DNA of 53,694 nucleotides, taken from contig JAMDDE010000040.1 in the NCBI GenBank assembly GCA_023489235.1, positions 1 to 53,694 on the forward strand. The letters are read 5' to 3'. Positions 1 through 53,694 of this stretch are shown here, piece after piece. The translations under genes and the position numbers were made by a program. Numbering within the stretch: position 1 is the stretch's first letter; each line of letters begins with the position of its first letter. Below the pieces are notes generated by a model. That model had not been told where the DNA came from and made no database searches. It was given only the letters and a program-made list of their open reading frames with translations. The stretch comes from Actinomycetota bacterium. GTDB taxonomy: Bacteria; Actinomycetota; Acidimicrobiia; Acidimicrobiales; JAMDDE01.

Positions 1-1
1 A

Positions 2-84
2 CTGGAGCTCGAGGTTCCGGTGGGTGGACCGCATGAACCGGCCCTGAACCAGGTAAGCCAAGCTGACGCGCAAGCGTCAGCGTA
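2..84 (+). CDS. possible 3' end of a gene entering from the left edge
   Basis: The second frame is open from the window edge to a TAA at 82-84 and would encode about 27 residues ending in ADAQASA. The tail is rich in Ala, Gln and acidic residues, like a disordered C-terminus. It would converge on the deacetylase gene that ends at 149. The protein cannot be identified from this stub, and the open frame may be chance. Confidence 0.3.
62..81. other. perfect 8-bp stem-loop with GCAA tetraloop
   Basis: GCTGACGC and GCGTCAGC form a perfect 8-bp inverted repeat around a GNRA-type GCAA loop. It lies between the possible gene end at 84 and the convergent deacetylase gene. No U-tract follows on either strand, so it is not a textbook intrinsic terminator, although a role in 3'-end formation is plausible. 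Confidence 0.5.
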
Positions 85-148
85 AGGAAAACTGGAATCC
101 CTGGCTTATATCCATAAGAAAGTTCAATGGTATTAGCTTCTTTTGGTT

Positions 149-913
149 CTATCCTTGGTTAGAGTCCCATGGATCCAACCAATGGCGACAGCTCCAGTGC
201 TCGTATAAAGGACCTGTTCTTAACCCCATTTGTTCTATCATTTCGGCTAAACCGCTCAAGGCACCAAGACTGGATCGCCAAGACCCTACAGCAGAAGTGA
301 AGTCGGAGTCGTGCAGAAGTACGGTTGCTCCACCTCTCAGCTCCTTTCGCAGCTCTGCTAGTACGGATCGAGGAGTGGAGGAGGCTAACCATTCCTTTCC
401 CCAACAACTCCACAGGATGGGATGTAATCCCGTAGAGCTGCAGGCCAATAGATCTGCTGTAGACAGTATGCCATGTGGAGGACGAAACCATTTAGGTGAA
501 ATCCCGCCCACCTCTTCTATGATTCCCTTCGCCCGTTTCATTTCTTGGGTGGTGGTGAAGGGATCACTCAACAGATGCACCTTGTGGCTCAAGCCATGTA
601 CTGCTACTTCGTGACCTGCATCCACCATCTCTTTGAGCAGATAAGGCCAACTGAGCACTCTCTCTGCCAATACGAAAAAAGTAGCTCGCCATTTAAGACG
701 ATCCAATTCATTAAGAAAGGCAGGCGTAGAGAGTGGGTCTGGTCCATCGTCGAAGGTGATAGCTACATGATCTTCAATCCCAATCCCATGCAGTTTTGGG
801 AAAATGGCACTCCTAAACCTGGCGAGGGCGGTTACAGAAGGTATGGCATTAGCTGTCCAAACAGCTGCAATGCTTGTAAGTGCTAGATGTGTACATGTAG
901 TCCACTTGACCAC
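149..913 (-). CDS. polysaccharide deacetylase (NodB-like, carbohydrate esterase 4), membrane-anchored or secreted
   Basis: This is a 254-residue NodB-homology protein. Family members remove N- or O-acetyl groups from peptidoglycan, chitin or other wall polysaccharides using a metal bound by one Asp and two His. The core motifs are visible: TFDDGPDP with Asp55/Asp56, HGLSHKVH with His106 and His110, FRPPHG around Arg144, and LLHD with His201. The first 30 residues are fairly hydrophobic and could be a signal anchor. The start is GTG at 913, preceded by GAGGTGA. The gene stands alone on the minus strand, about 220 bp downstream of the HAD gene. The true substrate cannot be told from sequence. 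Confidence 0.88.
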   Translation of the reverse strand: MVKWTTCTHLALTSIAAVWTANAIPSVTALARFRSAIFPKLHGIGIEDHVAITFDDGPDPLSTPAFLNELDRLKWRATFFVLAERVLSWPYLLKEMVDAGHEVAVHGLSHKVHLLSDPFTTTQEMKRAKGIIEEVGGISPKWFRPPHGILSTADLLACSSTGLHPILWSCWGKEWLASSTPRSVLAELRKELRGGATVLLHDSDFTSAVGSWRSSLGALSGLAEMIEQMGLRTGPLYEHWSCRHWLDPWDSNQG

Positions 914-1002
914 GGCTCACCTCTAGCACCATTCACCTCTAGTAATACCATTTCCTATACAGGATCTTATCGAGAGTGTCCACGTTGCATTGCTGACATC
1001 CT

Positions 1003-1030
1003 CCCCAGAACAAGCCAAGGGCTTGCGGGG
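1003..1030. other. strong stem-loop between the HAD gene and the deacetylase gene
   Basis: CAAGCC (1011-1016) pairs with GGCTTG (1020-1025) over a 3-nt loop. An outer CCCC (1003-1006) pairs with GGGG (1027-1030) across a small internal loop. It lies about 110 bp past the HAD stop on the minus strand and could end the five-gene operon, but it lacks a U-run. The nearby sequence also carries CGTATTTAGC twice with a 14-bp period. Confidence 0.4.
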
Positions 1031-1136
1031 CATAGATCTTGGTCATAGTTGTACCGTATTTAGCGTATCGTATTTAGCTTAGCAGAGGCATTATTTAGTT
1101 TAATAGGCATTCGAACTACAGGCATTTGAACATTGA

Positions 1137-1892
1137 TCAATCTTCTACTAATAGTTCTCCGAGGTCTTCAACTACGATATCGGCACCATGCGCTTTGAGT
1201 GCTTCTCTCTCACCGTGGCGATCAATACCGATCACCAAGCCAAAGTGTCCATTTGCTCCTGCTTCTACTCCTGCCAGAGCGTCTTCGAAGACTACTGCAT
1301 CTCCTGGATCGACATCTAGTTCAGATGCAGCCTCTAAATATACGTCAGGTGCTGGTTTGCCTCTCAAGCCAAGAGTAGTTGCCACCTGTTCGTCTACGCG
1401 GCGGTCAAACAGATCTTCAATCCCAGCACTAGCCAGAACCGCCCTACAGTTTTTGCTGGAGGAAACCACCGCCGTACGCCAACCCGCCTCTTTCACGGCT
1501 TTCACCAAGGACACCGAGGAGGGATAAGCCTGAATGCCCCTTTCTGCGAGGATAGAGGCGAAGATAAGGTCCTTTTTGTTCCCGAGCCCGCATACGGTCA
1601 ATTTGTCCGGCGCATCGGATTCAGAACCCCACTCCAAAGAGATTCCTCTGGAATCTAGGAAGGAACGTACCCCATCGTAGCGGGGTTTTCCGTCTACATA
1701 GTTATCGTAATCAGCATTCAGGTCGAAGGGCTTGAACTCGTTCCCAGTGTTTACAGCCCAGTCAGCAAGAAAATCGTCGAAGACGCTTTTCCAAGCAACA
1801 GCATGGAGCTGAGCAGTTGGAGTCAACACGCCATCCAGGTCGAACAGACCTGCTCTCAAATTGGGCCGGGTGAGACGGTAGTCAAGCTTCAT
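1137..1892 (-). CDS. HAD phosphatase, beta-phosphoglucomutase-like
   Basis: This is a HAD-superfamily protein of about 251 residues. The nucleophile motif FDLDGVLTPT lies near the N-terminus, followed by a cap helix region (QLHAVAWKSVF), motif II in VVSSSKN, the Lys of GKPAPDVYLEAA, and VVFEDALAGVEAG with the metal-binding acids. This is the pattern of beta-phosphoglucomutases and related sugar phosphatases. Beta-phosphoglucomutase would turn beta-glucose 1-phosphate, the product of the GH65 phosphorylase encoded in the same operon, into glucose 6-phosphate. I chose ATG at 1892 because AAGG lies just upstream; a TTG at 1904 is also in frame. The gene overlaps the end of ackA by 11 bp, so it is the last gene of the operon. 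A plain sugar-phosphate phosphatase is the alternative. Confidence 0.85.
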   Translation of the reverse strand: MKLDYRLTRPNLRAGLFDLDGVLTPTAQLHAVAWKSVFDDFLADWAVNTGNEFKPFDLNADYDNYVDGKPRYDGVRSFLDSRGISLEWGSESDAPDKLTVCGLGNKKDLIFASILAERGIQAYPSSVSLVKAVKEAGWRTAVVSSSKNCRAVLASAGIEDLFDRRVDEQVATTLGLRGKPAPDVYLEAASELDVDPGDAVVFEDALAGVEAGANGHFGLVIGIDRHGEREALKAHGADIVVEDLGELLVED

Positions 1893-3036
1893 TGCCTTGC
1901 CCAAGTTGAAGAATTTCCATTGTCAAGTAGGTCATTTGTAGATCTTCCCTTGCTTGCAGCACTACCGTGCGCACCTCGCTGTCTTCGGCACTGATCTCCC
2001 TGTCCGTTGCCCCCTGGGCTTCGTTTTTGGTGCCACTCAAACGAATACCTAGGAATTCCAATCCCTCCGTAGCTTTGGCCCGGATTGCTGGGGATGCTTC
2101 CCCAACCCCTCCTGTGAAGGCCAGTACGTCTATTCCCCCAAGCGATGCAGCCATGGAAGCAATTGCCGCTCTCAGGCGATGGCAGTAAACCGATATTGCC
2201 AAGCTAGATCGCGCGTGACCCTCCTTTGCTTTTTCGAGTATCGTCACCATATCTCCATCAGCTACGCCTGAGATACCAGCCAGTCCGGAACCATGTTCAA
2301 GCATTTGTTCTACCTCTGTTAGGTCGATACCTTTATCGCGCAGCAAGAAGAGCAATATGCCTGGATCCAGCGACCCTGGTCTAGTAGCCATGGCTATTCC
2401 ATCCAAAGGCGTGAAGCCCATAGTGGTATCAACGGGTACCCCTCCAAGGCAGGCGGACAACGAAGCACCAGCACCAAGGTGGGCAGTTACTACTGCTGCC
2501 CTGCTCTCCTCCACCGAAGCGATCTGTGCTGCTCTTCTGCAGGCATAAGCGTGGGATAAGCCGTGGAAGCCATAGCGATGTATGCCATGCTCGAAAGACC
2601 AAGCCCAAGGTATGGGGTAGATCTTTGCTGTCTCTGGCAGAGAGGTAAAGAAGGCTGTGTCGGGGCACACTACAACCGGTATATCAGGGAGCTCCTCTCT
2701 TGTTTGGCGTATCGCTGCAATGGTAGGAGGATTGTGCAATGGTGCCAAACTCGGTGGAAGCTGTTCTAGCAAGTTCATAAGGGTTTCATCTAGAATGGCT
2801 GGGGAAGTAATGGCAGGACCTCCGTGCACCAGCCGTACGGCTACTGCCTTGATGGTCACTCCTGTTAGATGCTGGACGAACTTGCCCAAAGCATGAGAGT
2901 CTGCAGCGATGCTTGTATGATGGAGCTCTGTATCCTTTATGGTCGAGAAGTCGTGCAACTCTATCACGGCAATCTTGAAGCTGCTCGATCCAGGGTTGAT
3001 GGTGAGAACAGCATCAGTGGGATGATGGGTGGTCAT
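1882..3036 (-). CDS. ackA: acetate kinase
   Basis: This 384-residue protein belongs to the acetate/propionate kinase family, which interconverts acetyl phosphate plus ADP with acetate plus ATP. It shows the N-terminal acetokinase signature INPGSSSFK, the substrate-site motif RYGFHGLSH, HLGAGASL, a VDTTMGFTPLDG segment and the adenosine-site FTGGVGEASP. Length is normal. The ATG at 3036 overlaps the stop of the stress-protein gene as ATGA, which implies coupled translation. No phosphotransacetylase gene is in the window. Acetyl phosphate could instead come from a phosphoketolase, which would fit a sugar-degrading operon. Propionate kinase activity cannot be excluded. Confidence 0.93.
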   Translation of the reverse strand: MTTHHPTDAVLTINPGSSSFKIAVIELHDFSTIKDTELHHTSIAADSHALGKFVQHLTGVTIKAVAVRLVHGGPAITSPAILDETLMNLLEQLPPSLAPLHNPPTIAAIRQTREELPDIPVVVCPDTAFFTSLPETAKIYPIPWAWSFEHGIHRYGFHGLSHAYACRRAAQIASVEESRAAVVTAHLGAGASLSACLGGVPVDTTMGFTPLDGIAMATRPGSLDPGILLFLLRDKGIDLTEVEQMLEHGSGLAGISGVADGDMVTILEKAKEGHARSSLAISVYCHRLRAAIASMAASLGGIDVLAFTGGVGEASPAIRAKATEGLEFLGIRLSGTKNEAQGATDREISAEDSEVRTVVLQAREDLQMTYLTMEILQLGQGNEA

Positions 3037-3905
3037 GATGACAGACTATTGTCTTCAATACGAGGGATCAGCAGAACAGGGATACGCGTGCGGTATAGCA
3101 CCTCGGTTACCACCGGAGCTCTTCCGCCCTCGGTTGAACCTGCCCAACACATGACGATCATGTCTGCTTGGTAGCCGTTGGCTGCTTCGACGATCTTCTC
3201 ACCAGGAGGGCCGGCCAGGATCTGTAGTGTCGTACCAGGTACTGAACAGTTACGGTAGAGGAACTCTCGACCCCAGCTCTCCTGAGTATGCCCATGCTGA
3301 TCCCAAAAGCGCGGGACGGTGTCTGGTTCGAAGACGTGTACAGCAACTATCTTGGCTCCTCGAGACGCTATGGTGGTCATGGTGGTTCTTATCGATCTAG
3401 CTGTTGACTCGTTGCCATCCAATGGGCAGAGAACTTTTTGCCAAGTGGCATCCGACGAAGGTGTCCACTGCGGCCAGACAACTAAAATAGGCTTAGTGGC
3501 GTGAGCCAGTAGTTCTTGAGTAATGTGCCCAAGTTGGTAACGGTGACTTTCCAATCGACGAGCACCCACCACTGCAGCTACGACCGAGGGATCTCCTATA
3601 GCAGTGCTTAGCTCGTCAGCTACATCGCCTTCTACGTTACGCAAACTAATATGAAGCGAGCTAGCAATTGCTGCAGCGCTCTCACTCCTTGAACTCGAGG
3701 CAGCATCAGGCAGGGAGTCCGTCGAAAGTGCTTTCTCTGTTTCGCTTGTGGGAGAGATATTCAGTGCTTGAACCGTGGCGTCCAGGAGAGGAGCTAGTTT
3801 GGATGCAGCCAACAAAACTGGCGTTGTTGCTGCACTTCCGTCAATGGCTGCTAGCAACAGCCGTTCCTGTTCCCTTTGCACTGTTGAGCTTTCCTTCTCG
3901 CTCAT
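3033..3905 (-). CDS. tandem-domain universal stress protein
   Basis: This protein of about 290 residues has two UspA-type domains. The first begins at LLLAAIDGSAA and ends near KPILVVWP. The second begins at KVLCPLDGNES and ends at IPVLLIPRIED. Double-domain USPs bind ATP or other small molecules and are common in actinobacterial hypoxia and dormancy responses. The canonical GxxGx9G(S/T) loop is only loosely matched. I chose ATG at 3905 because it forms a 4-bp ATGA overlap with the GH65 stop; an in-frame ATG at 3938 would lengthen the protein by 11 residues. It overlaps ackA by 4 bp. Its ligand and function are unknown. Confidence 0.85.
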   Translation of the reverse strand: MSEKESSTVQREQERLLLAAIDGSAATTPVLLAASKLAPLLDATVQALNISPTSETEKALSTDSLPDAASSSRSESAAAIASSLHISLRNVEGDVADELSTAIGDPSVVAAVVGARRLESHRYQLGHITQELLAHATKPILVVWPQWTPSSDATWQKVLCPLDGNESTARSIRTTMTTIASRGAKIVAVHVFEPDTVPRFWDQHGHTQESWGREFLYRNCSVPGTTLQILAGPPGEKIVEAANGYQADMIVMCWAGSTEGGRAPVVTEVLYRTRIPVLLIPRIEDNSLSS

Positions 3906-6760
3906 CTTCTGACCCACCCGTCTCCTTTTTTCGAGCAAACGTGTTCTTTGCCCATTGTCATATCAGCACCGGGCACCATAAGAGAGATGTCCTCGTCTGC
4001 ACTAACCTCTAGTTGCTCCTTGGATGCACGTATTCTCACACGAGTTCCTTGGAAGAAGAAATGCATCTCTACCTCTTGCCAATGGTCTGGCAATTTTGGA
4101 TCGATGTGTAGTTTGTTCCCGCTACAGCTGATTCCAAGGAAACCGTAGGCCAATGCCTGCCAGGTGCCACCCAGCGTCGCCAGATGCAGTCCAGATGCAG
4201 TTGTGTCGGTTAGGTCATCGAGGTCGAGCATGGCTGCAGTTTTGAATAGTCCATAAGCTTGCTCAAGCCGTCCAGCTCTGGCTAGCAAACTAGCGTGTAT
4301 AGCGGGAGACAGTGAACTGCCATGCGAAGTGCGTGGTCCATAGTAATCGAGATTTGGTCGTAGCGACCCTGGACGTACGTAGTCGCCTATCATGTGGTGG
4401 GCCATCAAGACATCTGCCTGCTTGATCACTTGGGTCTTGGCAATACGGTCATGGCCAAGAAGTAGGTCTCCGGCTACAGGAGGAGTGGCGATCTCTGCTA
4501 TGAGCAGGGGTTCCAAATCGAAGAATCCCTTGAACTGTTCGTATATTCCGCTTTCTCGGTGGTAGCCGTCTACGAGTAAGGATGTTATCTGGTGCCAGTT
4601 GGATATCTCTGCGGAACTTACCAAGGAGCTTTCTTGAGGATGCTTTCTTCCAGTGTCGTTGGTTCCCAGGATGGCTGTCTCACCAAGCAGCTCCAGAGCG
4701 TAGTTCAAGTTCCATCTGGCCATCATATTGGTGAAGGCGTTGTCATCTACGTCTTCGTGATACTCATCGGGGCCGATCACATGATTTATGTGTACGCTTC
4801 CGTCACTGTCTATATCGACTCGGGATGCCCAATATCGAGCAGTTTGAGCGACGAGGGCAGTACCCCCTTCTTCCAGGATGGATGTATCCCCTGTCCAGTT
4901 CGAGTAGCGCCACAAGGCCCAGGCAACGTCTGCAGTGATGTGCTCCTCCATTTCACCGGTGCGGATGGCCACCACCTTTCCATCTGGGCCTATGGCTTTG
5001 GTAGGAGTAACCTCGCTGCCGTCGTCAGCGGACTCCCAAGGAAACCGGGCCCCTTGGTAGCCACGGTCTCGAGCGTTTTCCTCAGCTTTGTGCAGTCGGT
5101 TTATCCTGTAGAAGAGCATTGCCTTGGCAGATGCGGGCTGCACAGCCGCCAGTACGGGTAGGACGAAGACGTCCGAATCCCAGAAGACGTGACCGGAGTA
5201 TCCCCGCCCACTCAGCCCCCTAGCACCAACTGCAGCTTCACCTCCTGTGGGCACCTGGGACATGAGTTGGAAAAGGGCGAATCGAATAGCTAGTTCTATC
5301 TGTGGATCTCCCTTGATCCACACCCCTGCATCATCCCACCGCTTGGCCCACTCTCTACGATGCTCAGCAAGCAGCAGATCGAAGCCGTTGGCACCTATCT
5401 GTTCCAAGCACCTCTCGGCCGAGGAGACAGGTGGCAGTTCTTTTGTATCGGCCACGTAGCTGGCAAGTCGTTCAAGAGTGATGCAGTCTTTGTTCGTGTA
5501 GATCCTCTGTGAAGCTGCGGCAGATACACCTCCGGTTCTATTGGACTCCACGCTTAGCAGGCTATTTTCTGGTTCCGACTGTTGAAGATCGTAATAGTTC
5601 TCCGGTGACATCTCGTAGTCGCCCTCACGCGCCGGCATCGGCAGGGAAGGAAGGAAAAGGGCTGGTCCCAGAGAAAGAGTCCCGTTGGTTGCAACCCGCA
5701 TAGCAGCTATGCCTGGAGCCGCTATGCAAGAGAACCTGAGTGAGTGTAGTTGGGCAGTTCCGTTGGTGGCTGTTCGTTCCAACGTACCCATGTACATGTC
5801 GAGTACCCGCTTGCTTTGTCTGTTCGTCTTGTCTATTTGCTTGGAGGTTTCTTTACTTTGGTCACTCAGTTCCAAGCCATGCGGATCTATCGACCTAACC
5901 GCTCCAGTGCTGGTCGATGAGTTGTCCAACTGAGCAGATGGAGGAGTCCAATATATGTTGTTCGTCCAGTTTGGACAGTCGATCAAGCGTATGGAGCCCG
6001 TAGCGTCTGTTTCGTAAATTCCCATAGCAAATACTGCTGGTTCAGAACCGGGGCCATCCTCTTCAATGGAACCTCTTGTGCCGAATGCCCCATCTGCCAA
6101 GCTCAGGATGGTTTCGTTCACTCTGCGCTTGTGTCGATCACCGTCCTCTACGATCAGGCACCAGCTGGAGTCGTGGGCGAATCGTGGTACCGTGTGCAAC
6201 TCTCTCAACAAGCGCTGCTCTTCCAGGAGGGGGATAACTCTCGATGGTGCTGCCTCCTCTCCTTGCAGGATCAATACCAGGGGCAAGTAGCAACGGACAC
6301 CGAAAGCTCGAATGGCTGAGGGTAGAGCTTCAGGGTTCCCTTCGTGCAAGGAGGTAATCAGTTCCCCTGGTCTTATGCGAAGAGGTGCTAGTTTAAGTGA
6401 ACTGGCTTGAGCAAAGTTATTGTCTGTATCTATGAGCTGGTCATGACTTGAGTTGCCAAGAACAGCTGGACGATCTTCGTCGTGTGCTGATGGCTTGGAG
6501 GGAAACTCTAGAACTGCTGGGGAGTGCTTCCATGTGCCGTATACGTACAGATTACCTGGGGCTACGGGAGCGAAGCGAAGCTCTTCTGGTAGTTCAGTCA
6601 GTTCCTGGTCGGTAAGGAGCAGGAAGTCAACTGCGAATTCTCTCAACGAGTGTATTCTGGAGGATAGTTCTATCGTTTCTTTGTTGGGTGATTCTCCATG
6701 CACCAAGAGATCGTCGTAGAGAATCAGGATGCTTTCCCATCTCAAAGGAGGATCACTCAT
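3902..6760 (-). CDS. glycoside hydrolase family 65 disaccharide phosphorylase with an N-terminal extension
   Basis: This is a 952-residue protein. Residues ~190-930 match GH65 (maltose, trehalose, kojibiose and related phosphorylases). Visible motifs are LADGAFGTRG near 222, FWDSDVFVLP near 526, GARFPWESADDG near 570, the catalytic-acid motif GPDEYHED with Glu666, and HGSSLSPAIHAS, which resembles the phosphate-binding loop of phosphorylases. It should cleave an alpha-linked glucose disaccharide with phosphate to give beta-glucose 1-phosphate. The first ~190 residues are not recognised; a degenerate HAD-like domain is possible, since fused HAD-GH65 proteins occur in mycobacteria. The ATG at 6760 overlaps the acyl-CoA dehydrogenase stop by 4 bp. 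The sugar preferred cannot be read from sequence. Confidence 0.9.
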   Translation of the reverse strand: MSDPPLRWESILILYDDLLVHGESPNKETIELSSRIHSLREFAVDFLLLTDQELTELPEELRFAPVAPGNLYVYGTWKHSPAVLEFPSKPSAHDEDRPAVLGNSSHDQLIDTDNNFAQASSLKLAPLRIRPGELITSLHEGNPEALPSAIRAFGVRCYLPLVLILQGEEAAPSRVIPLLEEQRLLRELHTVPRFAHDSSWCLIVEDGDRHKRRVNETILSLADGAFGTRGSIEEDGPGSEPAVFAMGIYETDATGSIRLIDCPNWTNNIYWTPPSAQLDNSSTSTGAVRSIDPHGLELSDQSKETSKQIDKTNRQSKRVLDMYMGTLERTATNGTAQLHSLRFSCIAAPGIAAMRVATNGTLSLGPALFLPSLPMPAREGDYEMSPENYYDLQQSEPENSLLSVESNRTGGVSAAASQRIYTNKDCITLERLASYVADTKELPPVSSAERCLEQIGANGFDLLLAEHRREWAKRWDDAGVWIKGDPQIELAIRFALFQLMSQVPTGGEAAVGARGLSGRGYSGHVFWDSDVFVLPVLAAVQPASAKAMLFYRINRLHKAEENARDRGYQGARFPWESADDGSEVTPTKAIGPDGKVVAIRTGEMEEHITADVAWALWRYSNWTGDTSILEEGGTALVAQTARYWASRVDIDSDGSVHINHVIGPDEYHEDVDDNAFTNMMARWNLNYALELLGETAILGTNDTGRKHPQESSLVSSAEISNWHQITSLLVDGYHRESGIYEQFKGFFDLEPLLIAEIATPPVAGDLLLGHDRIAKTQVIKQADVLMAHHMIGDYVRPGSLRPNLDYYGPRTSHGSSLSPAIHASLLARAGRLEQAYGLFKTAAMLDLDDLTDTTASGLHLATLGGTWQALAYGFLGISCSGNKLHIDPKLPDHWQEVEMHFFFQGTRVRIRASKEQLEVSADEDISLMVPGADMTMGKEHVCSKKGDGWVRR

Positions 6761-8004
6761 TCATACACCTTCTCTTCGATAGCGTCTGCCTGTGCAGCAT
6801 CTGCCTCAAAGTTCCTTGTCCATCTGGTTGGTAGGGATTCTTTGTACTCCTGATACCATTCATGGGAGGTAATGACAGACATCACCTCGTTGGTGCCTGT
6901 CCAAATAGAGGCCAGTCGTAGATCGCGAGCTATTCGCTCCACAGGGAATATATTGGTATAGCCGATACCACCCATTACCTGCATGGAGTTGTGTACCACC
7001 TTCTGACAGCTTTCCGTGACGAACTTCTTGGTCTCGCTTATCAATCTTCTGAGATGGTTCTTGCTAATTGACGGGGAGTCGGCTGCTTTTGCAGTGGAGT
7101 ACACCATAGAACGAGAGGCATCCAACAACATGGCTGCCTCAGCTACTTGGAAGCTCACTCCTTGGAATTGGTTGATCACCTTACCGAAGGCTTTACGCCT
7201 AGAACTGTATCCGGTGGCTATGTCCAGTGCTGGTCTAGCAGCACCTATGGTCATGGCTGCAGTACCTAACCTTTCAGGCACCATCATGGTGTTGAATACT
7301 TCGTATGCTCCCCCAACCTCTCCCACGACATTGTCTTTCGGCACCTTCACGTCATGGAAGGCCAATCTGCCGGTGCCTCCTCCACGGCAGCCCATCAAAC
7401 CGTAGAGATAGCCGACTTCGACTCCTGGACCTCTGTCTACGATTAAGCAAGAGAGGCGATGATGTGGATCTGCCTGCGGGTTGGTTACCGCATAGACAAG
7501 AAAATAGTCCGCTCCGACAGCTCCTACTACAAATCTCTTCTGTCCATTCAGGATGAAGTGATCCCCTTTGTCTTCGGCACGGGTGGTAGCTCCGAAGAAA
7601 TCTGAACCCCCACGAGGCTCAGTGAGACATTCTGCAGCGAATATGTCCCCAGCTAACAGTGGTTTCACATAGCGCTCGCACTGCTCTGAGGTTCCATGAG
7701 AGATGATGGCATCACAAACTAGTTCAGCCCCAACTCCGAATACGCAAGAGAAGATGTAACCTAGGGTGCCCACTTCGTCCATTGCTACACATGAGGCTAC
7801 CCAGTCCAACCCCCTTCCTCCTAGATGCTTAGGGTGACGGGCTCCTAAGAGATGGAGGCGTCCAGCCTCGCTGAGGAAATCACGAGGAAACTGGATCTTG
7901 TCTTGGTCCATGTCCACTATCAGTTGTCTAGGCACCGTGGAGATGAATTGACGAATCTCGTTCCGCAGCTTCTTTTGCTCGTCGTTCAAGAGATGATCGA
8001 ACAT
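6757..8004 (-). CDS. acyl-CoA dehydrogenase family flavoprotein
   Basis: This is an acyl-CoA dehydrogenase of about 415 residues, an FAD enzyme that introduces a C2-C3 double bond in acyl-CoAs. Typical segments are AAECLTEPRGGSD near 123, the RRKAFGKVINQFQG helix, the QVMGGIGYT stretch and the C-terminal IWTGTNEV. The usual catalytic Glu of the medium-chain type (YEGT) is Thr369 here. Glu244 in MVPERLG sits where isovaleryl- and long-chain acyl-CoA dehydrogenases place theirs. I preferred ATG at 8004 (AAGGG just upstream); a TTG at 8049 is in frame. It is the first gene of the operon, about 60 bp from a 33-bp repeat. Its physiological acyl substrate and electron acceptor are not evident. Confidence 0.9.
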   Translation of the reverse strand: MFDHLLNDEQKKLRNEIRQFISTVPRQLIVDMDQDKIQFPRDFLSEAGRLHLLGARHPKHLGGRGLDWVASCVAMDEVGTLGYIFSCVFGVGAELVCDAIISHGTSEQCERYVKPLLAGDIFAAECLTEPRGGSDFFGATTRAEDKGDHFILNGQKRFVVGAVGADYFLVYAVTNPQADPHHRLSCLIVDRGPGVEVGYLYGLMGCRGGGTGRLAFHDVKVPKDNVVGEVGGAYEVFNTMMVPERLGTAAMTIGAARPALDIATGYSSRRKAFGKVINQFQGVSFQVAEAAMLLDASRSMVYSTAKAADSPSISKNHLRRLISETKKFVTESCQKVVHNSMQVMGGIGYTNIFPVERIARDLRLASIWTGTNEVMSVITSHEWYQEYKESLPTRWTRNFEADAAQADAIEEKVYE

Positions 8005-8053
8005 CTGCCCTTCTTCCCCGTTATCTTCATTAAACAAGCTCAGCCTCAATGCG

Positions 8054-8059
8054 ATCCTA
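8054..8059 (-). promoter_or_regulatory. candidate -10 element of the five-gene operon
   Basis: On the minus strand the sequence reads TGGTAGGAT, an extended -10-like element with hexamer TAGGAT, about 50 bp upstream of the acyl-CoA dehydrogenase ATG. The expected -35 position falls inside the promoter-proximal 33-bp repeat, so a protein bound there could control initiation. This is inference from position; no -35 consensus is clear. Confidence 0.3.
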
Positions 8060-8066
8060 CCAAGGA

Positions 8067-8099
8067 TACGGCACAGTGCCTGACTTTCAGATCAGGTGG
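8067..8099. repeat. 33-bp palindromic repeat, copy 1
   Basis: Identical to the copy at 8139-8171. Each copy holds the palindrome GGCACAGTGCC joined to a second inverted repeat, CCTGA with TCAGG around an 8-nt centre. It lies 63-95 bp upstream of the first gene of the minus-strand operon. A pair of operator sites or RNA stem-loops is the likeliest reading. Confidence 0.75.
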
Positions 8100-8138
8100 C
8101 TTTGATGGACTTGATCCGAAGATCGTAGACGTGATCGG

Positions 8139-8171
8139 TACGGCACAGTGCCTGACTTTCAGATCAGGTGG
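8139..8171. repeat. 33-bp palindromic repeat, copy 2
   Basis: Exact second copy of 8067-8099, starting 72 bp further upstream, about seven helical turns, so both copies would face the same side of the DNA. The 39 bp between the copies are not repeated. Two copies without further repeats or cas genes do not make a CRISPR array. The whole gap 8005-8284 between the operon and thiC holds only these repeats and presumed promoter sequence. Confidence 0.75.
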
Positions 8172-8284
8172 TGAAGCTTGCTCCAATGAAACCCATATGG
8201 CCTCAAGCCAATGGAGGATAAAAAGACAAAAGTGGTCGAAGATGATGTTGCAACTACGTTGTTAGCCTGTAGCACCCATAAGGC

Positions 8285-10068
<1,784 letters not shown>

Positions 10069-10312
10069 CGTCTTTGTTCTATTTTAACGCAGAAATCACA
10101 AACCAGTATCACTCATATACGATACTTGTCGAGGGAGTGGAACCAACACGAGATTTACGAGATCTTGGTTATGAAGTGGGGACATGGGAGGCTGCAGGGA
10201 ACCCAGGACCTCCGCTGTACAGTCATAGAGGCGTCCCATAGTTGCCAGCCATTAAATATTGGATCATAAGTTCAACCTGAAGTTGTAGATACAGGAAGGA
10301 GAGGGAGGATAA

Positions 10313-10783
10313 ATGCCCAAGTTGGAGCCGGGGAACCAGGCCCCGCCGTTTGCTTTGCCAGATGCCGATGGTCAAGTGGTGTCATTGAGTGATTTTCTGG
10401 GTAAACGAGTCATAGTTTATTTTTACCCCAAAGACTCTACTCCGGGTTGCACCAAAGAGGCTTGTCAGTTCAACGAGAGCTTGAGTGAGTTCAAACGGGC
10501 AGGTATCGAGGTAATCGGGATATCTCCTGATTCCGGAGAGAGCCATCGACGTTTTGCCGAGAAGTATGGCTTGACCCTAAGGTTACTGTCCGATCCAACT
10601 CGAGAGGTGATGAAGGCGTATGGGGCGTTTGGACCGAAGAGTATGTACGGTCGGCAAACTGAAGGGGTTATCCGTTCCACTTTCCTTGTTGGACCTGATG
10701 GGAAAGTGGAGAAGCTTTGGTACAATGTCAAAGCGGATGGTCATGCAAGCAAGGTTTTGGAGGCAGCTCTCTCCTCTGGATAG
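10313..10783 (+). CDS. bcp: thioredoxin-dependent thiol peroxidase (peroxiredoxin, Bcp/PrxQ type)
   Basis: This is a 156-residue atypical 2-Cys peroxiredoxin that reduces H2O2 and organic peroxides using thioredoxin. The motif DSTPGCTKEACQF places the peroxidatic Cys46 and a resolving Cys51 five residues apart, as in PrxQ proteins. The rest of the thioredoxin fold is present (VIVYFYPK, GIEVIGISPDS, RSTFLVGPDGKV). Start ATG at 10313 follows a strong GGAGAGGGAGGAT. It is divergent from thiC across 330 bp that include the riboswitch, and 256 bp precede the next operon on the same strand, so joint transcription with that operon is possible but not shown. Confidence 0.96.
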   Translation: MPKLEPGNQAPPFALPDADGQVVSLSDFLGKRVIVYFYPKDSTPGCTKEACQFNESLSEFKRAGIEVIGISPDSGESHRRFAEKYGLTLRLLSDPTREVMKAYGAFGPKSMYGRQTEGVIRSTFLVGPDGKVEKLWYNVKADGHASKVLEAALSSG

Positions 10784-10991
10784 TCCCGTTGGTATCCAGC
10801 TGCCACTTGAGCCGATACCTCGGTAGGCAGGTTCTTTTCTGGATAGGGGAGAGATCGATCTATGGTCGAATGACCGAGATTGACTCCCACCTTTCTTTTA
10901 GGTTATTCTCTTCTTGCCGGATGAGGCTCCGGTGAGCGTCAGCTCGAAGTACCTCTGCTGCATATTTATTTCTCTAGCAGATGGTTGATGG

Positions 10992-11043
10992 CCTCTGTGC
11001 ATGATGAAAAGGTAATTTGCACGGAGGTCGGATGCTTAAGTGA
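10992..11043 (+). promoter_or_regulatory. hairpin over the Shine-Dalgarno, with a 3-codon leader ORF, at the Ehr operon head
   Basis: CCTCTGTGCA (10992-11001) pairs with TGCACGGAGG (11018-11027), 9 Watson-Crick pairs plus one G-U, around a 16-nt loop. The right arm contains GGAGG, the only good Shine-Dalgarno for the GTG at 11040. ATG CTT AAG TGA (11032-11043) is a minimal ORF whose TGA overlaps that GTG as GTGA. Both features suggest translational control of the operon. The rest of the 256-bp gap after bcp holds only a small CCGGA/TCCGG hairpin and presumed promoter sequence. Confidence 0.45.
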
Positions 11044-11999
11044 AACTGGCACCGTATACAATACAGGTTGCTCAAGAACTTACTATCGTAGTAGGGGCTC
11101 CTTTAGTAAGCGGATTCACTGCTAAGGTCGAAGCTATTTTGCAGGGTCGTCGAGGTCCCCGTATATTGCAGCCCTATTACGACCTAGCCAAGTTCTTCCG
11201 TAAAGAAATGCTCATGCCGGACGAGGCTAGCCCCTTGTTCATACTCGCTCCCTTGTTGGCTTTTGTTTGCTATTTAGTGGTACCCCTGCTGATACCGGTT
11301 CTAACCAGTTTTCCTCTCCCTTTGGGATATATGGGAGATATATTAGGTGGTGGTATAGTACTATCTACAGCAGGATTTCTGGTCGCTTTGGCGGGCACGG
11401 AGACGAGCAGTCCATATGCTCAGCTAGGAAGCAGCCGAGCTATGACCTTCGGTGCTTTGATCGAGCCAACCGTCCTATTCGTAGTGTTTGTCGTGGGTTT
11501 GATTACCTCTACCGACCTGCCTTATGCAATGTCTCAAGCGGTGCACTCTTCGTTAGGCGAAGTCCTGGCACCGGCCCACATTCTAGCGGCCATCGCCTTC
11601 TTCATGGTTGTTCTAGCAGATACGGGTCGTATACCCATAGAAACTCACTCGGGAACCCTCGAGTTTGGGATGATAGAGGAAGCTAGAGTCCTCGAACACT
11701 CTGGTCCTGCTTATGCCTTTTTGGCTTGGGGCTCTTCGATCAAGCAGCTCATCTTGTATACGATCTTGATCGATGTGTTCGTAGCCCCTTGGGGTCTGTC
11801 TTCCTCGAGGGAGTTGGGGTCAGTATTGTTGGCGGTTCCTGCTCTGTTGAGCAAAGCGATGGGGCTAGGCGTCGTCTTCGCTCTGGTAGACAATTCCTTC
11901 TCCAAACTTCGTCTGTTCAAAATACCAGAGTTCATAGTTGCCGCTTTTGTGTTAGCCGTCCTTGCCGTAGTTATCTTCTATTTGGGGGGAGCGAGTTGA
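11040..11999 (+). CDS. HyfC/HycD-like membrane subunit (NuoH-related)
   Basis: This 319-residue integral membrane protein of roughly eight helices is homologous to HycD/HyfC of group 4 hydrogenases and to NuoH of complex I. In those complexes this subunit joins the soluble module to the ion-pumping module. Diagnostic stretches are KVEAILQGRRGPRILQPYYD, the amphipathic linker typical of the family, and the acidic loop LEFGMIEEARVLEHSGPAYA. The start is GTG at 11040. The stop overlaps the next ATG as TGATG. It heads the six-gene operon 11040-18839. Confidence 0.9.
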   Translation: MKLAPYTIQVAQELTIVVGAPLVSGFTAKVEAILQGRRGPRILQPYYDLAKFFRKEMLMPDEASPLFILAPLLAFVCYLVVPLLIPVLTSFPLPLGYMGDILGGGIVLSTAGFLVALAGTETSSPYAQLGSSRAMTFGALIEPTVLFVVFVVGLITSTDLPYAMSQAVHSSLGEVLAPAHILAAIAFFMVVLADTGRIPIETHSGTLEFGMIEEARVLEHSGPAYAFLAWGSSIKQLILYTILIDVFVAPWGLSSSRELGSVLLAVPALLSKAMGLGVVFALVDNSFSKLRLFKIPEFIVAAFVLAVLAVVIFYLGGAS

Positions 12000-12664
12000 T
12001 GTTTGCTCCTCCTTCTGTACTCACTAGTACTGCTGAAGTGGTTGCCATTGTTGTACTGCTTGCAGCCTTCGGAATGCTCCGCGCTCCACTCATTACCTCA
12101 CAGATCAATCTCTATCGATTGCAATCATTAGCGGTTACTGCTCTAGCTGTTGTAGTAGGAGCAACTCATGGTCTGGTAGATATTTATATTCTGGCAGTTG
12201 CTTCTTTCCTGCTCAAAGTCATAGTCGTGCCCGCGGTCATACTTTCCTTACTCAGAGAGGCTGACAGCGATATAGCTCATTCCAATGTGCTCAAGGTGCC
12301 ATCCATGATTCTTGTCGCGTTGGTGGTGTCATTATTTGGTTTCATCACCGTTGACGCCCTTCATCTGCGCTCTGTTACACTGCCGGTTCCGGCTCTGGGG
12401 ATAGCAGTGGCAGCTATCTTAGTTTCATTTGTCATCATTGTTTTCCGTTCAGATGTGATCTCTCAAGCAATGGGCTTTTTCTCGCTGGAGAACGCTGTGT
12501 CGATGGCGAGCTTGGCAGTGGCTACAGCGGTTCCGCTGGTAATGGAACTCGCTTTTTTGTTCGACCTCTTGGTGGCGGTCGTAGCGTTTGGAATGTTAAT
12601 GCGAGTTCATCATCGTAGAACTGGCACTCTTTCTACTGATCCACTGGATCGTTTGAGAGGGTAG
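11999..12664 (+). CDS. HyfE-like membrane subunit
   Basis: This 221-residue, very hydrophobic protein with about six or seven predicted helices resembles HyfE (HycP in mycobacteria), a subunit whose N-terminal part resembles NuoK. The pattern LLAAFGMLRAPLITSQINLYRLQSLA is typical of the family. ATG at 11999 overlaps the preceding TGA and follows GGGGGGAG; longer frames starting inside hyfC are not needed. It forms part of the membrane arm with the two antiporter-like subunits. Confidence 0.82.
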   Translation: MFAPPSVLTSTAEVVAIVVLLAAFGMLRAPLITSQINLYRLQSLAVTALAVVVGATHGLVDIYILAVASFLLKVIVVPAVILSLLREADSDIAHSNVLKVPSMILVALVVSLFGFITVDALHLRSVTLPVPALGIAVAAILVSFVIIVFRSDVISQAMGFFSLENAVSMASLAVATAVPLVMELAFLFDLLVAVVAFGMLMRVHHRRTGTLSTDPLDRLRG

Positions 12665-12669
12665 GGAAG

Positions 12670-14343
12670 ATGGTGCAGTTTGCCTTGGTGGTCATATTCG
12701 GTATTCCCATCTTGGCTGCTATAGGGTCCTTTGCATTTGGTGGAAGATTTGCTGCGGGAGCGAGTACGTCTGGTGGAGTTCTCACTTTTGCTGCTTGTCT
12801 GAGTTTGATAGGTGATGGCGGGGAGGGAAAGCATCTCCAGTTGGGCCCTTGGATATCAGGAGATGCTCTCTCAGTGGTGTTCACTCTTGTTGTTGGAGGA
12901 CTATATGCTGGGGCGGCACTTTATTCTGTAGGATATTTGGCTCAGCACAGTGGTGGGCATAGCAAACGGTTTACACGAAGGTACTACTTAGGTCTGAATA
13001 TCTTTTGTTGGGCCATGGTTGTCGCTCCTTTAGTGAATGGTTTGGCTTTGATTTGGGTAGCCATAGAGATCACCACTGTTGTATCGGCTCTTTTAGTGGC
13101 TGCCGATGGAACTGAGTCGTCAGCGGAGGCAGCTTGGAAGTACCTTCTCATTGCTTCTATGGGGCTTGGGATAGCGTTACTGGGCACGATAATCGCTTAT
13201 GCAGCTGGGGCTCTTGCTAGTGGCCATGGCTTGGGTATTGGCTTTACTCCTCTTTTTGGTGTCTCTCGACGAATGTCGCCTGACATGATCCGATTTGCAT
13301 TTGTGCTTGCTGTACTCGGTTATGGAACCAAGATGGGCCTGGCTCCAGTCCATACGTGGCTACCAGATGCCCACTCTGAAGCCCCTACGCCTATCTCGGC
13401 TCTGCTCTCTGGAGCTCTTCTGGCAGTTAGCTTTTATGCAATTTTGCGATACTGGCAGTTAGCTCGCATTGTGGTCGGTGCAGCATTCTGTCGGGATGTG
13501 CTTCTTGGTTTCGGCATCCTCTCCTTACTGCTGGCCTCTTTGTATTTGCTGTCTCAGAGGGACATTAAAAGGATGTTCGCTTACTCGAGTATTGAACATA
13601 TGGGAATAGTGGCCATAGGCATGAGCTTTGCAGCACCTATAGCCATCACTGGCGTGTTGCTTCAAGTACTTTCTCATGCAGCAGCAAAAGGAACTGCATT
13701 TTTTGGGGCAGGAGTGATCAAGGAAAAGATGCACACCAAGGACATCTCCAAACTCAGCGGAGGAATGCGTCTGTTGCCCTGGAGCGGTCCACTTCTCATG
13801 CTTGCAGTATTGGCTCTGTCTGCTCTACCACCATTTGGCATATTCCGAAGCGAGTTCATGATAGTTGCAGGAGGATTGCAGGACTCCAAAGATGTATTAG
13901 CTGCAGTATTAATCGTGTTCGTCACCTTGGCATTCCTTGGTATTAGTTGGTCTACCACCAAGGTGTTGTTGATTCCCCCCGAAGAGACAGAAGAGCCAAT
14001 AACTAATCACTTTGGTATGAGAAGTGAGGGTAGCCCACTATCTGTTTTGGATCGCGTGGACGAAGATCCATCCAATCGGACATTCAAAAACGAGCCGATA
14101 TCGGAGCGTGTGGAAACAGTAGGATATCCGGTGGCCGAGGAAGGAACTCCTGATCTCCCTGCTTACAGAGCAAGAAGAGGGGAGATCAGCATCTTGATGG
14201 TTGTTCCTATGGTCGTTTTCATCTCTGTCCTGTTGCTGTTGGGGGTCCATGTGCCGGGTAGTCTTGCTCATTTGCTCAGTCAGGCTACATCCGAACTGGC
14301 TGGGAAGGTAGGTGTATATCACACTATGGTCGGAGTACGATGA
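12670..14343 (+). CDS. HyfF-like antiporter-type proton-pumping subunit
   Basis: This 557-residue protein belongs to the NuoL/M/N - MrpA/D family and is closest to HyfF/HycQ. Residues used for ion translocation in the family are present: Glu133 in WVAIEITTVVS, Lys157 in AAWKYLL, Lys221 in GYGTKMGLAPVHTWLPDAH, and the His/Lys pair of LSHAAAKGTAFF. Between the penultimate and last helices a hydrophilic loop of about 70 residues (around 440-510) is unusually long. The ATG at 12670 follows GGTAGGGAAG. The stop overlaps the next gene's start as ATGA. Pumping residues appear intact although the catalytic subunits are not. Confidence 0.88.
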   Translation: MVQFALVVIFGIPILAAIGSFAFGGRFAAGASTSGGVLTFAACLSLIGDGGEGKHLQLGPWISGDALSVVFTLVVGGLYAGAALYSVGYLAQHSGGHSKRFTRRYYLGLNIFCWAMVVAPLVNGLALIWVAIEITTVVSALLVAADGTESSAEAAWKYLLIASMGLGIALLGTIIAYAAGALASGHGLGIGFTPLFGVSRRMSPDMIRFAFVLAVLGYGTKMGLAPVHTWLPDAHSEAPTPISALLSGALLAVSFYAILRYWQLARIVVGAAFCRDVLLGFGILSLLLASLYLLSQRDIKRMFAYSSIEHMGIVAIGMSFAAPIAITGVLLQVLSHAAAKGTAFFGAGVIKEKMHTKDISKLSGGMRLLPWSGPLLMLAVLALSALPPFGIFRSEFMIVAGGLQDSKDVLAAVLIVFVTLAFLGISWSTTKVLLIPPEETEEPITNHFGMRSEGSPLSVLDRVDEDPSNRTFKNEPISERVETVGYPVAEEGTPDLPAYRARRGEISILMVVPMVVFISVLLLLGVHVPGSLAHLLSQATSELAGKVGVYHTMVGVR

Positions 14344-15794
14344 TCATCGATAGTTCATCGATGCACTATACGGAGGCTACATCTCTAGCTTCTGCAGTAG
14401 CTAGGAAGTTGAGAAGAGGATTTCGTTTCAGTGGGCTCTTTGTAGTACCGGAGAACGAGAGGTTGTTGCTGAGGGCAGTCATTACCTGTGGTGCTGAGGT
14501 CGAGATCATTTCATCGAGCTTGCCCAGGGATGCTACTGGAGAGAGGGCACCTTCCTATCCAGCGATAAGCAGGCTGGTACCCTCGGCAGAATGGTATGAA
14601 CGTGCTCTTTATGATCGGTTTGGTGTAATGCCAGAAGGTCATCCACGGCTCATCTCTTTGCTACGGAGGAATGATGAACCAACTACTTTTTCCTCCATTG
14701 GAGAAGGAGTGTTCACTATCCCGTATGGCCCGGTGCGTTCGGGAGTTTTCGAATCAGTGGAGTATCTGATCGAGAGTACAGGAGAGGACATTCTGCACCT
14801 TGGTGTTGGATTAGCTAGCAAGACCAGGAGTATCGAGGAGCGATTCGTAGGAGTAGATGTATCTACAGGTATTTTGCTTGCGGAGCGAGTAGAGGGAATA
14901 GCTAGTGTTGCTCATGCTCTTGGTTTCGCCCAGGCTATCGAAAGCATTTGTTCCATCCGAATTCCCAGAGCGGCAGAGCTGCTTAGAACTGTCCATGCTG
15001 AGCTGGAGAGAGTGGTCAATCACCTTGATGTCATCGTTCGTCTTTGTGAAGCAGCCGGATTAGCTGTAGCCCATGCCAGATTCTCTTTGTACAAAGAACA
15101 GTTGATGCGTTTAAGGATTGATATGTGTGGCAATCGATTTGGGCGCGGAGTGGTCGTACCAGGGGGGATAGCAAGTCTACCGAATAGAAGCTCTCGTGAG
15201 CTCATAGATTGTCTGGACGAGATTGAAGATGCACTCAAGCAGGATACTGATCTACTCATGAGAAGTCCTTCGTTCATTGATCGCCTGCGCGGCAGCGGTG
15301 TGCTTACCGTTGAGGAAGCAGAGACATTTGGTTTGCTTGGTCCCGTTGGACGGGGGTCGTCGCTCAGCCAAGATGTAAGGGTTGATCGTCCCTATGCTGC
15401 ATATGCGGAGGTAGGTCCTTCCTCGCCAGTACTTGGTAGAGCAGGTGATGCCCTTAGCAGGACAGAGGTTAGGTTGGATGAGATCTGGAGTAGCTTTTCC
15501 ATTATACGACGGGCTATACGAGGCTTAGCGGAGGTAAACACTTCAGGCTTGGACAGCTGGCAAAGATCTCTACAGTTATTGGATGGAGAGGCTTTGGGGT
15601 GGGCCGAGGCTCCACAAGGTGAGCTGCTCGTCTTAGTTGCGCTAGAAGGTGGAAGAATTGCTTACACCAGGGTAAGGTCGGCTTCTTGGCACAATTTGCA
15701 GGCCCTCCCAAGAGCTTTCAAAGGAGATGTCCTGACCGACTTTGCCTTCATCGAAGCCAGTTTTGGCTTGTCTCCAGCGGGAGCAGCCCTATGA
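14340..15794 (+). CDS. HycE-like large subunit lacking NiFe ligands (Ehr type)
   Basis: This 484-residue protein combines an N-terminal NuoC-like part (WYERALYDRFGVMPEGHPRL, residues ~85-105) with a NuoD/hydrogenase large-subunit part. True group 4 hydrogenases bind Ni-Fe with two CxxC motifs. Here the first, normally R-x-CGIC, reads AERVEGIASVAHALG with Glu185 and Ala188 replacing the cysteines. The second, DPCxxC, is missing because the protein ends in SFGLSPAGAAL. The surrounding helix (VAHALGFAQAIE) is otherwise well conserved. It cannot hold an NiFe centre and so is not a hydrogenase; it resembles the energy-converting-hydrogenase-related class. It is translationally coupled to HyfF by ATGA. 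Confidence 0.88.
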   Translation: MIIDSSSMHYTEATSLASAVARKLRRGFRFSGLFVVPENERLLLRAVITCGAEVEIISSSLPRDATGERAPSYPAISRLVPSAEWYERALYDRFGVMPEGHPRLISLLRRNDEPTTFSSIGEGVFTIPYGPVRSGVFESVEYLIESTGEDILHLGVGLASKTRSIEERFVGVDVSTGILLAERVEGIASVAHALGFAQAIESICSIRIPRAAELLRTVHAELERVVNHLDVIVRLCEAAGLAVAHARFSLYKEQLMRLRIDMCGNRFGRGVVVPGGIASLPNRSSRELIDCLDEIEDALKQDTDLLMRSPSFIDRLRGSGVLTVEEAETFGLLGPVGRGSSLSQDVRVDRPYAAYAEVGPSSPVLGRAGDALSRTEVRLDEIWSSFSIIRRAIRGLAEVNTSGLDSWQRSLQLLDGEALGWAEAPQGELLVLVALEGGRIAYTRVRSASWHNLQALPRAFKGDVLTDFAFIEASFGLSPAGAAL

Positions 15795-15863
15795 GGAGTA
15801 ATCCTCGGCGTTCGTCCAGATCTCAACTCAATGGTAGCAATTGCTCCAGCGGGAGCAGCCCTA
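15772..15863 (+). repeat. 20-bp direct repeat at the end of the HycE-like gene
   Basis: CTCCAGCGGGAGCAGCCCTA occurs at 15772-15791 and again at 15844-15863. The 72-bp period equals 24 codons. The first copy encodes the last residues SPAGAAL before the stop; the second lies between genes in the same frame. The intervening 52 bp include the stop codon and a small GAGGA-GTAA-TCCTC hairpin. Confidence 0.7.
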
Positions 15864-15879
15864 CTGGGAGGAGATGTCG

Positions 15880-16680
15880 ATGCCTTGGCTGACCAGGGGA
15901 TTGAGGAACGGGATAGTAACTACTCACTATCCAAGACGGAAGGATGGCTATGGCATGTATTGGAGGGCGGCTGTTCAAGTATGTTCTTCGAACAGCAGTG
16001 CCAAGAGCGACTTGGATGGAATTGTTGGAGTTGCTGCCGACAAATTTGCTCTGGAAAGATTGTGCCCGACCGAAGCTATCTCGGTAGATGGTGTGGGTAT
16101 CTTTCTCGATCGGGGCAAGTGCATTTTGTGTGGCGCCTGTGTAGCTGCTCGCCCAGATCTATTTGCTTTCGAGGCCGACATAGAGCTGGCTGTCTTGGAT
16201 CGTCGGATGCTAATAGTTCCTCGAAGCGAGGAAGAAGAGGATGATCTGGACCGCATCAAGGAGGAACTTCGAAACCGCACTGTAGCACTTAGGCGATCGG
16301 TGCATATACGTCACGTAGATGTGGGCTCTGACGGTAGCGACGAATGGGAGATCTCTGCTCTTACCAATCCAGTTTACGACATTGCCAGATTGGGGATTTT
16401 CTTCACGGCCAGTCCTCGTCATGCTGACATCCTTCTTGTAACTGGGGTGGGAACTCCCGGCATGACTGAATCGTTGCAAGTTACTTTGGAGGCAATGCCC
16501 AAACCCACAGTGGTGATGGCGGTTGGATCGGACGCTGTCAGTGGTGGCATTGTGCAACCGGGTAGAGGGGTGGGGCAACTACTCGATGTGGATATCTGGA
16601 TTCCAGGCTCTCCAGCTAGTCCGTTCAGCATTCTCCACGGTATCTGCTTGGCTGTGGGGATGTTGAAAGGGGATCGATGA
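15880..16680 (+). CDS. fused ferredoxin-hydrogenase small subunit (HycF-HycG/NuoB-like) lacking proximal cluster ligands
   Basis: This protein of about 266 residues fuses a ferredoxin-like region (residues ~1-100) to a NuoB/HycG-like region (~145-266). The ferredoxin part keeps Cys62 (LCPTEAI) and Cys81, Cys84, Cys87 (CILCGAC), with Arg91 where the next cysteine is expected; these four can ligate one [4Fe-4S] cluster. In the NuoB-like part the four proximal-cluster cysteines are replaced: the CxxC before EWEI reads D151-G-S-D154, GAC becomes GSD218, and PGCP becomes PGS244P. The fold is clear from SPRHADILLVTG. ATG at 15880 follows GGGAGGAG; a TTG at 15841 is also in frame. It overlaps hyfB by 4 bp. 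Confidence 0.85.
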   Translation: MPWLTRGLRNGIVTTHYPRRKDGYGMYWRAAVQVCSSNSSAKSDLDGIVGVAADKFALERLCPTEAISVDGVGIFLDRGKCILCGACVAARPDLFAFEADIELAVLDRRMLIVPRSEEEEDDLDRIKEELRNRTVALRRSVHIRHVDVGSDGSDEWEISALTNPVYDIARLGIFFTASPRHADILLVTGVGTPGMTESLQVTLEAMPKPTVVMAVGSDAVSGGIVQPGRGVGQLLDVDIWIPGSPASPFSILHGICLAVGMLKGDR

Positions 16681-18839
16681 TTACTGGCTTGATAGCTGCC
16701 AGCTTCTCTCTATTGGCGCTGGCGTTCCTGATCCAACCGCTACTCGGGATAGAACGTCGGATTTATCGACAGATTCCAGCTGCTCTTACGGGAGCGGCAT
16801 CTACTTTGTTGGCAGTTGCCGGAGGAGCCTCCATGAATAGAGAGCGTCCCGTTGTCATGTCATTGGGGGGATTCTTGGAAATTGGTCGCCAGGCTTTGGT
16901 CATTGACCACCTGTCCGGCATGTTTCTGGTGCTCGTCTCCGTGATAGCGGTAGCCGTGTCAGCTTGCTACATCTCTTATGCGGGATCGCATGGACTGCAA
17001 CACTCTAGATGGAGCGGCTCTTTGTACGCGCTGTTGATCGCTTCAGTCACCTCTGTGCTGCTTGCAGGAGATGTCTTTGTGTTCTTGTTTGCCTGGGAGA
17101 TTTTGAGTCTCTCGTTCTACGGCCTTGTTGCTGTTGGAGCGAGCTCACCTTCACTTGTTCGGTCGGTTGGAACAATTCGGTCATCTGCTGATTCTTTTCA
17201 CCATCGCGAGGATAGGATACTGGCAAGGAAAGGCTTTGCCTCGCAAGTTGCTCGAGATCCAGAAGCTTCCTGGATAACTTTAGGGGCCAGCAAGATTGGT
17301 GGGGCATCTTTACTGCTTGGCCTGTTACTAGCTGCTGTTCATGCAGGAAGCATGAGTTTTGCCATGTGGCATGGGCTAGGTCATGGAGACATCCAACAGG
17401 TTGTCTGGGCGCTACTGGTAGTTGGGTTTGGTGCCAAGATAGGTCTTGTCCCCTTCGAGGCATGGATGCCAAGAGGATATGTTGCTGCAACTGGCCTGTC
17501 AAGGGCAGCAATGGCTGGAATAGCAGTTAACGTAGGGTTCTATGGATTTTGGCGTTTTCTGGGCCTTCTGGGATATCCACCAGCATGGCTAGATGTAATC
17601 GTTCTCGTGTTAGGAGCTCTAACTGCCATTGGCGGAATTGCCTTTGCTACTGTGCAGTCCGATCTTGGACGTGTATTGGCTTATTCAAGCGTAGAAAATA
17701 GTGGTATTATCATCACTGCTTTTGGTGTTGCCTTGACAGGTGCTACCACGAACGAGGTTCCACTAGTGGCAGTAGGGTTGTTAGCTGCCACCTCTCAAGT
17801 GGTCGCTCACGCCCTGGGCAAGTCTCTCACCTTTGCTGCTACGGCTCACCTGGAGTTGGCGTCTGGCAGTTTGTCGTTGGATGACATGAAAGGACTAGGG
17901 CATCAGGTGCCCTATGTAAGAGCAGCCTTTGCAGTTGGTGCTGCTAGTCTAGCTGGACTACCTCCCAGTATTGGGTTTGTCTCTGAGTGGTTTGTCCTGG
18001 AGGCACTTATGCAACAGTTCAGAGTGCATGACTTGCCTCTTAGACTTGCTCTAGCTACTGCTGGAGCGGCCGTAGCCCTAACAGTAGGTTTTGCCGCCTT
18101 GGCGTTCCTACGTATTCTCGGGCTGACCATTTTGGGGAAGGGAAAGAGAGCAGCTTATGCGAGTGGAGGGGAAGGAGTAGCTTCCAGATGGGGGCTTGGT
18201 GTACTTGCCCTAGGCTGCCTTGGCCTTGCTGCGATCACTCCTTGGGAGTTCAGGTTCATTGCTAGAGGGCTGTCGCAGCTCGTACCGGTGAATGTAGTAC
18301 AACAAGCTCTACGCTCTCCATTTGTCCTTCAGCCTGTCTTTTCTGGTTTCTCCATCCTTTCCCCGTCATGGCTGTGGATTACCATGCCACTCCTCTTAGT
18401 GGTAGTCGTGCTAGCGGCCCTGCTGCTCTCTGGAGGCAGATACATATCAGTTAGAAAGGTGCGACCTTGGAGGTCGGCAACCCTGGAGAGGTCCGAGTCT
18501 TTTTCCTATACCTCTTTTGCCTTTGCTAATCCTGCCCGTCATATTCTGGCTAACATCCTTGGAGCGAGAAAGCAGGTCAGTCAGATCGATCTTGCTCCTT
18601 TCGATGAAGCTGAGCTGGGTGAATCTACAGTTCCCGTCTGGACTTTTTACAGTCGTACAGTGCACGAACATACCGTCACCGATCCAGTTGTACGCTATCT
18701 ACTGCAACCAGTAAGAAAGATGCTTCTTTTCATTAGCAAACAAGCCAAGTGTCTTCAATCGGGCAAGTTAGCACTTTATATAACTTATATGCTAATAGCC
18801 TTGCTAGGACTATTAGCTGTGGTGGCCTCCTTGCGGTGA
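16677..18839 (+). CDS. HyfB-like antiporter-type proton-pumping subunit
   Basis: This 720-residue membrane protein of the NuoL/HycC/HyfB family is the last gene of the operon. Translocation residues of the family are retained: Glu141 in LFAWEILSLSFYG, Lys206 in LGASKIGG, Lys254 in GFGAKIGLVPFEAWMP, and the His/Lys motif VAHALGKSLTF. A hydrophilic insertion of about 35 residues (~160-198, VRSVGTIRSS onward) follows the Glu helix, and a long soluble loop precedes the last helix (~600-690). It starts with an ATGA overlap. Its stop at 18839 lies 5 bp from the convergent lpqB stop, leaving no room for a separate terminator. Confidence 0.9.
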   Translation: MITGLIAASFSLLALAFLIQPLLGIERRIYRQIPAALTGAASTLLAVAGGASMNRERPVVMSLGGFLEIGRQALVIDHLSGMFLVLVSVIAVAVSACYISYAGSHGLQHSRWSGSLYALLIASVTSVLLAGDVFVFLFAWEILSLSFYGLVAVGASSPSLVRSVGTIRSSADSFHHREDRILARKGFASQVARDPEASWITLGASKIGGASLLLGLLLAAVHAGSMSFAMWHGLGHGDIQQVVWALLVVGFGAKIGLVPFEAWMPRGYVAATGLSRAAMAGIAVNVGFYGFWRFLGLLGYPPAWLDVIVLVLGALTAIGGIAFATVQSDLGRVLAYSSVENSGIIITAFGVALTGATTNEVPLVAVGLLAATSQVVAHALGKSLTFAATAHLELASGSLSLDDMKGLGHQVPYVRAAFAVGAASLAGLPPSIGFVSEWFVLEALMQQFRVHDLPLRLALATAGAAVALTVGFAALAFLRILGLTILGKGKRAAYASGGEGVASRWGLGVLALGCLGLAAITPWEFRFIARGLSQLVPVNVVQQALRSPFVLQPVFSGFSILSPSWLWITMPLLLVVVVLAALLLSGGRYISVRKVRPWRSATLERSESFSYTSFAFANPARHILANILGARKQVSQIDLAPFDEAELGESTVPVWTFYSRTVHEHTVTDPVVRYLLQPVRKMLLFISKQAKCLQSGKLALYITYMLIALLGLLAVVASLR

Positions 18840-18844
18840 AGAGT

Positions 18845-19513
18845 TCAGATTGCCTGAGCTGGGAATTGGGCTCGGCTCACTGGTCCATTGACTTGCGCTC
18901 CTGCGGTTCCAGGCACTGGGACGGCTATTGGTTGACCGCTGATCTGGAATGCTACTGAACTTATACCAGGGATGCCTGTAATTGTATATACGACTTGAGC
19001 TACGGCAGGGATTTGGTCAGCTCCTACGATCATTCCAAAAGCAGAGGAGAAATTGACTGTTGCTACCCCAGCAGTAACAGAGACCGATAACAAGCGAGTA
19101 CCGGTACTGATGGCAGTCTGATAGCCGTTCTCAGCTTCAGCCAAGGTAGGACCAGCAAGCAGGGCATCCAGTGCCTCGGTGGCAAGAGTAGGTAGAGGAG
19201 CGGGAAAGTGCACCTCTCTGGCTACAGGGGCTAGATGACCTTGATCGAGCAGGTAGATGCTCACCGGAGCAGTTGGGTGCGCTGGGGATACCCTTTCCTG
19301 AACAGGTTCTTTCTTGTTGGAGAGGAGGCCAAAAGGTACTCCCGAGGGGGCGATGGTTTGAGGCCCACCACTTGACGGCACACCGCAAGCGCTGACCAGG
19401 ATGGCAAGTACCACTGCGATTGACAGGCTGAGAATATGGCTCACAACGGGTCTCTTCCTAGGAAGTTTATCCGTTGGTATACTCATTGCCTCGTAGACAT
19501 CCAGAAATTGCAC
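18845..19513 (-). CDS. lpqB: LpqB-like lipoprotein with GerMN domain
   Basis: This 222-residue exported lipoprotein has a basic N-terminus, a hydrophobic stretch and the lipobox LVSACG with the lipidated Cys43, followed by a GerMN-type domain (~85-200, APVAREV through ISSVAFQISGQP). In other Actinobacteria LpqB lies downstream of mtrAB, interacts with MtrB and carries an extra C-terminal beta-propeller of several hundred residues. Here the protein ends after the GerMN domain. GTG at 19513 overlaps the mtrB stop (TAGTG) with AGGAGG upstream; ATG at 19486 is an alternative. The symbol rests on context and domain together. Confidence 0.8.
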   Translation of the reverse strand: MQFLDVYEAMSIPTDKLPRKRPVVSHILSLSIAVVLAILVSACGVPSSGGPQTIAPSGVPFGLLSNKKEPVQERVSPAHPTAPVSIYLLDQGHLAPVAREVHFPAPLPTLATEALDALLAGPTLAEAENGYQTAISTGTRLLSVSVTAGVATVNFSSAFGMIVGADQIPAVAQVVYTITGIPGISSVAFQISGQPIAVPVPGTAGAQVNGPVSRAQFPAQAI

Positions 19514-21060
19514 TAGGCCTCCTGCAAAGGCAGCTCAACAACGAATCTAGCACCTCCACTAGGAGAAGATTCGACATGTACGCTGCCTCCCAAGAGCTGA
19601 ACATGCTCTGCCACTAGTGATAGCCCAAGACCTGCCCCTGTATGTTCCCGTCGATTTTTCGAGGAACTCCCCCTAGCAAATCTCTGGAAGATTATCTGAC
19701 GCTCTTCTTGAGGAATACCTGGGCCATCATCGGAGACCGCCAGAGTCATCTTGCCATCCGTTTTGCCTACCTCCAGCAGTTTGGTCCCTCCTCCGTATAG
19801 GTCAGCGTTCTCCACCAAGTTGGCTACTATACGTTCGAAACGCAGCTTGTCTACCAAAAGCTTCATCCCTGCCACTTCACTGTCTATTACTACAGGGAAC
19901 GGCTCACCCTCTCTTGAATTCATGGTTCGCTTGGAAACTTGGTTGATTAGTTGATCCACCTGTACTTCCTCGAGGGATGGTTCTGCCGATCCAGCATCTA
20001 GCCGTGATATCTCCAAAAGGTCGGTTACCATCCGTTGGAAGTGGCGAACCTCGGCATCAAGAAGGTCCAGTGCTTGACGGTTGCGAGGCTGTAGTTCGTT
20101 ACGATGTGATTTCAGCACTTCTAACGAGGTGGCCAAGGTGGTGAGGGGAGAGCGGAGCTCATGGCTTACATCGGAGGTGAATCGCACCTCCCGTTCTATA
20201 CGTTCTTGGAGCTTATCGGCCATTTGATTGAAGGAGGTTGCCAGAGGGGCTAGATCCTTGTCTTCGTTGCTGTCCAGTCTGGTATCCAGTCGCCCTCCCG
20301 CAATGGCTACTGCTGCTTTGGATACATCCGCCAAAGGACGCAACAGTCTGCCACTGGCCCAACGTCCCACTATTGCTCCTGCGACAGTGGTAGCAATTGC
20401 AGCAGCTGCCAAGGTAACTGTCAGAACCCTCAAGGTTCGTGAGAGATCTGCCAAGGAGAATATCTCGAAGTAAGAGGCCCTTACTGCTGGCATGGGTACT
20501 CCTACTGCAAGCTGTGGAGTTGAGCGCAGACGATAGCGATCGATAGCAGGGGTGCCTGAGGTGACTAGGCGCTGCATATCCTCTGGTAGATCATTTTGCC
20601 CTACTCCTAGGGAGGATCCATACCAGTGATGTTTATAGTATAGAATTGATTCTGAGCCAGCAGGACTATCCAAGGATGCGAGAGTTTGCGGTACATTAGG
20701 GTTGTAAGAGCGTAAGGCTGTTCTGACAAGAGAGGCATTGACGAAAGCCTGACGCATCAATGCATCTTGTCGTTGGTGCAAGAAGTACTGACGAGCTGTC
20801 TCATAGGTAATTCCTGCCAGAGCTGCCGAGAGAACCAGTGCCCCTAATCCGAATGTGGCAGTTACTCGTGCACGCAAGCCCAGTCGCTGGTGGTGCTGTT
20901 TTCTCGACTTTGCACGTGGGCGGGTTTCAGCTTGGTTGGTCGAGTTGGTTGTGCTGAACGTTGTATCGATTTCTGCACCTTTGCGAACAGCGCTCTCCCG
21001 CCTTTGTCCCCCTTCCTTGGGGGTGTCGCCATATGCAGCAGGAATTGCGCCATCGGTCAT
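19513..21060 (-). CDS. mtrB: MtrB-like sensor histidine kinase
   Basis: This 515-residue membrane kinase has a low-complexity N-terminus, helix 1 (~65-88), an extracellular sensor of about 120 residues, helix 2 (~210-233), a HAMP domain (RLLRPLADVSKAA), the H-box SDVSHELRSPLTT with His300, an N-box NLVENADLYGGG, G1 DDGPGIP and G2 GAGLGLSLV. MtrB senses envelope or division status and phosphorylates MtrA. The ATG at 21060 overlaps mtrA by 4 bp. Assignment as MtrB relies on synteny with mtrA and lpqB plus domain layout. Confidence 0.88.
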   Translation of the reverse strand: MTDGAIPAAYGDTPKEGGQRRESAVRKGAEIDTTFSTTNSTNQAETRPRAKSRKQHHQRLGLRARVTATFGLGALVLSAALAGITYETARQYFLHQRQDALMRQAFVNASLVRTALRSYNPNVPQTLASLDSPAGSESILYYKHHWYGSSLGVGQNDLPEDMQRLVTSGTPAIDRYRLRSTPQLAVGVPMPAVRASYFEIFSLADLSRTLRVLTVTLAAAAIATTVAGAIVGRWASGRLLRPLADVSKAAVAIAGGRLDTRLDSNEDKDLAPLATSFNQMADKLQERIEREVRFTSDVSHELRSPLTTLATSLEVLKSHRNELQPRNRQALDLLDAEVRHFQRMVTDLLEISRLDAGSAEPSLEEVQVDQLINQVSKRTMNSREGEPFPVVIDSEVAGMKLLVDKLRFERIVANLVENADLYGGGTKLLEVGKTDGKMTLAVSDDGPGIPQEERQIIFQRFARGSSSKNRREHTGAGLGLSLVAEHVQLLGGSVHVESSPSGGARFVVELPLQEA

Positions 21061-21737
21061 GGTTGCAGCTTGTAGCCAAGACCCCTCATGGTGATGACAT
21101 GCTCTGGGTTGCCCGGATCCCTCTCTATCTTGGTCCGCAGCCTTCGTATGTGGACGTCGACCAGTCGTCCATCGCCGAAGTAGTCATAACCCCAAACTCG
21201 ATCGAGCAAATCTTCTCGACTTAGGACTCTTCCTGCGTTCTCAGCTAGTTCACAAAGAAGACGGAATTCTGTGCGAGTTAAGTGAACCTCTGAACCGTTG
21301 ACCCACACGGTGCCTTCTTCTGGGTAAATTGCTAAATCACCGAAGATATACGATTGTGAGCTAGCCATAGTAGACCTAGCTCTTCTGAGAAGAGCCATGA
21401 TCCGAGCCGAAAGCTCTTTGGTGGCGAACGGCTTGGTTATGTAGTCGTCTGCTCCTGCCTCTAGGCCCGCTACGATGTCGTGTGTGTCGGAACGTGCGGT
21501 AACCATTATTACCGGCACATCGCTCATTTCCCTGACTCGTCTAGTTAGCTCAAGACCGTCCATTCCTGGAAGCATGATGTCGACGAGCACTATGTCAGAG
21601 GGGTCCCTAGAGAAACTTTCGATGGCCTCCTCCGCAGAACTAGCCTCGCTTGTCGTATATCCCTCGTCCTCCAAGGCCAATCGCATAGAGGTACGTATGC
21701 GCTCATCGTCTTCTACTAAAAGGATGGAGTTGCTCAT
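21057..21737 (-). CDS. mtrA: MtrA-like OmpR-family response regulator
   Basis: This 226-residue regulator has a receiver domain with acidic pocket EDD (9-11), phospho-acceptor Asp53 in VLVDIMLPGMDG, Thr80 and Lys102 in ITKPF. The winged-helix effector domain (~130-226) includes LTRTEFRLLCELAENAG, VWGYDYFGDGRLVDVHIRRL and ITMRGLGYKL. MtrA controls cell-division, wall and replication genes in actinobacteria. ATG at 21737 follows GGTGGA. It is the first gene of the mtrA-mtrB-lpqB operon, transcribed from the AT-rich region shared with xerC. Confidence 0.93.
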   Translation of the reverse strand: MSNSILLVEDDERIRTSMRLALEDEGYTTSEASSAEEAIESFSRDPSDIVLVDIMLPGMDGLELTRRVREMSDVPVIMVTARSDTHDIVAGLEAGADDYITKPFATKELSARIMALLRRARSTMASSQSYIFGDLAIYPEEGTVWVNGSEVHLTRTEFRLLCELAENAGRVLSREDLLDRVWGYDYFGDGRLVDVHIRRLRTKIERDPGNPEHVITMRGLGYKLQP

Positions 21738-22012
21738 CTTTCCACCGGTCTTGTTCTAGTTGTGTGCAGTAGATATTTTACATGATTAGCTACTTATCGA
21801 ACTTGCTTACAAAAGTTTTTGCAATTGCAAAATATAATTAACACTACTTAAGCATCGAATACGATAATAGTGCACTGGATCTGCTAAATTTTTTTAAAAA
21901 TTATTACAGTGCTATGGCAAACTTCCTTGATTGAGCTGCACAGAAATCTTTGCTAACTGCTGATTCTTATTATTGCTACTCTATGAGTAGTTGATACGAT
22001 AGTTTTGTATTG
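21738..22012. promoter_or_regulatory. AT-rich divergent promoter region between mtrA and xerC
   Basis: This stretch is visibly richer in A and T than the rest of the window, with runs such as AATTTTTTTAAAAATT near 21887-21902. It must hold divergent promoters for mtrA (leftward) and xerC (rightward). No Shine-Dalgarno is visible before the xerC ATG at 22013, so xerC may be translated from a leaderless transcript. No gene is seen here. Confidence 0.55.
21817..21832. promoter_or_regulatory. 16-bp perfect palindrome, candidate operator
   Basis: TTTTGCAATTGCAAAA is a perfect 16-bp palindrome 80 bp upstream of the mtrA start and 180 bp upstream of xerC. Its size and symmetry suit a homodimeric DNA-binding protein. 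The protein is unknown; autoregulation by MtrA usually involves direct rather than inverted repeats. Confidence 0.45.
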
Positions 22013-23059
22013 ATGTCATCTGCTTCAGCCAGTCCATGGAAAATTGCACCTTTCGAAGAGTCTTTGATGACGCGTGCAGCTGCCACGGTACAGGCCTATC
22101 GACGCGACTTGGATGCCTTTGTGACATGGGCAGAGAGAGGTGGCATTGAATTGCCCGAAGATGTGGATCGCTTGCTGTTGCGCCGATATCTAGCCTACTT
22201 GGCTACCAGGGGATATGCACGCTCTACGATCGCGAGAAAGACTGCTGCGCTTCGGCAGTACTTTTCCTGGCTTGAGCAGAACGGAATGGTTGAGGACAAC
22301 CCGGCTACACATTTGAGTGCACCGAAACCGGCGGGTCGTTTACCAAGGGTGCTGAGTATGCAAGAGATCCGTACCTTGATCGATTATTTTGATCATCCTA
22401 CCGCTGTTTCTGGTCAATCCAAGAGAGGAGATTATGGACTAGGGCCTCCAGGCCATAGAGGTATTGACGAGGATGGAGCAGGCCTCGATGGTGGCATGGA
22501 CGGAGAGAACTGTGGCGACGGAAGCAATAGCAACAGGGAGAGTAAGGCTAATGAGGCAATTGCTCTAAGGGACAGAGTGGTGGTGGAGCTGCTGTACGGT
22601 ACTGGCATGCGTGTTGAAGAGTTGTGCAGCCTTCGCCTGGAGGATGTGGATATAGCTCATCGGACAGTCACCGTATGGGGCAAGCGGGCAAAACAACGTC
22701 GACTCCCTATTCATGGTCAACTTGCCGATCTCCTCTCCGAGTGGCTGCATAATGGTAGACCAGTACTGCTTAGAAGTTCTGTTGAAGGTCTTGCCTGCAA
22801 GGCAGTCTTTTTAAATCGTTTAGGAAGACGCATGGGACAGAGAGATGTGCGCAGGATCCTTGCTCGCTCTCCTGTAGCACCAACTCATCCTCATGCACTT
22901 CGACATACATTTGCAACTCACTTATTGGATGGAGGTGCCGATCTGAGAGTCGTTCAAGAGCTGTTGGGCCATGAGAGCTTGGCCACCACCCAGGTGTACA
23001 CGCATGTGAGCCAAGAGAGGCTCATTGCCGTTTATCAGCTCACTCATCCACGGGGATAG
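22013..23059 (+). CDS. xerC: tyrosine recombinase XerC/D-like with a Gly-rich insertion
   Basis: This tyrosine recombinase of 348 residues has an N-terminal SAM-like core-binding domain (~15-105) and a catalytic domain with Arg200 (GMRVEEL), Lys224, His295-x-x-Arg298 (HALRH), His320 (LLGH) and the nucleophile Tyr329 (TQVYTH), a complete active set. XerC/XerD resolve chromosome dimers at dif. An insertion of about 50 residues (~129-182), rich in Gly, Asp and Asn, separates SMQEIRTLIDYFD from IALRDRVVVELLYGTG and is absent from typical members. The start is ATG at 22013 (a TTG lies one codon earlier). It precedes the sigma factor gene by 9 bp, as in other actinobacteria. Choice between XerC and XerD is uncertain. 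Confidence 0.85.
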   Translation: MSSASASPWKIAPFEESLMTRAAATVQAYRRDLDAFVTWAERGGIELPEDVDRLLLRRYLAYLATRGYARSTIARKTAALRQYFSWLEQNGMVEDNPATHLSAPKPAGRLPRVLSMQEIRTLIDYFDHPTAVSGQSKRGDYGLGPPGHRGIDEDGAGLDGGMDGENCGDGSNSNRESKANEAIALRDRVVVELLYGTGMRVEELCSLRLEDVDIAHRTVTVWGKRAKQRRLPIHGQLADLLSEWLHNGRPVLLRSSVEGLACKAVFLNRLGRRMGQRDVRRILARSPVAPTHPHALRHTFATHLLDGGADLRVVQELLGHESLATTQVYTHVSQERLIAVYQLTHPRG

Positions 23060-23068
23060 GTATTGGAG

Positions 23069-23899
23069 ATGACCAAGCTGTTTGAAGACCTCAAGGTAGA
23101 TGAGTTATGGCAGAGGTACAAGCAAACCCATGACAAGCAGTTGCGCGACCAGCTGGTCATCCAATATGCACCATTGGTCAAATATGTAGCAGCTAGGGTT
23201 GGTTCAGGGCTGCCCAATCACATCGAACAGTCCGATTTGGTTAGCTATGGGTTCATCGGATTGATCGATGCCATAGAAAGATTCGACTTGGGTCGTCAGG
23301 TCAAATTTGAAACTTATGCTATGTCCAGGATCAAAGGCGCCATCATTGACGAGCTGAGAGCCACTGACTGGGTACCCAGGTCTATTCGCAACCGTATAAA
23401 AGAGCTTGAACAGGCCTATTCCAAGTTGGAATCCTCGCTCCGTCGTACTCCTACCGATGCTGAGTTGGCTCAAGAGCTAGGGGTCAGTGAGGCTGAGTTG
23501 ACTGAGATATTCAAACAAGTCTCTTTTACTGGAATTATTCCCCTGGACGAAGTGCTTTTTCCCAAAGGGAGTCGTCCCGAAAGCTCCACTCTTAGGGATT
23601 TGCTCCCTGATCTTAGCGATGGACCCCAAGTCATGGTGGAGGTTCAAGAGATGCGAAGGGTACTTCGTCAAGCCATCCTCAAGCTAGGGGAAAGAGAGAA
23701 GACGGTTCTAGCTCTCTACTACTACGAGGGACTTACGCTTGCTCAGATTGGAGAGATTCTTGGAGTCACCGAGAGCAGGGTGTGTCAGATCCATACCAAG
23801 GCGATACTGCAACTCAGGGTGAAGTTGAGGAGCTGTTCCAAGGATGAGCATAACGGAGGCCATGGATACATGCCGAGGGATCTGCACTTGGCTCGTTGA
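23069..23899 (+). CDS. whiG: FliA/WhiG-type RNA polymerase sigma factor (sigma-70 group 3)
   Basis: This protein of about 276 residues carries sigma regions 2 (DQLVIQYAPLVKYVAARVGSG onward, with YAMSRIKGAIIDELRATDWVPR), 3 (LRRTPTDAELAQELGV) and 4 (LGEREKTVLALYYYEGLTLAQIGEILGVTESRVCQIH). This family directs flagellar genes (FliA) or sporulation genes (WhiG). The position between xerC and rpsB matches the whiG locus of Streptomyces. No flagellar gene is in the window, so its regulon is unknown. ATG at 23069 lies 8 nt after AGG; TTG at 23063 is an alternative. The C-terminal 30 residues (SCSKDEHNGGHGY) are not part of region 4. Confidence 0.88.
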   Translation: MTKLFEDLKVDELWQRYKQTHDKQLRDQLVIQYAPLVKYVAARVGSGLPNHIEQSDLVSYGFIGLIDAIERFDLGRQVKFETYAMSRIKGAIIDELRATDWVPRSIRNRIKELEQAYSKLESSLRRTPTDAELAQELGVSEAELTEIFKQVSFTGIIPLDEVLFPKGSRPESSTLRDLLPDLSDGPQVMVEVQEMRRVLRQAILKLGEREKTVLALYYYEGLTLAQIGEILGVTESRVCQIHTKAILQLRVKLRSCSKDEHNGGHGYMPRDLHLAR

Positions 23900-24149
23900 G
23901 ATATGTTGAATTCTCATTGAGTTTGTCCGAGTCATTGGTGGGCAACCTCAAAACAGCGGCGTAGTGCAGGTAGAGTCATCTGGCTTATCCAGGGGAGGGT
24001 GTCGGCATTGAGTAGGATATGCTTGATGCTTGGTCTGTAGGCTAAATTAAAGTTAAGGTAGTCTGTCAACCGTAGCGGTTTCGTTTGTGCATACTTGGAT
24101 GCAGTTGACGATCTCACAGATGGTTGTGCATCTACCTCACTGAATTTCG

Positions 24150-24196
24150 CTGGAGCACATCCACGGTCGTTTGCTGAGTCGAACGCTGTGCTCCAG
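24150..24196 (+). promoter_or_regulatory. rpsB leader stem-loop, possible S2 autoregulatory site
   Basis: CTGGAGCACA (24150-24159) and TGTGCTCCAG (24187-24196) form a perfect 10-bp stem with a 27-nt loop, about a dozen bases before the rpsB Shine-Dalgarno. The 326-bp gap 23900-24225 after the sigma gene holds this leader and presumably the rpsB promoter. I see no convincing gene in it. S2 represses its own operon in some bacteria, so this could be the binding site. Confidence 0.45.
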
Positions 24197-24225
24197 TAAG
24201 AGAGAACCGATGGAGGATAAGAACC

Positions 24226-25068
24226 ATGGCAGTAGTAACTATGAAGCAGCTCCTGGAAGCTGGGCTGCACTTTGGACATCAGACTAGACGATGGAACCCG
24301 AAGATGCGTCGGTATATCTTCGGAGAGCGTAATGGTGTCTACATAATTGACTTGAACTTGACCCTGGCGGGGATAGATCGTGCCTACAGCTTCGTGCGAG
24401 ATCTAGCTGCAAATGGGGGGACAATTTTGTTCGTAGGCACCAAGAAGCAAGCTCAAGAACCTATAGGTCAGTACGCCCGTTACTGCGGTATGCCGTATGT
24501 GAACGAGCGTTGGCTAGGTGGCATGTTGACCAATTTTGCCACTGTGTCAAGTCGTGTTCGCAAACTAGAGGAGTACGAATCTCTGGTGGACTCGGGCGAG
24601 TTACAGGCCATGCCCAAGAAGGAGGCGTTGCTCATAACCCGCGAGTTGGAAAAACTTCGCCGTAACCTCGGAGGTATTAGAACCATGAGCAAGCTGCCGG
24701 ATGCTGTGTTCATCATCGATACCAAGCAGGAACACATAGCAGTTACCGAGGCCAACAAACTGAACATCCCTATTGTTGGGCTGGTGGACACCAACTGTGA
24801 TCCAGATGTGGTTAGTTATGTCATCCCAGGCAATGATGATGCTATCCGGGCAGCTAGGCTCATGTGCAGGGTCATAGCAGAAGCAGTATTGGAAGGAAAG
24901 TTCATGGCTGAAAAAGGAGTTAGTCAGGTAGCCATGCCGGATGATCGAGAAACTGCAGATGAGGATAGGAAGATCAGTGAGGGTGCAGAGGTGAACACGG
25001 ATACGCAAACGAGTATGAGCAATGCAGAGGCGGTTGTGTCGGTGCCAGGTACGGTAGTAGGAGAGTAA
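24226..25068 (+). CDS. rpsB: 30S ribosomal protein S2
   Basis: This 280-residue protein shows the S2 core: [23 protein letters not shown] at the N-terminus, [52 protein letters not shown] and [15 protein letters not shown]2 is added late to the 30S subunit and helps hold S1 or the mRNA. The C-terminal ~45 residues are an acidic, Ser/Thr-rich tail beyond the E. coli length. ATG at 24226 follows GGAGG. It is 3 bp upstream of tsf in the standard rpsB-tsf pair. Confidence 0.98.
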
Positions 25069-25071
25069 GCG

Positions 25072-25866
25072 ATGGCAGAGTTTACGGCAAAGGATGTCCA
25101 GGCTCTTCGTCGAGCTACTGGAGCAGGGATGCTGGATGCCAAGCGTGCGCTGGAAGCTACCGAGGGAGATCCAGAGGCTGCTGCTCAATGGTTAAGAGTC
25201 CAAGGCCTGGCCAAGGCAGTCAACAGACAGGGCCGGGAGAACTCCGAGGGTACTGTTGCACTTGTCTTGCAGGACAATATCGCTGCTGCCCTCGAACTAA
25301 GGTGCGAGACAGATTTCGTAGCTAAGTCGGCGGAGTTTCTTGGTGCAGCGGAAAGACTGGCCAAGGTTCTTCTCCTCTCTGGAGAGGATGCGCTTGCGAA
25401 TGAGCAGCCCAGCCTAGATGAGCTCAAGATTCGACTTGGTGAGAACATATCCATAGGCAAGACCGCCAGGCTAGAATCTCCTCCAGACGGCGTGTTGGGG
25501 GTCTATCTTCATTCACAGAACGGTCGTGGGGTAAATGGCGTGATAGTTCAGCTGCGAGGTGGTAACCCAGAGCTGGCGCACGACATAGCTGTGCACATAG
25601 CCTTTGCTAGGCCGAGATACCTTTCTCGGGCCGATGTGCCCGAGGATGAGATAGCGGCAGAGAGGAGTACCTTGACAGCGATGGCGAGACAGGAGGGAAA
25701 GTCAGAGGCGGCATTAGAGAAGGTCGTGGATGGCAGGATGCGCGGATGGTTCAAGGAGAGATGCTTGCTAGAACAGGACTATGTACGAGATGAGAAGCGA
25801 ACTATTGCTGATCTCTTGGGTACCGCTGAAGTTGTTACCTTTGCTCAGGTGGCGATAGGTGGTTGA
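25072..25866 (+). CDS. tsf: elongation factor Ts
   Basis: This 264-residue protein is the guanine-nucleotide exchange factor for EF-Tu. The N-terminal UBA-like domain with [20 protein letters not shown] and the [10 protein letters not shown] motif that contacts EF-Tu are diagnostic, followed by the two core subdomains ([35 protein letters not shown]). ATG at 25072 follows GTAGGAGAG. The stop overlaps pyrH by 8 bp. Confidence 0.97.
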
Positions 25867-26638
25867 TCCATCGGCAGCTCCAGTTGGCTCGTCGGAGGCC
25901 ATTGCTGATACCGGGAGACGACCCATGTGGCACAGGGTCGTACTCAAGATGTCTGGAGAGGCATTGGCTAGTAGCTCGGCTGGTGAAACTGTCGATGCGG
26001 CTGTGGTCGGGAGAATAGCTGCAGAGATAGCTCAAGCCAAACGAGAGTTCGACTTGGAGTTGGCGATCGTAGTTGGGGGAGGGAATATTTGGAGAGGAAC
26101 CGAAGGAGCGGCAGCAGGCATGGACCGAGCTACTTCGGATGCCATGGGTATGCTGGCAACCGTGATCAACGCTCTGGCGTTGCAGGAAGCCTTGGAGCGA
26201 GTTGGACAACCTACCCGAGTGCTCTCTGCCATACACATGGCTGAGGTAGCTGAACCGTACATTCGTCGGCGAGCTATTAGACACCTGGAGAAGGGGAGAG
26301 TAGTCATATTTGCTGCTGGCATGGGTAATCCCTACTTTACTACCGACACCTCGGCTGCTCTTCGAGCGGCCGAGATAGAAGCGGATGTATTGCTCAAAGG
26401 CACGCACTCGGGAGTGGATGGTGTCTACAGTGCGGATCCGAAGGTCCATGAGGATGCAGTCAGGTATGACAAAATTGCTTTTATGGATGTAGTAGCCAAA
26501 GATTTACGGGTTATGGACTTGACCGCAGTGACGTTCTGCAAAGACAATAGTTTACCCGTGTTGGTCTTCGATATCATGCGTCCCAACAATATCCTGCGTA
26601 CACTTGCAGGAGAAGATATCGGTACGCTTATCACGTGA
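25859..26638 (+). CDS. pyrH: UMP kinase
   Basis: This 259-residue amino-acid-kinase-fold enzyme phosphorylates UMP to UDP. Motifs are [56 protein letters not shown] and [16 protein letters not shown]. An N-terminal extension of about 20 residues precedes the core. The start GTG at 25859 lies inside the tsf end, after AGGTGGCGATAG. The TGA overlaps the frr ATG. Confidence 0.97.
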
Positions 26639-27210
26639 TGGAAGAGAACTCTGTAGTAGAAGAAGCCATAGCCGAGGCTCGCGAGAAGATGGCTCGGGCG
26701 ATCAGTCATACAGAAGAGGAGTTTGCCACTATAAGAACGGGGCGTGCCTCACCAGGGCTGGTCGAAGGGTTAAAGGTGGATTACTACGGAACCATGGTTC
26801 AGCTGAGACAGATTGCTAGTTTCGCCGTGCCCGAACCACGAGTTTTGGTGATTCATCCGTATGATCGTAGTTCGCTCCAGGCAATTGAGAAGGCTATCAC
26901 GGGGTCGAATCTTGGTCTGGTACCATCCAACGATGGTCAGCTGGTCAGGATCGTTTTTCCTCCGTTGACCGAGGAACGAAGACGCGAGCTCGCTAAGGTG
27001 GTCAAGCAGCGAGCCGAGGAGGGACGTGTGGCTGTTCGTAACGTTCGCAGACACGTGCGCCACACACTAGAGGAGTTCCAACATGACGGGGACATTTCGT
27101 CGGATGAGTTGGATAGAGCGGAGAAGGAACTTGATCGGATTACTCATGAGTTTATTGCAGAAGTAGATCGTATTTTGTCGCACAAGGAGCAGGAGCTGCT
27201 CGAAACCTGA
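26638..27210 (+). CDS. frr: ribosome recycling factor
   Basis: This 190-residue factor splits post-termination ribosomes together with EF-G. Characteristic stretches are REKMARAISHTEEEFATIRT, GRASPGLVEGLKVDYYG, PEPRVLVIHPYD and VVKQRAEEGRVAVRNVRRH. ATG at 26638 overlaps the pyrH TGA as TGATG; a GTG at 26635 would add one residue. The order pyrH-frr-cdsA is the actinobacterial arrangement, with no uppS between frr and cdsA. Confidence 0.97.
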   Translation: MEENSVVEEAIAEAREKMARAISHTEEEFATIRTGRASPGLVEGLKVDYYGTMVQLRQIASFAVPEPRVLVIHPYDRSSLQAIEKAITGSNLGLVPSNDGQLVRIVFPPLTEERRRELAKVVKQRAEEGRVAVRNVRRHVRHTLEEFQHDGDISSDELDRAEKELDRITHEFIAEVDRILSHKEQELLET

Positions 27211-27271
27211 GTTATGCAAGTGCCGGACGCCGTAAGGTAACGAGCTGCCAGTCGTACCGGGGAGAGGTGTA

Positions 27272-29152
27272 GTGGACGAGCGAGCCAAGAGAAACAAGAG
27301 ACATGCTGCGGGAAGTGGTAGAAGCTCCGGTATCAGGATTATCGGTGCAGAACAAGTGGCAGATATTGTAGCCAGTCAGCATGGCGTCGAAGATGACCCC
27401 TTGGGTGATCACGGAGATGGAGGCTTTAAGCTACCCCTTGAGAACACTTCCGGAGAGATGAAGGAAGAGCTGTTTGATCGTGATCAACTCGATGAGTCGA
27501 CGGCCGAAGACACTCTATTGCCAGAGGACGTACCTGTAGAGTCTACCCTTGGAGGAGCGAGCCCCAAGGGCGAAGATTTTGAACTGCCTCATTGGAGCGA
27601 TCCTCCAACTGGACAAGTTCCAGCGGTCTTGCACCGCAGTGGAGATGGGGAGGAGAGTACCCCTCTCTCTCCGTCATCCGGGGCGCCTGTATGGCGCGAG
27701 TACGATTCGGACTGGGAGATGGCAGAGGATTTAAGCGAGGTATTTACCGAGGACAACGAGCCTAGACTTGGTGCTTTAGATCCCGACAAAGAAGATGTTA
27801 CGGAGATGTACAACTTTGCTGAGATAGACGCTCTCATCTCATCCCCACCGTTGTCCCCTCCCACTTCTGCATCTACTCCCATTTCCGGCCCCTTGTTCTC
27901 GGAACCCTCTCAACTGTCCCAGTATGAGCTCGAGCGAATAGAGAAGGAACTAGCGCAAGCAAGGGAGGCCAAGACTGCAAGCGAGGAGAACCTCTCATCT
28001 GCCTCGGACAGGGAAGTCGATGATGGTATGGAGTTGCAGGCATCAAGCACTTCTAGGCATGCATACGATGTCCAACCAGAGGAGAGCAGCGAGTCCCATA
28101 GTTCTTCAGCTTCTTCAGTGCTCGGCCAGAATACACTCGGAGAGGGCGTACTCGGAGAGGAGAGCGAAGATGACGAGCCAACCGGAGTGGATAGCCCGAG
28201 GCCAGCAAGGGCAAGAGACGTTGATGGTTACGATACCTACTCTGGTGATGCTTATCCTAGCGAAGAACAGCATTTGACCAGCGGGAGTAGACGACATGTC
28301 CGGCGCAAGGGGCGTTCGGCCAAACAGCCTAGATCTTCGCGCGATGTCCTTGTGTCGGTGATAACCGGAGTAGTCTTCGGAGCTGTTGCTGTAGCAGCTT
28401 TCGAGCTAGGCAGTGCAGCAACTCTCGCTTTATGCGCCCTCATCCTCTTTGTTGCTGGAGGGGAAGCGCTACGAGCATTGAGAAGAGCGGGAAAGAGGCC
28501 AGCCAGCTCTGTGGTGTTGGTCGGCATCATCGCCATCTTGGTGGGGGCTTACAAAGGAGGCGTCACTGCTATTGCCCCAATAGCAGCTTTGGTGGTTGCT
28601 GCCACGCTCGTCTACTACGTGCTGGACAAGTTGAGAGGCACCTCGCTCGAACAAGTGTCTCTGAGCATTATGATCTTTGCCTGGATAGGAATTTTAGGTT
28701 CCTTTGCGGGAGTTCTCCTGGATCCATCCGTATATCCGCACCGCAACGGAGTGGCTTTTCTGGTTGGAGCCATCATTGCTACGGTCGCCTACGATGTGGG
28801 GGGTTTGTTCGTTGGGGCAACTCTGGGGCGGCATAGATTGGCACCAACGTTGAGTCCAGGAAAGACAGTTGAAGGATTGATCGGGGCCACCTTAGTAGCT
28901 GTAGCTGTTGCTGTCGCGGTTGTAAGCAGGATTCATCCCTGGGACCTTTCCTCTGCTGCCTTGCTTGGGTGCGTGGTTGCTGTGGTGGCACCTCTTGGGG
29001 ACCTGAGTGAGTCATTGATCAAACGTGATCTACACTTGAAAGATATGGGATCATTGCTGCCGGGGCATGGAGGATTCATAGACCGTATCGATGGGCTGCT
29101 TTTTGCTATTCCTGCCACTTACGAGCTAATTCGTCTACTGCATTTGGTCTGA
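27272..29152 (+). CDS. cdsA: phosphatidate cytidylyltransferase with a very long acidic N-terminal extension
   Basis: CdsA makes CDP-diacylglycerol from phosphatidate and CTP in the membrane. The C-terminal ~270 residues (about 355-626) contain several helices and the family signature SLIKRDLHLKDMGS with LPGHGGFIDRID. The first ~350 residues are hydrophilic, highly acidic and rich in Ser, Glu and Asp, with a conserved-looking GIRIIGAEQVADIV near residue 20 and no recognised domain. Typical CdsA proteins are under 310 residues. The extension includes short tandem duplications (LGEGVLGEE near 28135, SSASS). GTG at 27272 follows GGGGAGAGG. Confidence 0.92.
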   Translation: MDERAKRNKRHAAGSGRSSGIRIIGAEQVADIVASQHGVEDDPLGDHGDGGFKLPLENTSGEMKEELFDRDQLDESTAEDTLLPEDVPVESTLGGASPKGEDFELPHWSDPPTGQVPAVLHRSGDGEESTPLSPSSGAPVWREYDSDWEMAEDLSEVFTEDNEPRLGALDPDKEDVTEMYNFAEIDALISSPPLSPPTSASTPISGPLFSEPSQLSQYELERIEKELAQAREAKTASEENLSSASDREVDDGMELQASSTSRHAYDVQPEESSESHSSSASSVLGQNTLGEGVLGEESEDDEPTGVDSPRPARARDVDGYDTYSGDAYPSEEQHLTSGSRRHVRRKGRSAKQPRSSRDVLVSVITGVVFGAVAVAAFELGSAATLALCALILFVAGGEALRALRRAGKRPASSVVLVGIIAILVGAYKGGVTAIAPIAALVVAATLVYYVLDKLRGTSLEQVSLSIMIFAWIGILGSFAGVLLDPSVYPHRNGVAFLVGAIIATVAYDVGGLFVGATLGRHRLAPTLSPGKTVEGLIGATLVAVAVAVAVVSRIHPWDLSSAALLGCVVAVVAPLGDLSESLIKRDLHLKDMGSLLPGHGGFIDRIDGLLFAIPATYELIRLLHLV

Positions 29153-29171
29153 TATGGGAGATCTACGGTAA

Positions 29172-30326
29172 GTGGTACGGACGGTGAGCATTATTGGTTC
29201 AACAGGCTCTATAGGTACCCAATCCTTGGATGTTCTGAGGGCGAACCGTGACGACTTCATACTCTTGGCTCTAGGAGCTCGTAGTTCCGTCGATAAATTA
29301 GTTGAGCAAGTAAACGAGTTCAGACCGGCCATGGTGGCGGTTGCCGATGGCGACTCAGCTATTCAGGTGAGTCAGCGTGTTCCTAGCGGAATAAAGGTAC
29401 TAGCTGGCCAAGGAGCCCTAGCAGAGATAGCTAAAGAAGCCGATATCATTATCAATGCTCTTGTTGGCTTTGAGGGTCTGGCAGTCAGTATCACCGCTCT
29501 TGAAGCTGGGAAACGGCTAGCCTTAGCCAACAAGGAATCCCTAGTCGTTGGTGCCTCTCTCATGAAGGATGCTCTAGGTCGCGGAGGTGGCGAGCTACTG
29601 CCGGTCGACTCTGAACATGCGGCTATCCATCAGTGTATTCATGGTTGGTCCTCCTCGGTGTCCAGATTGATTATTACGGCAAGTGGAGGCCCTTTCAGGG
29701 ATCTAGATGCTAAATTTCTAGGAAGAGTTGGTCCTGAAGATGCTCTTGCTCATCCGACGTGGAAAATGGGACCGAAGATCACGGTGGACTCGTCTACCTT
29801 GATGAACAAAGGACTAGAGGTGATAGAGGCGCATGAGCTGTTCGGCATCCCTTATCAGCAAATAGATGTATTGGTTCATCCCCAGTCCATAGTTCATTCT
29901 ATGGTCGAGTTCACAGATGGGGCTACCCTTGCTCAGTTGTCCTTACCTGATATGCGACTTCCTATTGGGTACGCGCTCTTCTACCCTGAGCGAATGAAAG
30001 TGCCTTACGGCAGGGTCAGTTGGTCGGACTTGGTCCAGTTGGAATTCCATCCTCCAGATCGGGAGAAGTTCCCATGCTTGGATCTAGCTCTTCAGGCAGG
30101 ACAGACAGGAGGAGTTGCTCCAGCATGGCTCAATGCCGCCAACGAAGTAGCAGTGCAAAGCTTTCTTGACCACAAGATCTCATGGGTGGAAATAGCAGAG
30201 GTTGTGGCGGATGCTCTTGCTGCTTGCGACCTCTCTCAGCCGAGCACTTTCGAGGATCTTGTAGCTGCTGATCAAAAGGCTAGGGAGGTAGCCCTTAGGT
30301 CAGTGGAGAACAGACAGCGAGGCTGA
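29172..30326 (+). CDS. dxr: 1-deoxy-D-xylulose 5-phosphate reductoisomerase
   Basis: This 384-residue NADPH enzyme makes 2-C-methylerythritol 4-phosphate in the MEP isoprenoid pathway. It shows the nucleotide-binding IIGSTGSIGTQSLDVL, LALANKESLVVGA, LLPVDSEHAAIHQC with the metal-binding acids, TASGGPFRD, and TVDSSTLMNKGLEVIEAHELF. GTG at 29172 is used. Its TGA overlaps the following ATG as TGATG, so translation is coupled with the protease gene. ispG of the same pathway follows two genes later. Confidence 0.97.
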   Translation: MVRTVSIIGSTGSIGTQSLDVLRANRDDFILLALGARSSVDKLVEQVNEFRPAMVAVADGDSAIQVSQRVPSGIKVLAGQGALAEIAKEADIIINALVGFEGLAVSITALEAGKRLALANKESLVVGASLMKDALGRGGGELLPVDSEHAAIHQCIHGWSSSVSRLIITASGGPFRDLDAKFLGRVGPEDALAHPTWKMGPKITVDSSTLMNKGLEVIEAHELFGIPYQQIDVLVHPQSIVHSMVEFTDGATLAQLSLPDMRLPIGYALFYPERMKVPYGRVSWSDLVQLEFHPPDREKFPCLDLALQAGQTGGVAPAWLNAANEVAVQSFLDHKISWVEIAEVVADALAACDLSQPSTFEDLVAADQKAREVALRSVENRQRG

Positions 30327-31615
30327 TGAGTTCAGCAATGGGTGCAGAGCAGCAACCAGAGGGAGGCAGCCAGGCATACAGCTTGATCAAGCTGGCAGTA
30401 GTTGTGGTTGCAGTTGTAGTTCTAGCCGTATATGCAGGGTACTCAGATGTTCTAATTGTTGTAGCTGCCTTGGTCTTCATGATCATGCTCCATGAGTTCG
30501 GCCACTTGGTTATGGCCAAGCTGGGCCATATGAAAGTGACCGAGTACTTCTTGGGATTTGGTCCACGCATCTGGTCGATCAAAAAGGGAGAGACCGAGTA
30601 CGGTATAAAGGCCATCCCAGCTGGCGGTTATGTGAAGATCATAGGCATGACCAACCTTGATGAAGTGCCTCCTGAAGATGAAGCCCGCACCTATCGACAA
30701 CAGCCATTTTGGAGACGAATGAGTGTTGCTTTAGCTGGGTCGTTCACCCACTTCTTCATGGCTGCAGTTATGCTCTGGATACTCTTTTCCTTTATTGGCC
30801 TTCCAGTGGCTAACAAAGTGCAGGTACAAGCATTGCTTCATTTGGACAATGCTACCAACCCAGCTAAAGCAGGTGGGCTAGTCCCAGGTGATGTATTGGT
30901 GTCGGTGGATGGCCATCGCATCACCGGCTACCAGCAACTGTCCAGCTTGATTGAGCACAGTGTGAACAAGCCGCTCAAGATGGTAGTGACCGACAATGGA
31001 CATATACACCGAGTAGTGGTTGTACCGGTGGATGGTCGTAAGGTTCTTTTCCGCGGCAAGCCGTTCATGCCACCTTCCGCTAAGTATCCTGGAGTGATCG
31101 GAGTAGAGCTCACACATCCAACTCAAACGGTTAACCCATTTGTTGGATTGGCCAAAGCAGCTCAAGGACTTGGAAGGTTCACCACTGCTTCGTTTGGAGC
31201 TCTCGGCACGATCTTTTCCCTTCACGGCCTCACCTCTTATTTGCATCAGTTGTCCAGCAGCTCTGCTGCTGCTAAAGCTGCGAAGTCTGATGCACCGAGG
31301 CTTGAATCGATCTATGGGGCAGTGCGAACTGCTGCTCAAGGGGCAAAAGCTGGACCAGGATACCTCCTTATCGTGTTGATCAGCATCAATGTATTTGTAG
31401 GGTTGATCAACCTTGCCCCGATGCTTCCTTTGGACGGAGGTCATGTGGTCATTGCTATTTACGAACGCATCCGCTCGCGGCATGGGCGAATGTACCATAT
31501 GGATGTGTCCAAGCTGATGCCGCTCACCTATACCGTTGTACTCATATTGATATTACTTTTTGCTAGTTCATTTTACCTTGATGTTACCCATCCTTTAGCT
31601 AATCCTTTTAAATAG
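30326..31615 (+). CDS. site-2 zinc metalloprotease, RseP/Rip1 family
   Basis: This 429-residue intramembrane protease has helix 1 near residues 22-38, the zinc motif HEFGH (His56, Glu57, His60) in the next helix, a PDZ region (~180-240, PAKAGGLVPGDVLVSVDGH) and a late helix with NLAPMLPLDGGH, where Asp completes the zinc site. Family members cut anti-sigma factors or other membrane proteins; Rip1 in mycobacteria is an example. A Ser/Ala/Lys-rich stretch (~305-335) is an unusual insertion. The gene lies between dxr and ispG, as in many actinobacteria. Confidence 0.93.
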   Translation: MSSAMGAEQQPEGGSQAYSLIKLAVVVVAVVVLAVYAGYSDVLIVVAALVFMIMLHEFGHLVMAKLGHMKVTEYFLGFGPRIWSIKKGETEYGIKAIPAGGYVKIIGMTNLDEVPPEDEARTYRQQPFWRRMSVALAGSFTHFFMAAVMLWILFSFIGLPVANKVQVQALLHLDNATNPAKAGGLVPGDVLVSVDGHRITGYQQLSSLIEHSVNKPLKMVVTDNGHIHRVVVVPVDGRKVLFRGKPFMPPSAKYPGVIGVELTHPTQTVNPFVGLAKAAQGLGRFTTASFGALGTIFSLHGLTSYLHQLSSSSAAAKAAKSDAPRLESIYGAVRTAAQGAKAGPGYLLIVLISINVFVGLINLAPMLPLDGGHVVIAIYERIRSRHGRMYHMDVSKLMPLTYTVVLILILLFASSFYLDVTHPLANPFK

Positions 31616-31709
31616 AAATAATATTAGATAGTCAATAGGCCGTGTAGCGAATACTCGATGGAAAAGGGCATGAATAACGAGCATCGAATGTGTCGAAAGG
31701 AGTGTAGTT

Positions 31710-32954
31710 GTGACTAGGCCATCGTTGCAAATAGCTCAGAGGAGGCCAACCCGGCAAATTCGTATAGGCTCAGTTCTTGTCGGAGGGGGTGCACCTATCA
31801 GTGTGCAGTCCATGACCACCACCAAGACCAGAGATGTTGAAGGAACCTTGTCACAAATCTGGGCATTGGCAGCTGCAGGTGCAGATATAGTTCGCTGCAC
31901 CTGCAATGACAGCGATGCAGCGGCTGGGCTGGCTGGCATAGTTCCTAGGTCACCGGTACCCATAGTTGCCGATGTACACTACCATTACGAGATGGCACTA
32001 GCTGCCCTAGAAGCTGGCGTGCAAGGTCTGCGACTCAATCCAGGCAATTTACGCAAACCTCAAGAGATCAAGTTAGTAGCCACCGAGGCAAAGGCACGAG
32101 GGGTGCCGATCCGCATAGGCGTCAATGCTGGGTCGCTTCATCCAGATATAGAGCGGCGTTATGGCGGTGCTACTCCTGAAGCGTTAGTGGCATCAGCTCG
32201 CCAAGAGCTTGAATACTTCGCTGAAGTTGATTTCTATGATGTGAAGATATCAGTGAAAGCCTCGAGTGTCCCCTTGATGGTAGAGGCATATAGACTTGCA
32301 GCTGATACCTTTGACTACCCATTGCACTTGGGTGTAACTGAAGCAGGTCCTCCTCCGGATGGTTTGCTCAAGGGAACGGCTGGCATAGCAGCTCTGTTGG
32401 CCGAGGGCATTGGTGATACGATCCGGTACTCCTTAACGGCCGATCCTGTAGAGGAAGCACGGGCAGGTAGACGGTTGCTCGAGGTCATGGGGTTAAGAGA
32501 GCGAAAGGGTATAGATCTGGTAGCCTGTCCCTCTTGTGGGAGAAGCGAGATCGATGTCATCAAGGTGGCCAAAGCTGCAGAGGAAGCTCTGGCGGAACGA
32601 AACCTCTCCCTCCAAGTTGCTGTAATGGGTTGCGTGGTAAATGGACCAGGTGAGGCTAGAGAGGCAGATATAGGCATTGCTGCTGGCCGTCATCGGGGTC
32701 ATTTGTTCATAAAGGGCAAGATAGTCAGAGTGGTTTCTGAGGACGCCATGGTTGATGCCTTGGTCGAAGAGGCTGAGAAATTAGCAGCTGAAGGAGTAGA
32801 AGCTCGGTTAGCTGCTGCTGATCCTGGAGCCGAGGAAGAGGCCGACGCGGACGGAAAGGAACCTTTTGTTTCCTCTGCTGTCGGTCCCAATGGCGTGGCA
32901 GTACAGTTGGGAGGAGCCAAGCGGACACAGGCGACACATTTGGAACAGTCCTAA
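31710..32954 (+). CDS. ispG: 4-hydroxy-3-methylbut-2-enyl diphosphate synthase (GcpE)
   Basis: This 414-residue iron-sulfur enzyme catalyses the penultimate step of the MEP pathway. It contains PISVQSMTTTKTRDVEGTL, ADVHYHYEMAL, LRLNPGN, HLGVTEAGP, ACPSCGR with two cluster cysteines and MGCVVNGPGEA with the third. The last ~40 residues are an acidic and then Gly/Ala-rich tail. GTG at 31710 follows AAGGAG. The 220 bp between ispG and proS contain no recognisable gene, T-box or terminator. Confidence 0.97.
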   Translation: MTRPSLQIAQRRPTRQIRIGSVLVGGGAPISVQSMTTTKTRDVEGTLSQIWALAAAGADIVRCTCNDSDAAAGLAGIVPRSPVPIVADVHYHYEMALAALEAGVQGLRLNPGNLRKPQEIKLVATEAKARGVPIRIGVNAGSLHPDIERRYGGATPEALVASARQELEYFAEVDFYDVKISVKASSVPLMVEAYRLAADTFDYPLHLGVTEAGPPPDGLLKGTAGIAALLAEGIGDTIRYSLTADPVEEARAGRRLLEVMGLRERKGIDLVACPSCGRSEIDVIKVAKAAEEALAERNLSLQVAVMGCVVNGPGEAREADIGIAAGRHRGHLFIKGKIVRVVSEDAMVDALVEEAEKLAAEGVEARLAAADPGAEEEADADGKEPFVSSAVGPNGVAVQLGGAKRTQATHLEQS

Positions 32955-33174
32955 CCTTCCTATCTGGTGCACCTGTACCTATGCGGATTTTCCTGGAGGG
33001 CTCGAGCTTTCACCCATTGTATCCATGCTTGTCTCGTTTGGGAAAAGCTTGATGGACTCTCGAAGTGGATCGCCGATCGTTGAGCGTATGGGCTTGCGTC
33101 CATCTCTTCTGGAAAAAACCTTGATGGAAATCACGACGGTCACCGCAGTGCAGTAGGTTTGCTAATCTGAGACG

Positions 33175-35064
33175 GTGCGCATGTCCCGTCTTCTTCCCAG
33201 AACGCGACGTGAACCTCCAGCAGACGCCGAGTTGATAAGTCATCAATTGTTAGTTCGTGGCGGCTATATCAGGAGACTGACAGCGGGGGTTTACTCTTAT
33301 CTACCACTGGGCCTTGCCGTGCTGCAAAACATATCTGCTGTCATTCGAGAGGAGCTGAATGATTGCGGAGCCCAGGAAGTATTGATGCCAGCACTGCATC
33401 CGTGGGAGTTGTGGAAGTCAAGTGGGCGGGATCGGTTGCTCGGCGAGGTGCTGCCCAGTTTTTTGCTTGAAGGCAGAGGCGGTCGTTATGTCTTGGGTCC
33501 AACACACGAGGAAGTTGCTACGGCGATTATTGCTGGCGACGTAGATTCCTACAAGCAGCTTCCTGTATGTATTTACCAAATTCAAACCAAATTTCGTGAC
33601 GAGGCTCGACCAAGGTTTGGGTTGCTGCGGACGAGAGAGTTCATCATGGCCGATGCTTATTCCTTTGATGCCAGTCGTGAAGGGATGCATAGCTCTTATG
33701 ATGCGGTCTTTTCTGCTTATGTACGCATATTTGAGCGAATTGGGCTGAACGCAGTCCCCGTAAAGGCTGCATCGGGGGCTATTGGAGGGGATGTCAACCA
33801 TGAGTTCATGGTCGACAGCGATGCTGGCGAGGATAGCTATGTGAAGTGCGAAAGCTGTGGGTACGCTGCCAATGTAGAGGCCGCTAATGTCGGTACAGTT
33901 GAACTGCAAGAATCTGAGGTTAGTGTTCTCTCAACCCCAGAAGAAGGGTCCAAGGAAGAGATTGACTCCAAAATCCCTCGACCGGATGTTCAAGATGATC
34001 AGTTATCTGCCTATCCGACAGCTACAACTAGTCGTGGCCGAGATGTTACTAGTAACTTGGAGAACCTGATCCCAGTAAGAGAACACCATACCCCAGGGAT
34101 AATGAGTATCGATGAGGTGGTGCGTTATTTAGCAGATCAGATTCCCGAGGCAGAGCTGAAGGCATCCGCGGTGCTCAAGTGCATTGCAGTCATTGACCCC
34201 AATGGGGAGCCGGTGGTTCTAGTTGTTCCCGGGGACAGGGAGGTTAAGCTCCCTGCTTCTTTTCGTCTGTTCGAGGAAACTGACTTTGATCGTCATCCTG
34301 AGCTACTCAAGGGATATATAGGACCTATGGGGCTATCCGAGCGTGGGGTGAAGGTCATGGCTGATAGGAGCTTGCAGAATCGGATTGGACCGTGGATATC
34401 CGGAGCCAACAAGCCAGATACTCATGTTAGTGGTCTGCTGCAAGGGCGTGATTTCACAGTTGATGTCTGGGGAGACTTTGTTGTAGCCAAGGCAGGAGAC
34501 CCTTGTCCACAGTGCGGTTGTCCTCTCTCCCTTTCTAGGTCGGCAGAGGTGGCTCACACCTTTCAGTTGGGTATAACCTACTCATCCAAGATAGAGGGGG
34601 CCACCTTTCTGGATGATGCTGGAACTCCCCATCCTTATTGGATGGGTTGTTATGGTATAGGGGTTAGTCGCCTACCCGCGGTCATAGTGGAGGTTCATCA
34701 CGATGAGCGGGGAATAATCTGGCCTTGCTCGGTAGCGCCCTATACAGTGCATTTGTTGTCAATAGGGAGTGGCAAGGATGAAGATGTGGCTAGAACTGCC
34801 TCGAGTTTGTATCATGCGCTCAGTCAGGCTGGTGTAAAGGTTTTATACGATGATCGCGCAGTATCGCCAGGAATTCAGTTCGGCGATGCAGATTTGATGG
34901 GAATGCCTTGGCAGCTAGTTGTGGGCAATAAAGGTTTGGCTAGAGGAGTGGTGGAGCTACGATCCAGAGAGGCGGACAAGGTTGTAGAGATTCCGATTAC
35001 TCCCACTAATCCTAACTGGTCGGATGTCGTAGAGTCCATACAAGGAGCAATTGCTGATAGATGA
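33175..35064 (+). CDS. proS: prolyl-tRNA synthetase, bacterial type
   Basis: This 629-residue class II synthetase carries RGGYIRRLTAGVYSYLPLG near the N-terminus, motif 2 FRDEARPRFGLLRTREFIMAD, an editing domain between motifs 2 and 3, motif 3 GCYGIGVSRLPAVIVE and a C-terminal anticodon-binding domain. It is about 55 residues longer than usual because of a Ser/Glu-rich stretch at ~245-300, between CESCGYAANVEAA and the editing domain. GTG at 33175 or ATG at 33181 is the start; the latter would give MSRLLPRTRR. Confidence 0.96.
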   Translation: MRMSRLLPRTRREPPADAELISHQLLVRGGYIRRLTAGVYSYLPLGLAVLQNISAVIREELNDCGAQEVLMPALHPWELWKSSGRDRLLGEVLPSFLLEGRGGRYVLGPTHEEVATAIIAGDVDSYKQLPVCIYQIQTKFRDEARPRFGLLRTREFIMADAYSFDASREGMHSSYDAVFSAYVRIFERIGLNAVPVKAASGAIGGDVNHEFMVDSDAGEDSYVKCESCGYAANVEAANVGTVELQESEVSVLSTPEEGSKEEIDSKIPRPDVQDDQLSAYPTATTSRGRDVTSNLENLIPVREHHTPGIMSIDEVVRYLADQIPEAELKASAVLKCIAVIDPNGEPVVLVVPGDREVKLPASFRLFEETDFDRHPELLKGYIGPMGLSERGVKVMADRSLQNRIGPWISGANKPDTHVSGLLQGRDFTVDVWGDFVVAKAGDPCPQCGCPLSLSRSAEVAHTFQLGITYSSKIEGATFLDDAGTPHPYWMGCYGIGVSRLPAVIVEVHHDERGIIWPCSVAPYTVHLLSIGSGKDEDVARTASSLYHALSQAGVKVLYDDRAVSPGIQFGDADLMGMPWQLVVGNKGLARGVVELRSREADKVVEIPITPTNPNWSDVVESIQGAIADR

Positions 35065-35187
35065 ATATAAATATACAAGTTTGCTACTTGGCCTTGACCA
35101 AGGAAGTCTTTGAAGTGCAACGATGGCTAGTACGGTTAGTAGTAGTAAGCTGGCAATAGTAAGTGTAAGGATCTCAACTTGTAAATA

Positions 35188-35197
35188 GTGATATACT
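35188..35197 (+). promoter_or_regulatory. extended -10 promoter upstream of rimP
   Basis: GTGATATACT contains the extended -10 TGnTATACT with hexamer TATACT at 35192-35197. No good -35 is seen, which is tolerated by extended -10 promoters. The predicted start near 35204 lies only about 30 nt before the stem at 35235. Confidence 0.5.
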
Positions 35198-35234
35198 AAT
35201 TCAGCCGTTCAGTATGAGAAGGCAGGATTAACGG

Positions 35235-35260
35235 ACGTGGGCGGGCAGCCCACGTTTTTG
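35235..35260 (+). terminator. intrinsic terminator or attenuator in the rimP leader
   Basis: ACGTGGGC (35235-35242) and GCCCACGT (35248-35255) form a perfect 8-bp GC-rich stem with a 5-nt loop, followed directly by TTTTG. It may end proS transcripts. Because it lies 70 bp before rimP and just after a -10-like element, it may instead attenuate the rimP-nusA-infB operon or end a short leader RNA. Confidence 0.75.
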
Positions 35261-35325
35261 TTTGTTGCAGGGCCAGCAAAGTTGGCATGGTCAAGTAAGT
35301 AGATAAGTAGCAAGGGTTATCAGAG

Positions 35326-35871
35326 ATGACTGAGAGTGTGATGGAGCAAAAGGGGGAGAAGGTAACGTCAGAGGTGCCTTCGGCTCTAATCAACCTTCTG
35401 AAGTCAGTCATATCGGTTCATGGGCTTGAACTTGTCGACGTAGAGGTGGGACCTCAAACTTTGATCGTCTTCGTAGACAAAACCGATGGTACTGTCGATC
35501 TGGATACCTTGGCTCATTTGAGCAAGGAGATATCCTCTGCCATGGATGACTCTGTCGCAATGGATGACTCTGTCGCAATTGACAAGAGCTTTTCAGAGAT
35601 GACTCTGGAGGTGTCCACCCCTGGTTTGGAAAGACCTTTGAAACGTCGAGAGCATTATGACGCTGTGATCGGAGCAGTGATAGCCGTTAGGCTTAGAGAT
35701 GGATTCAGCAAGGGGAGGAGGCTCCGTGGGCGATTGGTTGATGTTTTTGCCGAAGGCATTGTTTTGGAGGAATCTTCAGCGACCTCGAATCCTTCAGAGG
35801 TTTTTGTTGCTTTTGCAGATATAGATAGAGCCCATACGGTCTTCGAGTGGAAGCGAGACTTGATTGAGTAA
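35326..35871 (+). CDS. rimP: ribosome maturation factor RimP
   Basis: This 181-residue protein supports 30S assembly. The N-terminal alpha/beta domain (LELVDVEVGPQTLIVFVDK) and the family hallmark EVSTPGLERPLKRREHY are present, followed by an SH3-like domain. The segment AMDDSVAMDDSVAIDKS holds an 18-bp tandem duplication that adds six residues to the loop before the hallmark. ATG at 35326 is used. The gene overlaps nusA by 8 bp, in the conserved rimP-nusA-ylxR-infB order. Confidence 0.93.
   Translation: MTESVMEQKGEKVTSEVPSALINLLKSVISVHGLELVDVEVGPQTLIVFVDKTDGTVDLDTLAHLSKEISSAMDDSVAMDDSVAIDKSFSEMTLEVSTPGLERPLKRREHYDAVIGAVIAVRLRDGFSKGRRLRGRLVDVFAEGIVLEESSATSNPSEVFVAFADIDRAHTVFEWKRDLIE
35542..35577 (+). 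repeat. 18-bp perfect tandem duplication inside rimP
   Basis: ATGGATGACTCTGTCGCA occurs twice head to tail and encodes MDDSVA twice. The two copies are identical, which suggests a recent slippage event. It keeps the reading frame. Confidence 0.95.
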
Positions 35872-37120
35872 GGATAACTTCGAGTTCCTCGATGCGCTGA
35901 GTCAAATTGCGCGTGACAAAGGGATATCCATCGATGTGCTTTTGGAGGCTCTGGCCAACGCCTTGGTGGCTGCTTACAAACGCCGCCCAGGATCGGCTGA
36001 AGAGGCAGTGGTAACGATTGACCCAGACTCCGGTGAGATCAAGGTTTATGCCCAAGAGCTCGATGAGGATGGAAATGTCATAAGAGAGTGGGATGACACC
36101 CCTTATGATTTTGGGCGCATAGCCGCCCAAACTGCTAAGCAGGTTATTTTGCAGCGCATAAGGGAAGCAGAAAGGGATCTCAAATATGAAGAATATGCAG
36201 GAAGAGAAGGAGATATAGTAACTGGGATCGTCCAACAAAGCGACAACCGCTACACCCTGCTGGATCTTGGCAAGGTTGAGGCACTGCTTCCTCAGGCGGA
36301 GCATGTGCCCACTGAGCACTATGAGCATGGAGCGCGTCTTAAAGCGTACATAGTGGAGGTGAGGAAAACTACCAAAGGTCCTCAGATTGTCGTAAGTCGT
36401 ACTCACCCTGGCCTTGTCAAACGTCTTTTCGAATTGGAGGTTCCTGAGATCTCTAGCGGGGTAGTGGAGATCAAGGCTTTGGCTAGAGAACCAGGACATA
36501 GGACAAAGATCGCTGTTTACTCCAATGATCCGAATGTCGATCCCGTGGGGGCATGTGTTGGTGCCAGAGGTGGACGTGTCCGCATGGTTACCAATGAGCT
36601 TCGCGGCGAGAAAGTGGACATTGTTCCGTACTCGGATGATCCTGTTGAGTTCGTTCAGCGAGCCCTTCAGCCAGCGCGAGTAAAAGAAGTACGACTTGAT
36701 GAGACCTCTGGGGTTGCTACGGTGGTGGTAAGTGATCATCAGCTATCTCTAGCCATAGGCAAGGAGGGCCAGAACGCACGTCTAGCCGCCCGGTTAACTG
36801 GTTGGAGAATTGACATCAAAAGTGAGAGCCAACTTCTTGCGGAGTCGAAAGGTTATGGCGATGAAGAATGGGCTGAGGGGGAGTGGGTAGAAAACGAAGC
36901 AGGTGAGATGGTTTGGCAATCAGCTGAAGGCGGAGAGGCTGTTTCCGCTACAGAGTGGTTCGAACATGAGGGCTATGATGAAGAGCAGGAGCAGGAGGGT
37001 GATCTAACTGCCTCTGATTACTCTAGCTCTTCTGAGGAATCTCATGCTGTGGAGCGTACAGATGAGATTGGTTCGCTAGACGATGATGAACGGTTATTTG
37101 ACGAGGAGGCACAGGCATAG
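35864..37120 (+). CDS. nusA: transcription termination/antitermination factor NusA
   Basis: This 418-residue protein has an N-terminal RNA-polymerase-binding domain ([16 protein letters not shown]), an S1 domain ([24 protein letters not shown]) and two KH domains ([52 protein letters not shown]). The last ~80 residues are a strongly acidic tail ([16 protein letters not shown] onward), unlike the acidic repeats of E. coli. The start is TTG at 35864, inside the rimP end. The AGGAGG at 37104-37109 within its last codons serves the next gene. Confidence 0.96.
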
Positions 37121-37401
37121 TCGTACTGCGTAGTTGCATAGGATGCCGTCAGGTGCTACCCACTGATCGGTTGATCAGAATAGCGGTTGATCAAAGTGGC
37201 ATGCCAACTGCATCGAGGTATCTACCAGGTCGTGGTGCATGGGTGTGTAAGCACTCGACTCATTGCTTTACTTCAGCTGTAAAACACAAGGCCTTCGATC
37301 GTGCATTACGCGCTAAATTTACTCCTAGCCAACTATCCTTGTTGTTTGACCAGATTTTTCGACCGAGTTTTACTGAACTAGAGGATCATTCGACCGCATA
37401 G
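37117..37401 (+). CDS. ylxR: YlxR-family (DUF448) RNA-binding protein, probable ATA start
   Basis: This small basic protein of about 94 residues lies between nusA and infB, its standard place. The family core is complete: RSCIGCRQVLPTDRLIRIAV, PGRGAWVCKH and KAFDRALRAKF. The first usable ATG/GTG/TTG is the GTG at 37153, but starting there would delete the conserved CIGCR motif. The frame is open only from 37102, and within it an ATA at 37117 overlaps the nusA stop as ATAG and sits 7 nt after a perfect AGGAGG. A CTG at 37126 is the other option. The function is RNA binding, with a proposed role in RNase P or ribosome biology in related species. Confidence 0.8.
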   Translation: MVVLRSCIGCRQVLPTDRLIRIAVDQSGMPTASRYLPGRGAWVCKHSTHCFTSAVKHKAFDRALRAKFTPSQLSLLFDQIFRPSFTELEDHSTA

Positions 37402-37500
37402 GGAGAGTTCAAGGGCGAAAGATCGGTAGTGATGCAAGAACTAGAAGGCAGTACGCAGGAAGAATATACATATTGCGATAGAGAGGATTGACAGATCCAG

Positions 37501-40500
37501 TTGGGCAAGAAGATACGTGTCCATGAGCTCGCGCGTGAGCTTGGAATGAGTAGCAAAGATGCACTTGATTTGTGCATAGCCATGGGGATCGGAGTAAAGA
37601 GCCACTCTTCTTCTATCGAGGATGCACAGGCAGACCGCGTCCGTAGACGAATACAGAGCCAGCAAGAAAAGACTTCTTCATTGCTGCCAGGAAATGCACA
37701 AGAGCTGGACAGTTCAAGGGAGACTACTCCTCAGAGTTCATCTCCTGCGGTTGGACAGGTATTAAGCGATAAGCCAGAGTCGGCCAGTGTATCCGTAGCT
37801 CCTATTTTGGAGGAACCATCCAGTCGAGATCACCTCAAAGAGCCTCTCGGCGAGTCAGGTGTTGGCATTGAGGAGAAAAGGGAGCAAAAACAAAGAGTAC
37901 AAAGAGAGGAGGAGCAAAAAGAGAGTCGTGAGGGTGATTTGCATGAGGGTACCTCTGTTGTAGAGCACAAACCCTCTCAACCATCCTCTCGTCGAGTGAT
38001 TTCCAGCCATCCAGCTCAGGTTCCTTCAGATAAACCTTTACCTCAAAGGCCGCTATCTTCCAGTGGGGCGCCGATTCCTCCTCCCCCACGCCTCCCACGT
38101 CCAGCAGGTTCAGCTACACCCAGTAGAACGATTGGTTCTCCTGCTGCTCCTGGCGCACGTCACCCTGTTTCAGGTGAGATTGCTAGGCCATCGACTCCTC
38201 CTAGGGGAGCACCAGAGAAGTCAAAGACCACTCCTTTGCCACCACCAACTAGCTCTATGTCCAAACCAGATCGAACTGCGCCAGATCGAACTGCGCCAGG
38301 CAGGGTAATACGTCCTCTTCTGAGTCCTAGTGGCAAGTTGATACCTCCTCCGCCAGGTGGTCCTCCTCGGCCGTCTACGGGACAGACGACTGTATCTCCT
38401 CGTTCACCTGGAGGATCCAGGCGTGCTGGCTCACCCTCGGGGGGAGGAAGTCAAGGATCGCCAAGACGACCCAACCCTTCTTCGGATCGCGCGCCAGCTC
38501 GGCCATCATCTCGGGGAGACGGCCAACGCTCTGGGGACAGGGCTGTTGGCGGGGCGGGAGCTGCCAGTAAGTTCAGTTCACTTCCTTCAGCACGAGGACG
38601 ATCTGTACCAACCACCCGACCACCAATGCCTCCAGCTCCTCCTTCCAGAGGAACTGCTGCAGGGCGAGGTAGAGCAGTGCAGAGGCGTCCAAAACGACGT
38701 AGAAGAGATATGGAAGAGTTGGAGCCCACTCAGCTGTCCACTACTTATACGCCATCTACAGCCCCTGTGCCAGACTATGAGGTCATTGTTGAACGTGGTT
38801 GCACGGCGCAGGAATTAGCACCCAAGTTGAATCGCACAGCAGGGGATGTAATACGTTTCTTGTTGCTCCAGGGAGAGATGGTGACTGCAACCCAATCTCT
38901 TACGGACGACATGATCGAACTGTTTGCTGCAGAGATAGGTGCCCAGATCAAGCTAGTCGATGCGGGGGAGGAGAAGGAGGCTCTACTAAGAGCGAAGTAC
39001 TTCAGTGACGAAGACAGTCAGGATATGGCTTCAGCAGTCCCTCGCCCACCAATTGTTACGGTCATGGGGCATGTGGATCACGGCAAGACGCTCTTGCTTG
39101 ACAAGATACGGCATAGCAATACCGTGGCCGGCGAAGCTGGAGGCATTACTCAACATATCGGTGCTTACCAAGTGCAAGTTGGGGATCAAAGAATAACTTT
39201 CATAGATACTCCAGGGCATGAAGCCTTTACTGCTATGAGGGCAAGAGGCGCCCAGGTAACCGACATAGTCGTGTTAGTGGTAGCTGCTGATGATGGGGTC
39301 ATGCCTCAAACCGTGGAAGCCATAGATCATGCCCGTTCAGCTCAGGTGCCAATAGTCGTGGCCATCAACAAGATCGATAAAGCTGGAGCAGATATAGATC
39401 GAGTGTTGCATCAACTGGCTGAACATGGCTTGTTGGCTGAGAAATGGGGCGGGGACACGATTACAGTAGAGATCTCGGCGTTGACAGGTGAAGGGATCAA
39501 TGACCTCTTGGAGCACCTATTATTGGTAGCAGAACTAGAGGAGTTGAAGGCTACCCCGGAGGGAAGAGCACGTGGAGTGGTCCTGGAGGCCAACTTGGAG
39601 GTTGGGCGTGGGCCGGTAGCCACCGTCATTGTTCAACAAGGAACGTTGAGAGTTGGCGATCCACTTGTAGCTGGTGCAGCATGGGGCAAAGTGAAAGCTC
39701 TCGTCAATGACAAGGGGGAGATGGTAAAAGAAGCGCTCCCTTCTACTCCAGTGGAAGTACTTGGCTGGTCTGAGCCTCCTATCGCAGGGGAGGAGTTCCG
39801 GGTCACCGCAGATCTGAGCGTGGCACGCACCATAGGTGAGACGCGAGCGCAAAGAGGAAGATTCATGCTCGCCGGTCAAGGTACATCTGTATCCCCAGGA
39901 GCTAAGCTTGAGGACATCTTCGAGCAGATTCAGCGGGGAGAGACGGCTACGTTGAACCTTATATTGAAAGCTGATGTACAGGGTTCTCTTGAAGCAGTCT
40001 CGGAGAGCCTCAGGAAGCTGGAGCGGGAAGGGATCAAGTTGACCTTTGTGCACCGCGGGGTGGGGGCCATCACCGAGAACGATGTGCAGTTGGCCTCGGT
40101 ATCCAATGCCACTGTCATAGGTTTCAATGTGCGCCCCGACAGAAGGGCTAGGGAGTTGGCCAATGAACGCTCGGTGGAGATAAGGACCTATGAGGTTATC
40201 TACAAGTTAGTTGAAGACATGGAAGCTGCAATGGCAGGTATGCTTGCCCCTTCCATGGAGGAAGTGGTCACAGGAGAGGCAGAGGTAAGGGCGGTGTTTC
40301 GTGTGCCTCGTGTTGGAGCTGTAGCAGGCTGCTATGTAAGGTCGGGTACTATTACGAGAGGTTCGAAGGTACGCTTCTTGCGTGATGGGGTGGTTATCTG
40401 GAAGGGAACGATCACCTCTCTAAAGCGTTTCAAGGATGACGTACGAGAGGTTGCAACGGGGTTTGAGTGTGGAATAGGCCTCTCTGACTATCAGGATCTC

Positions 40501-40554
40501 AAAGAAGGCGACATCATCGAGACCTTCGAAGAACGCGAGAGGGAGTCTACCTAG
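37501..40554 (+). CDS. infB: translation initiation factor IF-2
   Basis: This 1017-residue GTPase delivers initiator tRNA to the 30S subunit. An N-terminal IF2_N domain ([19 protein letters not shown]) is followed by a ~350-residue Pro/Ser/Arg-rich linker typical of actinobacteria and a second IF2_N (~430-500). The G domain has [26 protein letters not shown] and NKIDKAGAD, and domains II-IV follow. The start is TTG at 37501; AGAGGA lies 13 nt upstream, a long spacing. The frame is closed by TGA at 37489-37491, so no conventional earlier start exists. The linker contains a perfect 15-bp tandem duplication. Confidence 0.97.
38266..38295 (+). repeat. 15-bp perfect tandem duplication inside infB
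   Basis: CCAGATCGAACTGCG is present twice in tandem and encodes [10 protein letters not shown] in the Pro-rich linker of IF-2, followed by PGR. The copies are identical and in frame. Confidence 0.95.
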
Positions 40555-40574
40555 TTGGTGACCATGCCATAGCC

Positions 40575-40604
40575 CACTTTCATGACTTGCACTTTCATGA
40601 CTTG
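40575..40604 (+). repeat. 15-bp perfect tandem duplication between infB and rbfA
   Basis: CACTTTCATGACTTG occurs twice head to tail in the 88-bp gap between infB and rbfA. The gap otherwise shows no clear Shine-Dalgarno for rbfA. Confidence 0.95.
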
Positions 40605-40642
40605 CACAGGAATACGGAAAAGCTGGTATAAGCTTCTTTGAT

Positions 40643-41050
40643 GTGAGGCATGCAGGAAGTAGACGCCTTGAACCCAAAGGTCAACCAGCTTATCCTCGGG
40701 TTGCTCGAGTCAATGCAGTTGTACGAGAGGTAGTCGCCCAGTATATAGAGAGGCTTTCCGATACCGACGACCGACTTGGTTTCTTGACGGTCACCGGAGC
40801 AGAGGTAACTGGAGATCTAAGCCATGCCACTGTCTATATGAGCTCCTTGCCTCTTTCTGCCAAGGAAGCCTTAGAGGAGCAGCGCAAGCAACTTCAAGCA
40901 GCAGTGGCGAGGGAGACGCGAATGAAAAGAACGCCTCAACTTCGCTTTGAAGCCGATCCAGCCATTGAGGCAGGATGGCGAGTGGAAGCTATTCTGCGGC
41001 ATTTGGGTCGTACCATGGAGCAAGCGCCTTGGGAGAGGGATAATCCCTGA
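40643..41050 (+). CDS. rbfA: ribosome-binding factor A
   Basis: This 135-residue KH-fold protein helps 16S rRNA maturation and 30S assembly. YPRVARVNAVVREVVAQYIERL, the ATVYMSSLP strand and RMKRTPQLRFEADPAIEAGWRVEAIL are typical. The start is probably GTG at 40643, but no strong Shine-Dalgarno is seen. The first 15 residues (MRHAGSRRLEPKGQP) are extra compared with most homologues. GGGAGAGG near its 3' end probably serves truB. Confidence 0.92.
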   Translation: MRHAGSRRLEPKGQPAYPRVARVNAVVREVVAQYIERLSDTDDRLGFLTVTGAEVTGDLSHATVYMSSLPLSAKEALEEQRKQLQAAVARETRMKRTPQLRFEADPAIEAGWRVEAILRHLGRTMEQAPWERDNP

Positions 41051-41931
41051 GCAAGATCGTTGGACTCTTGGTCATCGATAAACAAGAAGGGATTACCTCT
41101 CACGACGTAGTAGTTCGATGTCGTAGAATATTTCCAGGTGTGCGAGTTGGGCATGCCGGTACCTTGGATCCTCCTGCAACAGGAGTTCTATTGGTTGGGT
41201 TAGGTGCGGCTACGCGACTACTTCGCTTCTTGTCCGTATTGAGAAAGCGTTACCTGGCTGAGATAGTTCTAGGGTGTTCTACTACTACTTTGGACGCTAC
41301 TGGTGAGGTCATAGCTCGTTACGACATGTCTCATATCGGCTTGGAGGATGTAAGAAGAGCAGCCTTACAACTGACTGGAATTGTGCAACAAGTGCCTCCA
41401 ATGGTATCAGCGGTGCGTCAAGATGGACGGAGGTTGTACGAGCTGGCTAGAGCTGGTCGGGAAGTGGATCGGGCGCCGCGTGAACGATTAGTTTACGGTT
41501 TCGATGTGGAAGCGACTGGTGAAGCTGGAGTCTTTCGAGCTGTGGTGGACTGCTCGTCTGGTACCTACGTACGCTCCTTGGCTGACGAAATGGGCAAACT
41601 CTTGGGGGGAGGAGCTTATCTGCGTCGGCTGCGAAGATTGCAGGTTGGTTCCTTTGACATAGCCGAGGCTTGCATTTTGGATTCTGTGGGCATAGAGAAT
41701 GTACTGTCACCAGCAGATGCGTTGCGCGACTATCCTAAAATAAAGGTTTCCTCTTCTCTACGTAAACTAATAATGAACGGGTGCAAACTTGCCAGTGGCG
41801 ATATAGGGATTGCGAATGAGAACGGTCCTGTAGCCTTGATTGGAGATGACGGAGAGCTGCTGGCTGTATACGACCGTGTGGATCAGCAAGTGCTGAAGCC
41901 GGTTGTGGTGATGAGCAGCGAGAGCAAGTGA
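41047..41931 (+). CDS. truB: tRNA pseudouridine-55 synthase, probable CTG start
   Basis: TruB forms pseudouridine 55 in tRNA. The catalytic Asp is in GHAGTLDPPATGVLL, and SGTYVRSLADEMG and LRRLRRLQVG are conserved. A TTG at 41068 would begin at VIDKQEG and remove the usual Gly-Leu-Leu strand. The frame is closed by TAA at 41041-41043, and the only earlier candidate is CTG at 41047. That CTG overlaps the rbfA stop as CTGA and lies 8 nt after GGGAGAGG, giving SKIVGLLVIDKQEG at the N-terminus. The C-terminal ~65 residues form a PUA-like region. Confidence 0.9.
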   Translation: MSKIVGLLVIDKQEGITSHDVVVRCRRIFPGVRVGHAGTLDPPATGVLLVGLGAATRLLRFLSVLRKRYLAEIVLGCSTTTLDATGEVIARYDMSHIGLEDVRRAALQLTGIVQQVPPMVSAVRQDGRRLYELARAGREVDRAPRERLVYGFDVEATGEAGVFRAVVDCSSGTYVRSLADEMGKLLGGGAYLRRLRRLQVGSFDIAEACILDSVGIENVLSPADALRDYPKIKVSSSLRKLIMNGCKLASGDIGIANENGPVALIGDDGELLAVYDRVDQQVLKPVVVMSSESK

Positions 41932-42060
41932 CGGTTAGTGGGGTCAAAGCTCGAGTACAGCTGTAAAGAGCATCTCCAGGGATGGTGAAGGATAGATTTT
42001 TGCAGGAGTGGATCTGTGTATATGTGCGGTAGCAATGACAACTCTTAAAGGATGGCGGAT

Positions 42061-43047
42061 ATGGAGGTGATATCGGAGACCAGCCTCTTTCCTCACATAC
42101 CGGATGGTGCTGCTGTGACCATAGGCGTCTACGATGGAGTACATATCGGCCATCAACGGCTCATTACTGCCACCAAGGAGCGTGCAGCACAGCTGGGTAT
42201 CCCTACAGTTGTTATTACCTTTGACAAGCATCCTGCCACTATTGTGCGGCCAGGGGATCATTTGGGTCTGTTGACCGACTTGGACATGAAGCTAGAACTT
42301 CTTGCTCGGCTGGGAGTGGACTATACCTTGCTTCTCTCTTTCGATAAGCGCCGCTCCGAGGAGAGTCCAGGTGAGTTCGTACAGGATGTCTTGGTGGGCA
42401 CTGTACATGCCAAAGTGGTGGTAGTCGGGGAGAACTTCCACTTTGGACATGATCGTAGTGGAGATATCGTATTCTTGACGAAAATGGGACATTTGTTTTC
42501 CTTTGAAGTAGTGGCTGTTCCTCTGGCACGGGATATGAGAGAGTCAGAGGTGGTCTCTTCCACGCGCATAAGGGAGTTGCTGAAGAAAGGAATGGTAGAG
42601 GCTGCCGCGGATCTACTTGCTAGGCCATATCAGCTGCGTGGTAACGTGGTGCATGGTAGTTCACGTGGCGGCACAGAGCTCGGGTTCCCGACCGCCAATT
42701 TGAAAGTGAAGCAAGACGTGCTTATCCCAAGTGACGGTATCTATGCTGGCATCTACCATCGGCCAGGAGGGGAACAATACGAAGCGGCTATATCGATAGG
42801 ATTCAGACCCACCTTTGATGAGCTAGATCTCGAAGCATCGACTGAATCGTACCATCCATCCAGAACAATTGAGGCCTATCTCATCGGATTCAATGGGAAT
42901 CTATACGGCGAGGAAGGCCGATTGGACTTCATCGGGAGGATAAGAGATGAACTCAAGTTTGACAGTCCTGCAGAGCTGGCCGAGCAGATAGAAAGAGACG
43001 TTGCTCAGGTGCGCTTGTTGTTGAGGCAAGGACGGCATGGAGGATAA
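42061..43047 (+). CDS. ribF: bifunctional riboflavin kinase/FAD synthetase
   Basis: This protein of about 328 residues makes FMN and then FAD. The N-terminal adenylyltransferase half has TIGVYDGVHIGHQRLI with the HxGH motif and STRIRELL. The C-terminal kinase half has GTELGFPTANL, the substrate-binding TAN motif, and SIGFRPTF. I prefer ATG at 42061, since AAAGGA lies about 8 nt upstream; ATG at 42052 overlaps that AAAGGA. The truB-ribF gap of about 130 bp holds no FMN riboswitch that I can recognise. Confidence 0.95.
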   Translation: MEVISETSLFPHIPDGAAVTIGVYDGVHIGHQRLITATKERAAQLGIPTVVITFDKHPATIVRPGDHLGLLTDLDMKLELLARLGVDYTLLLSFDKRRSEESPGEFVQDVLVGTVHAKVVVVGENFHFGHDRSGDIVFLTKMGHLFSFEVVAVPLARDMRESEVVSSTRIRELLKKGMVEAAADLLARPYQLRGNVVHGSSRGGTELGFPTANLKVKQDVLIPSDGIYAGIYHRPGGEQYEAAISIGFRPTFDELDLEASTESYHPSRTIEAYLIGFNGNLYGEEGRLDFIGRIRDELKFDSPAELAEQIERDVAQVRLLLRQGRHGG

Positions 43048-43125
43048 GTAATCAAATGATCCTGGCGATTGTCGTCTTCTGCTAACCTAGAGAGGAAAGA
43101 ACAGGTTGTAGTGTTTTATCTGCAG

Positions 43126-43150
43126 TCCGACCTTATGGAACTTGGTCTGA
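43126..43150 (+). promoter_or_regulatory. possible rpsO leader stem-loop
   Basis: TCCGACC (43126-43132) and GGTCTGA (43144-43150) can pair with one mismatch over an 11-nt loop, about 50 nt before the rpsO start. S15 represses its own mRNA in many bacteria through structurally varied leaders, so this is a candidate site only. Confidence 0.25.
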
Positions 43151-43201
43151 TAGCTTATTTCTGTAGTTGGAAACGATAGTTAAGGATTGTACGGAACAAT
43201 T

Positions 43202-43477
43202 ATGTCGAGCAAAGCCAATACCGCAGAAAGAACTGCACTTATTGAACAGTTCAAACTGCACGAGACCGATACTGGCTCACCCGAAGTGCAGATTGCGCTA
43301 CTCACTCGGCGCATCAATTACCTAACAGAACACCTGAAGGTTCATCGAGGGGATCATCATAGTCGTCGAGGTTTGATGATGCTTATAGGAAGGCGTCGCA
43401 GATTGCTGGAGTATGTGCGTGCAAATGATGTAGACAGATATAGGTCGATCATTGCCAGGCTAGGCATCCGTCGTTAA
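43202..43477 (+). CDS. rpsO: 30S ribosomal protein S15
   Basis: This 91-residue protein binds the central domain of 16S rRNA. Hallmarks are [50 protein letters not shown] and the C-terminal [19 protein letters not shown] at 43202 gives the usual length; a TTG at 43187 would add MYGTI. It lies directly before pnp as in most bacteria. Confidence 0.97.
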
Positions 43478-43662
43478 GCGAAGGAATCAGATCCATGTCT
43501 TGGTATCGGGAGTAACGGGGTACCTTGAGGGGTAGATTGCTCCAACTATCTCGGTTGTTGCAAAGGTGTAGGTTTATATATTCAGTAAGTTGTATCAGTA
43601 GGTCCAATGGTGCTGGTCGATGGTCAGCTGCCAGTCGCCTTTTACTTGGTCAGTTGCACCTA

Positions 43663-43698
43663 GGTACTGGACGACTGGGAACTGCCATGATCAGTACC
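43663..43698 (+). promoter_or_regulatory. pnp leader stem-loop
   Basis: GGTACTG (43663-43669) pairs with CAGTACC (43692-43698), and flanking CTA/TAG extends the stem with one bulged base. It ends about 10 nt before the pnp Shine-Dalgarno GAGGAG. E. coli pnp is autoregulated through a leader stem cut by RNase III. The 246-bp rpsO-pnp gap holds this and no gene. Confidence 0.4.
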
Positions 43699-43723
43699 CT
43701 AGAAAAATGAGGAGCCATTGAGC

Positions 43724-46204
43724 ATGGCGGATGTTGTCAGTGTTTCGAGCCCAATTACGGGTACGAATAAGGTTATGTCCTTTGAAGTAGGGAAGTTAGC
43801 AGGTCAAGCAGATGGTGCCGTACTTGGTCGCATTGGCGACACCATGGTGTTGGTCACTGCTACCGCAGCTAAGACGGTCAAGGAAGGAGTTGACTTCTTC
43901 CCCTTGACTGTAGACATAGAGGAGCGAATGTATGCTATGGGGAAAATCCCTGGCTCCTTTTTCCGTAGAGAGGGTAGAGCAAGCGATCAGGCAATTCTCA
44001 CCTGTAGACTTATAGATCGTCCTTTGAGGCCTTCATTTCCTGATGGGTTTCGGAACGAGGTCCATATTGTAGGGACTATTCTCGGCGCGGATTTGGAGAA
44101 TCCACATGATGTTCTAGCTATAAATACGGCTTCTGCTGCTCTTATGGTATCAGGCATTCCATTTGACAATCCTGTTGGTGCAGTTAGGATTGCATGGTCG
44201 ACTGAAGGTAGGTGGATACCTCACGCCACCTACCAGGAGGGCGATGCATCAACATTCGAGCTTGTTGTCGCTGGAAGGGCATTGGATCAAAGCCCTGATG
44301 CCGATATAGCCATCATGATGGTAGAGGCTGGTGGCACAGAGAACGCTTGGCGTTACTTTGAGCAAGGGGCACCCAAGGTTACCGAAGAGGTCATAGCTGA
44401 TGGTTTGGAGACGTCCAAGCTCTGGATAAGAGAGTCCATAAAGCTACAAAACGAGTTGGTAGAGGCTTGGGGAAAGAAACCGCCTATCCCTTACGAGCTT
44501 CACAAGGACTATGAAGCCGATGTTTTCGAGAAAGTTGTAGAGGTAGGTAGCACCTTGCTCGAAGAAGCGAACAAGGTTACCGGAAAGCTGGAGAGAGGGG
44601 TAGCCATAGAAGAGGCTACCAACCAAATAATCTCGTTGATGGGCGATCAGTTCGGAGATCGACAGTCTGAGATTCGTGCCGCAGTTCATGATGTTGTTAA
44701 GAAACTAGTGCGAACTCGAATAGTCAATGAAGGAATACGTATAGACGGTCGTGGCACCAAGGAGATAAGGCCTCTCCATATAGAGGTGGGCCTTATTCCC
44801 ACCGCACATGGTTCTGGACTCTTCCAAAGAGGGGAAACTCAAGTTCTCAACGTTGCCACTTTGGGTATGCCACGGATGAATCAACTCCTCGACACCATTG
44901 GCATAGAAGAAACCAAGCGGTATATGCATCACTACAACTTTCCCCCATTCTCCACTGGTGAAACAGGTTTCATGCGTGGACCCAAGCGCCGAGAGATAGG
45001 ACATGGTTTACTCGCTGAAAGAGCTCTGCTTCCGGTGGTTCCCCCAGCAGATAAGTTTCCTTACACCTTGAGGCTGGTCTCCGAGGTATTGAGTTCCAAT
45101 GGCTCTACCTCCATGGCCTCTGTGTGCGGCTCGACTCTTTCTCTAATGGATGCCGGAGTGCCCATAGCAGAACCAGTAGCAGGTATAGCCATGGGGCTTG
45201 TCTATATGGATGGCAAGTATGTGACCTTGACCGATATTCTTGGAGCCGAAGATGCTCTTGGGGATATGGACTTCAAGGTTGCCGGTACAAGAGATGTAGT
45301 TACAGCTCTTCAACTAGATACCAAGATCGACGGACTTCCTGCAGAGGTGCTTGCCGATGCTCTCCGGCAAGCAAAGGAGGCGAGGATCCAGATCTTGGAT
45401 GCTATGGCTGCAGTCATATCCGAACCTCGTAAGGAGATAAGTCGTCATGCTCCCAAGATAGCTACCATTGAGGTTCCTCTGGAGAAAATTGGAGAGATCA
45501 TAGGGCCGAAAGGCAAGGTCATCAATGCTTTGCAGCAGGAAACGGGGGCAGATATAAGCATTGAGGACGATGGTGTCGTGGGAAGAGTGACCATTGGAGC
45601 CAAGGACGATGCAATCGTAGAGGATGTGCGGAAACGAATTGCACTCATCCTTGAGCCGCCTACTCCAGTAATTGGTGAAAACTACTTAGGTAAAATAGTG
45701 AATATCACCAAGTTCGGTGCTTTTGTCAATATTTTACCGGGGAGAGATGGGTTGTTGCACATATCCAAGTTAGGTGGAGGCAAACGTATTGAACGAGTCG
45801 AAGATGTCTTGAGCTTGGGTCAGGAAATGATGGTACGTGTTGATGACATAGATCCAGCTGGCAAGGTATCATTATCCCTCCCCAAGCAAGATGAAGTTAT
45901 CAACGAAACCAGTGAGCCATCCTTCGGACAGGACACAGATAGTTCTAGTCATTCGACCATCCAAGCTACAGCTGAAGGTCCCCGAAGTGATGAGGATGAT
46001 GCCACTTCCTCCAAAGTAGGCCATACTCCCGCTAGAACTGGAACTGTCAGGCGTGAAGTTCAGTTCGAAGAGGAATTCGATGCCGAGATTGAACGAGAGT
46101 TCGGTAACCTGGGTCCGCGCCTGACCTATGAACCTCCGATCCGCAGGGCAGAGAGGAGCAGTTCATCTAACTCTAGGCGACATCGTGGGCGCACTCGAGG
46201 TTAG
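43724..46204 (+). CDS. pnp: polyribonucleotide nucleotidyltransferase (PNPase)
   Basis: This phosphorolytic 3'-5' exoribonuclease has about 826 residues. It contains two RNase PH domains (FFRREGRASDQAILTCRLIDRP in the first; GSTLSLMDAGVPI and EDALGDMDFKVAGT with the catalytic Asp residues in the second), a KH domain (KIGEIIGPKGKVINALQQETG) and an S1 domain (GKIVNITKFGAFVNILPGRDG). After S1 there is a ~100-residue acidic then Arg/Ser-rich tail, longer than in E. coli. ATG at 43724 follows GAGGAG; a TTG at 43718 is in frame. Confidence 0.97.
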   Translation: MADVVSVSSPITGTNKVMSFEVGKLAGQADGAVLGRIGDTMVLVTATAAKTVKEGVDFFPLTVDIEERMYAMGKIPGSFFRREGRASDQAILTCRLIDRPLRPSFPDGFRNEVHIVGTILGADLENPHDVLAINTASAALMVSGIPFDNPVGAVRIAWSTEGRWIPHATYQEGDASTFELVVAGRALDQSPDADIAIMMVEAGGTENAWRYFEQGAPKVTEEVIADGLETSKLWIRESIKLQNELVEAWGKKPPIPYELHKDYEADVFEKVVEVGSTLLEEANKVTGKLERGVAIEEATNQIISLMGDQFGDRQSEIRAAVHDVVKKLVRTRIVNEGIRIDGRGTKEIRPLHIEVGLIPTAHGSGLFQRGETQVLNVATLGMPRMNQLLDTIGIEETKRYMHHYNFPPFSTGETGFMRGPKRREIGHGLLAERALLPVVPPADKFPYTLRLVSEVLSSNGSTSMASVCGSTLSLMDAGVPIAEPVAGIAMGLVYMDGKYVTLTDILGAEDALGDMDFKVAGTRDVVTALQLDTKIDGLPAEVLADALRQAKEARIQILDAMAAVISEPRKEISRHAPKIATIEVPLEKIGEIIGPKGKVINALQQETGADISIEDDGVVGRVTIGAKDDAIVEDVRKRIALILEPPTPVIGENYLGKIVNITKFGAFVNILPGRDGLLHISKLGGGKRIERVEDVLSLGQEMMVRVDDIDPAGKVSLSLPKQDEVINETSEPSFGQDTDSSSHSTIQATAEGPRSDEDDATSSKVGHTPARTGTVRREVQFEEEFDAEIEREFGNLGPRLTYEPPIRRAERSSSSNSRRHRGRTRG

Positions 46205-46222
46205 TAACCAAGGCGAGTTGAC

Positions 46223-47476
46223 TTGATTCAGCTTTCTTCCCTGGAGCGCGGTACAAGAGTTGTAACCGAAACTATCGCAGGAGTTAGTTCTGTCTCAATC
46301 GGTATTTGGGTAGGGGTAGGATCAAGGGATGAACGTCCTAGTGAAGCAGGTGCCTCCCACTTTCTAGAGCACCTGCTTTTCAAGGGAACCACAGATCTGA
46401 CCGCTTCCCAACTCGCCAAAGTTGTTGATAGAGCTGGTGGAGACATGAATGCCTTCACCACTAAGGAGTACACGGTATTCTACCTACGACTCCTTAGCGA
46501 GGATTTTCGTCTGGGTTTAGACATCATGTGTGACATCATGTCTCGTCCAGCACTTAGGCCAGAGGATGTCGAGGCTGAACGTCACGTCATCTTGGACGAG
46601 ATACTTATGCATGCGGATGAACCAGCTGATTTGGCGGCTGAACGCTTCAATCAACTGATGTTCCCTGATCATCCTCTTGGCAGAGAAGTCCTGGGAGTGC
46701 AGGAGTCCGTGGCTTCATTGACGAGGGATGATATTCGTCAATATTTCGAGACTCACTATCTCTCCGAGAATATGGTGGTAGCTGTAGCCGGGAATGTTCG
46801 CCACGATGATGTAGTGGATGTTGTCAATGAAGCTTTGCAGAGGCACCTGGGTAGGGCTGAGCTTGATCGCCGTCCTCCTCTGCGGCCTCCAGAGACATTG
46901 GATGTGATTCAGCGTCCCATAGAGCAGGCACATGTCATCCTTGGAGTTAGAGCACCAGAGAGGCGCTCGCAAACACGCTTTGCATTGGGCCTGCTCAATC
47001 AAGCACTGGGTGGGGGAATATCCTCCAGACTTTTTCAAGAGATCAGGGAGAAAAGAGGATTGGCTTACTCGGTTTGGTCGGATCGAGCTGCTTATGACGA
47101 TGCAGGAACCTTCTATGTAGCGGCAGGTAGCTCACCTGACAAAATAAAAGAAGTCATCGAACTGCTCAATACAGAACTAGACAGGTTGAGCTCCGAGGGG
47201 TTGTCCGAAGAGGAGCTCGATGTGGCTCGCAAGCACATAAGAGCAGAGACGCTTCTCTCGTCAGAAGATACAGGTGCCAGAATGAGCAGGCTAGGTGCCT
47301 CGGTACTCCTCTATGACGAGCCCATTTCCATCGACGATATATTGAAGCGGTTCGATGCAGTTACCTTGGAAGAGGTCAACTCGCTTGCCGCTGCATTGTT
47401 TGACAAACCTCGCACCATGTCCATCGTAGGGCCATTTGATCCTTCCTCCTGGACTGATGAGTTACTGGAAGCGTAG
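46223..47476 (+). CDS. M16-family zinc peptidase (processing-peptidase-like)
   Basis: This 417-residue M16 peptidase has the inverted zinc motif HFLEH (His46, Glu49, His50) and Glu126 in RHVILDEIL exactly 76 residues later, the canonical HxxEH-x76-E arrangement, so the active site is complete. The C-terminal half carries GGGISSRLFQEIREKRGLAYSV. In actinobacteria this gene regularly follows pnp, but its substrate is not established. The start is TTG at 46223 after AAGGCGAG. Confidence 0.93.
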   Translation: MIQLSSLERGTRVVTETIAGVSSVSIGIWVGVGSRDERPSEAGASHFLEHLLFKGTTDLTASQLAKVVDRAGGDMNAFTTKEYTVFYLRLLSEDFRLGLDIMCDIMSRPALRPEDVEAERHVILDEILMHADEPADLAAERFNQLMFPDHPLGREVLGVQESVASLTRDDIRQYFETHYLSENMVVAVAGNVRHDDVVDVVNEALQRHLGRAELDRRPPLRPPETLDVIQRPIEQAHVILGVRAPERRSQTRFALGLLNQALGGGISSRLFQEIREKRGLAYSVWSDRAAYDDAGTFYVAAGSSPDKIKEVIELLNTELDRLSSEGLSEEELDVARKHIRAETLLSSEDTGARMSRLGASVLLYDEPISIDDILKRFDAVTLEEVNSLAAALFDKPRTMSIVGPFDPSSWTDELLEA

Positions 47477-47486
47477 GGTTGAAGAT

Positions 47487-48344
47487 ATGGTGGAAGTATC
47501 ATCAGAGGAAGAATCTCTTCAAGATCGCCAGGAGCCCCTCCGCATAGGTGTTTTCGGTGCCGGTGGTCGCGTAGGGATAGAGGTGTGCAAGGCGGTAGTT
47601 GCTGATCCATCATTCGCGTTGGTTGCTGCCGTTGATCCCAGACTTGCCGGGATAGACCTTCGTCAGGTAATGGGGTCCGATGGTGCCGGCATCCAAGTGG
47701 CTGCTAGCGCAGAGGCTTTAGCTAGGAATCGAGCTGAGGTTGCAGTGGATTTTACCGATGCAGAGGCTGCCATGGAGAACCTGCGCTGGTGTGCTGCCAA
47801 TGGAGTACATGCTGTCGTGGGGACAACTGGATTCAACGAAGAGAACATAAATGAACTCAGCGAGTTGTTCTCCAGTTCAAAAGCCAACTGCGTAATGGCT
47901 TCCAACTTTGCCATCGGAGCAGTACTGATGATGCGTTTTGCAGAGATAGCTTCTTTATGGATGGATGGGGCAGAAGTAATAGAGATGCACCATTCGGGAA
48001 AGATTGACGCTCCGTCGGGAACTGCTATGATGACAGCGCAGTTGATGGATGAGGCACGAAGCAAGGCTGGTATATCTTCTTGGCCAGGAGATGCCACGAA
48101 GTATGAGTTGTTGCCTGGAGCAAGAGGGGGGGCTGGACCGGGGCGAGTAAGGATTCATTCTCTTCGCCTCAAGGGTCTTGTAGCTCATCAGGAAGTTATT
48201 CTTGGTGCCACAGGACAGACCTTGACCATTAGGCATGATGCCTACGATCGCAGCGCCTTTGTCCCAGGTGTGCTTCTGGCGGCCAAAGCTGTATCAGATC
48301 ATCCTGGCTTAACCGTAGGGCTTGCTCCCCTGCTTGGTATTTGA
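47487..48344 (+). CDS. dapB: 4-hydroxy-tetrahydrodipicolinate reductase
   Basis: This enzyme of about 285 residues reduces HTPA to tetrahydrodipicolinate in the lysine and diaminopimelate pathway. The nucleotide motif GVFGAGGRVG, the VVGTTGFNEENI segment and the active-site MHHSGKIDAPSGTAMMTA are clear. ATG at 47487 is likelier than the earlier in-frame start at 47436, which lies inside the M16 gene. The dapB-dapA order links cell-wall precursor supply. Confidence 0.95.
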   Translation: MVEVSSEEESLQDRQEPLRIGVFGAGGRVGIEVCKAVVADPSFALVAAVDPRLAGIDLRQVMGSDGAGIQVAASAEALARNRAEVAVDFTDAEAAMENLRWCAANGVHAVVGTTGFNEENINELSELFSSSKANCVMASNFAIGAVLMMRFAEIASLWMDGAEVIEMHHSGKIDAPSGTAMMTAQLMDEARSKAGISSWPGDATKYELLPGARGGAGPGRVRIHSLRLKGLVAHQEVILGATGQTLTIRHDAYDRSAFVPGVLLAAKAVSDHPGLTVGLAPLLGI

Positions 48345-48366
48345 AGAACTTGGAGGAGGATGGAGA

Positions 48367-49338
48367 ATGTCCAGCATGGATCAGATAGGGGCAGCAGAGC
48401 CATCAGGAACCAAGAGATCCAAACCAGCTAGGTTTGGCCGCATCTCTACGGCAATGGTCACTCCCTTTGACGAGGAGGGAAGACTGGACCTAGATGGGGC
48501 AATCAGACTGGCGCGATTCCTGGTTGAACAGGGAAATGATTCCTTGGTGCTGGCGGGTAGCACTGGAGAGGGGTCTATGCTCTCCGATACGGAGAAGGTG
48601 GACCTCTGGAAGGCAGTTGCAGAAGCGGTCACCTGCCCAGTAATAGCCAATGCAGGGACGAACGATACCACCCACTCCATTGAACTGGTCAAGAAAGCGG
48701 AGCAAGTAGGGGTAGAAGGTATACTGGCTGTTACTCCCTACTACGTACGTCCTTCTCAGGCAGGGATCGAGGCTCATTTCAAGCGAATAGCCGAGGCTAC
48801 CAATTTGCCGGTAGTTGTCTATGACATACCAGTGAGGACAGGGAGAAAGGTATCGAGTTCAACACTGCTCAATCTGGCATATTCTGTACCCAATATCGTA
48901 GGAGTAAAGGATGCTGCTGGTGATGTAGCAGCATCCGCACGACTTCTTGCGGAAGCTCCTCCAGATTTCGAGCTGTACTCCGGGGACGACTCGCTAACCC
49001 TACCACTGCTATCGGTGGGTGGCGTTGGAGTTATCGGCGTAGCCACCCACTGGGCGACCCCTGTATTTGCACAGATGATAGAGGCTTATTTCACTGGAAG
49101 AGTTGACGAGGCAGTGGCCTTCAACAGGTTGTTGTTGGAATCATATGCCTTCGAGACCTCCGAGGAGACCCCCAATCCACTTCCAGCCAAAGCCGCCATG
49201 CGAGCATTGGGTTTACCCGCTGGACAATGTCGGTTGCCACTTGGAGATGCTCCCGATGATCTCGAAGAAAGAGCGAAAGCAGTGATGGCTGGACTTGGTA
49301 TTGCTGCTACAGGAAAAGTACAGGAGGTTCATGGCTGA
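48367..49338 (+). CDS. dapA: 4-hydroxy-tetrahydrodipicolinate synthase
   Basis: This class I aldolase-fold enzyme of about 323 residues condenses pyruvate with aspartate semialdehyde. LAGSTGEGSMLSDTEK, VTPYYVRPSQAGIEAHF, VVYDIPVRTG and the Schiff-base lysine in IVGVKDAAGD are present. About 25 residues precede the usual start of the family core. ATG at 48367 follows GGAGGAGG. Its end overlaps the RNase J start by 8 bp. Confidence 0.96.
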   Translation: MSSMDQIGAAEPSGTKRSKPARFGRISTAMVTPFDEEGRLDLDGAIRLARFLVEQGNDSLVLAGSTGEGSMLSDTEKVDLWKAVAEAVTCPVIANAGTNDTTHSIELVKKAEQVGVEGILAVTPYYVRPSQAGIEAHFKRIAEATNLPVVVYDIPVRTGRKVSSSTLLNLAYSVPNIVGVKDAAGDVAASARLLAEAPPDFELYSGDDSLTLPLLSVGGVGVIGVATHWATPVFAQMIEAYFTGRVDEAVAFNRLLLESYAFETSEETPNPLPAKAAMRALGLPAGQCRLPLGDAPDDLEERAKAVMAGLGIAATGKVQEVHG

Positions 49339-50992
49339 GCCAGTAAGGATATCGTTTCTAGGGGGTTTAGGCGAGATAGGCCGCAACTGCGCTTGTTTGG
49401 AGGCCAGTGGACAAATTGTGGTAGTTGATTGTGGCTTGATGTTCCCCGACCCAGATATGCTCGGTGTAGACCTTGTCCTTCCTGACCTCAGTTACCTGAA
49501 GGAGAATGCAGATCGCATAGCTGGACTGGTCCTTACCCATGGACATGAGGATCATACAGGTGCTCTTGCATTTGCTCTTGAGGATCTGTCATTAGATGTC
49601 TATGGCTCATCTCTTACGATTGCTCTAGCTAAGCAACGCGTATCCGAAGCGGGCCTTTCCAGCAAGGCAAACTGGGTGACTGTCCGGGATGGCGAGTTGA
49701 GACGGATAGGTCCATTCGATGTGGAGTTCATCCCGGTAACTCACTCGGTTCCACAGGGCTTTGCCTTGGCGTTCCATACATCACAGGGGATTATTCTACA
49801 CTCTGGTGATTTCAAGATAGATCTCGAGCCAGTTGACGGGAGGTTCATGGATCTTGAACGCATAGGAGCCCTAGCCAACTCCGAGGGGGTGAGGTTGCTC
49901 CTGTCCGATTCGACCAATGCTGACGAAGAAGGTCACACTGACAGCGAGGCTTCGTTGCAAGGAACGTTTCAACGCTTGTTCGCTACCCACCAAGGGAAAC
50001 GAATCATAGCTACCAGCTTTGCCAGCCATATCCACCGTCTGCAGCAGCTTGTCGATGCTGCCATTGCCAATGGTCGTTTGGTAGCCACCCTAGGACGATC
50101 GATGACCAAGAACATAGCACTAGCTAGGCGTTTGGGAGTGCTACATATACCGGACAGTGCATTAATTGACATAGAGGAGGTGGAAGAGTTAGAGCCCGGG
50201 AGAGTATTCGTTCTTTCCACCGGTTCTCAGGGTGAACCGATGTCTGCACTCGCACTACTAGCCGCAGGAGAAGGCAAGTGGCTCCACCTAGGAGAGAGAG
50301 ACACGGTAGTGATGTCCGCTCATCCAGTTCCCGGTAATGAATGGGCGGTGAGCAAGGTCATAGACGGCCTGTGCCGTTTAGGGGTAGAGGTCGTCTACGG
50401 AGAAGAAGCGAAGGTGCATGTCTCCGGTCATGCCAGCGAGGAGGAGCTCAAGCTGATGCTTCAGATAGCTCGACCGGAATTTTTCATTCCAATCCACGGT
50501 GAATATCGTCATCTGGTAGCACACTCAAGGTTGGCGAAAAGAATGGGGGTGGATGAAGATCATGTCTTTGTTTGTGAAGACGGTGACGTAGTCGAGTTGA
50601 CCGATACTGGCCTTGCCAGGGTGGGTGAGGTATCGGCAGCCTACCTCTACGTAGACGGTCTCACTAGCGAGGTGGGTCATGGTGTCATCCGGGATCGCAA
50701 GACTTTGGCTGAGGAAGGCGTCTTGGTGTTGGTGTGCAGTATCGATACTGCAACTGGAGATGTTCTGGCATCACCACAGTTGGTTACGAGAGGTTGGGCA
50801 GACAATACGCAACTGGAGGAGTTGAGCTCAGATGTACACCGTTTGGTGGTGACGAGCTCGAGCAAGGCCATGTCAGATGGTGGATTCGATCACGAGGTGT
50901 TTAGACGAGACGTCCGCTCTTCCCTTTCCAAGTTGTTGATGGACAAGCTGCACCGGCGACCGATGATCGTTCCAGTTATCGTCACTGCGTAA
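49331..50992 (+). CDS. rnj: ribonuclease J
   Basis: This 553-residue metallo-beta-lactamase/beta-CASP ribonuclease acts both as a 5'-3' exonuclease and as an endonuclease in RNA turnover. Metal ligands are in LTHGHEDHTGAL (His70, His72, Asp74, His75); LHSGDFKID, LLSDSTNAD and the beta-CASP part with HVSGHASEEELKLML follow. ATG at 49331 has AGGAGG just upstream and lies inside the dapA end. Confidence 0.96.
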   Translation: MAEPVRISFLGGLGEIGRNCACLEASGQIVVVDCGLMFPDPDMLGVDLVLPDLSYLKENADRIAGLVLTHGHEDHTGALAFALEDLSLDVYGSSLTIALAKQRVSEAGLSSKANWVTVRDGELRRIGPFDVEFIPVTHSVPQGFALAFHTSQGIILHSGDFKIDLEPVDGRFMDLERIGALANSEGVRLLLSDSTNADEEGHTDSEASLQGTFQRLFATHQGKRIIATSFASHIHRLQQLVDAAIANGRLVATLGRSMTKNIALARRLGVLHIPDSALIDIEEVEELEPGRVFVLSTGSQGEPMSALALLAAGEGKWLHLGERDTVVMSAHPVPGNEWAVSKVIDGLCRLGVEVVYGEEAKVHVSGHASEEELKLMLQIARPEFFIPIHGEYRHLVAHSRLAKRMGVDEDHVFVCEDGDVVELTDTGLARVGEVSAAYLYVDGLTSEVGHGVIRDRKTLAEEGVLVLVCSIDTATGDVLASPQLVTRGWADNTQLEELSSDVHRLVVTSSSKAMSDGGFDHEVFRRDVRSSLSKLLMDKLHRRPMIVPVIVTA

Positions 50993-51061
50993 GCTGCAAA
51001 TAGACCACTGTACTTGTGATTTCTGGCTGCTTCGATGGTCAAGGTATCCTCTTTCTCCTAA

Positions 51062-51101
51062 ATCACATCTATGTTGTGATCCGGTGTTAACCTTAAGGTT
51101 A
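51062..51101 (+). promoter_or_regulatory. two inverted repeats just before ftsK
   Basis: ATCACA/TGTGAT (51062-51067 and 51075-51080) form a stem with a 7-nt loop. TAACCTTAAGGTTA (51088-51101) is a perfect 14-bp palindrome that contains the AAGG used as Shine-Dalgarno for the GTG at 51104. The 111-bp gap after rnj holds these and no gene. They could be operators or a translation-control structure. Confidence 0.4.
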
Positions 51102-51103
51102 TT

Positions 51104-53668
51104 GTGGTAAAGGAGAGAACTTCTCGTAGCAGTTCACATTCGTCCAGTCATGGCGGTCGTCCTAAGAGGATCAAGTCCAAGTCGAGTACCTCTAGGGCTA
51201 TGGTGCATCGTTCCAATGTTTCGCCTCTCAAAAGCGAGGGGAGGCATCGTTCATCTGCGACGGCTCAGCTTGCCAGGGAGCAGTCCAACACCTCTTGGCT
51301 GGCTAATGAACTGGAAGGATTGGCCGCTCTAGGAGTTGGCATTCTTCTAGCATTGGCATTGTACCTCGATGCTCTCGGTCCCGTAGGTCAAGAAATTGCT
51401 CGTTTGGGCAAGTTGTTGATTGGTTGGAGCGTATATCTGTTTCCGGTAGGCCTAGTTGTAGCTGCTATCTTGACCATGGCTCAAAAGCGTCTGAATAACA
51501 GACACGTAATGATGGGGGGATTACTCTGCGTAGCAGCTGTGAGCGGACTAGCCGCCCTGGCCAACTCTCCGATCTCTATTACGGCTAGCCATGCCAGCTT
51601 GGAAAATGCTGGTGGTTATCTAGGAGTATTGATCAACGATCCCATCTCTTCTGGCATGGGCAGTTGGGGAAGCGGGGTAGTGCTGTCCGTGGTCCTGATT
51701 GCTGGTCTGATCATGCTCTCCGGTGTATCTTTCAAGAAAACTATTGAGTTCTCGTCCAATTCGATGCGAGTAGCCCTGTCTGCTCTATCTCGGAGGTATG
51801 CCAAGGACAACAGAGGATTGCTAGTGGATCAAAGGAGGTCGGGTATTCGTTCCCAGGCCGCTGCAATTGACTTTGACGATGATCAGGCTAGCGGAGTACG
51901 CGGCTTTATCAAGGGTGAAAGCGAAAGGGAGGATCGAGGATCACGAACAAATCGAGGATCGCAAACAAGCAGTAAAACTTCGATGGCGGATGAATTGCTT
52001 GCCGATACTGAAGGTGGAGCAGGACATGTCTTTGTCGAAAGCGATGATACTGAACTAGATAGATCAGCTCCTACTAGAGTTGAGGGTCCACAAATGAAGG
52101 ATCTTGTTCGCAATCCAGACGAGAAGACAAACCAGTCGACCATGTCGGTTGTTCTCGAGAGATCTGGAGATCGTCCTTTAACATCCAAGTGGTACCTTCC
52201 ACCATTGAGCCTTCTCAAGCGAACTCGTACTCAAGTATTGGATGAACGACTTATCGCTGAAGGTGGAAGAAGACTGGTTGAGGCGTTAGCTAGGCATGGG
52301 GTGGAAACTTTCCTCATAGGTCAGACTACAGGTCCTACCGTTACTCGGTATGAGCTAGAACTCGGACCAGGGGTCAAAGTTGCCAAGGTAACCAGCTTGT
52401 ATCGGGATATTGCTTATGTCATGGCCTCTCCTGATGTGCGCATATTAGCTCCAATCCCAGGTAAATCAGCTATAGGAGTGGAGGTTCCCAATCGAAAACG
52501 ACAGCTCGTTTCCTTGGGAGACATTTTGAGCTCGCCAGAGGCTGCCGCGGCAAAGCATCCCCTCCAAGTGGCCGCGGGGAGGGATATCGCGGGCAGGCCA
52601 GTTATGATCAACTTGGCAGAGATGCCCCACCTGCTTATCTCTGGAGCAACCGGTTCGGGGAAATCGTCGTGCATCAACTCCTTGATAACCTCTGTCCTAC
52701 TGCGCGCAACTCCAGATCAAGTCCGTCTTATCCTGATAGATCCCAAACGGGTGGAGCTCGGCCAGTACAACCGACTTCCTCACCTTCTCACCCAGGTGGT
52801 AGTGGATCCCAAACGCGCTGCAAATGCACTTGCCTGGGCTGTGCGAGAGATGGAACGTCGCTATGACCTGCTTGCTTCAGCAGGGATGAGAGATATCGAT
52901 ACTTATAATGCCATGGTTGAGAGCGAAAGCTCCCATGGACGGTTGGAGCTTACTTCTTCGTTGTCCAAAGCTGAATCCACCGATAGTGAGGAAATAATTT
53001 ATCAACAGCTACCTTACGTGCTGGTAGTGGTGGACGAGTTGAATGATCTGATGATGGTAGCGGCACGGGATGTCGAAGAGTCTGTGTGCAGGCTTGCCCA
53101 AATGGCCAGAGCAGTGGGAATTCATCTCGTTCTAGCTACCCAGAGGCCATCGGTTGATGTGATCACTGGTCTTATAAAGGCCAATATTCCAGCTAGATTG
53201 GCATTCTCTGTGTCATCTTTGGCAGATAGTAGGGTGATCCTCGATCAGCCAGGAGCAGAGAGGCTGATAGGTAAAGGCGACATGCTGTTGTTGAGTGCTT
53301 CGTCGAGTATTCCCAGCAGGATTCAAGCTCCTTGGGTCAGTGGAGAAGAGGTTCGTTCCATTGTGGCTTTTTGGCGTAGGCAAGCTACCCCTCAGTATCT
53401 GGAGGGCGTTGATGGTGATGCTGATACAACCAGTAGTAGCGATGGTATCCATGACAACGAGGACGAACTATTCGAACAAGCACTTGAACTAGTAGTCCGT
53501 TCCCAGCTTGGATCTACATCGATGCTACAGAGGAAGCTTCGCATAGGCTTTGCACGTGCAGGTAGGCTCATGGATCTACTCGAACGCCATGGCGTAGTCG
53601 GCCCTGCCGAAGGATCCAAGACCCGTCAGGTCCTCATGACCCCGGAGGAACTGGATGCTCGACATTGA
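51104..53668 (+). CDS. ftsK: DNA translocase FtsK/SpoIIIE
   Basis: This 854-residue septal DNA pump has a basic Ser-rich N-terminus, about four membrane helices (~75-215), a hydrophilic linker (~225-380) and a RecA-like motor with Walker A SGATGSGKSS and Walker B VLVVVDELNDLMM. The Walker B stretch usually reads DELADLMM, so Asn replaces Ala. ATQRPSVDVITGLIKANIPARLAF is the RecA-fold hallmark. The C-terminal ~65 residues form the winged-helix gamma domain (STSMLQRKLRIGFARAGRLMD) that reads polarity sequences. The linker contains an 18-bp tandem near-duplication. The stop is at 53666-53668; the last 26 bases are too short to assign, though a TTG at 53670 could open another gene. Confidence 0.97.
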   Translation: MVKERTSRSSSHSSSHGGRPKRIKSKSSTSRAMVHRSNVSPLKSEGRHRSSATAQLAREQSNTSWLANELEGLAALGVGILLALALYLDALGPVGQEIARLGKLLIGWSVYLFPVGLVVAAILTMAQKRLNNRHVMMGGLLCVAAVSGLAALANSPISITASHASLENAGGYLGVLINDPISSGMGSWGSGVVLSVVLIAGLIMLSGVSFKKTIEFSSNSMRVALSALSRRYAKDNRGLLVDQRRSGIRSQAAAIDFDDDQASGVRGFIKGESEREDRGSRTNRGSQTSSKTSMADELLADTEGGAGHVFVESDDTELDRSAPTRVEGPQMKDLVRNPDEKTNQSTMSVVLERSGDRPLTSKWYLPPLSLLKRTRTQVLDERLIAEGGRRLVEALARHGVETFLIGQTTGPTVTRYELELGPGVKVAKVTSLYRDIAYVMASPDVRILAPIPGKSAIGVEVPNRKRQLVSLGDILSSPEAAAAKHPLQVAAGRDIAGRPVMINLAEMPHLLISGATGSGKSSCINSLITSVLLRATPDQVRLILIDPKRVELGQYNRLPHLLTQVVVDPKRAANALAWAVREMERRYDLLASAGMRDIDTYNAMVESESSHGRLELTSSLSKAESTDSEEIIYQQLPYVLVVVDELNDLMMVAARDVEESVCRLAQMARAVGIHLVLATQRPSVDVITGLIKANIPARLAFSVSSLADSRVILDQPGAERLIGKGDMLLLSASSSIPSRIQAPWVSGEEVRSIVAFWRRQATPQYLEGVDGDADTTSSSDGIHDNEDELFEQALELVVRSQLGSTSMLQRKLRIGFARAGRLMDLLERHGVVGPAEGSKTRQVLMTPEELDARH
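51933..51968 (+). repeat. 18-bp tandem near-duplication inside ftsK
   Basis: ATCGAGGATCACGAACAA (51933-51950) is followed by ATCGAGGATCGCAAACAA (51951-51968), 16 of 18 identical. It encodes RGSRTN-RGSQTS-like repeats in the linker, in frame. Confidence 0.9.
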
Positions 53669-53694
53669 GTTGCTGTTCACTCGTGATGCAAGTT

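Follow-up and report, generated by a model that had tools for sequence, protein, structure and literature searches.

We found that a six-gene operon of the complex I superfamily, lying behind a predicted fluoride riboswitch in the window (the whole stretch of DNA analysed, 53.7 kb), encodes a small subunit, HyfI, in which aspartates and a serine replace the four proximal-cluster cysteines, and that the loss of these cysteines is common to a whole clade. As judged from the residues encoded, no known set of ligands would allow either the NiFe site or the proximal cluster to form. Our leading reading, to which we give a probability of about one half, is an Ehr-type membrane complex of six subunits, inducible by fluoride, whose redox chain was dismantled stepwise and whose ion or proton translocation was kept for pH and ion homeostasis. 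The Ehr complexes are the energy-converting hydrogenase-related complexes, reportedly defined by Marreiros et al. in 2013.

Ligand positions of the small subunit HyfI

The open reading frame of HyfI is uninterrupted, and its ATG at 15880 is backed as the start since the homologues begin with M(A/P)W there, directly after the stop of the upstream gene. According to Pfam, the C-terminal half belongs to Oxidored_q6 (PF01058, 2.9e-17), the NuoB/HycG family, and the N-terminal part matches the single-cluster ferredoxins Fer4_15 and Fer4_13. The features of the gene are as follows:

15880-16680, + strand: small subunit HyfI, an N-terminal single-cluster ferredoxin domain fused to a NuoB-like domain, with D151, D154, D218 and S244 at the positions of the former proximal-cluster cysteines
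16063-16140, + strand: [4Fe-4S] site kept in the ferredoxin domain, codons of C62, C81, C84 and C87
16330-16341, + strand: codons of D151-x-x-D154 (sites 1 and 2), with D151 at 16330-16332 and D154 at 16339-16341
16531-16533, + strand: codon of D218 (site 3)
16609-16611, + strand: codon of S244 (site 4)

The preliminary description had read these four residues as replacements of the proximal cysteines, and both the intact frame and the alignment bore this out: D151, D154, D218 and S244 align with the four proximal [4Fe-4S] cysteines of E. coli HycG/HyfI and P. furiosus MbhJ. In a mechanical alignment with NuoB, whose two N-terminal cysteines are adjacent, three of the four sites coincide. An AF2 model of HyfI built with 10 sequences had a mean pLDDT of 58.8, too weak for pocket distances, and a Foldseek search with this weak model ranked HycG, NuoB and MbhJ at the top. 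The genome of the window also encodes a separate canonical NuoB with its cysteines (L001) and a second hydrogenase-type small subunit.

For the search of homologues, we drew three overlapping genome samples, one from the class (395 genomes), one from the phylum (397) and one from the order (397), and added one genome-contig scan, one family around a Mycobacterium match, and plasmids. Among the sampled small subunits, 42 form one clade, here called the acid clade, with none of the four proximal cysteines. Their hosts are mostly actinobacterial MAGs together with some named Actinomycetes, including Acidimicrobiaceae MAGs, Actinocatenispora, Humibacillus, Mycolicibacter, Jongsikchunia and Mycobacterium. 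Because 42 homologues of one clade have the replacements, a sequencing or chance effect is excluded. The residues at the four sites (n = 42 each) are:

Site 1: D 41, N 1
Site 2: E 23, D 16, V 3
Site 3: D 40, E 2
Site 4: S 31, A 7, D 2, N 1, gap 1

The expected conservation of Asp and Ser across a clade thus held strongly at sites 1 and 3 and fell short at sites 2 (E/D/V) and 4 (S/A/N/D), which are moderately conserved. By entropy, sites 2 and 4 rank 91st and 83rd of 129 columns, a middling position, and therefore the pocket is better described as acidic at two to three places than as a rigid four-ligand motif. No close relative with cysteines at these sites was found within the acid clade. Substitute cysteines, the other objection that the preliminary description had raised, were rejected for the acid clade: its NuoB-like domain holds no conserved cysteine, with none at all in 30 of the 42 members, one in 11 and two in a single member, all at scattered positions.

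The preliminary description did not mention two features, the single-cluster ferredoxin domain that most members retain beside the NuoB-like domain, and the fluoride riboswitch upstream of the operon.

Partner subunits and probable staged loss of the electron path

HyfI belongs to an operon of six genes, HyfC-E-F-G-I-B, at 11040-18839. Its five partners are:

11040-11999, + strand: HyfC, NuoH-like membrane subunit, GTG start (PF00146, 1.2e-33)
11999-12664, + strand: HyfE, NuoK-like membrane subunit (NF008556, hydrogenase 4 membrane subunit, 3.3e-20)
12670-14343, + strand: HyfF, antiporter-like membrane subunit (PF00361, 1.3e-49)
14340-15794, + strand: HyfG, NuoCD-like large subunit with none of the four NiFe cysteines (PF00346, 1.1e-37)
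16677-18839, + strand: HyfB, antiporter-like membrane subunit (PF00361, 3.4e-32; hydrogenase 4 subunit B NF005086, 7.9e-103)

Motif comparison placed E, A, S and G of HyfG at the four NiFe-cysteine positions of HycE, which confirms the earlier statement that the loss goes beyond NiFe alone, the ligands of both sites being absent. By paired motifs, the four NiFe cysteines are missing from every fluoride-switched complex examined, and a stray cysteine occurs at one C-terminal HyfG position in a few members (e.g. L086 and L042). The first NiFe position is Glu in the acid clade and mostly Ser in the others. In the KHRG motif of HyfG, the window has Thr where nearly all relatives retain the His, the residue that is the quinone-site His in complex I. 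Among the open reading frames of 9-24 kb, we found no FdhF/HycB-type genes for electron input from formate dehydrogenase and no NuoE/F/G-like frames of an NADH-oxidising module. A TPP riboswitch at 9970-10081 of the window, on the - strand, precedes a thiC-like gene (8285-9979).

In the membrane arm, the residues by which antiporter-like subunits of this superfamily conduct protons are preserved. HyfC D100, E142, E208 and E219 are conserved with E. coli HycD/HyfC, and the conserved residues of HyfE include E168, E187 (E/D) and D193. HyfF (E133, K221, H336, K340, E395) and HyfB (E141, K254, H378, K382, E437) are conserved as well, and these residues make up the Lys/Glu/His pathway by which Mrp-type antiporter subunits are recognised. 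Many Arg and His residues are conserved in the acid clade only, among them HyfC R41/H203, HyfE R32/H208 and HyfB R276/R526.

The loss of several catalytic motifs might suggest a decaying former hydrogenase without function. We consider this extremely improbable and rejected a pseudogene, since many genera and families share the six intact genes in unchanged order, both the replacements and the membrane residues are conserved, and there is covariation in the riboswitch. The view that the replacements were selected rather than decayed is thereby supported: the acids are kept even though identity within the NuoB-like domain of the clade falls to 55% at the extremes, and operon and switch are intact throughout.

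We then considered the NuoB-like domain in a tree from which the four trait columns had been removed, and the 42 acid-clade sequences fell on a single branch (support 99/92). The next branch (87/78) comprises four proteins with C, C, P and S at the four sites, and the following one (99/91) six proteins with all four cysteines (CCCC), whose fused N-terminal domain has two ferredoxin clusters. The CCPS sister (L188-L191, operons L240-L243) is an intermediate state. Its members have displaced cysteines nearby (AACGPACGGG) and the ferredoxin part as a separate gene, and they too lie behind a fluoride riboswitch. In the acid clade, one ferredoxin cluster of the two remains, and C62, C81, C84 and C87 are all present in the 38 members (38/38) that possess the domain. 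L014, L216 and L217 lack the ferredoxin domain as well as any cysteine at the four proximal positions, leaving a small subunit without a cluster ligand set; this lineage retains operon and riboswitch despite the loss. The clusters therefore look to have been lost stepwise, in an order inferred from the NuoB-domain tree.

Outside the clade, a protein of the Allomeiothermus silvanus plasmid pMESIL01 (L089) has T, D, E and S at the four sites, with an Ehr-type operon and a single-cluster ferredoxin domain. Its loss of the proximal cysteines is independent of that in the acid clade, and no convincing fluoride riboswitch was found at this locus. One contig (L235, G931:C128) carries an acid-clade operon together with a 39%-identical paralogous operon, the two being convergent.

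One [4Fe-4S] site is invariant in 38/38 members with the domain, which speaks for a continued importance of redox or sensing in most of them and against a non-redox reading. The complex might accordingly still be a redox enzyme, whose ferredoxin cluster passes electrons from a soluble donor to an acceptor, with the acids binding a metal (Fe, Mn or Mg) that completes the chain. Three carboxylates and a serine at the former ligand positions would make a plausible metal site, and the MBS complex offers a precedent, its proximal cluster being itself catalytic with three cysteines (PMC7684303). We nevertheless regard this as rather unlikely. Neither the second ferredoxin cluster nor the proximal cluster remains, therefore no wire is left; one lineage without even the last cluster still has operon and switch; and site 4 is Ala in 7/42 and site 2 Val in 3/42 members.

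Predicted fluoride riboswitch and fluoride genes of the hosts

Upstream of HyfC, the window contains two predicted RNA elements:

10917-10998, + strand: predicted fluoride riboswitch aptamer of variant form, P2 being long and separated from P1 by an additional hairpin
10990-11029, + strand: expression platform, a 12-bp hairpin holding the GGAGG ribosome-binding site at 11023-11027 (MFE fold)

The aptamer runs in the order CCGGATGAGGCTCCGG, inserted hairpin, long P2 and GTTGATGGCCTC, and the pseudoknot GAGGCU/GGCCUC is present, so that the conserved core of the aptamer, comprising P1, P2 and the pseudoknot, is found in the window. Rfam RF01734 gave no match in the window at gathering or relaxed thresholds, and five loci of the clade or its relatives reach the gathering score upstream of the operon. 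Clade elements have the loop, pseudoknot and P2 core in common with RF01734; they differ in that many have the extra P1-P2 hairpin, and the window's element lies below Rfam detection.

Inspection by eye first revealed this element. To test it, we built a covariance model, R1, from 13 relatives (alignment A2) and held the window out. In A2, 94.7% of cells are paired and 10 pairs show two-sided change. In 500 shuffles, neither the pairing score nor the covariation score of A2 was attained once, and slid registers drop to 29-56%. On the window, R1 scored 40.3 bits (E = 5.2e-11), the sole match in the 53.7 kb up to E = 10. Wherever the DNA upstream of a clade operon was seen (35 operons), the element is present: R1 found 34 (24 held out), and one, at L251, with a longer insert, was recognised by eye. 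It is also upstream in the CCPS and CCCC fluoride sisters. At non-fluoride Ehr loci, R1 found no match (L075-L079, E up to 0.5; L248-L249, E up to 0.1).

In the MFE fold, the platform hairpin and the aptamer pseudoknot compete for GGCCUC, since the 3' side of the pseudoknot pairs with the GGAGG before HyfC. Fluoride is therefore predicted to turn translation on, the platform acting as a translational ON switch, and most clade operons have a comparable predicted anti-SD hairpin.

In plasmid relatives, the operon adjoins genes for CrcB, enolase (eno), inorganic pyrophosphatase and DUF190, and a CrcB gene adjoins it in G384 and G401. Enolase and pyrophosphatase are fluoride targets and often stand under fluoride riboswitches (PMC11139923). 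An island on a B. cenocepacia plasmid (L088, NZ_CP073671.1) has seven fluoride riboswitches in 16.7 kb, with dynamin at the start of the island and pyrophosphatase, HAD hydrolase, DUF190, a Cys-bearing complex and CrcB as the other riboswitch genes.

The genome of the window (2.17 Mb, 93% complete) has riboswitch candidates only at the HyfC-B operon and a dynamin-like gene, and a pattern search gave none further. The second candidate is weak (28.4 bits) and precedes a dynamin-like GTPase at L171:4408-6269 (G000:C30). In G059, the only candidates are at the operon, a dynamin gene and a pair of MutS-like genes (L177, G059:C31, 5146-8288), and dynamin genes behind fluoride riboswitches occur in both G059 and G173. 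CrcB was missing from 8 of the 16 clade genomes tested, the window's included (drafts, 93-97% complete), and therefore no riboswitch-controlled transport system other than the complex was found in some hosts. A CLC protein, counted whether of the fluoride type or not, is present in all but one tested genome, with one in the window's genome.

These counts bear on the possibility that the complex itself exports fluoride (F-/HF), in which case the membrane arm would move fluoride, perhaps with protons, and the acidic pocket would act as a gate. The genomes without CrcB, the few other riboswitch candidates (in the window's genome and G059), and the many clade-specific Arg/His of the membrane subunits speak for it. 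However, the other 8/16 genomes do have CrcB, twice adjoining the operon, and all but one have some CLC protein, whose fluoride type is not reliably classified; the genomes tested are also drafts. To our knowledge, no member of the complex I superfamily carries fluoride, and we consider direct export unlikely.

Relation to known complexes and proposed function

The acid-clade complex resembles the Ehr complexes in having the group 4 hydrogenase subunit set (HyfB/C/E/F/G/I-like) without NiFe ligands, and Ehr-type complexes are its nearest Cys-bearing relatives. Unlike them, it sits behind a fluoride riboswitch and has no proximal cysteine, whereas the sampled Ehr relatives (L018, L020-L022 and others) are CCCC, except L089; that retained proximal cysteines define the Ehr type is our assumption. 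HyfB, C, E, F, G and I are homologous to those of formate hydrogenlyase-2/hydrogenase 4 (E. coli Hyf, Hyc). Compared with the group 4 [NiFe]-hydrogenases and formate hydrogenlyase, however, the acid clade lacks the NiFe cysteines, the proximal cluster cysteines and the HycB/FdhF genes, and has one ferredoxin cluster instead of two. With complex I (NuoB/NuoCD/NuoH/NuoK/NuoL-N), it has the fold families and coupling residues in common, as well as an acid (Glu) at the first NiFe-Cys position; it differs in lacking the tandem cysteines of the N2 cluster (compare E. coli NuoB, L084), an NADH module in the operon, the quinone-site Tyr in the aligned motif and, in the window, the quinone-site His. 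The MBS complex, the sulfane sulfur reductase of P. furiosus, has likewise lost the NiFe ligands and changed its proximal-cluster coordination, but it retains this cluster for catalysis, whereas the acid clade has no Cys ligand at all.

The hydrophilic arm could instead be a regulatory cap that opens the membrane arm in response to fluoride or pH, which its acidic pocket would sense, perhaps by means of Mg2+. Conservation of the acids without electron centres would fit such a role, as would the Glu in place of the first NiFe cysteine, found in the acid clade and not in its sisters; fluoride riboswitches themselves bind F- via Mg2+ (PMC11139923). Binding of Mg-F by the pocket is speculation, though, and we hold this to be very unlikely.

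We favour a complex that still moves ions. Nearly all electron-carrying metal sites are lost and acids stand in their place, therefore we regard the complex as a probable transporter of ions or protons rather than a formate hydrogenlyase. On fluoride accumulation, the riboswitch would free the ribosome-binding site and the complex would be made; ions or protons may then pass through HyfB/HyfF/HyfC/HyfE without hydrogen or quinone redox catalysis. Its most likely role would be that of a cation/H+ exchanger, which would offset the acidification and the drop in proton-motive force that follow from HF entry. The least certain points concern the Asp/Asp/Asp array in the old electron path, which together with the HyfG Glu could relay protons or cations, and the remaining [4Fe-4S] cluster, which could be a structural element or a sensor. 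The wider proposal, that a branch of the complex I superfamily has turned into a fluoride-induced non-redox transporter of ions (H+, a cation or F-/HF) with carboxylates in the old electron path, we put forward somewhat more tentatively than our leading reading. We know of no complex I-type antiporter subunits that act alone with a full hydrophilic arm attached. Entry of HF acidifies the cell and diminishes its proton-motive force, to which antiporters are a usual response, and Na+/H+ antiporters rank second in frequency among the classes found under the fluoride riboswitch (PMC11139923).

The crcB riboswitch has been noted upstream of 'formate hydrogen lyase' genes since 2010 (PMC2864571), a link that a 2024 review explains by formate oxidation (PMC11139923), and we found no paper in the open-access literature that describes this loss of cluster ligands. 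We assume that these published 'formate hydrogenlyases' are of the same family as our complexes. The fluoride-switched complexes that we examined have no NiFe site and the acid clade no proximal cluster, therefore the explanation by formate oxidation fails for them. Going by the ligands encoded, the acid-clade complexes cannot be hydrogenases, and the label 'formate hydrogenlyase' is unfit for this clade. If the reading as a non-redox transporter is true, it would recast the riboswitch-linked 'formate hydrogenlyase' as part of fluoride and pH defence. The family also provides a natural experiment in which the electron wire of a complex I-type machine was removed in stages, from four cysteines to two, to none, and finally to no cluster ligand in the small subunit, with the ion-moving arm kept. 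Such staged loss lets one ask what the arm does without redox, a question central to the coupling mechanism of complex I.
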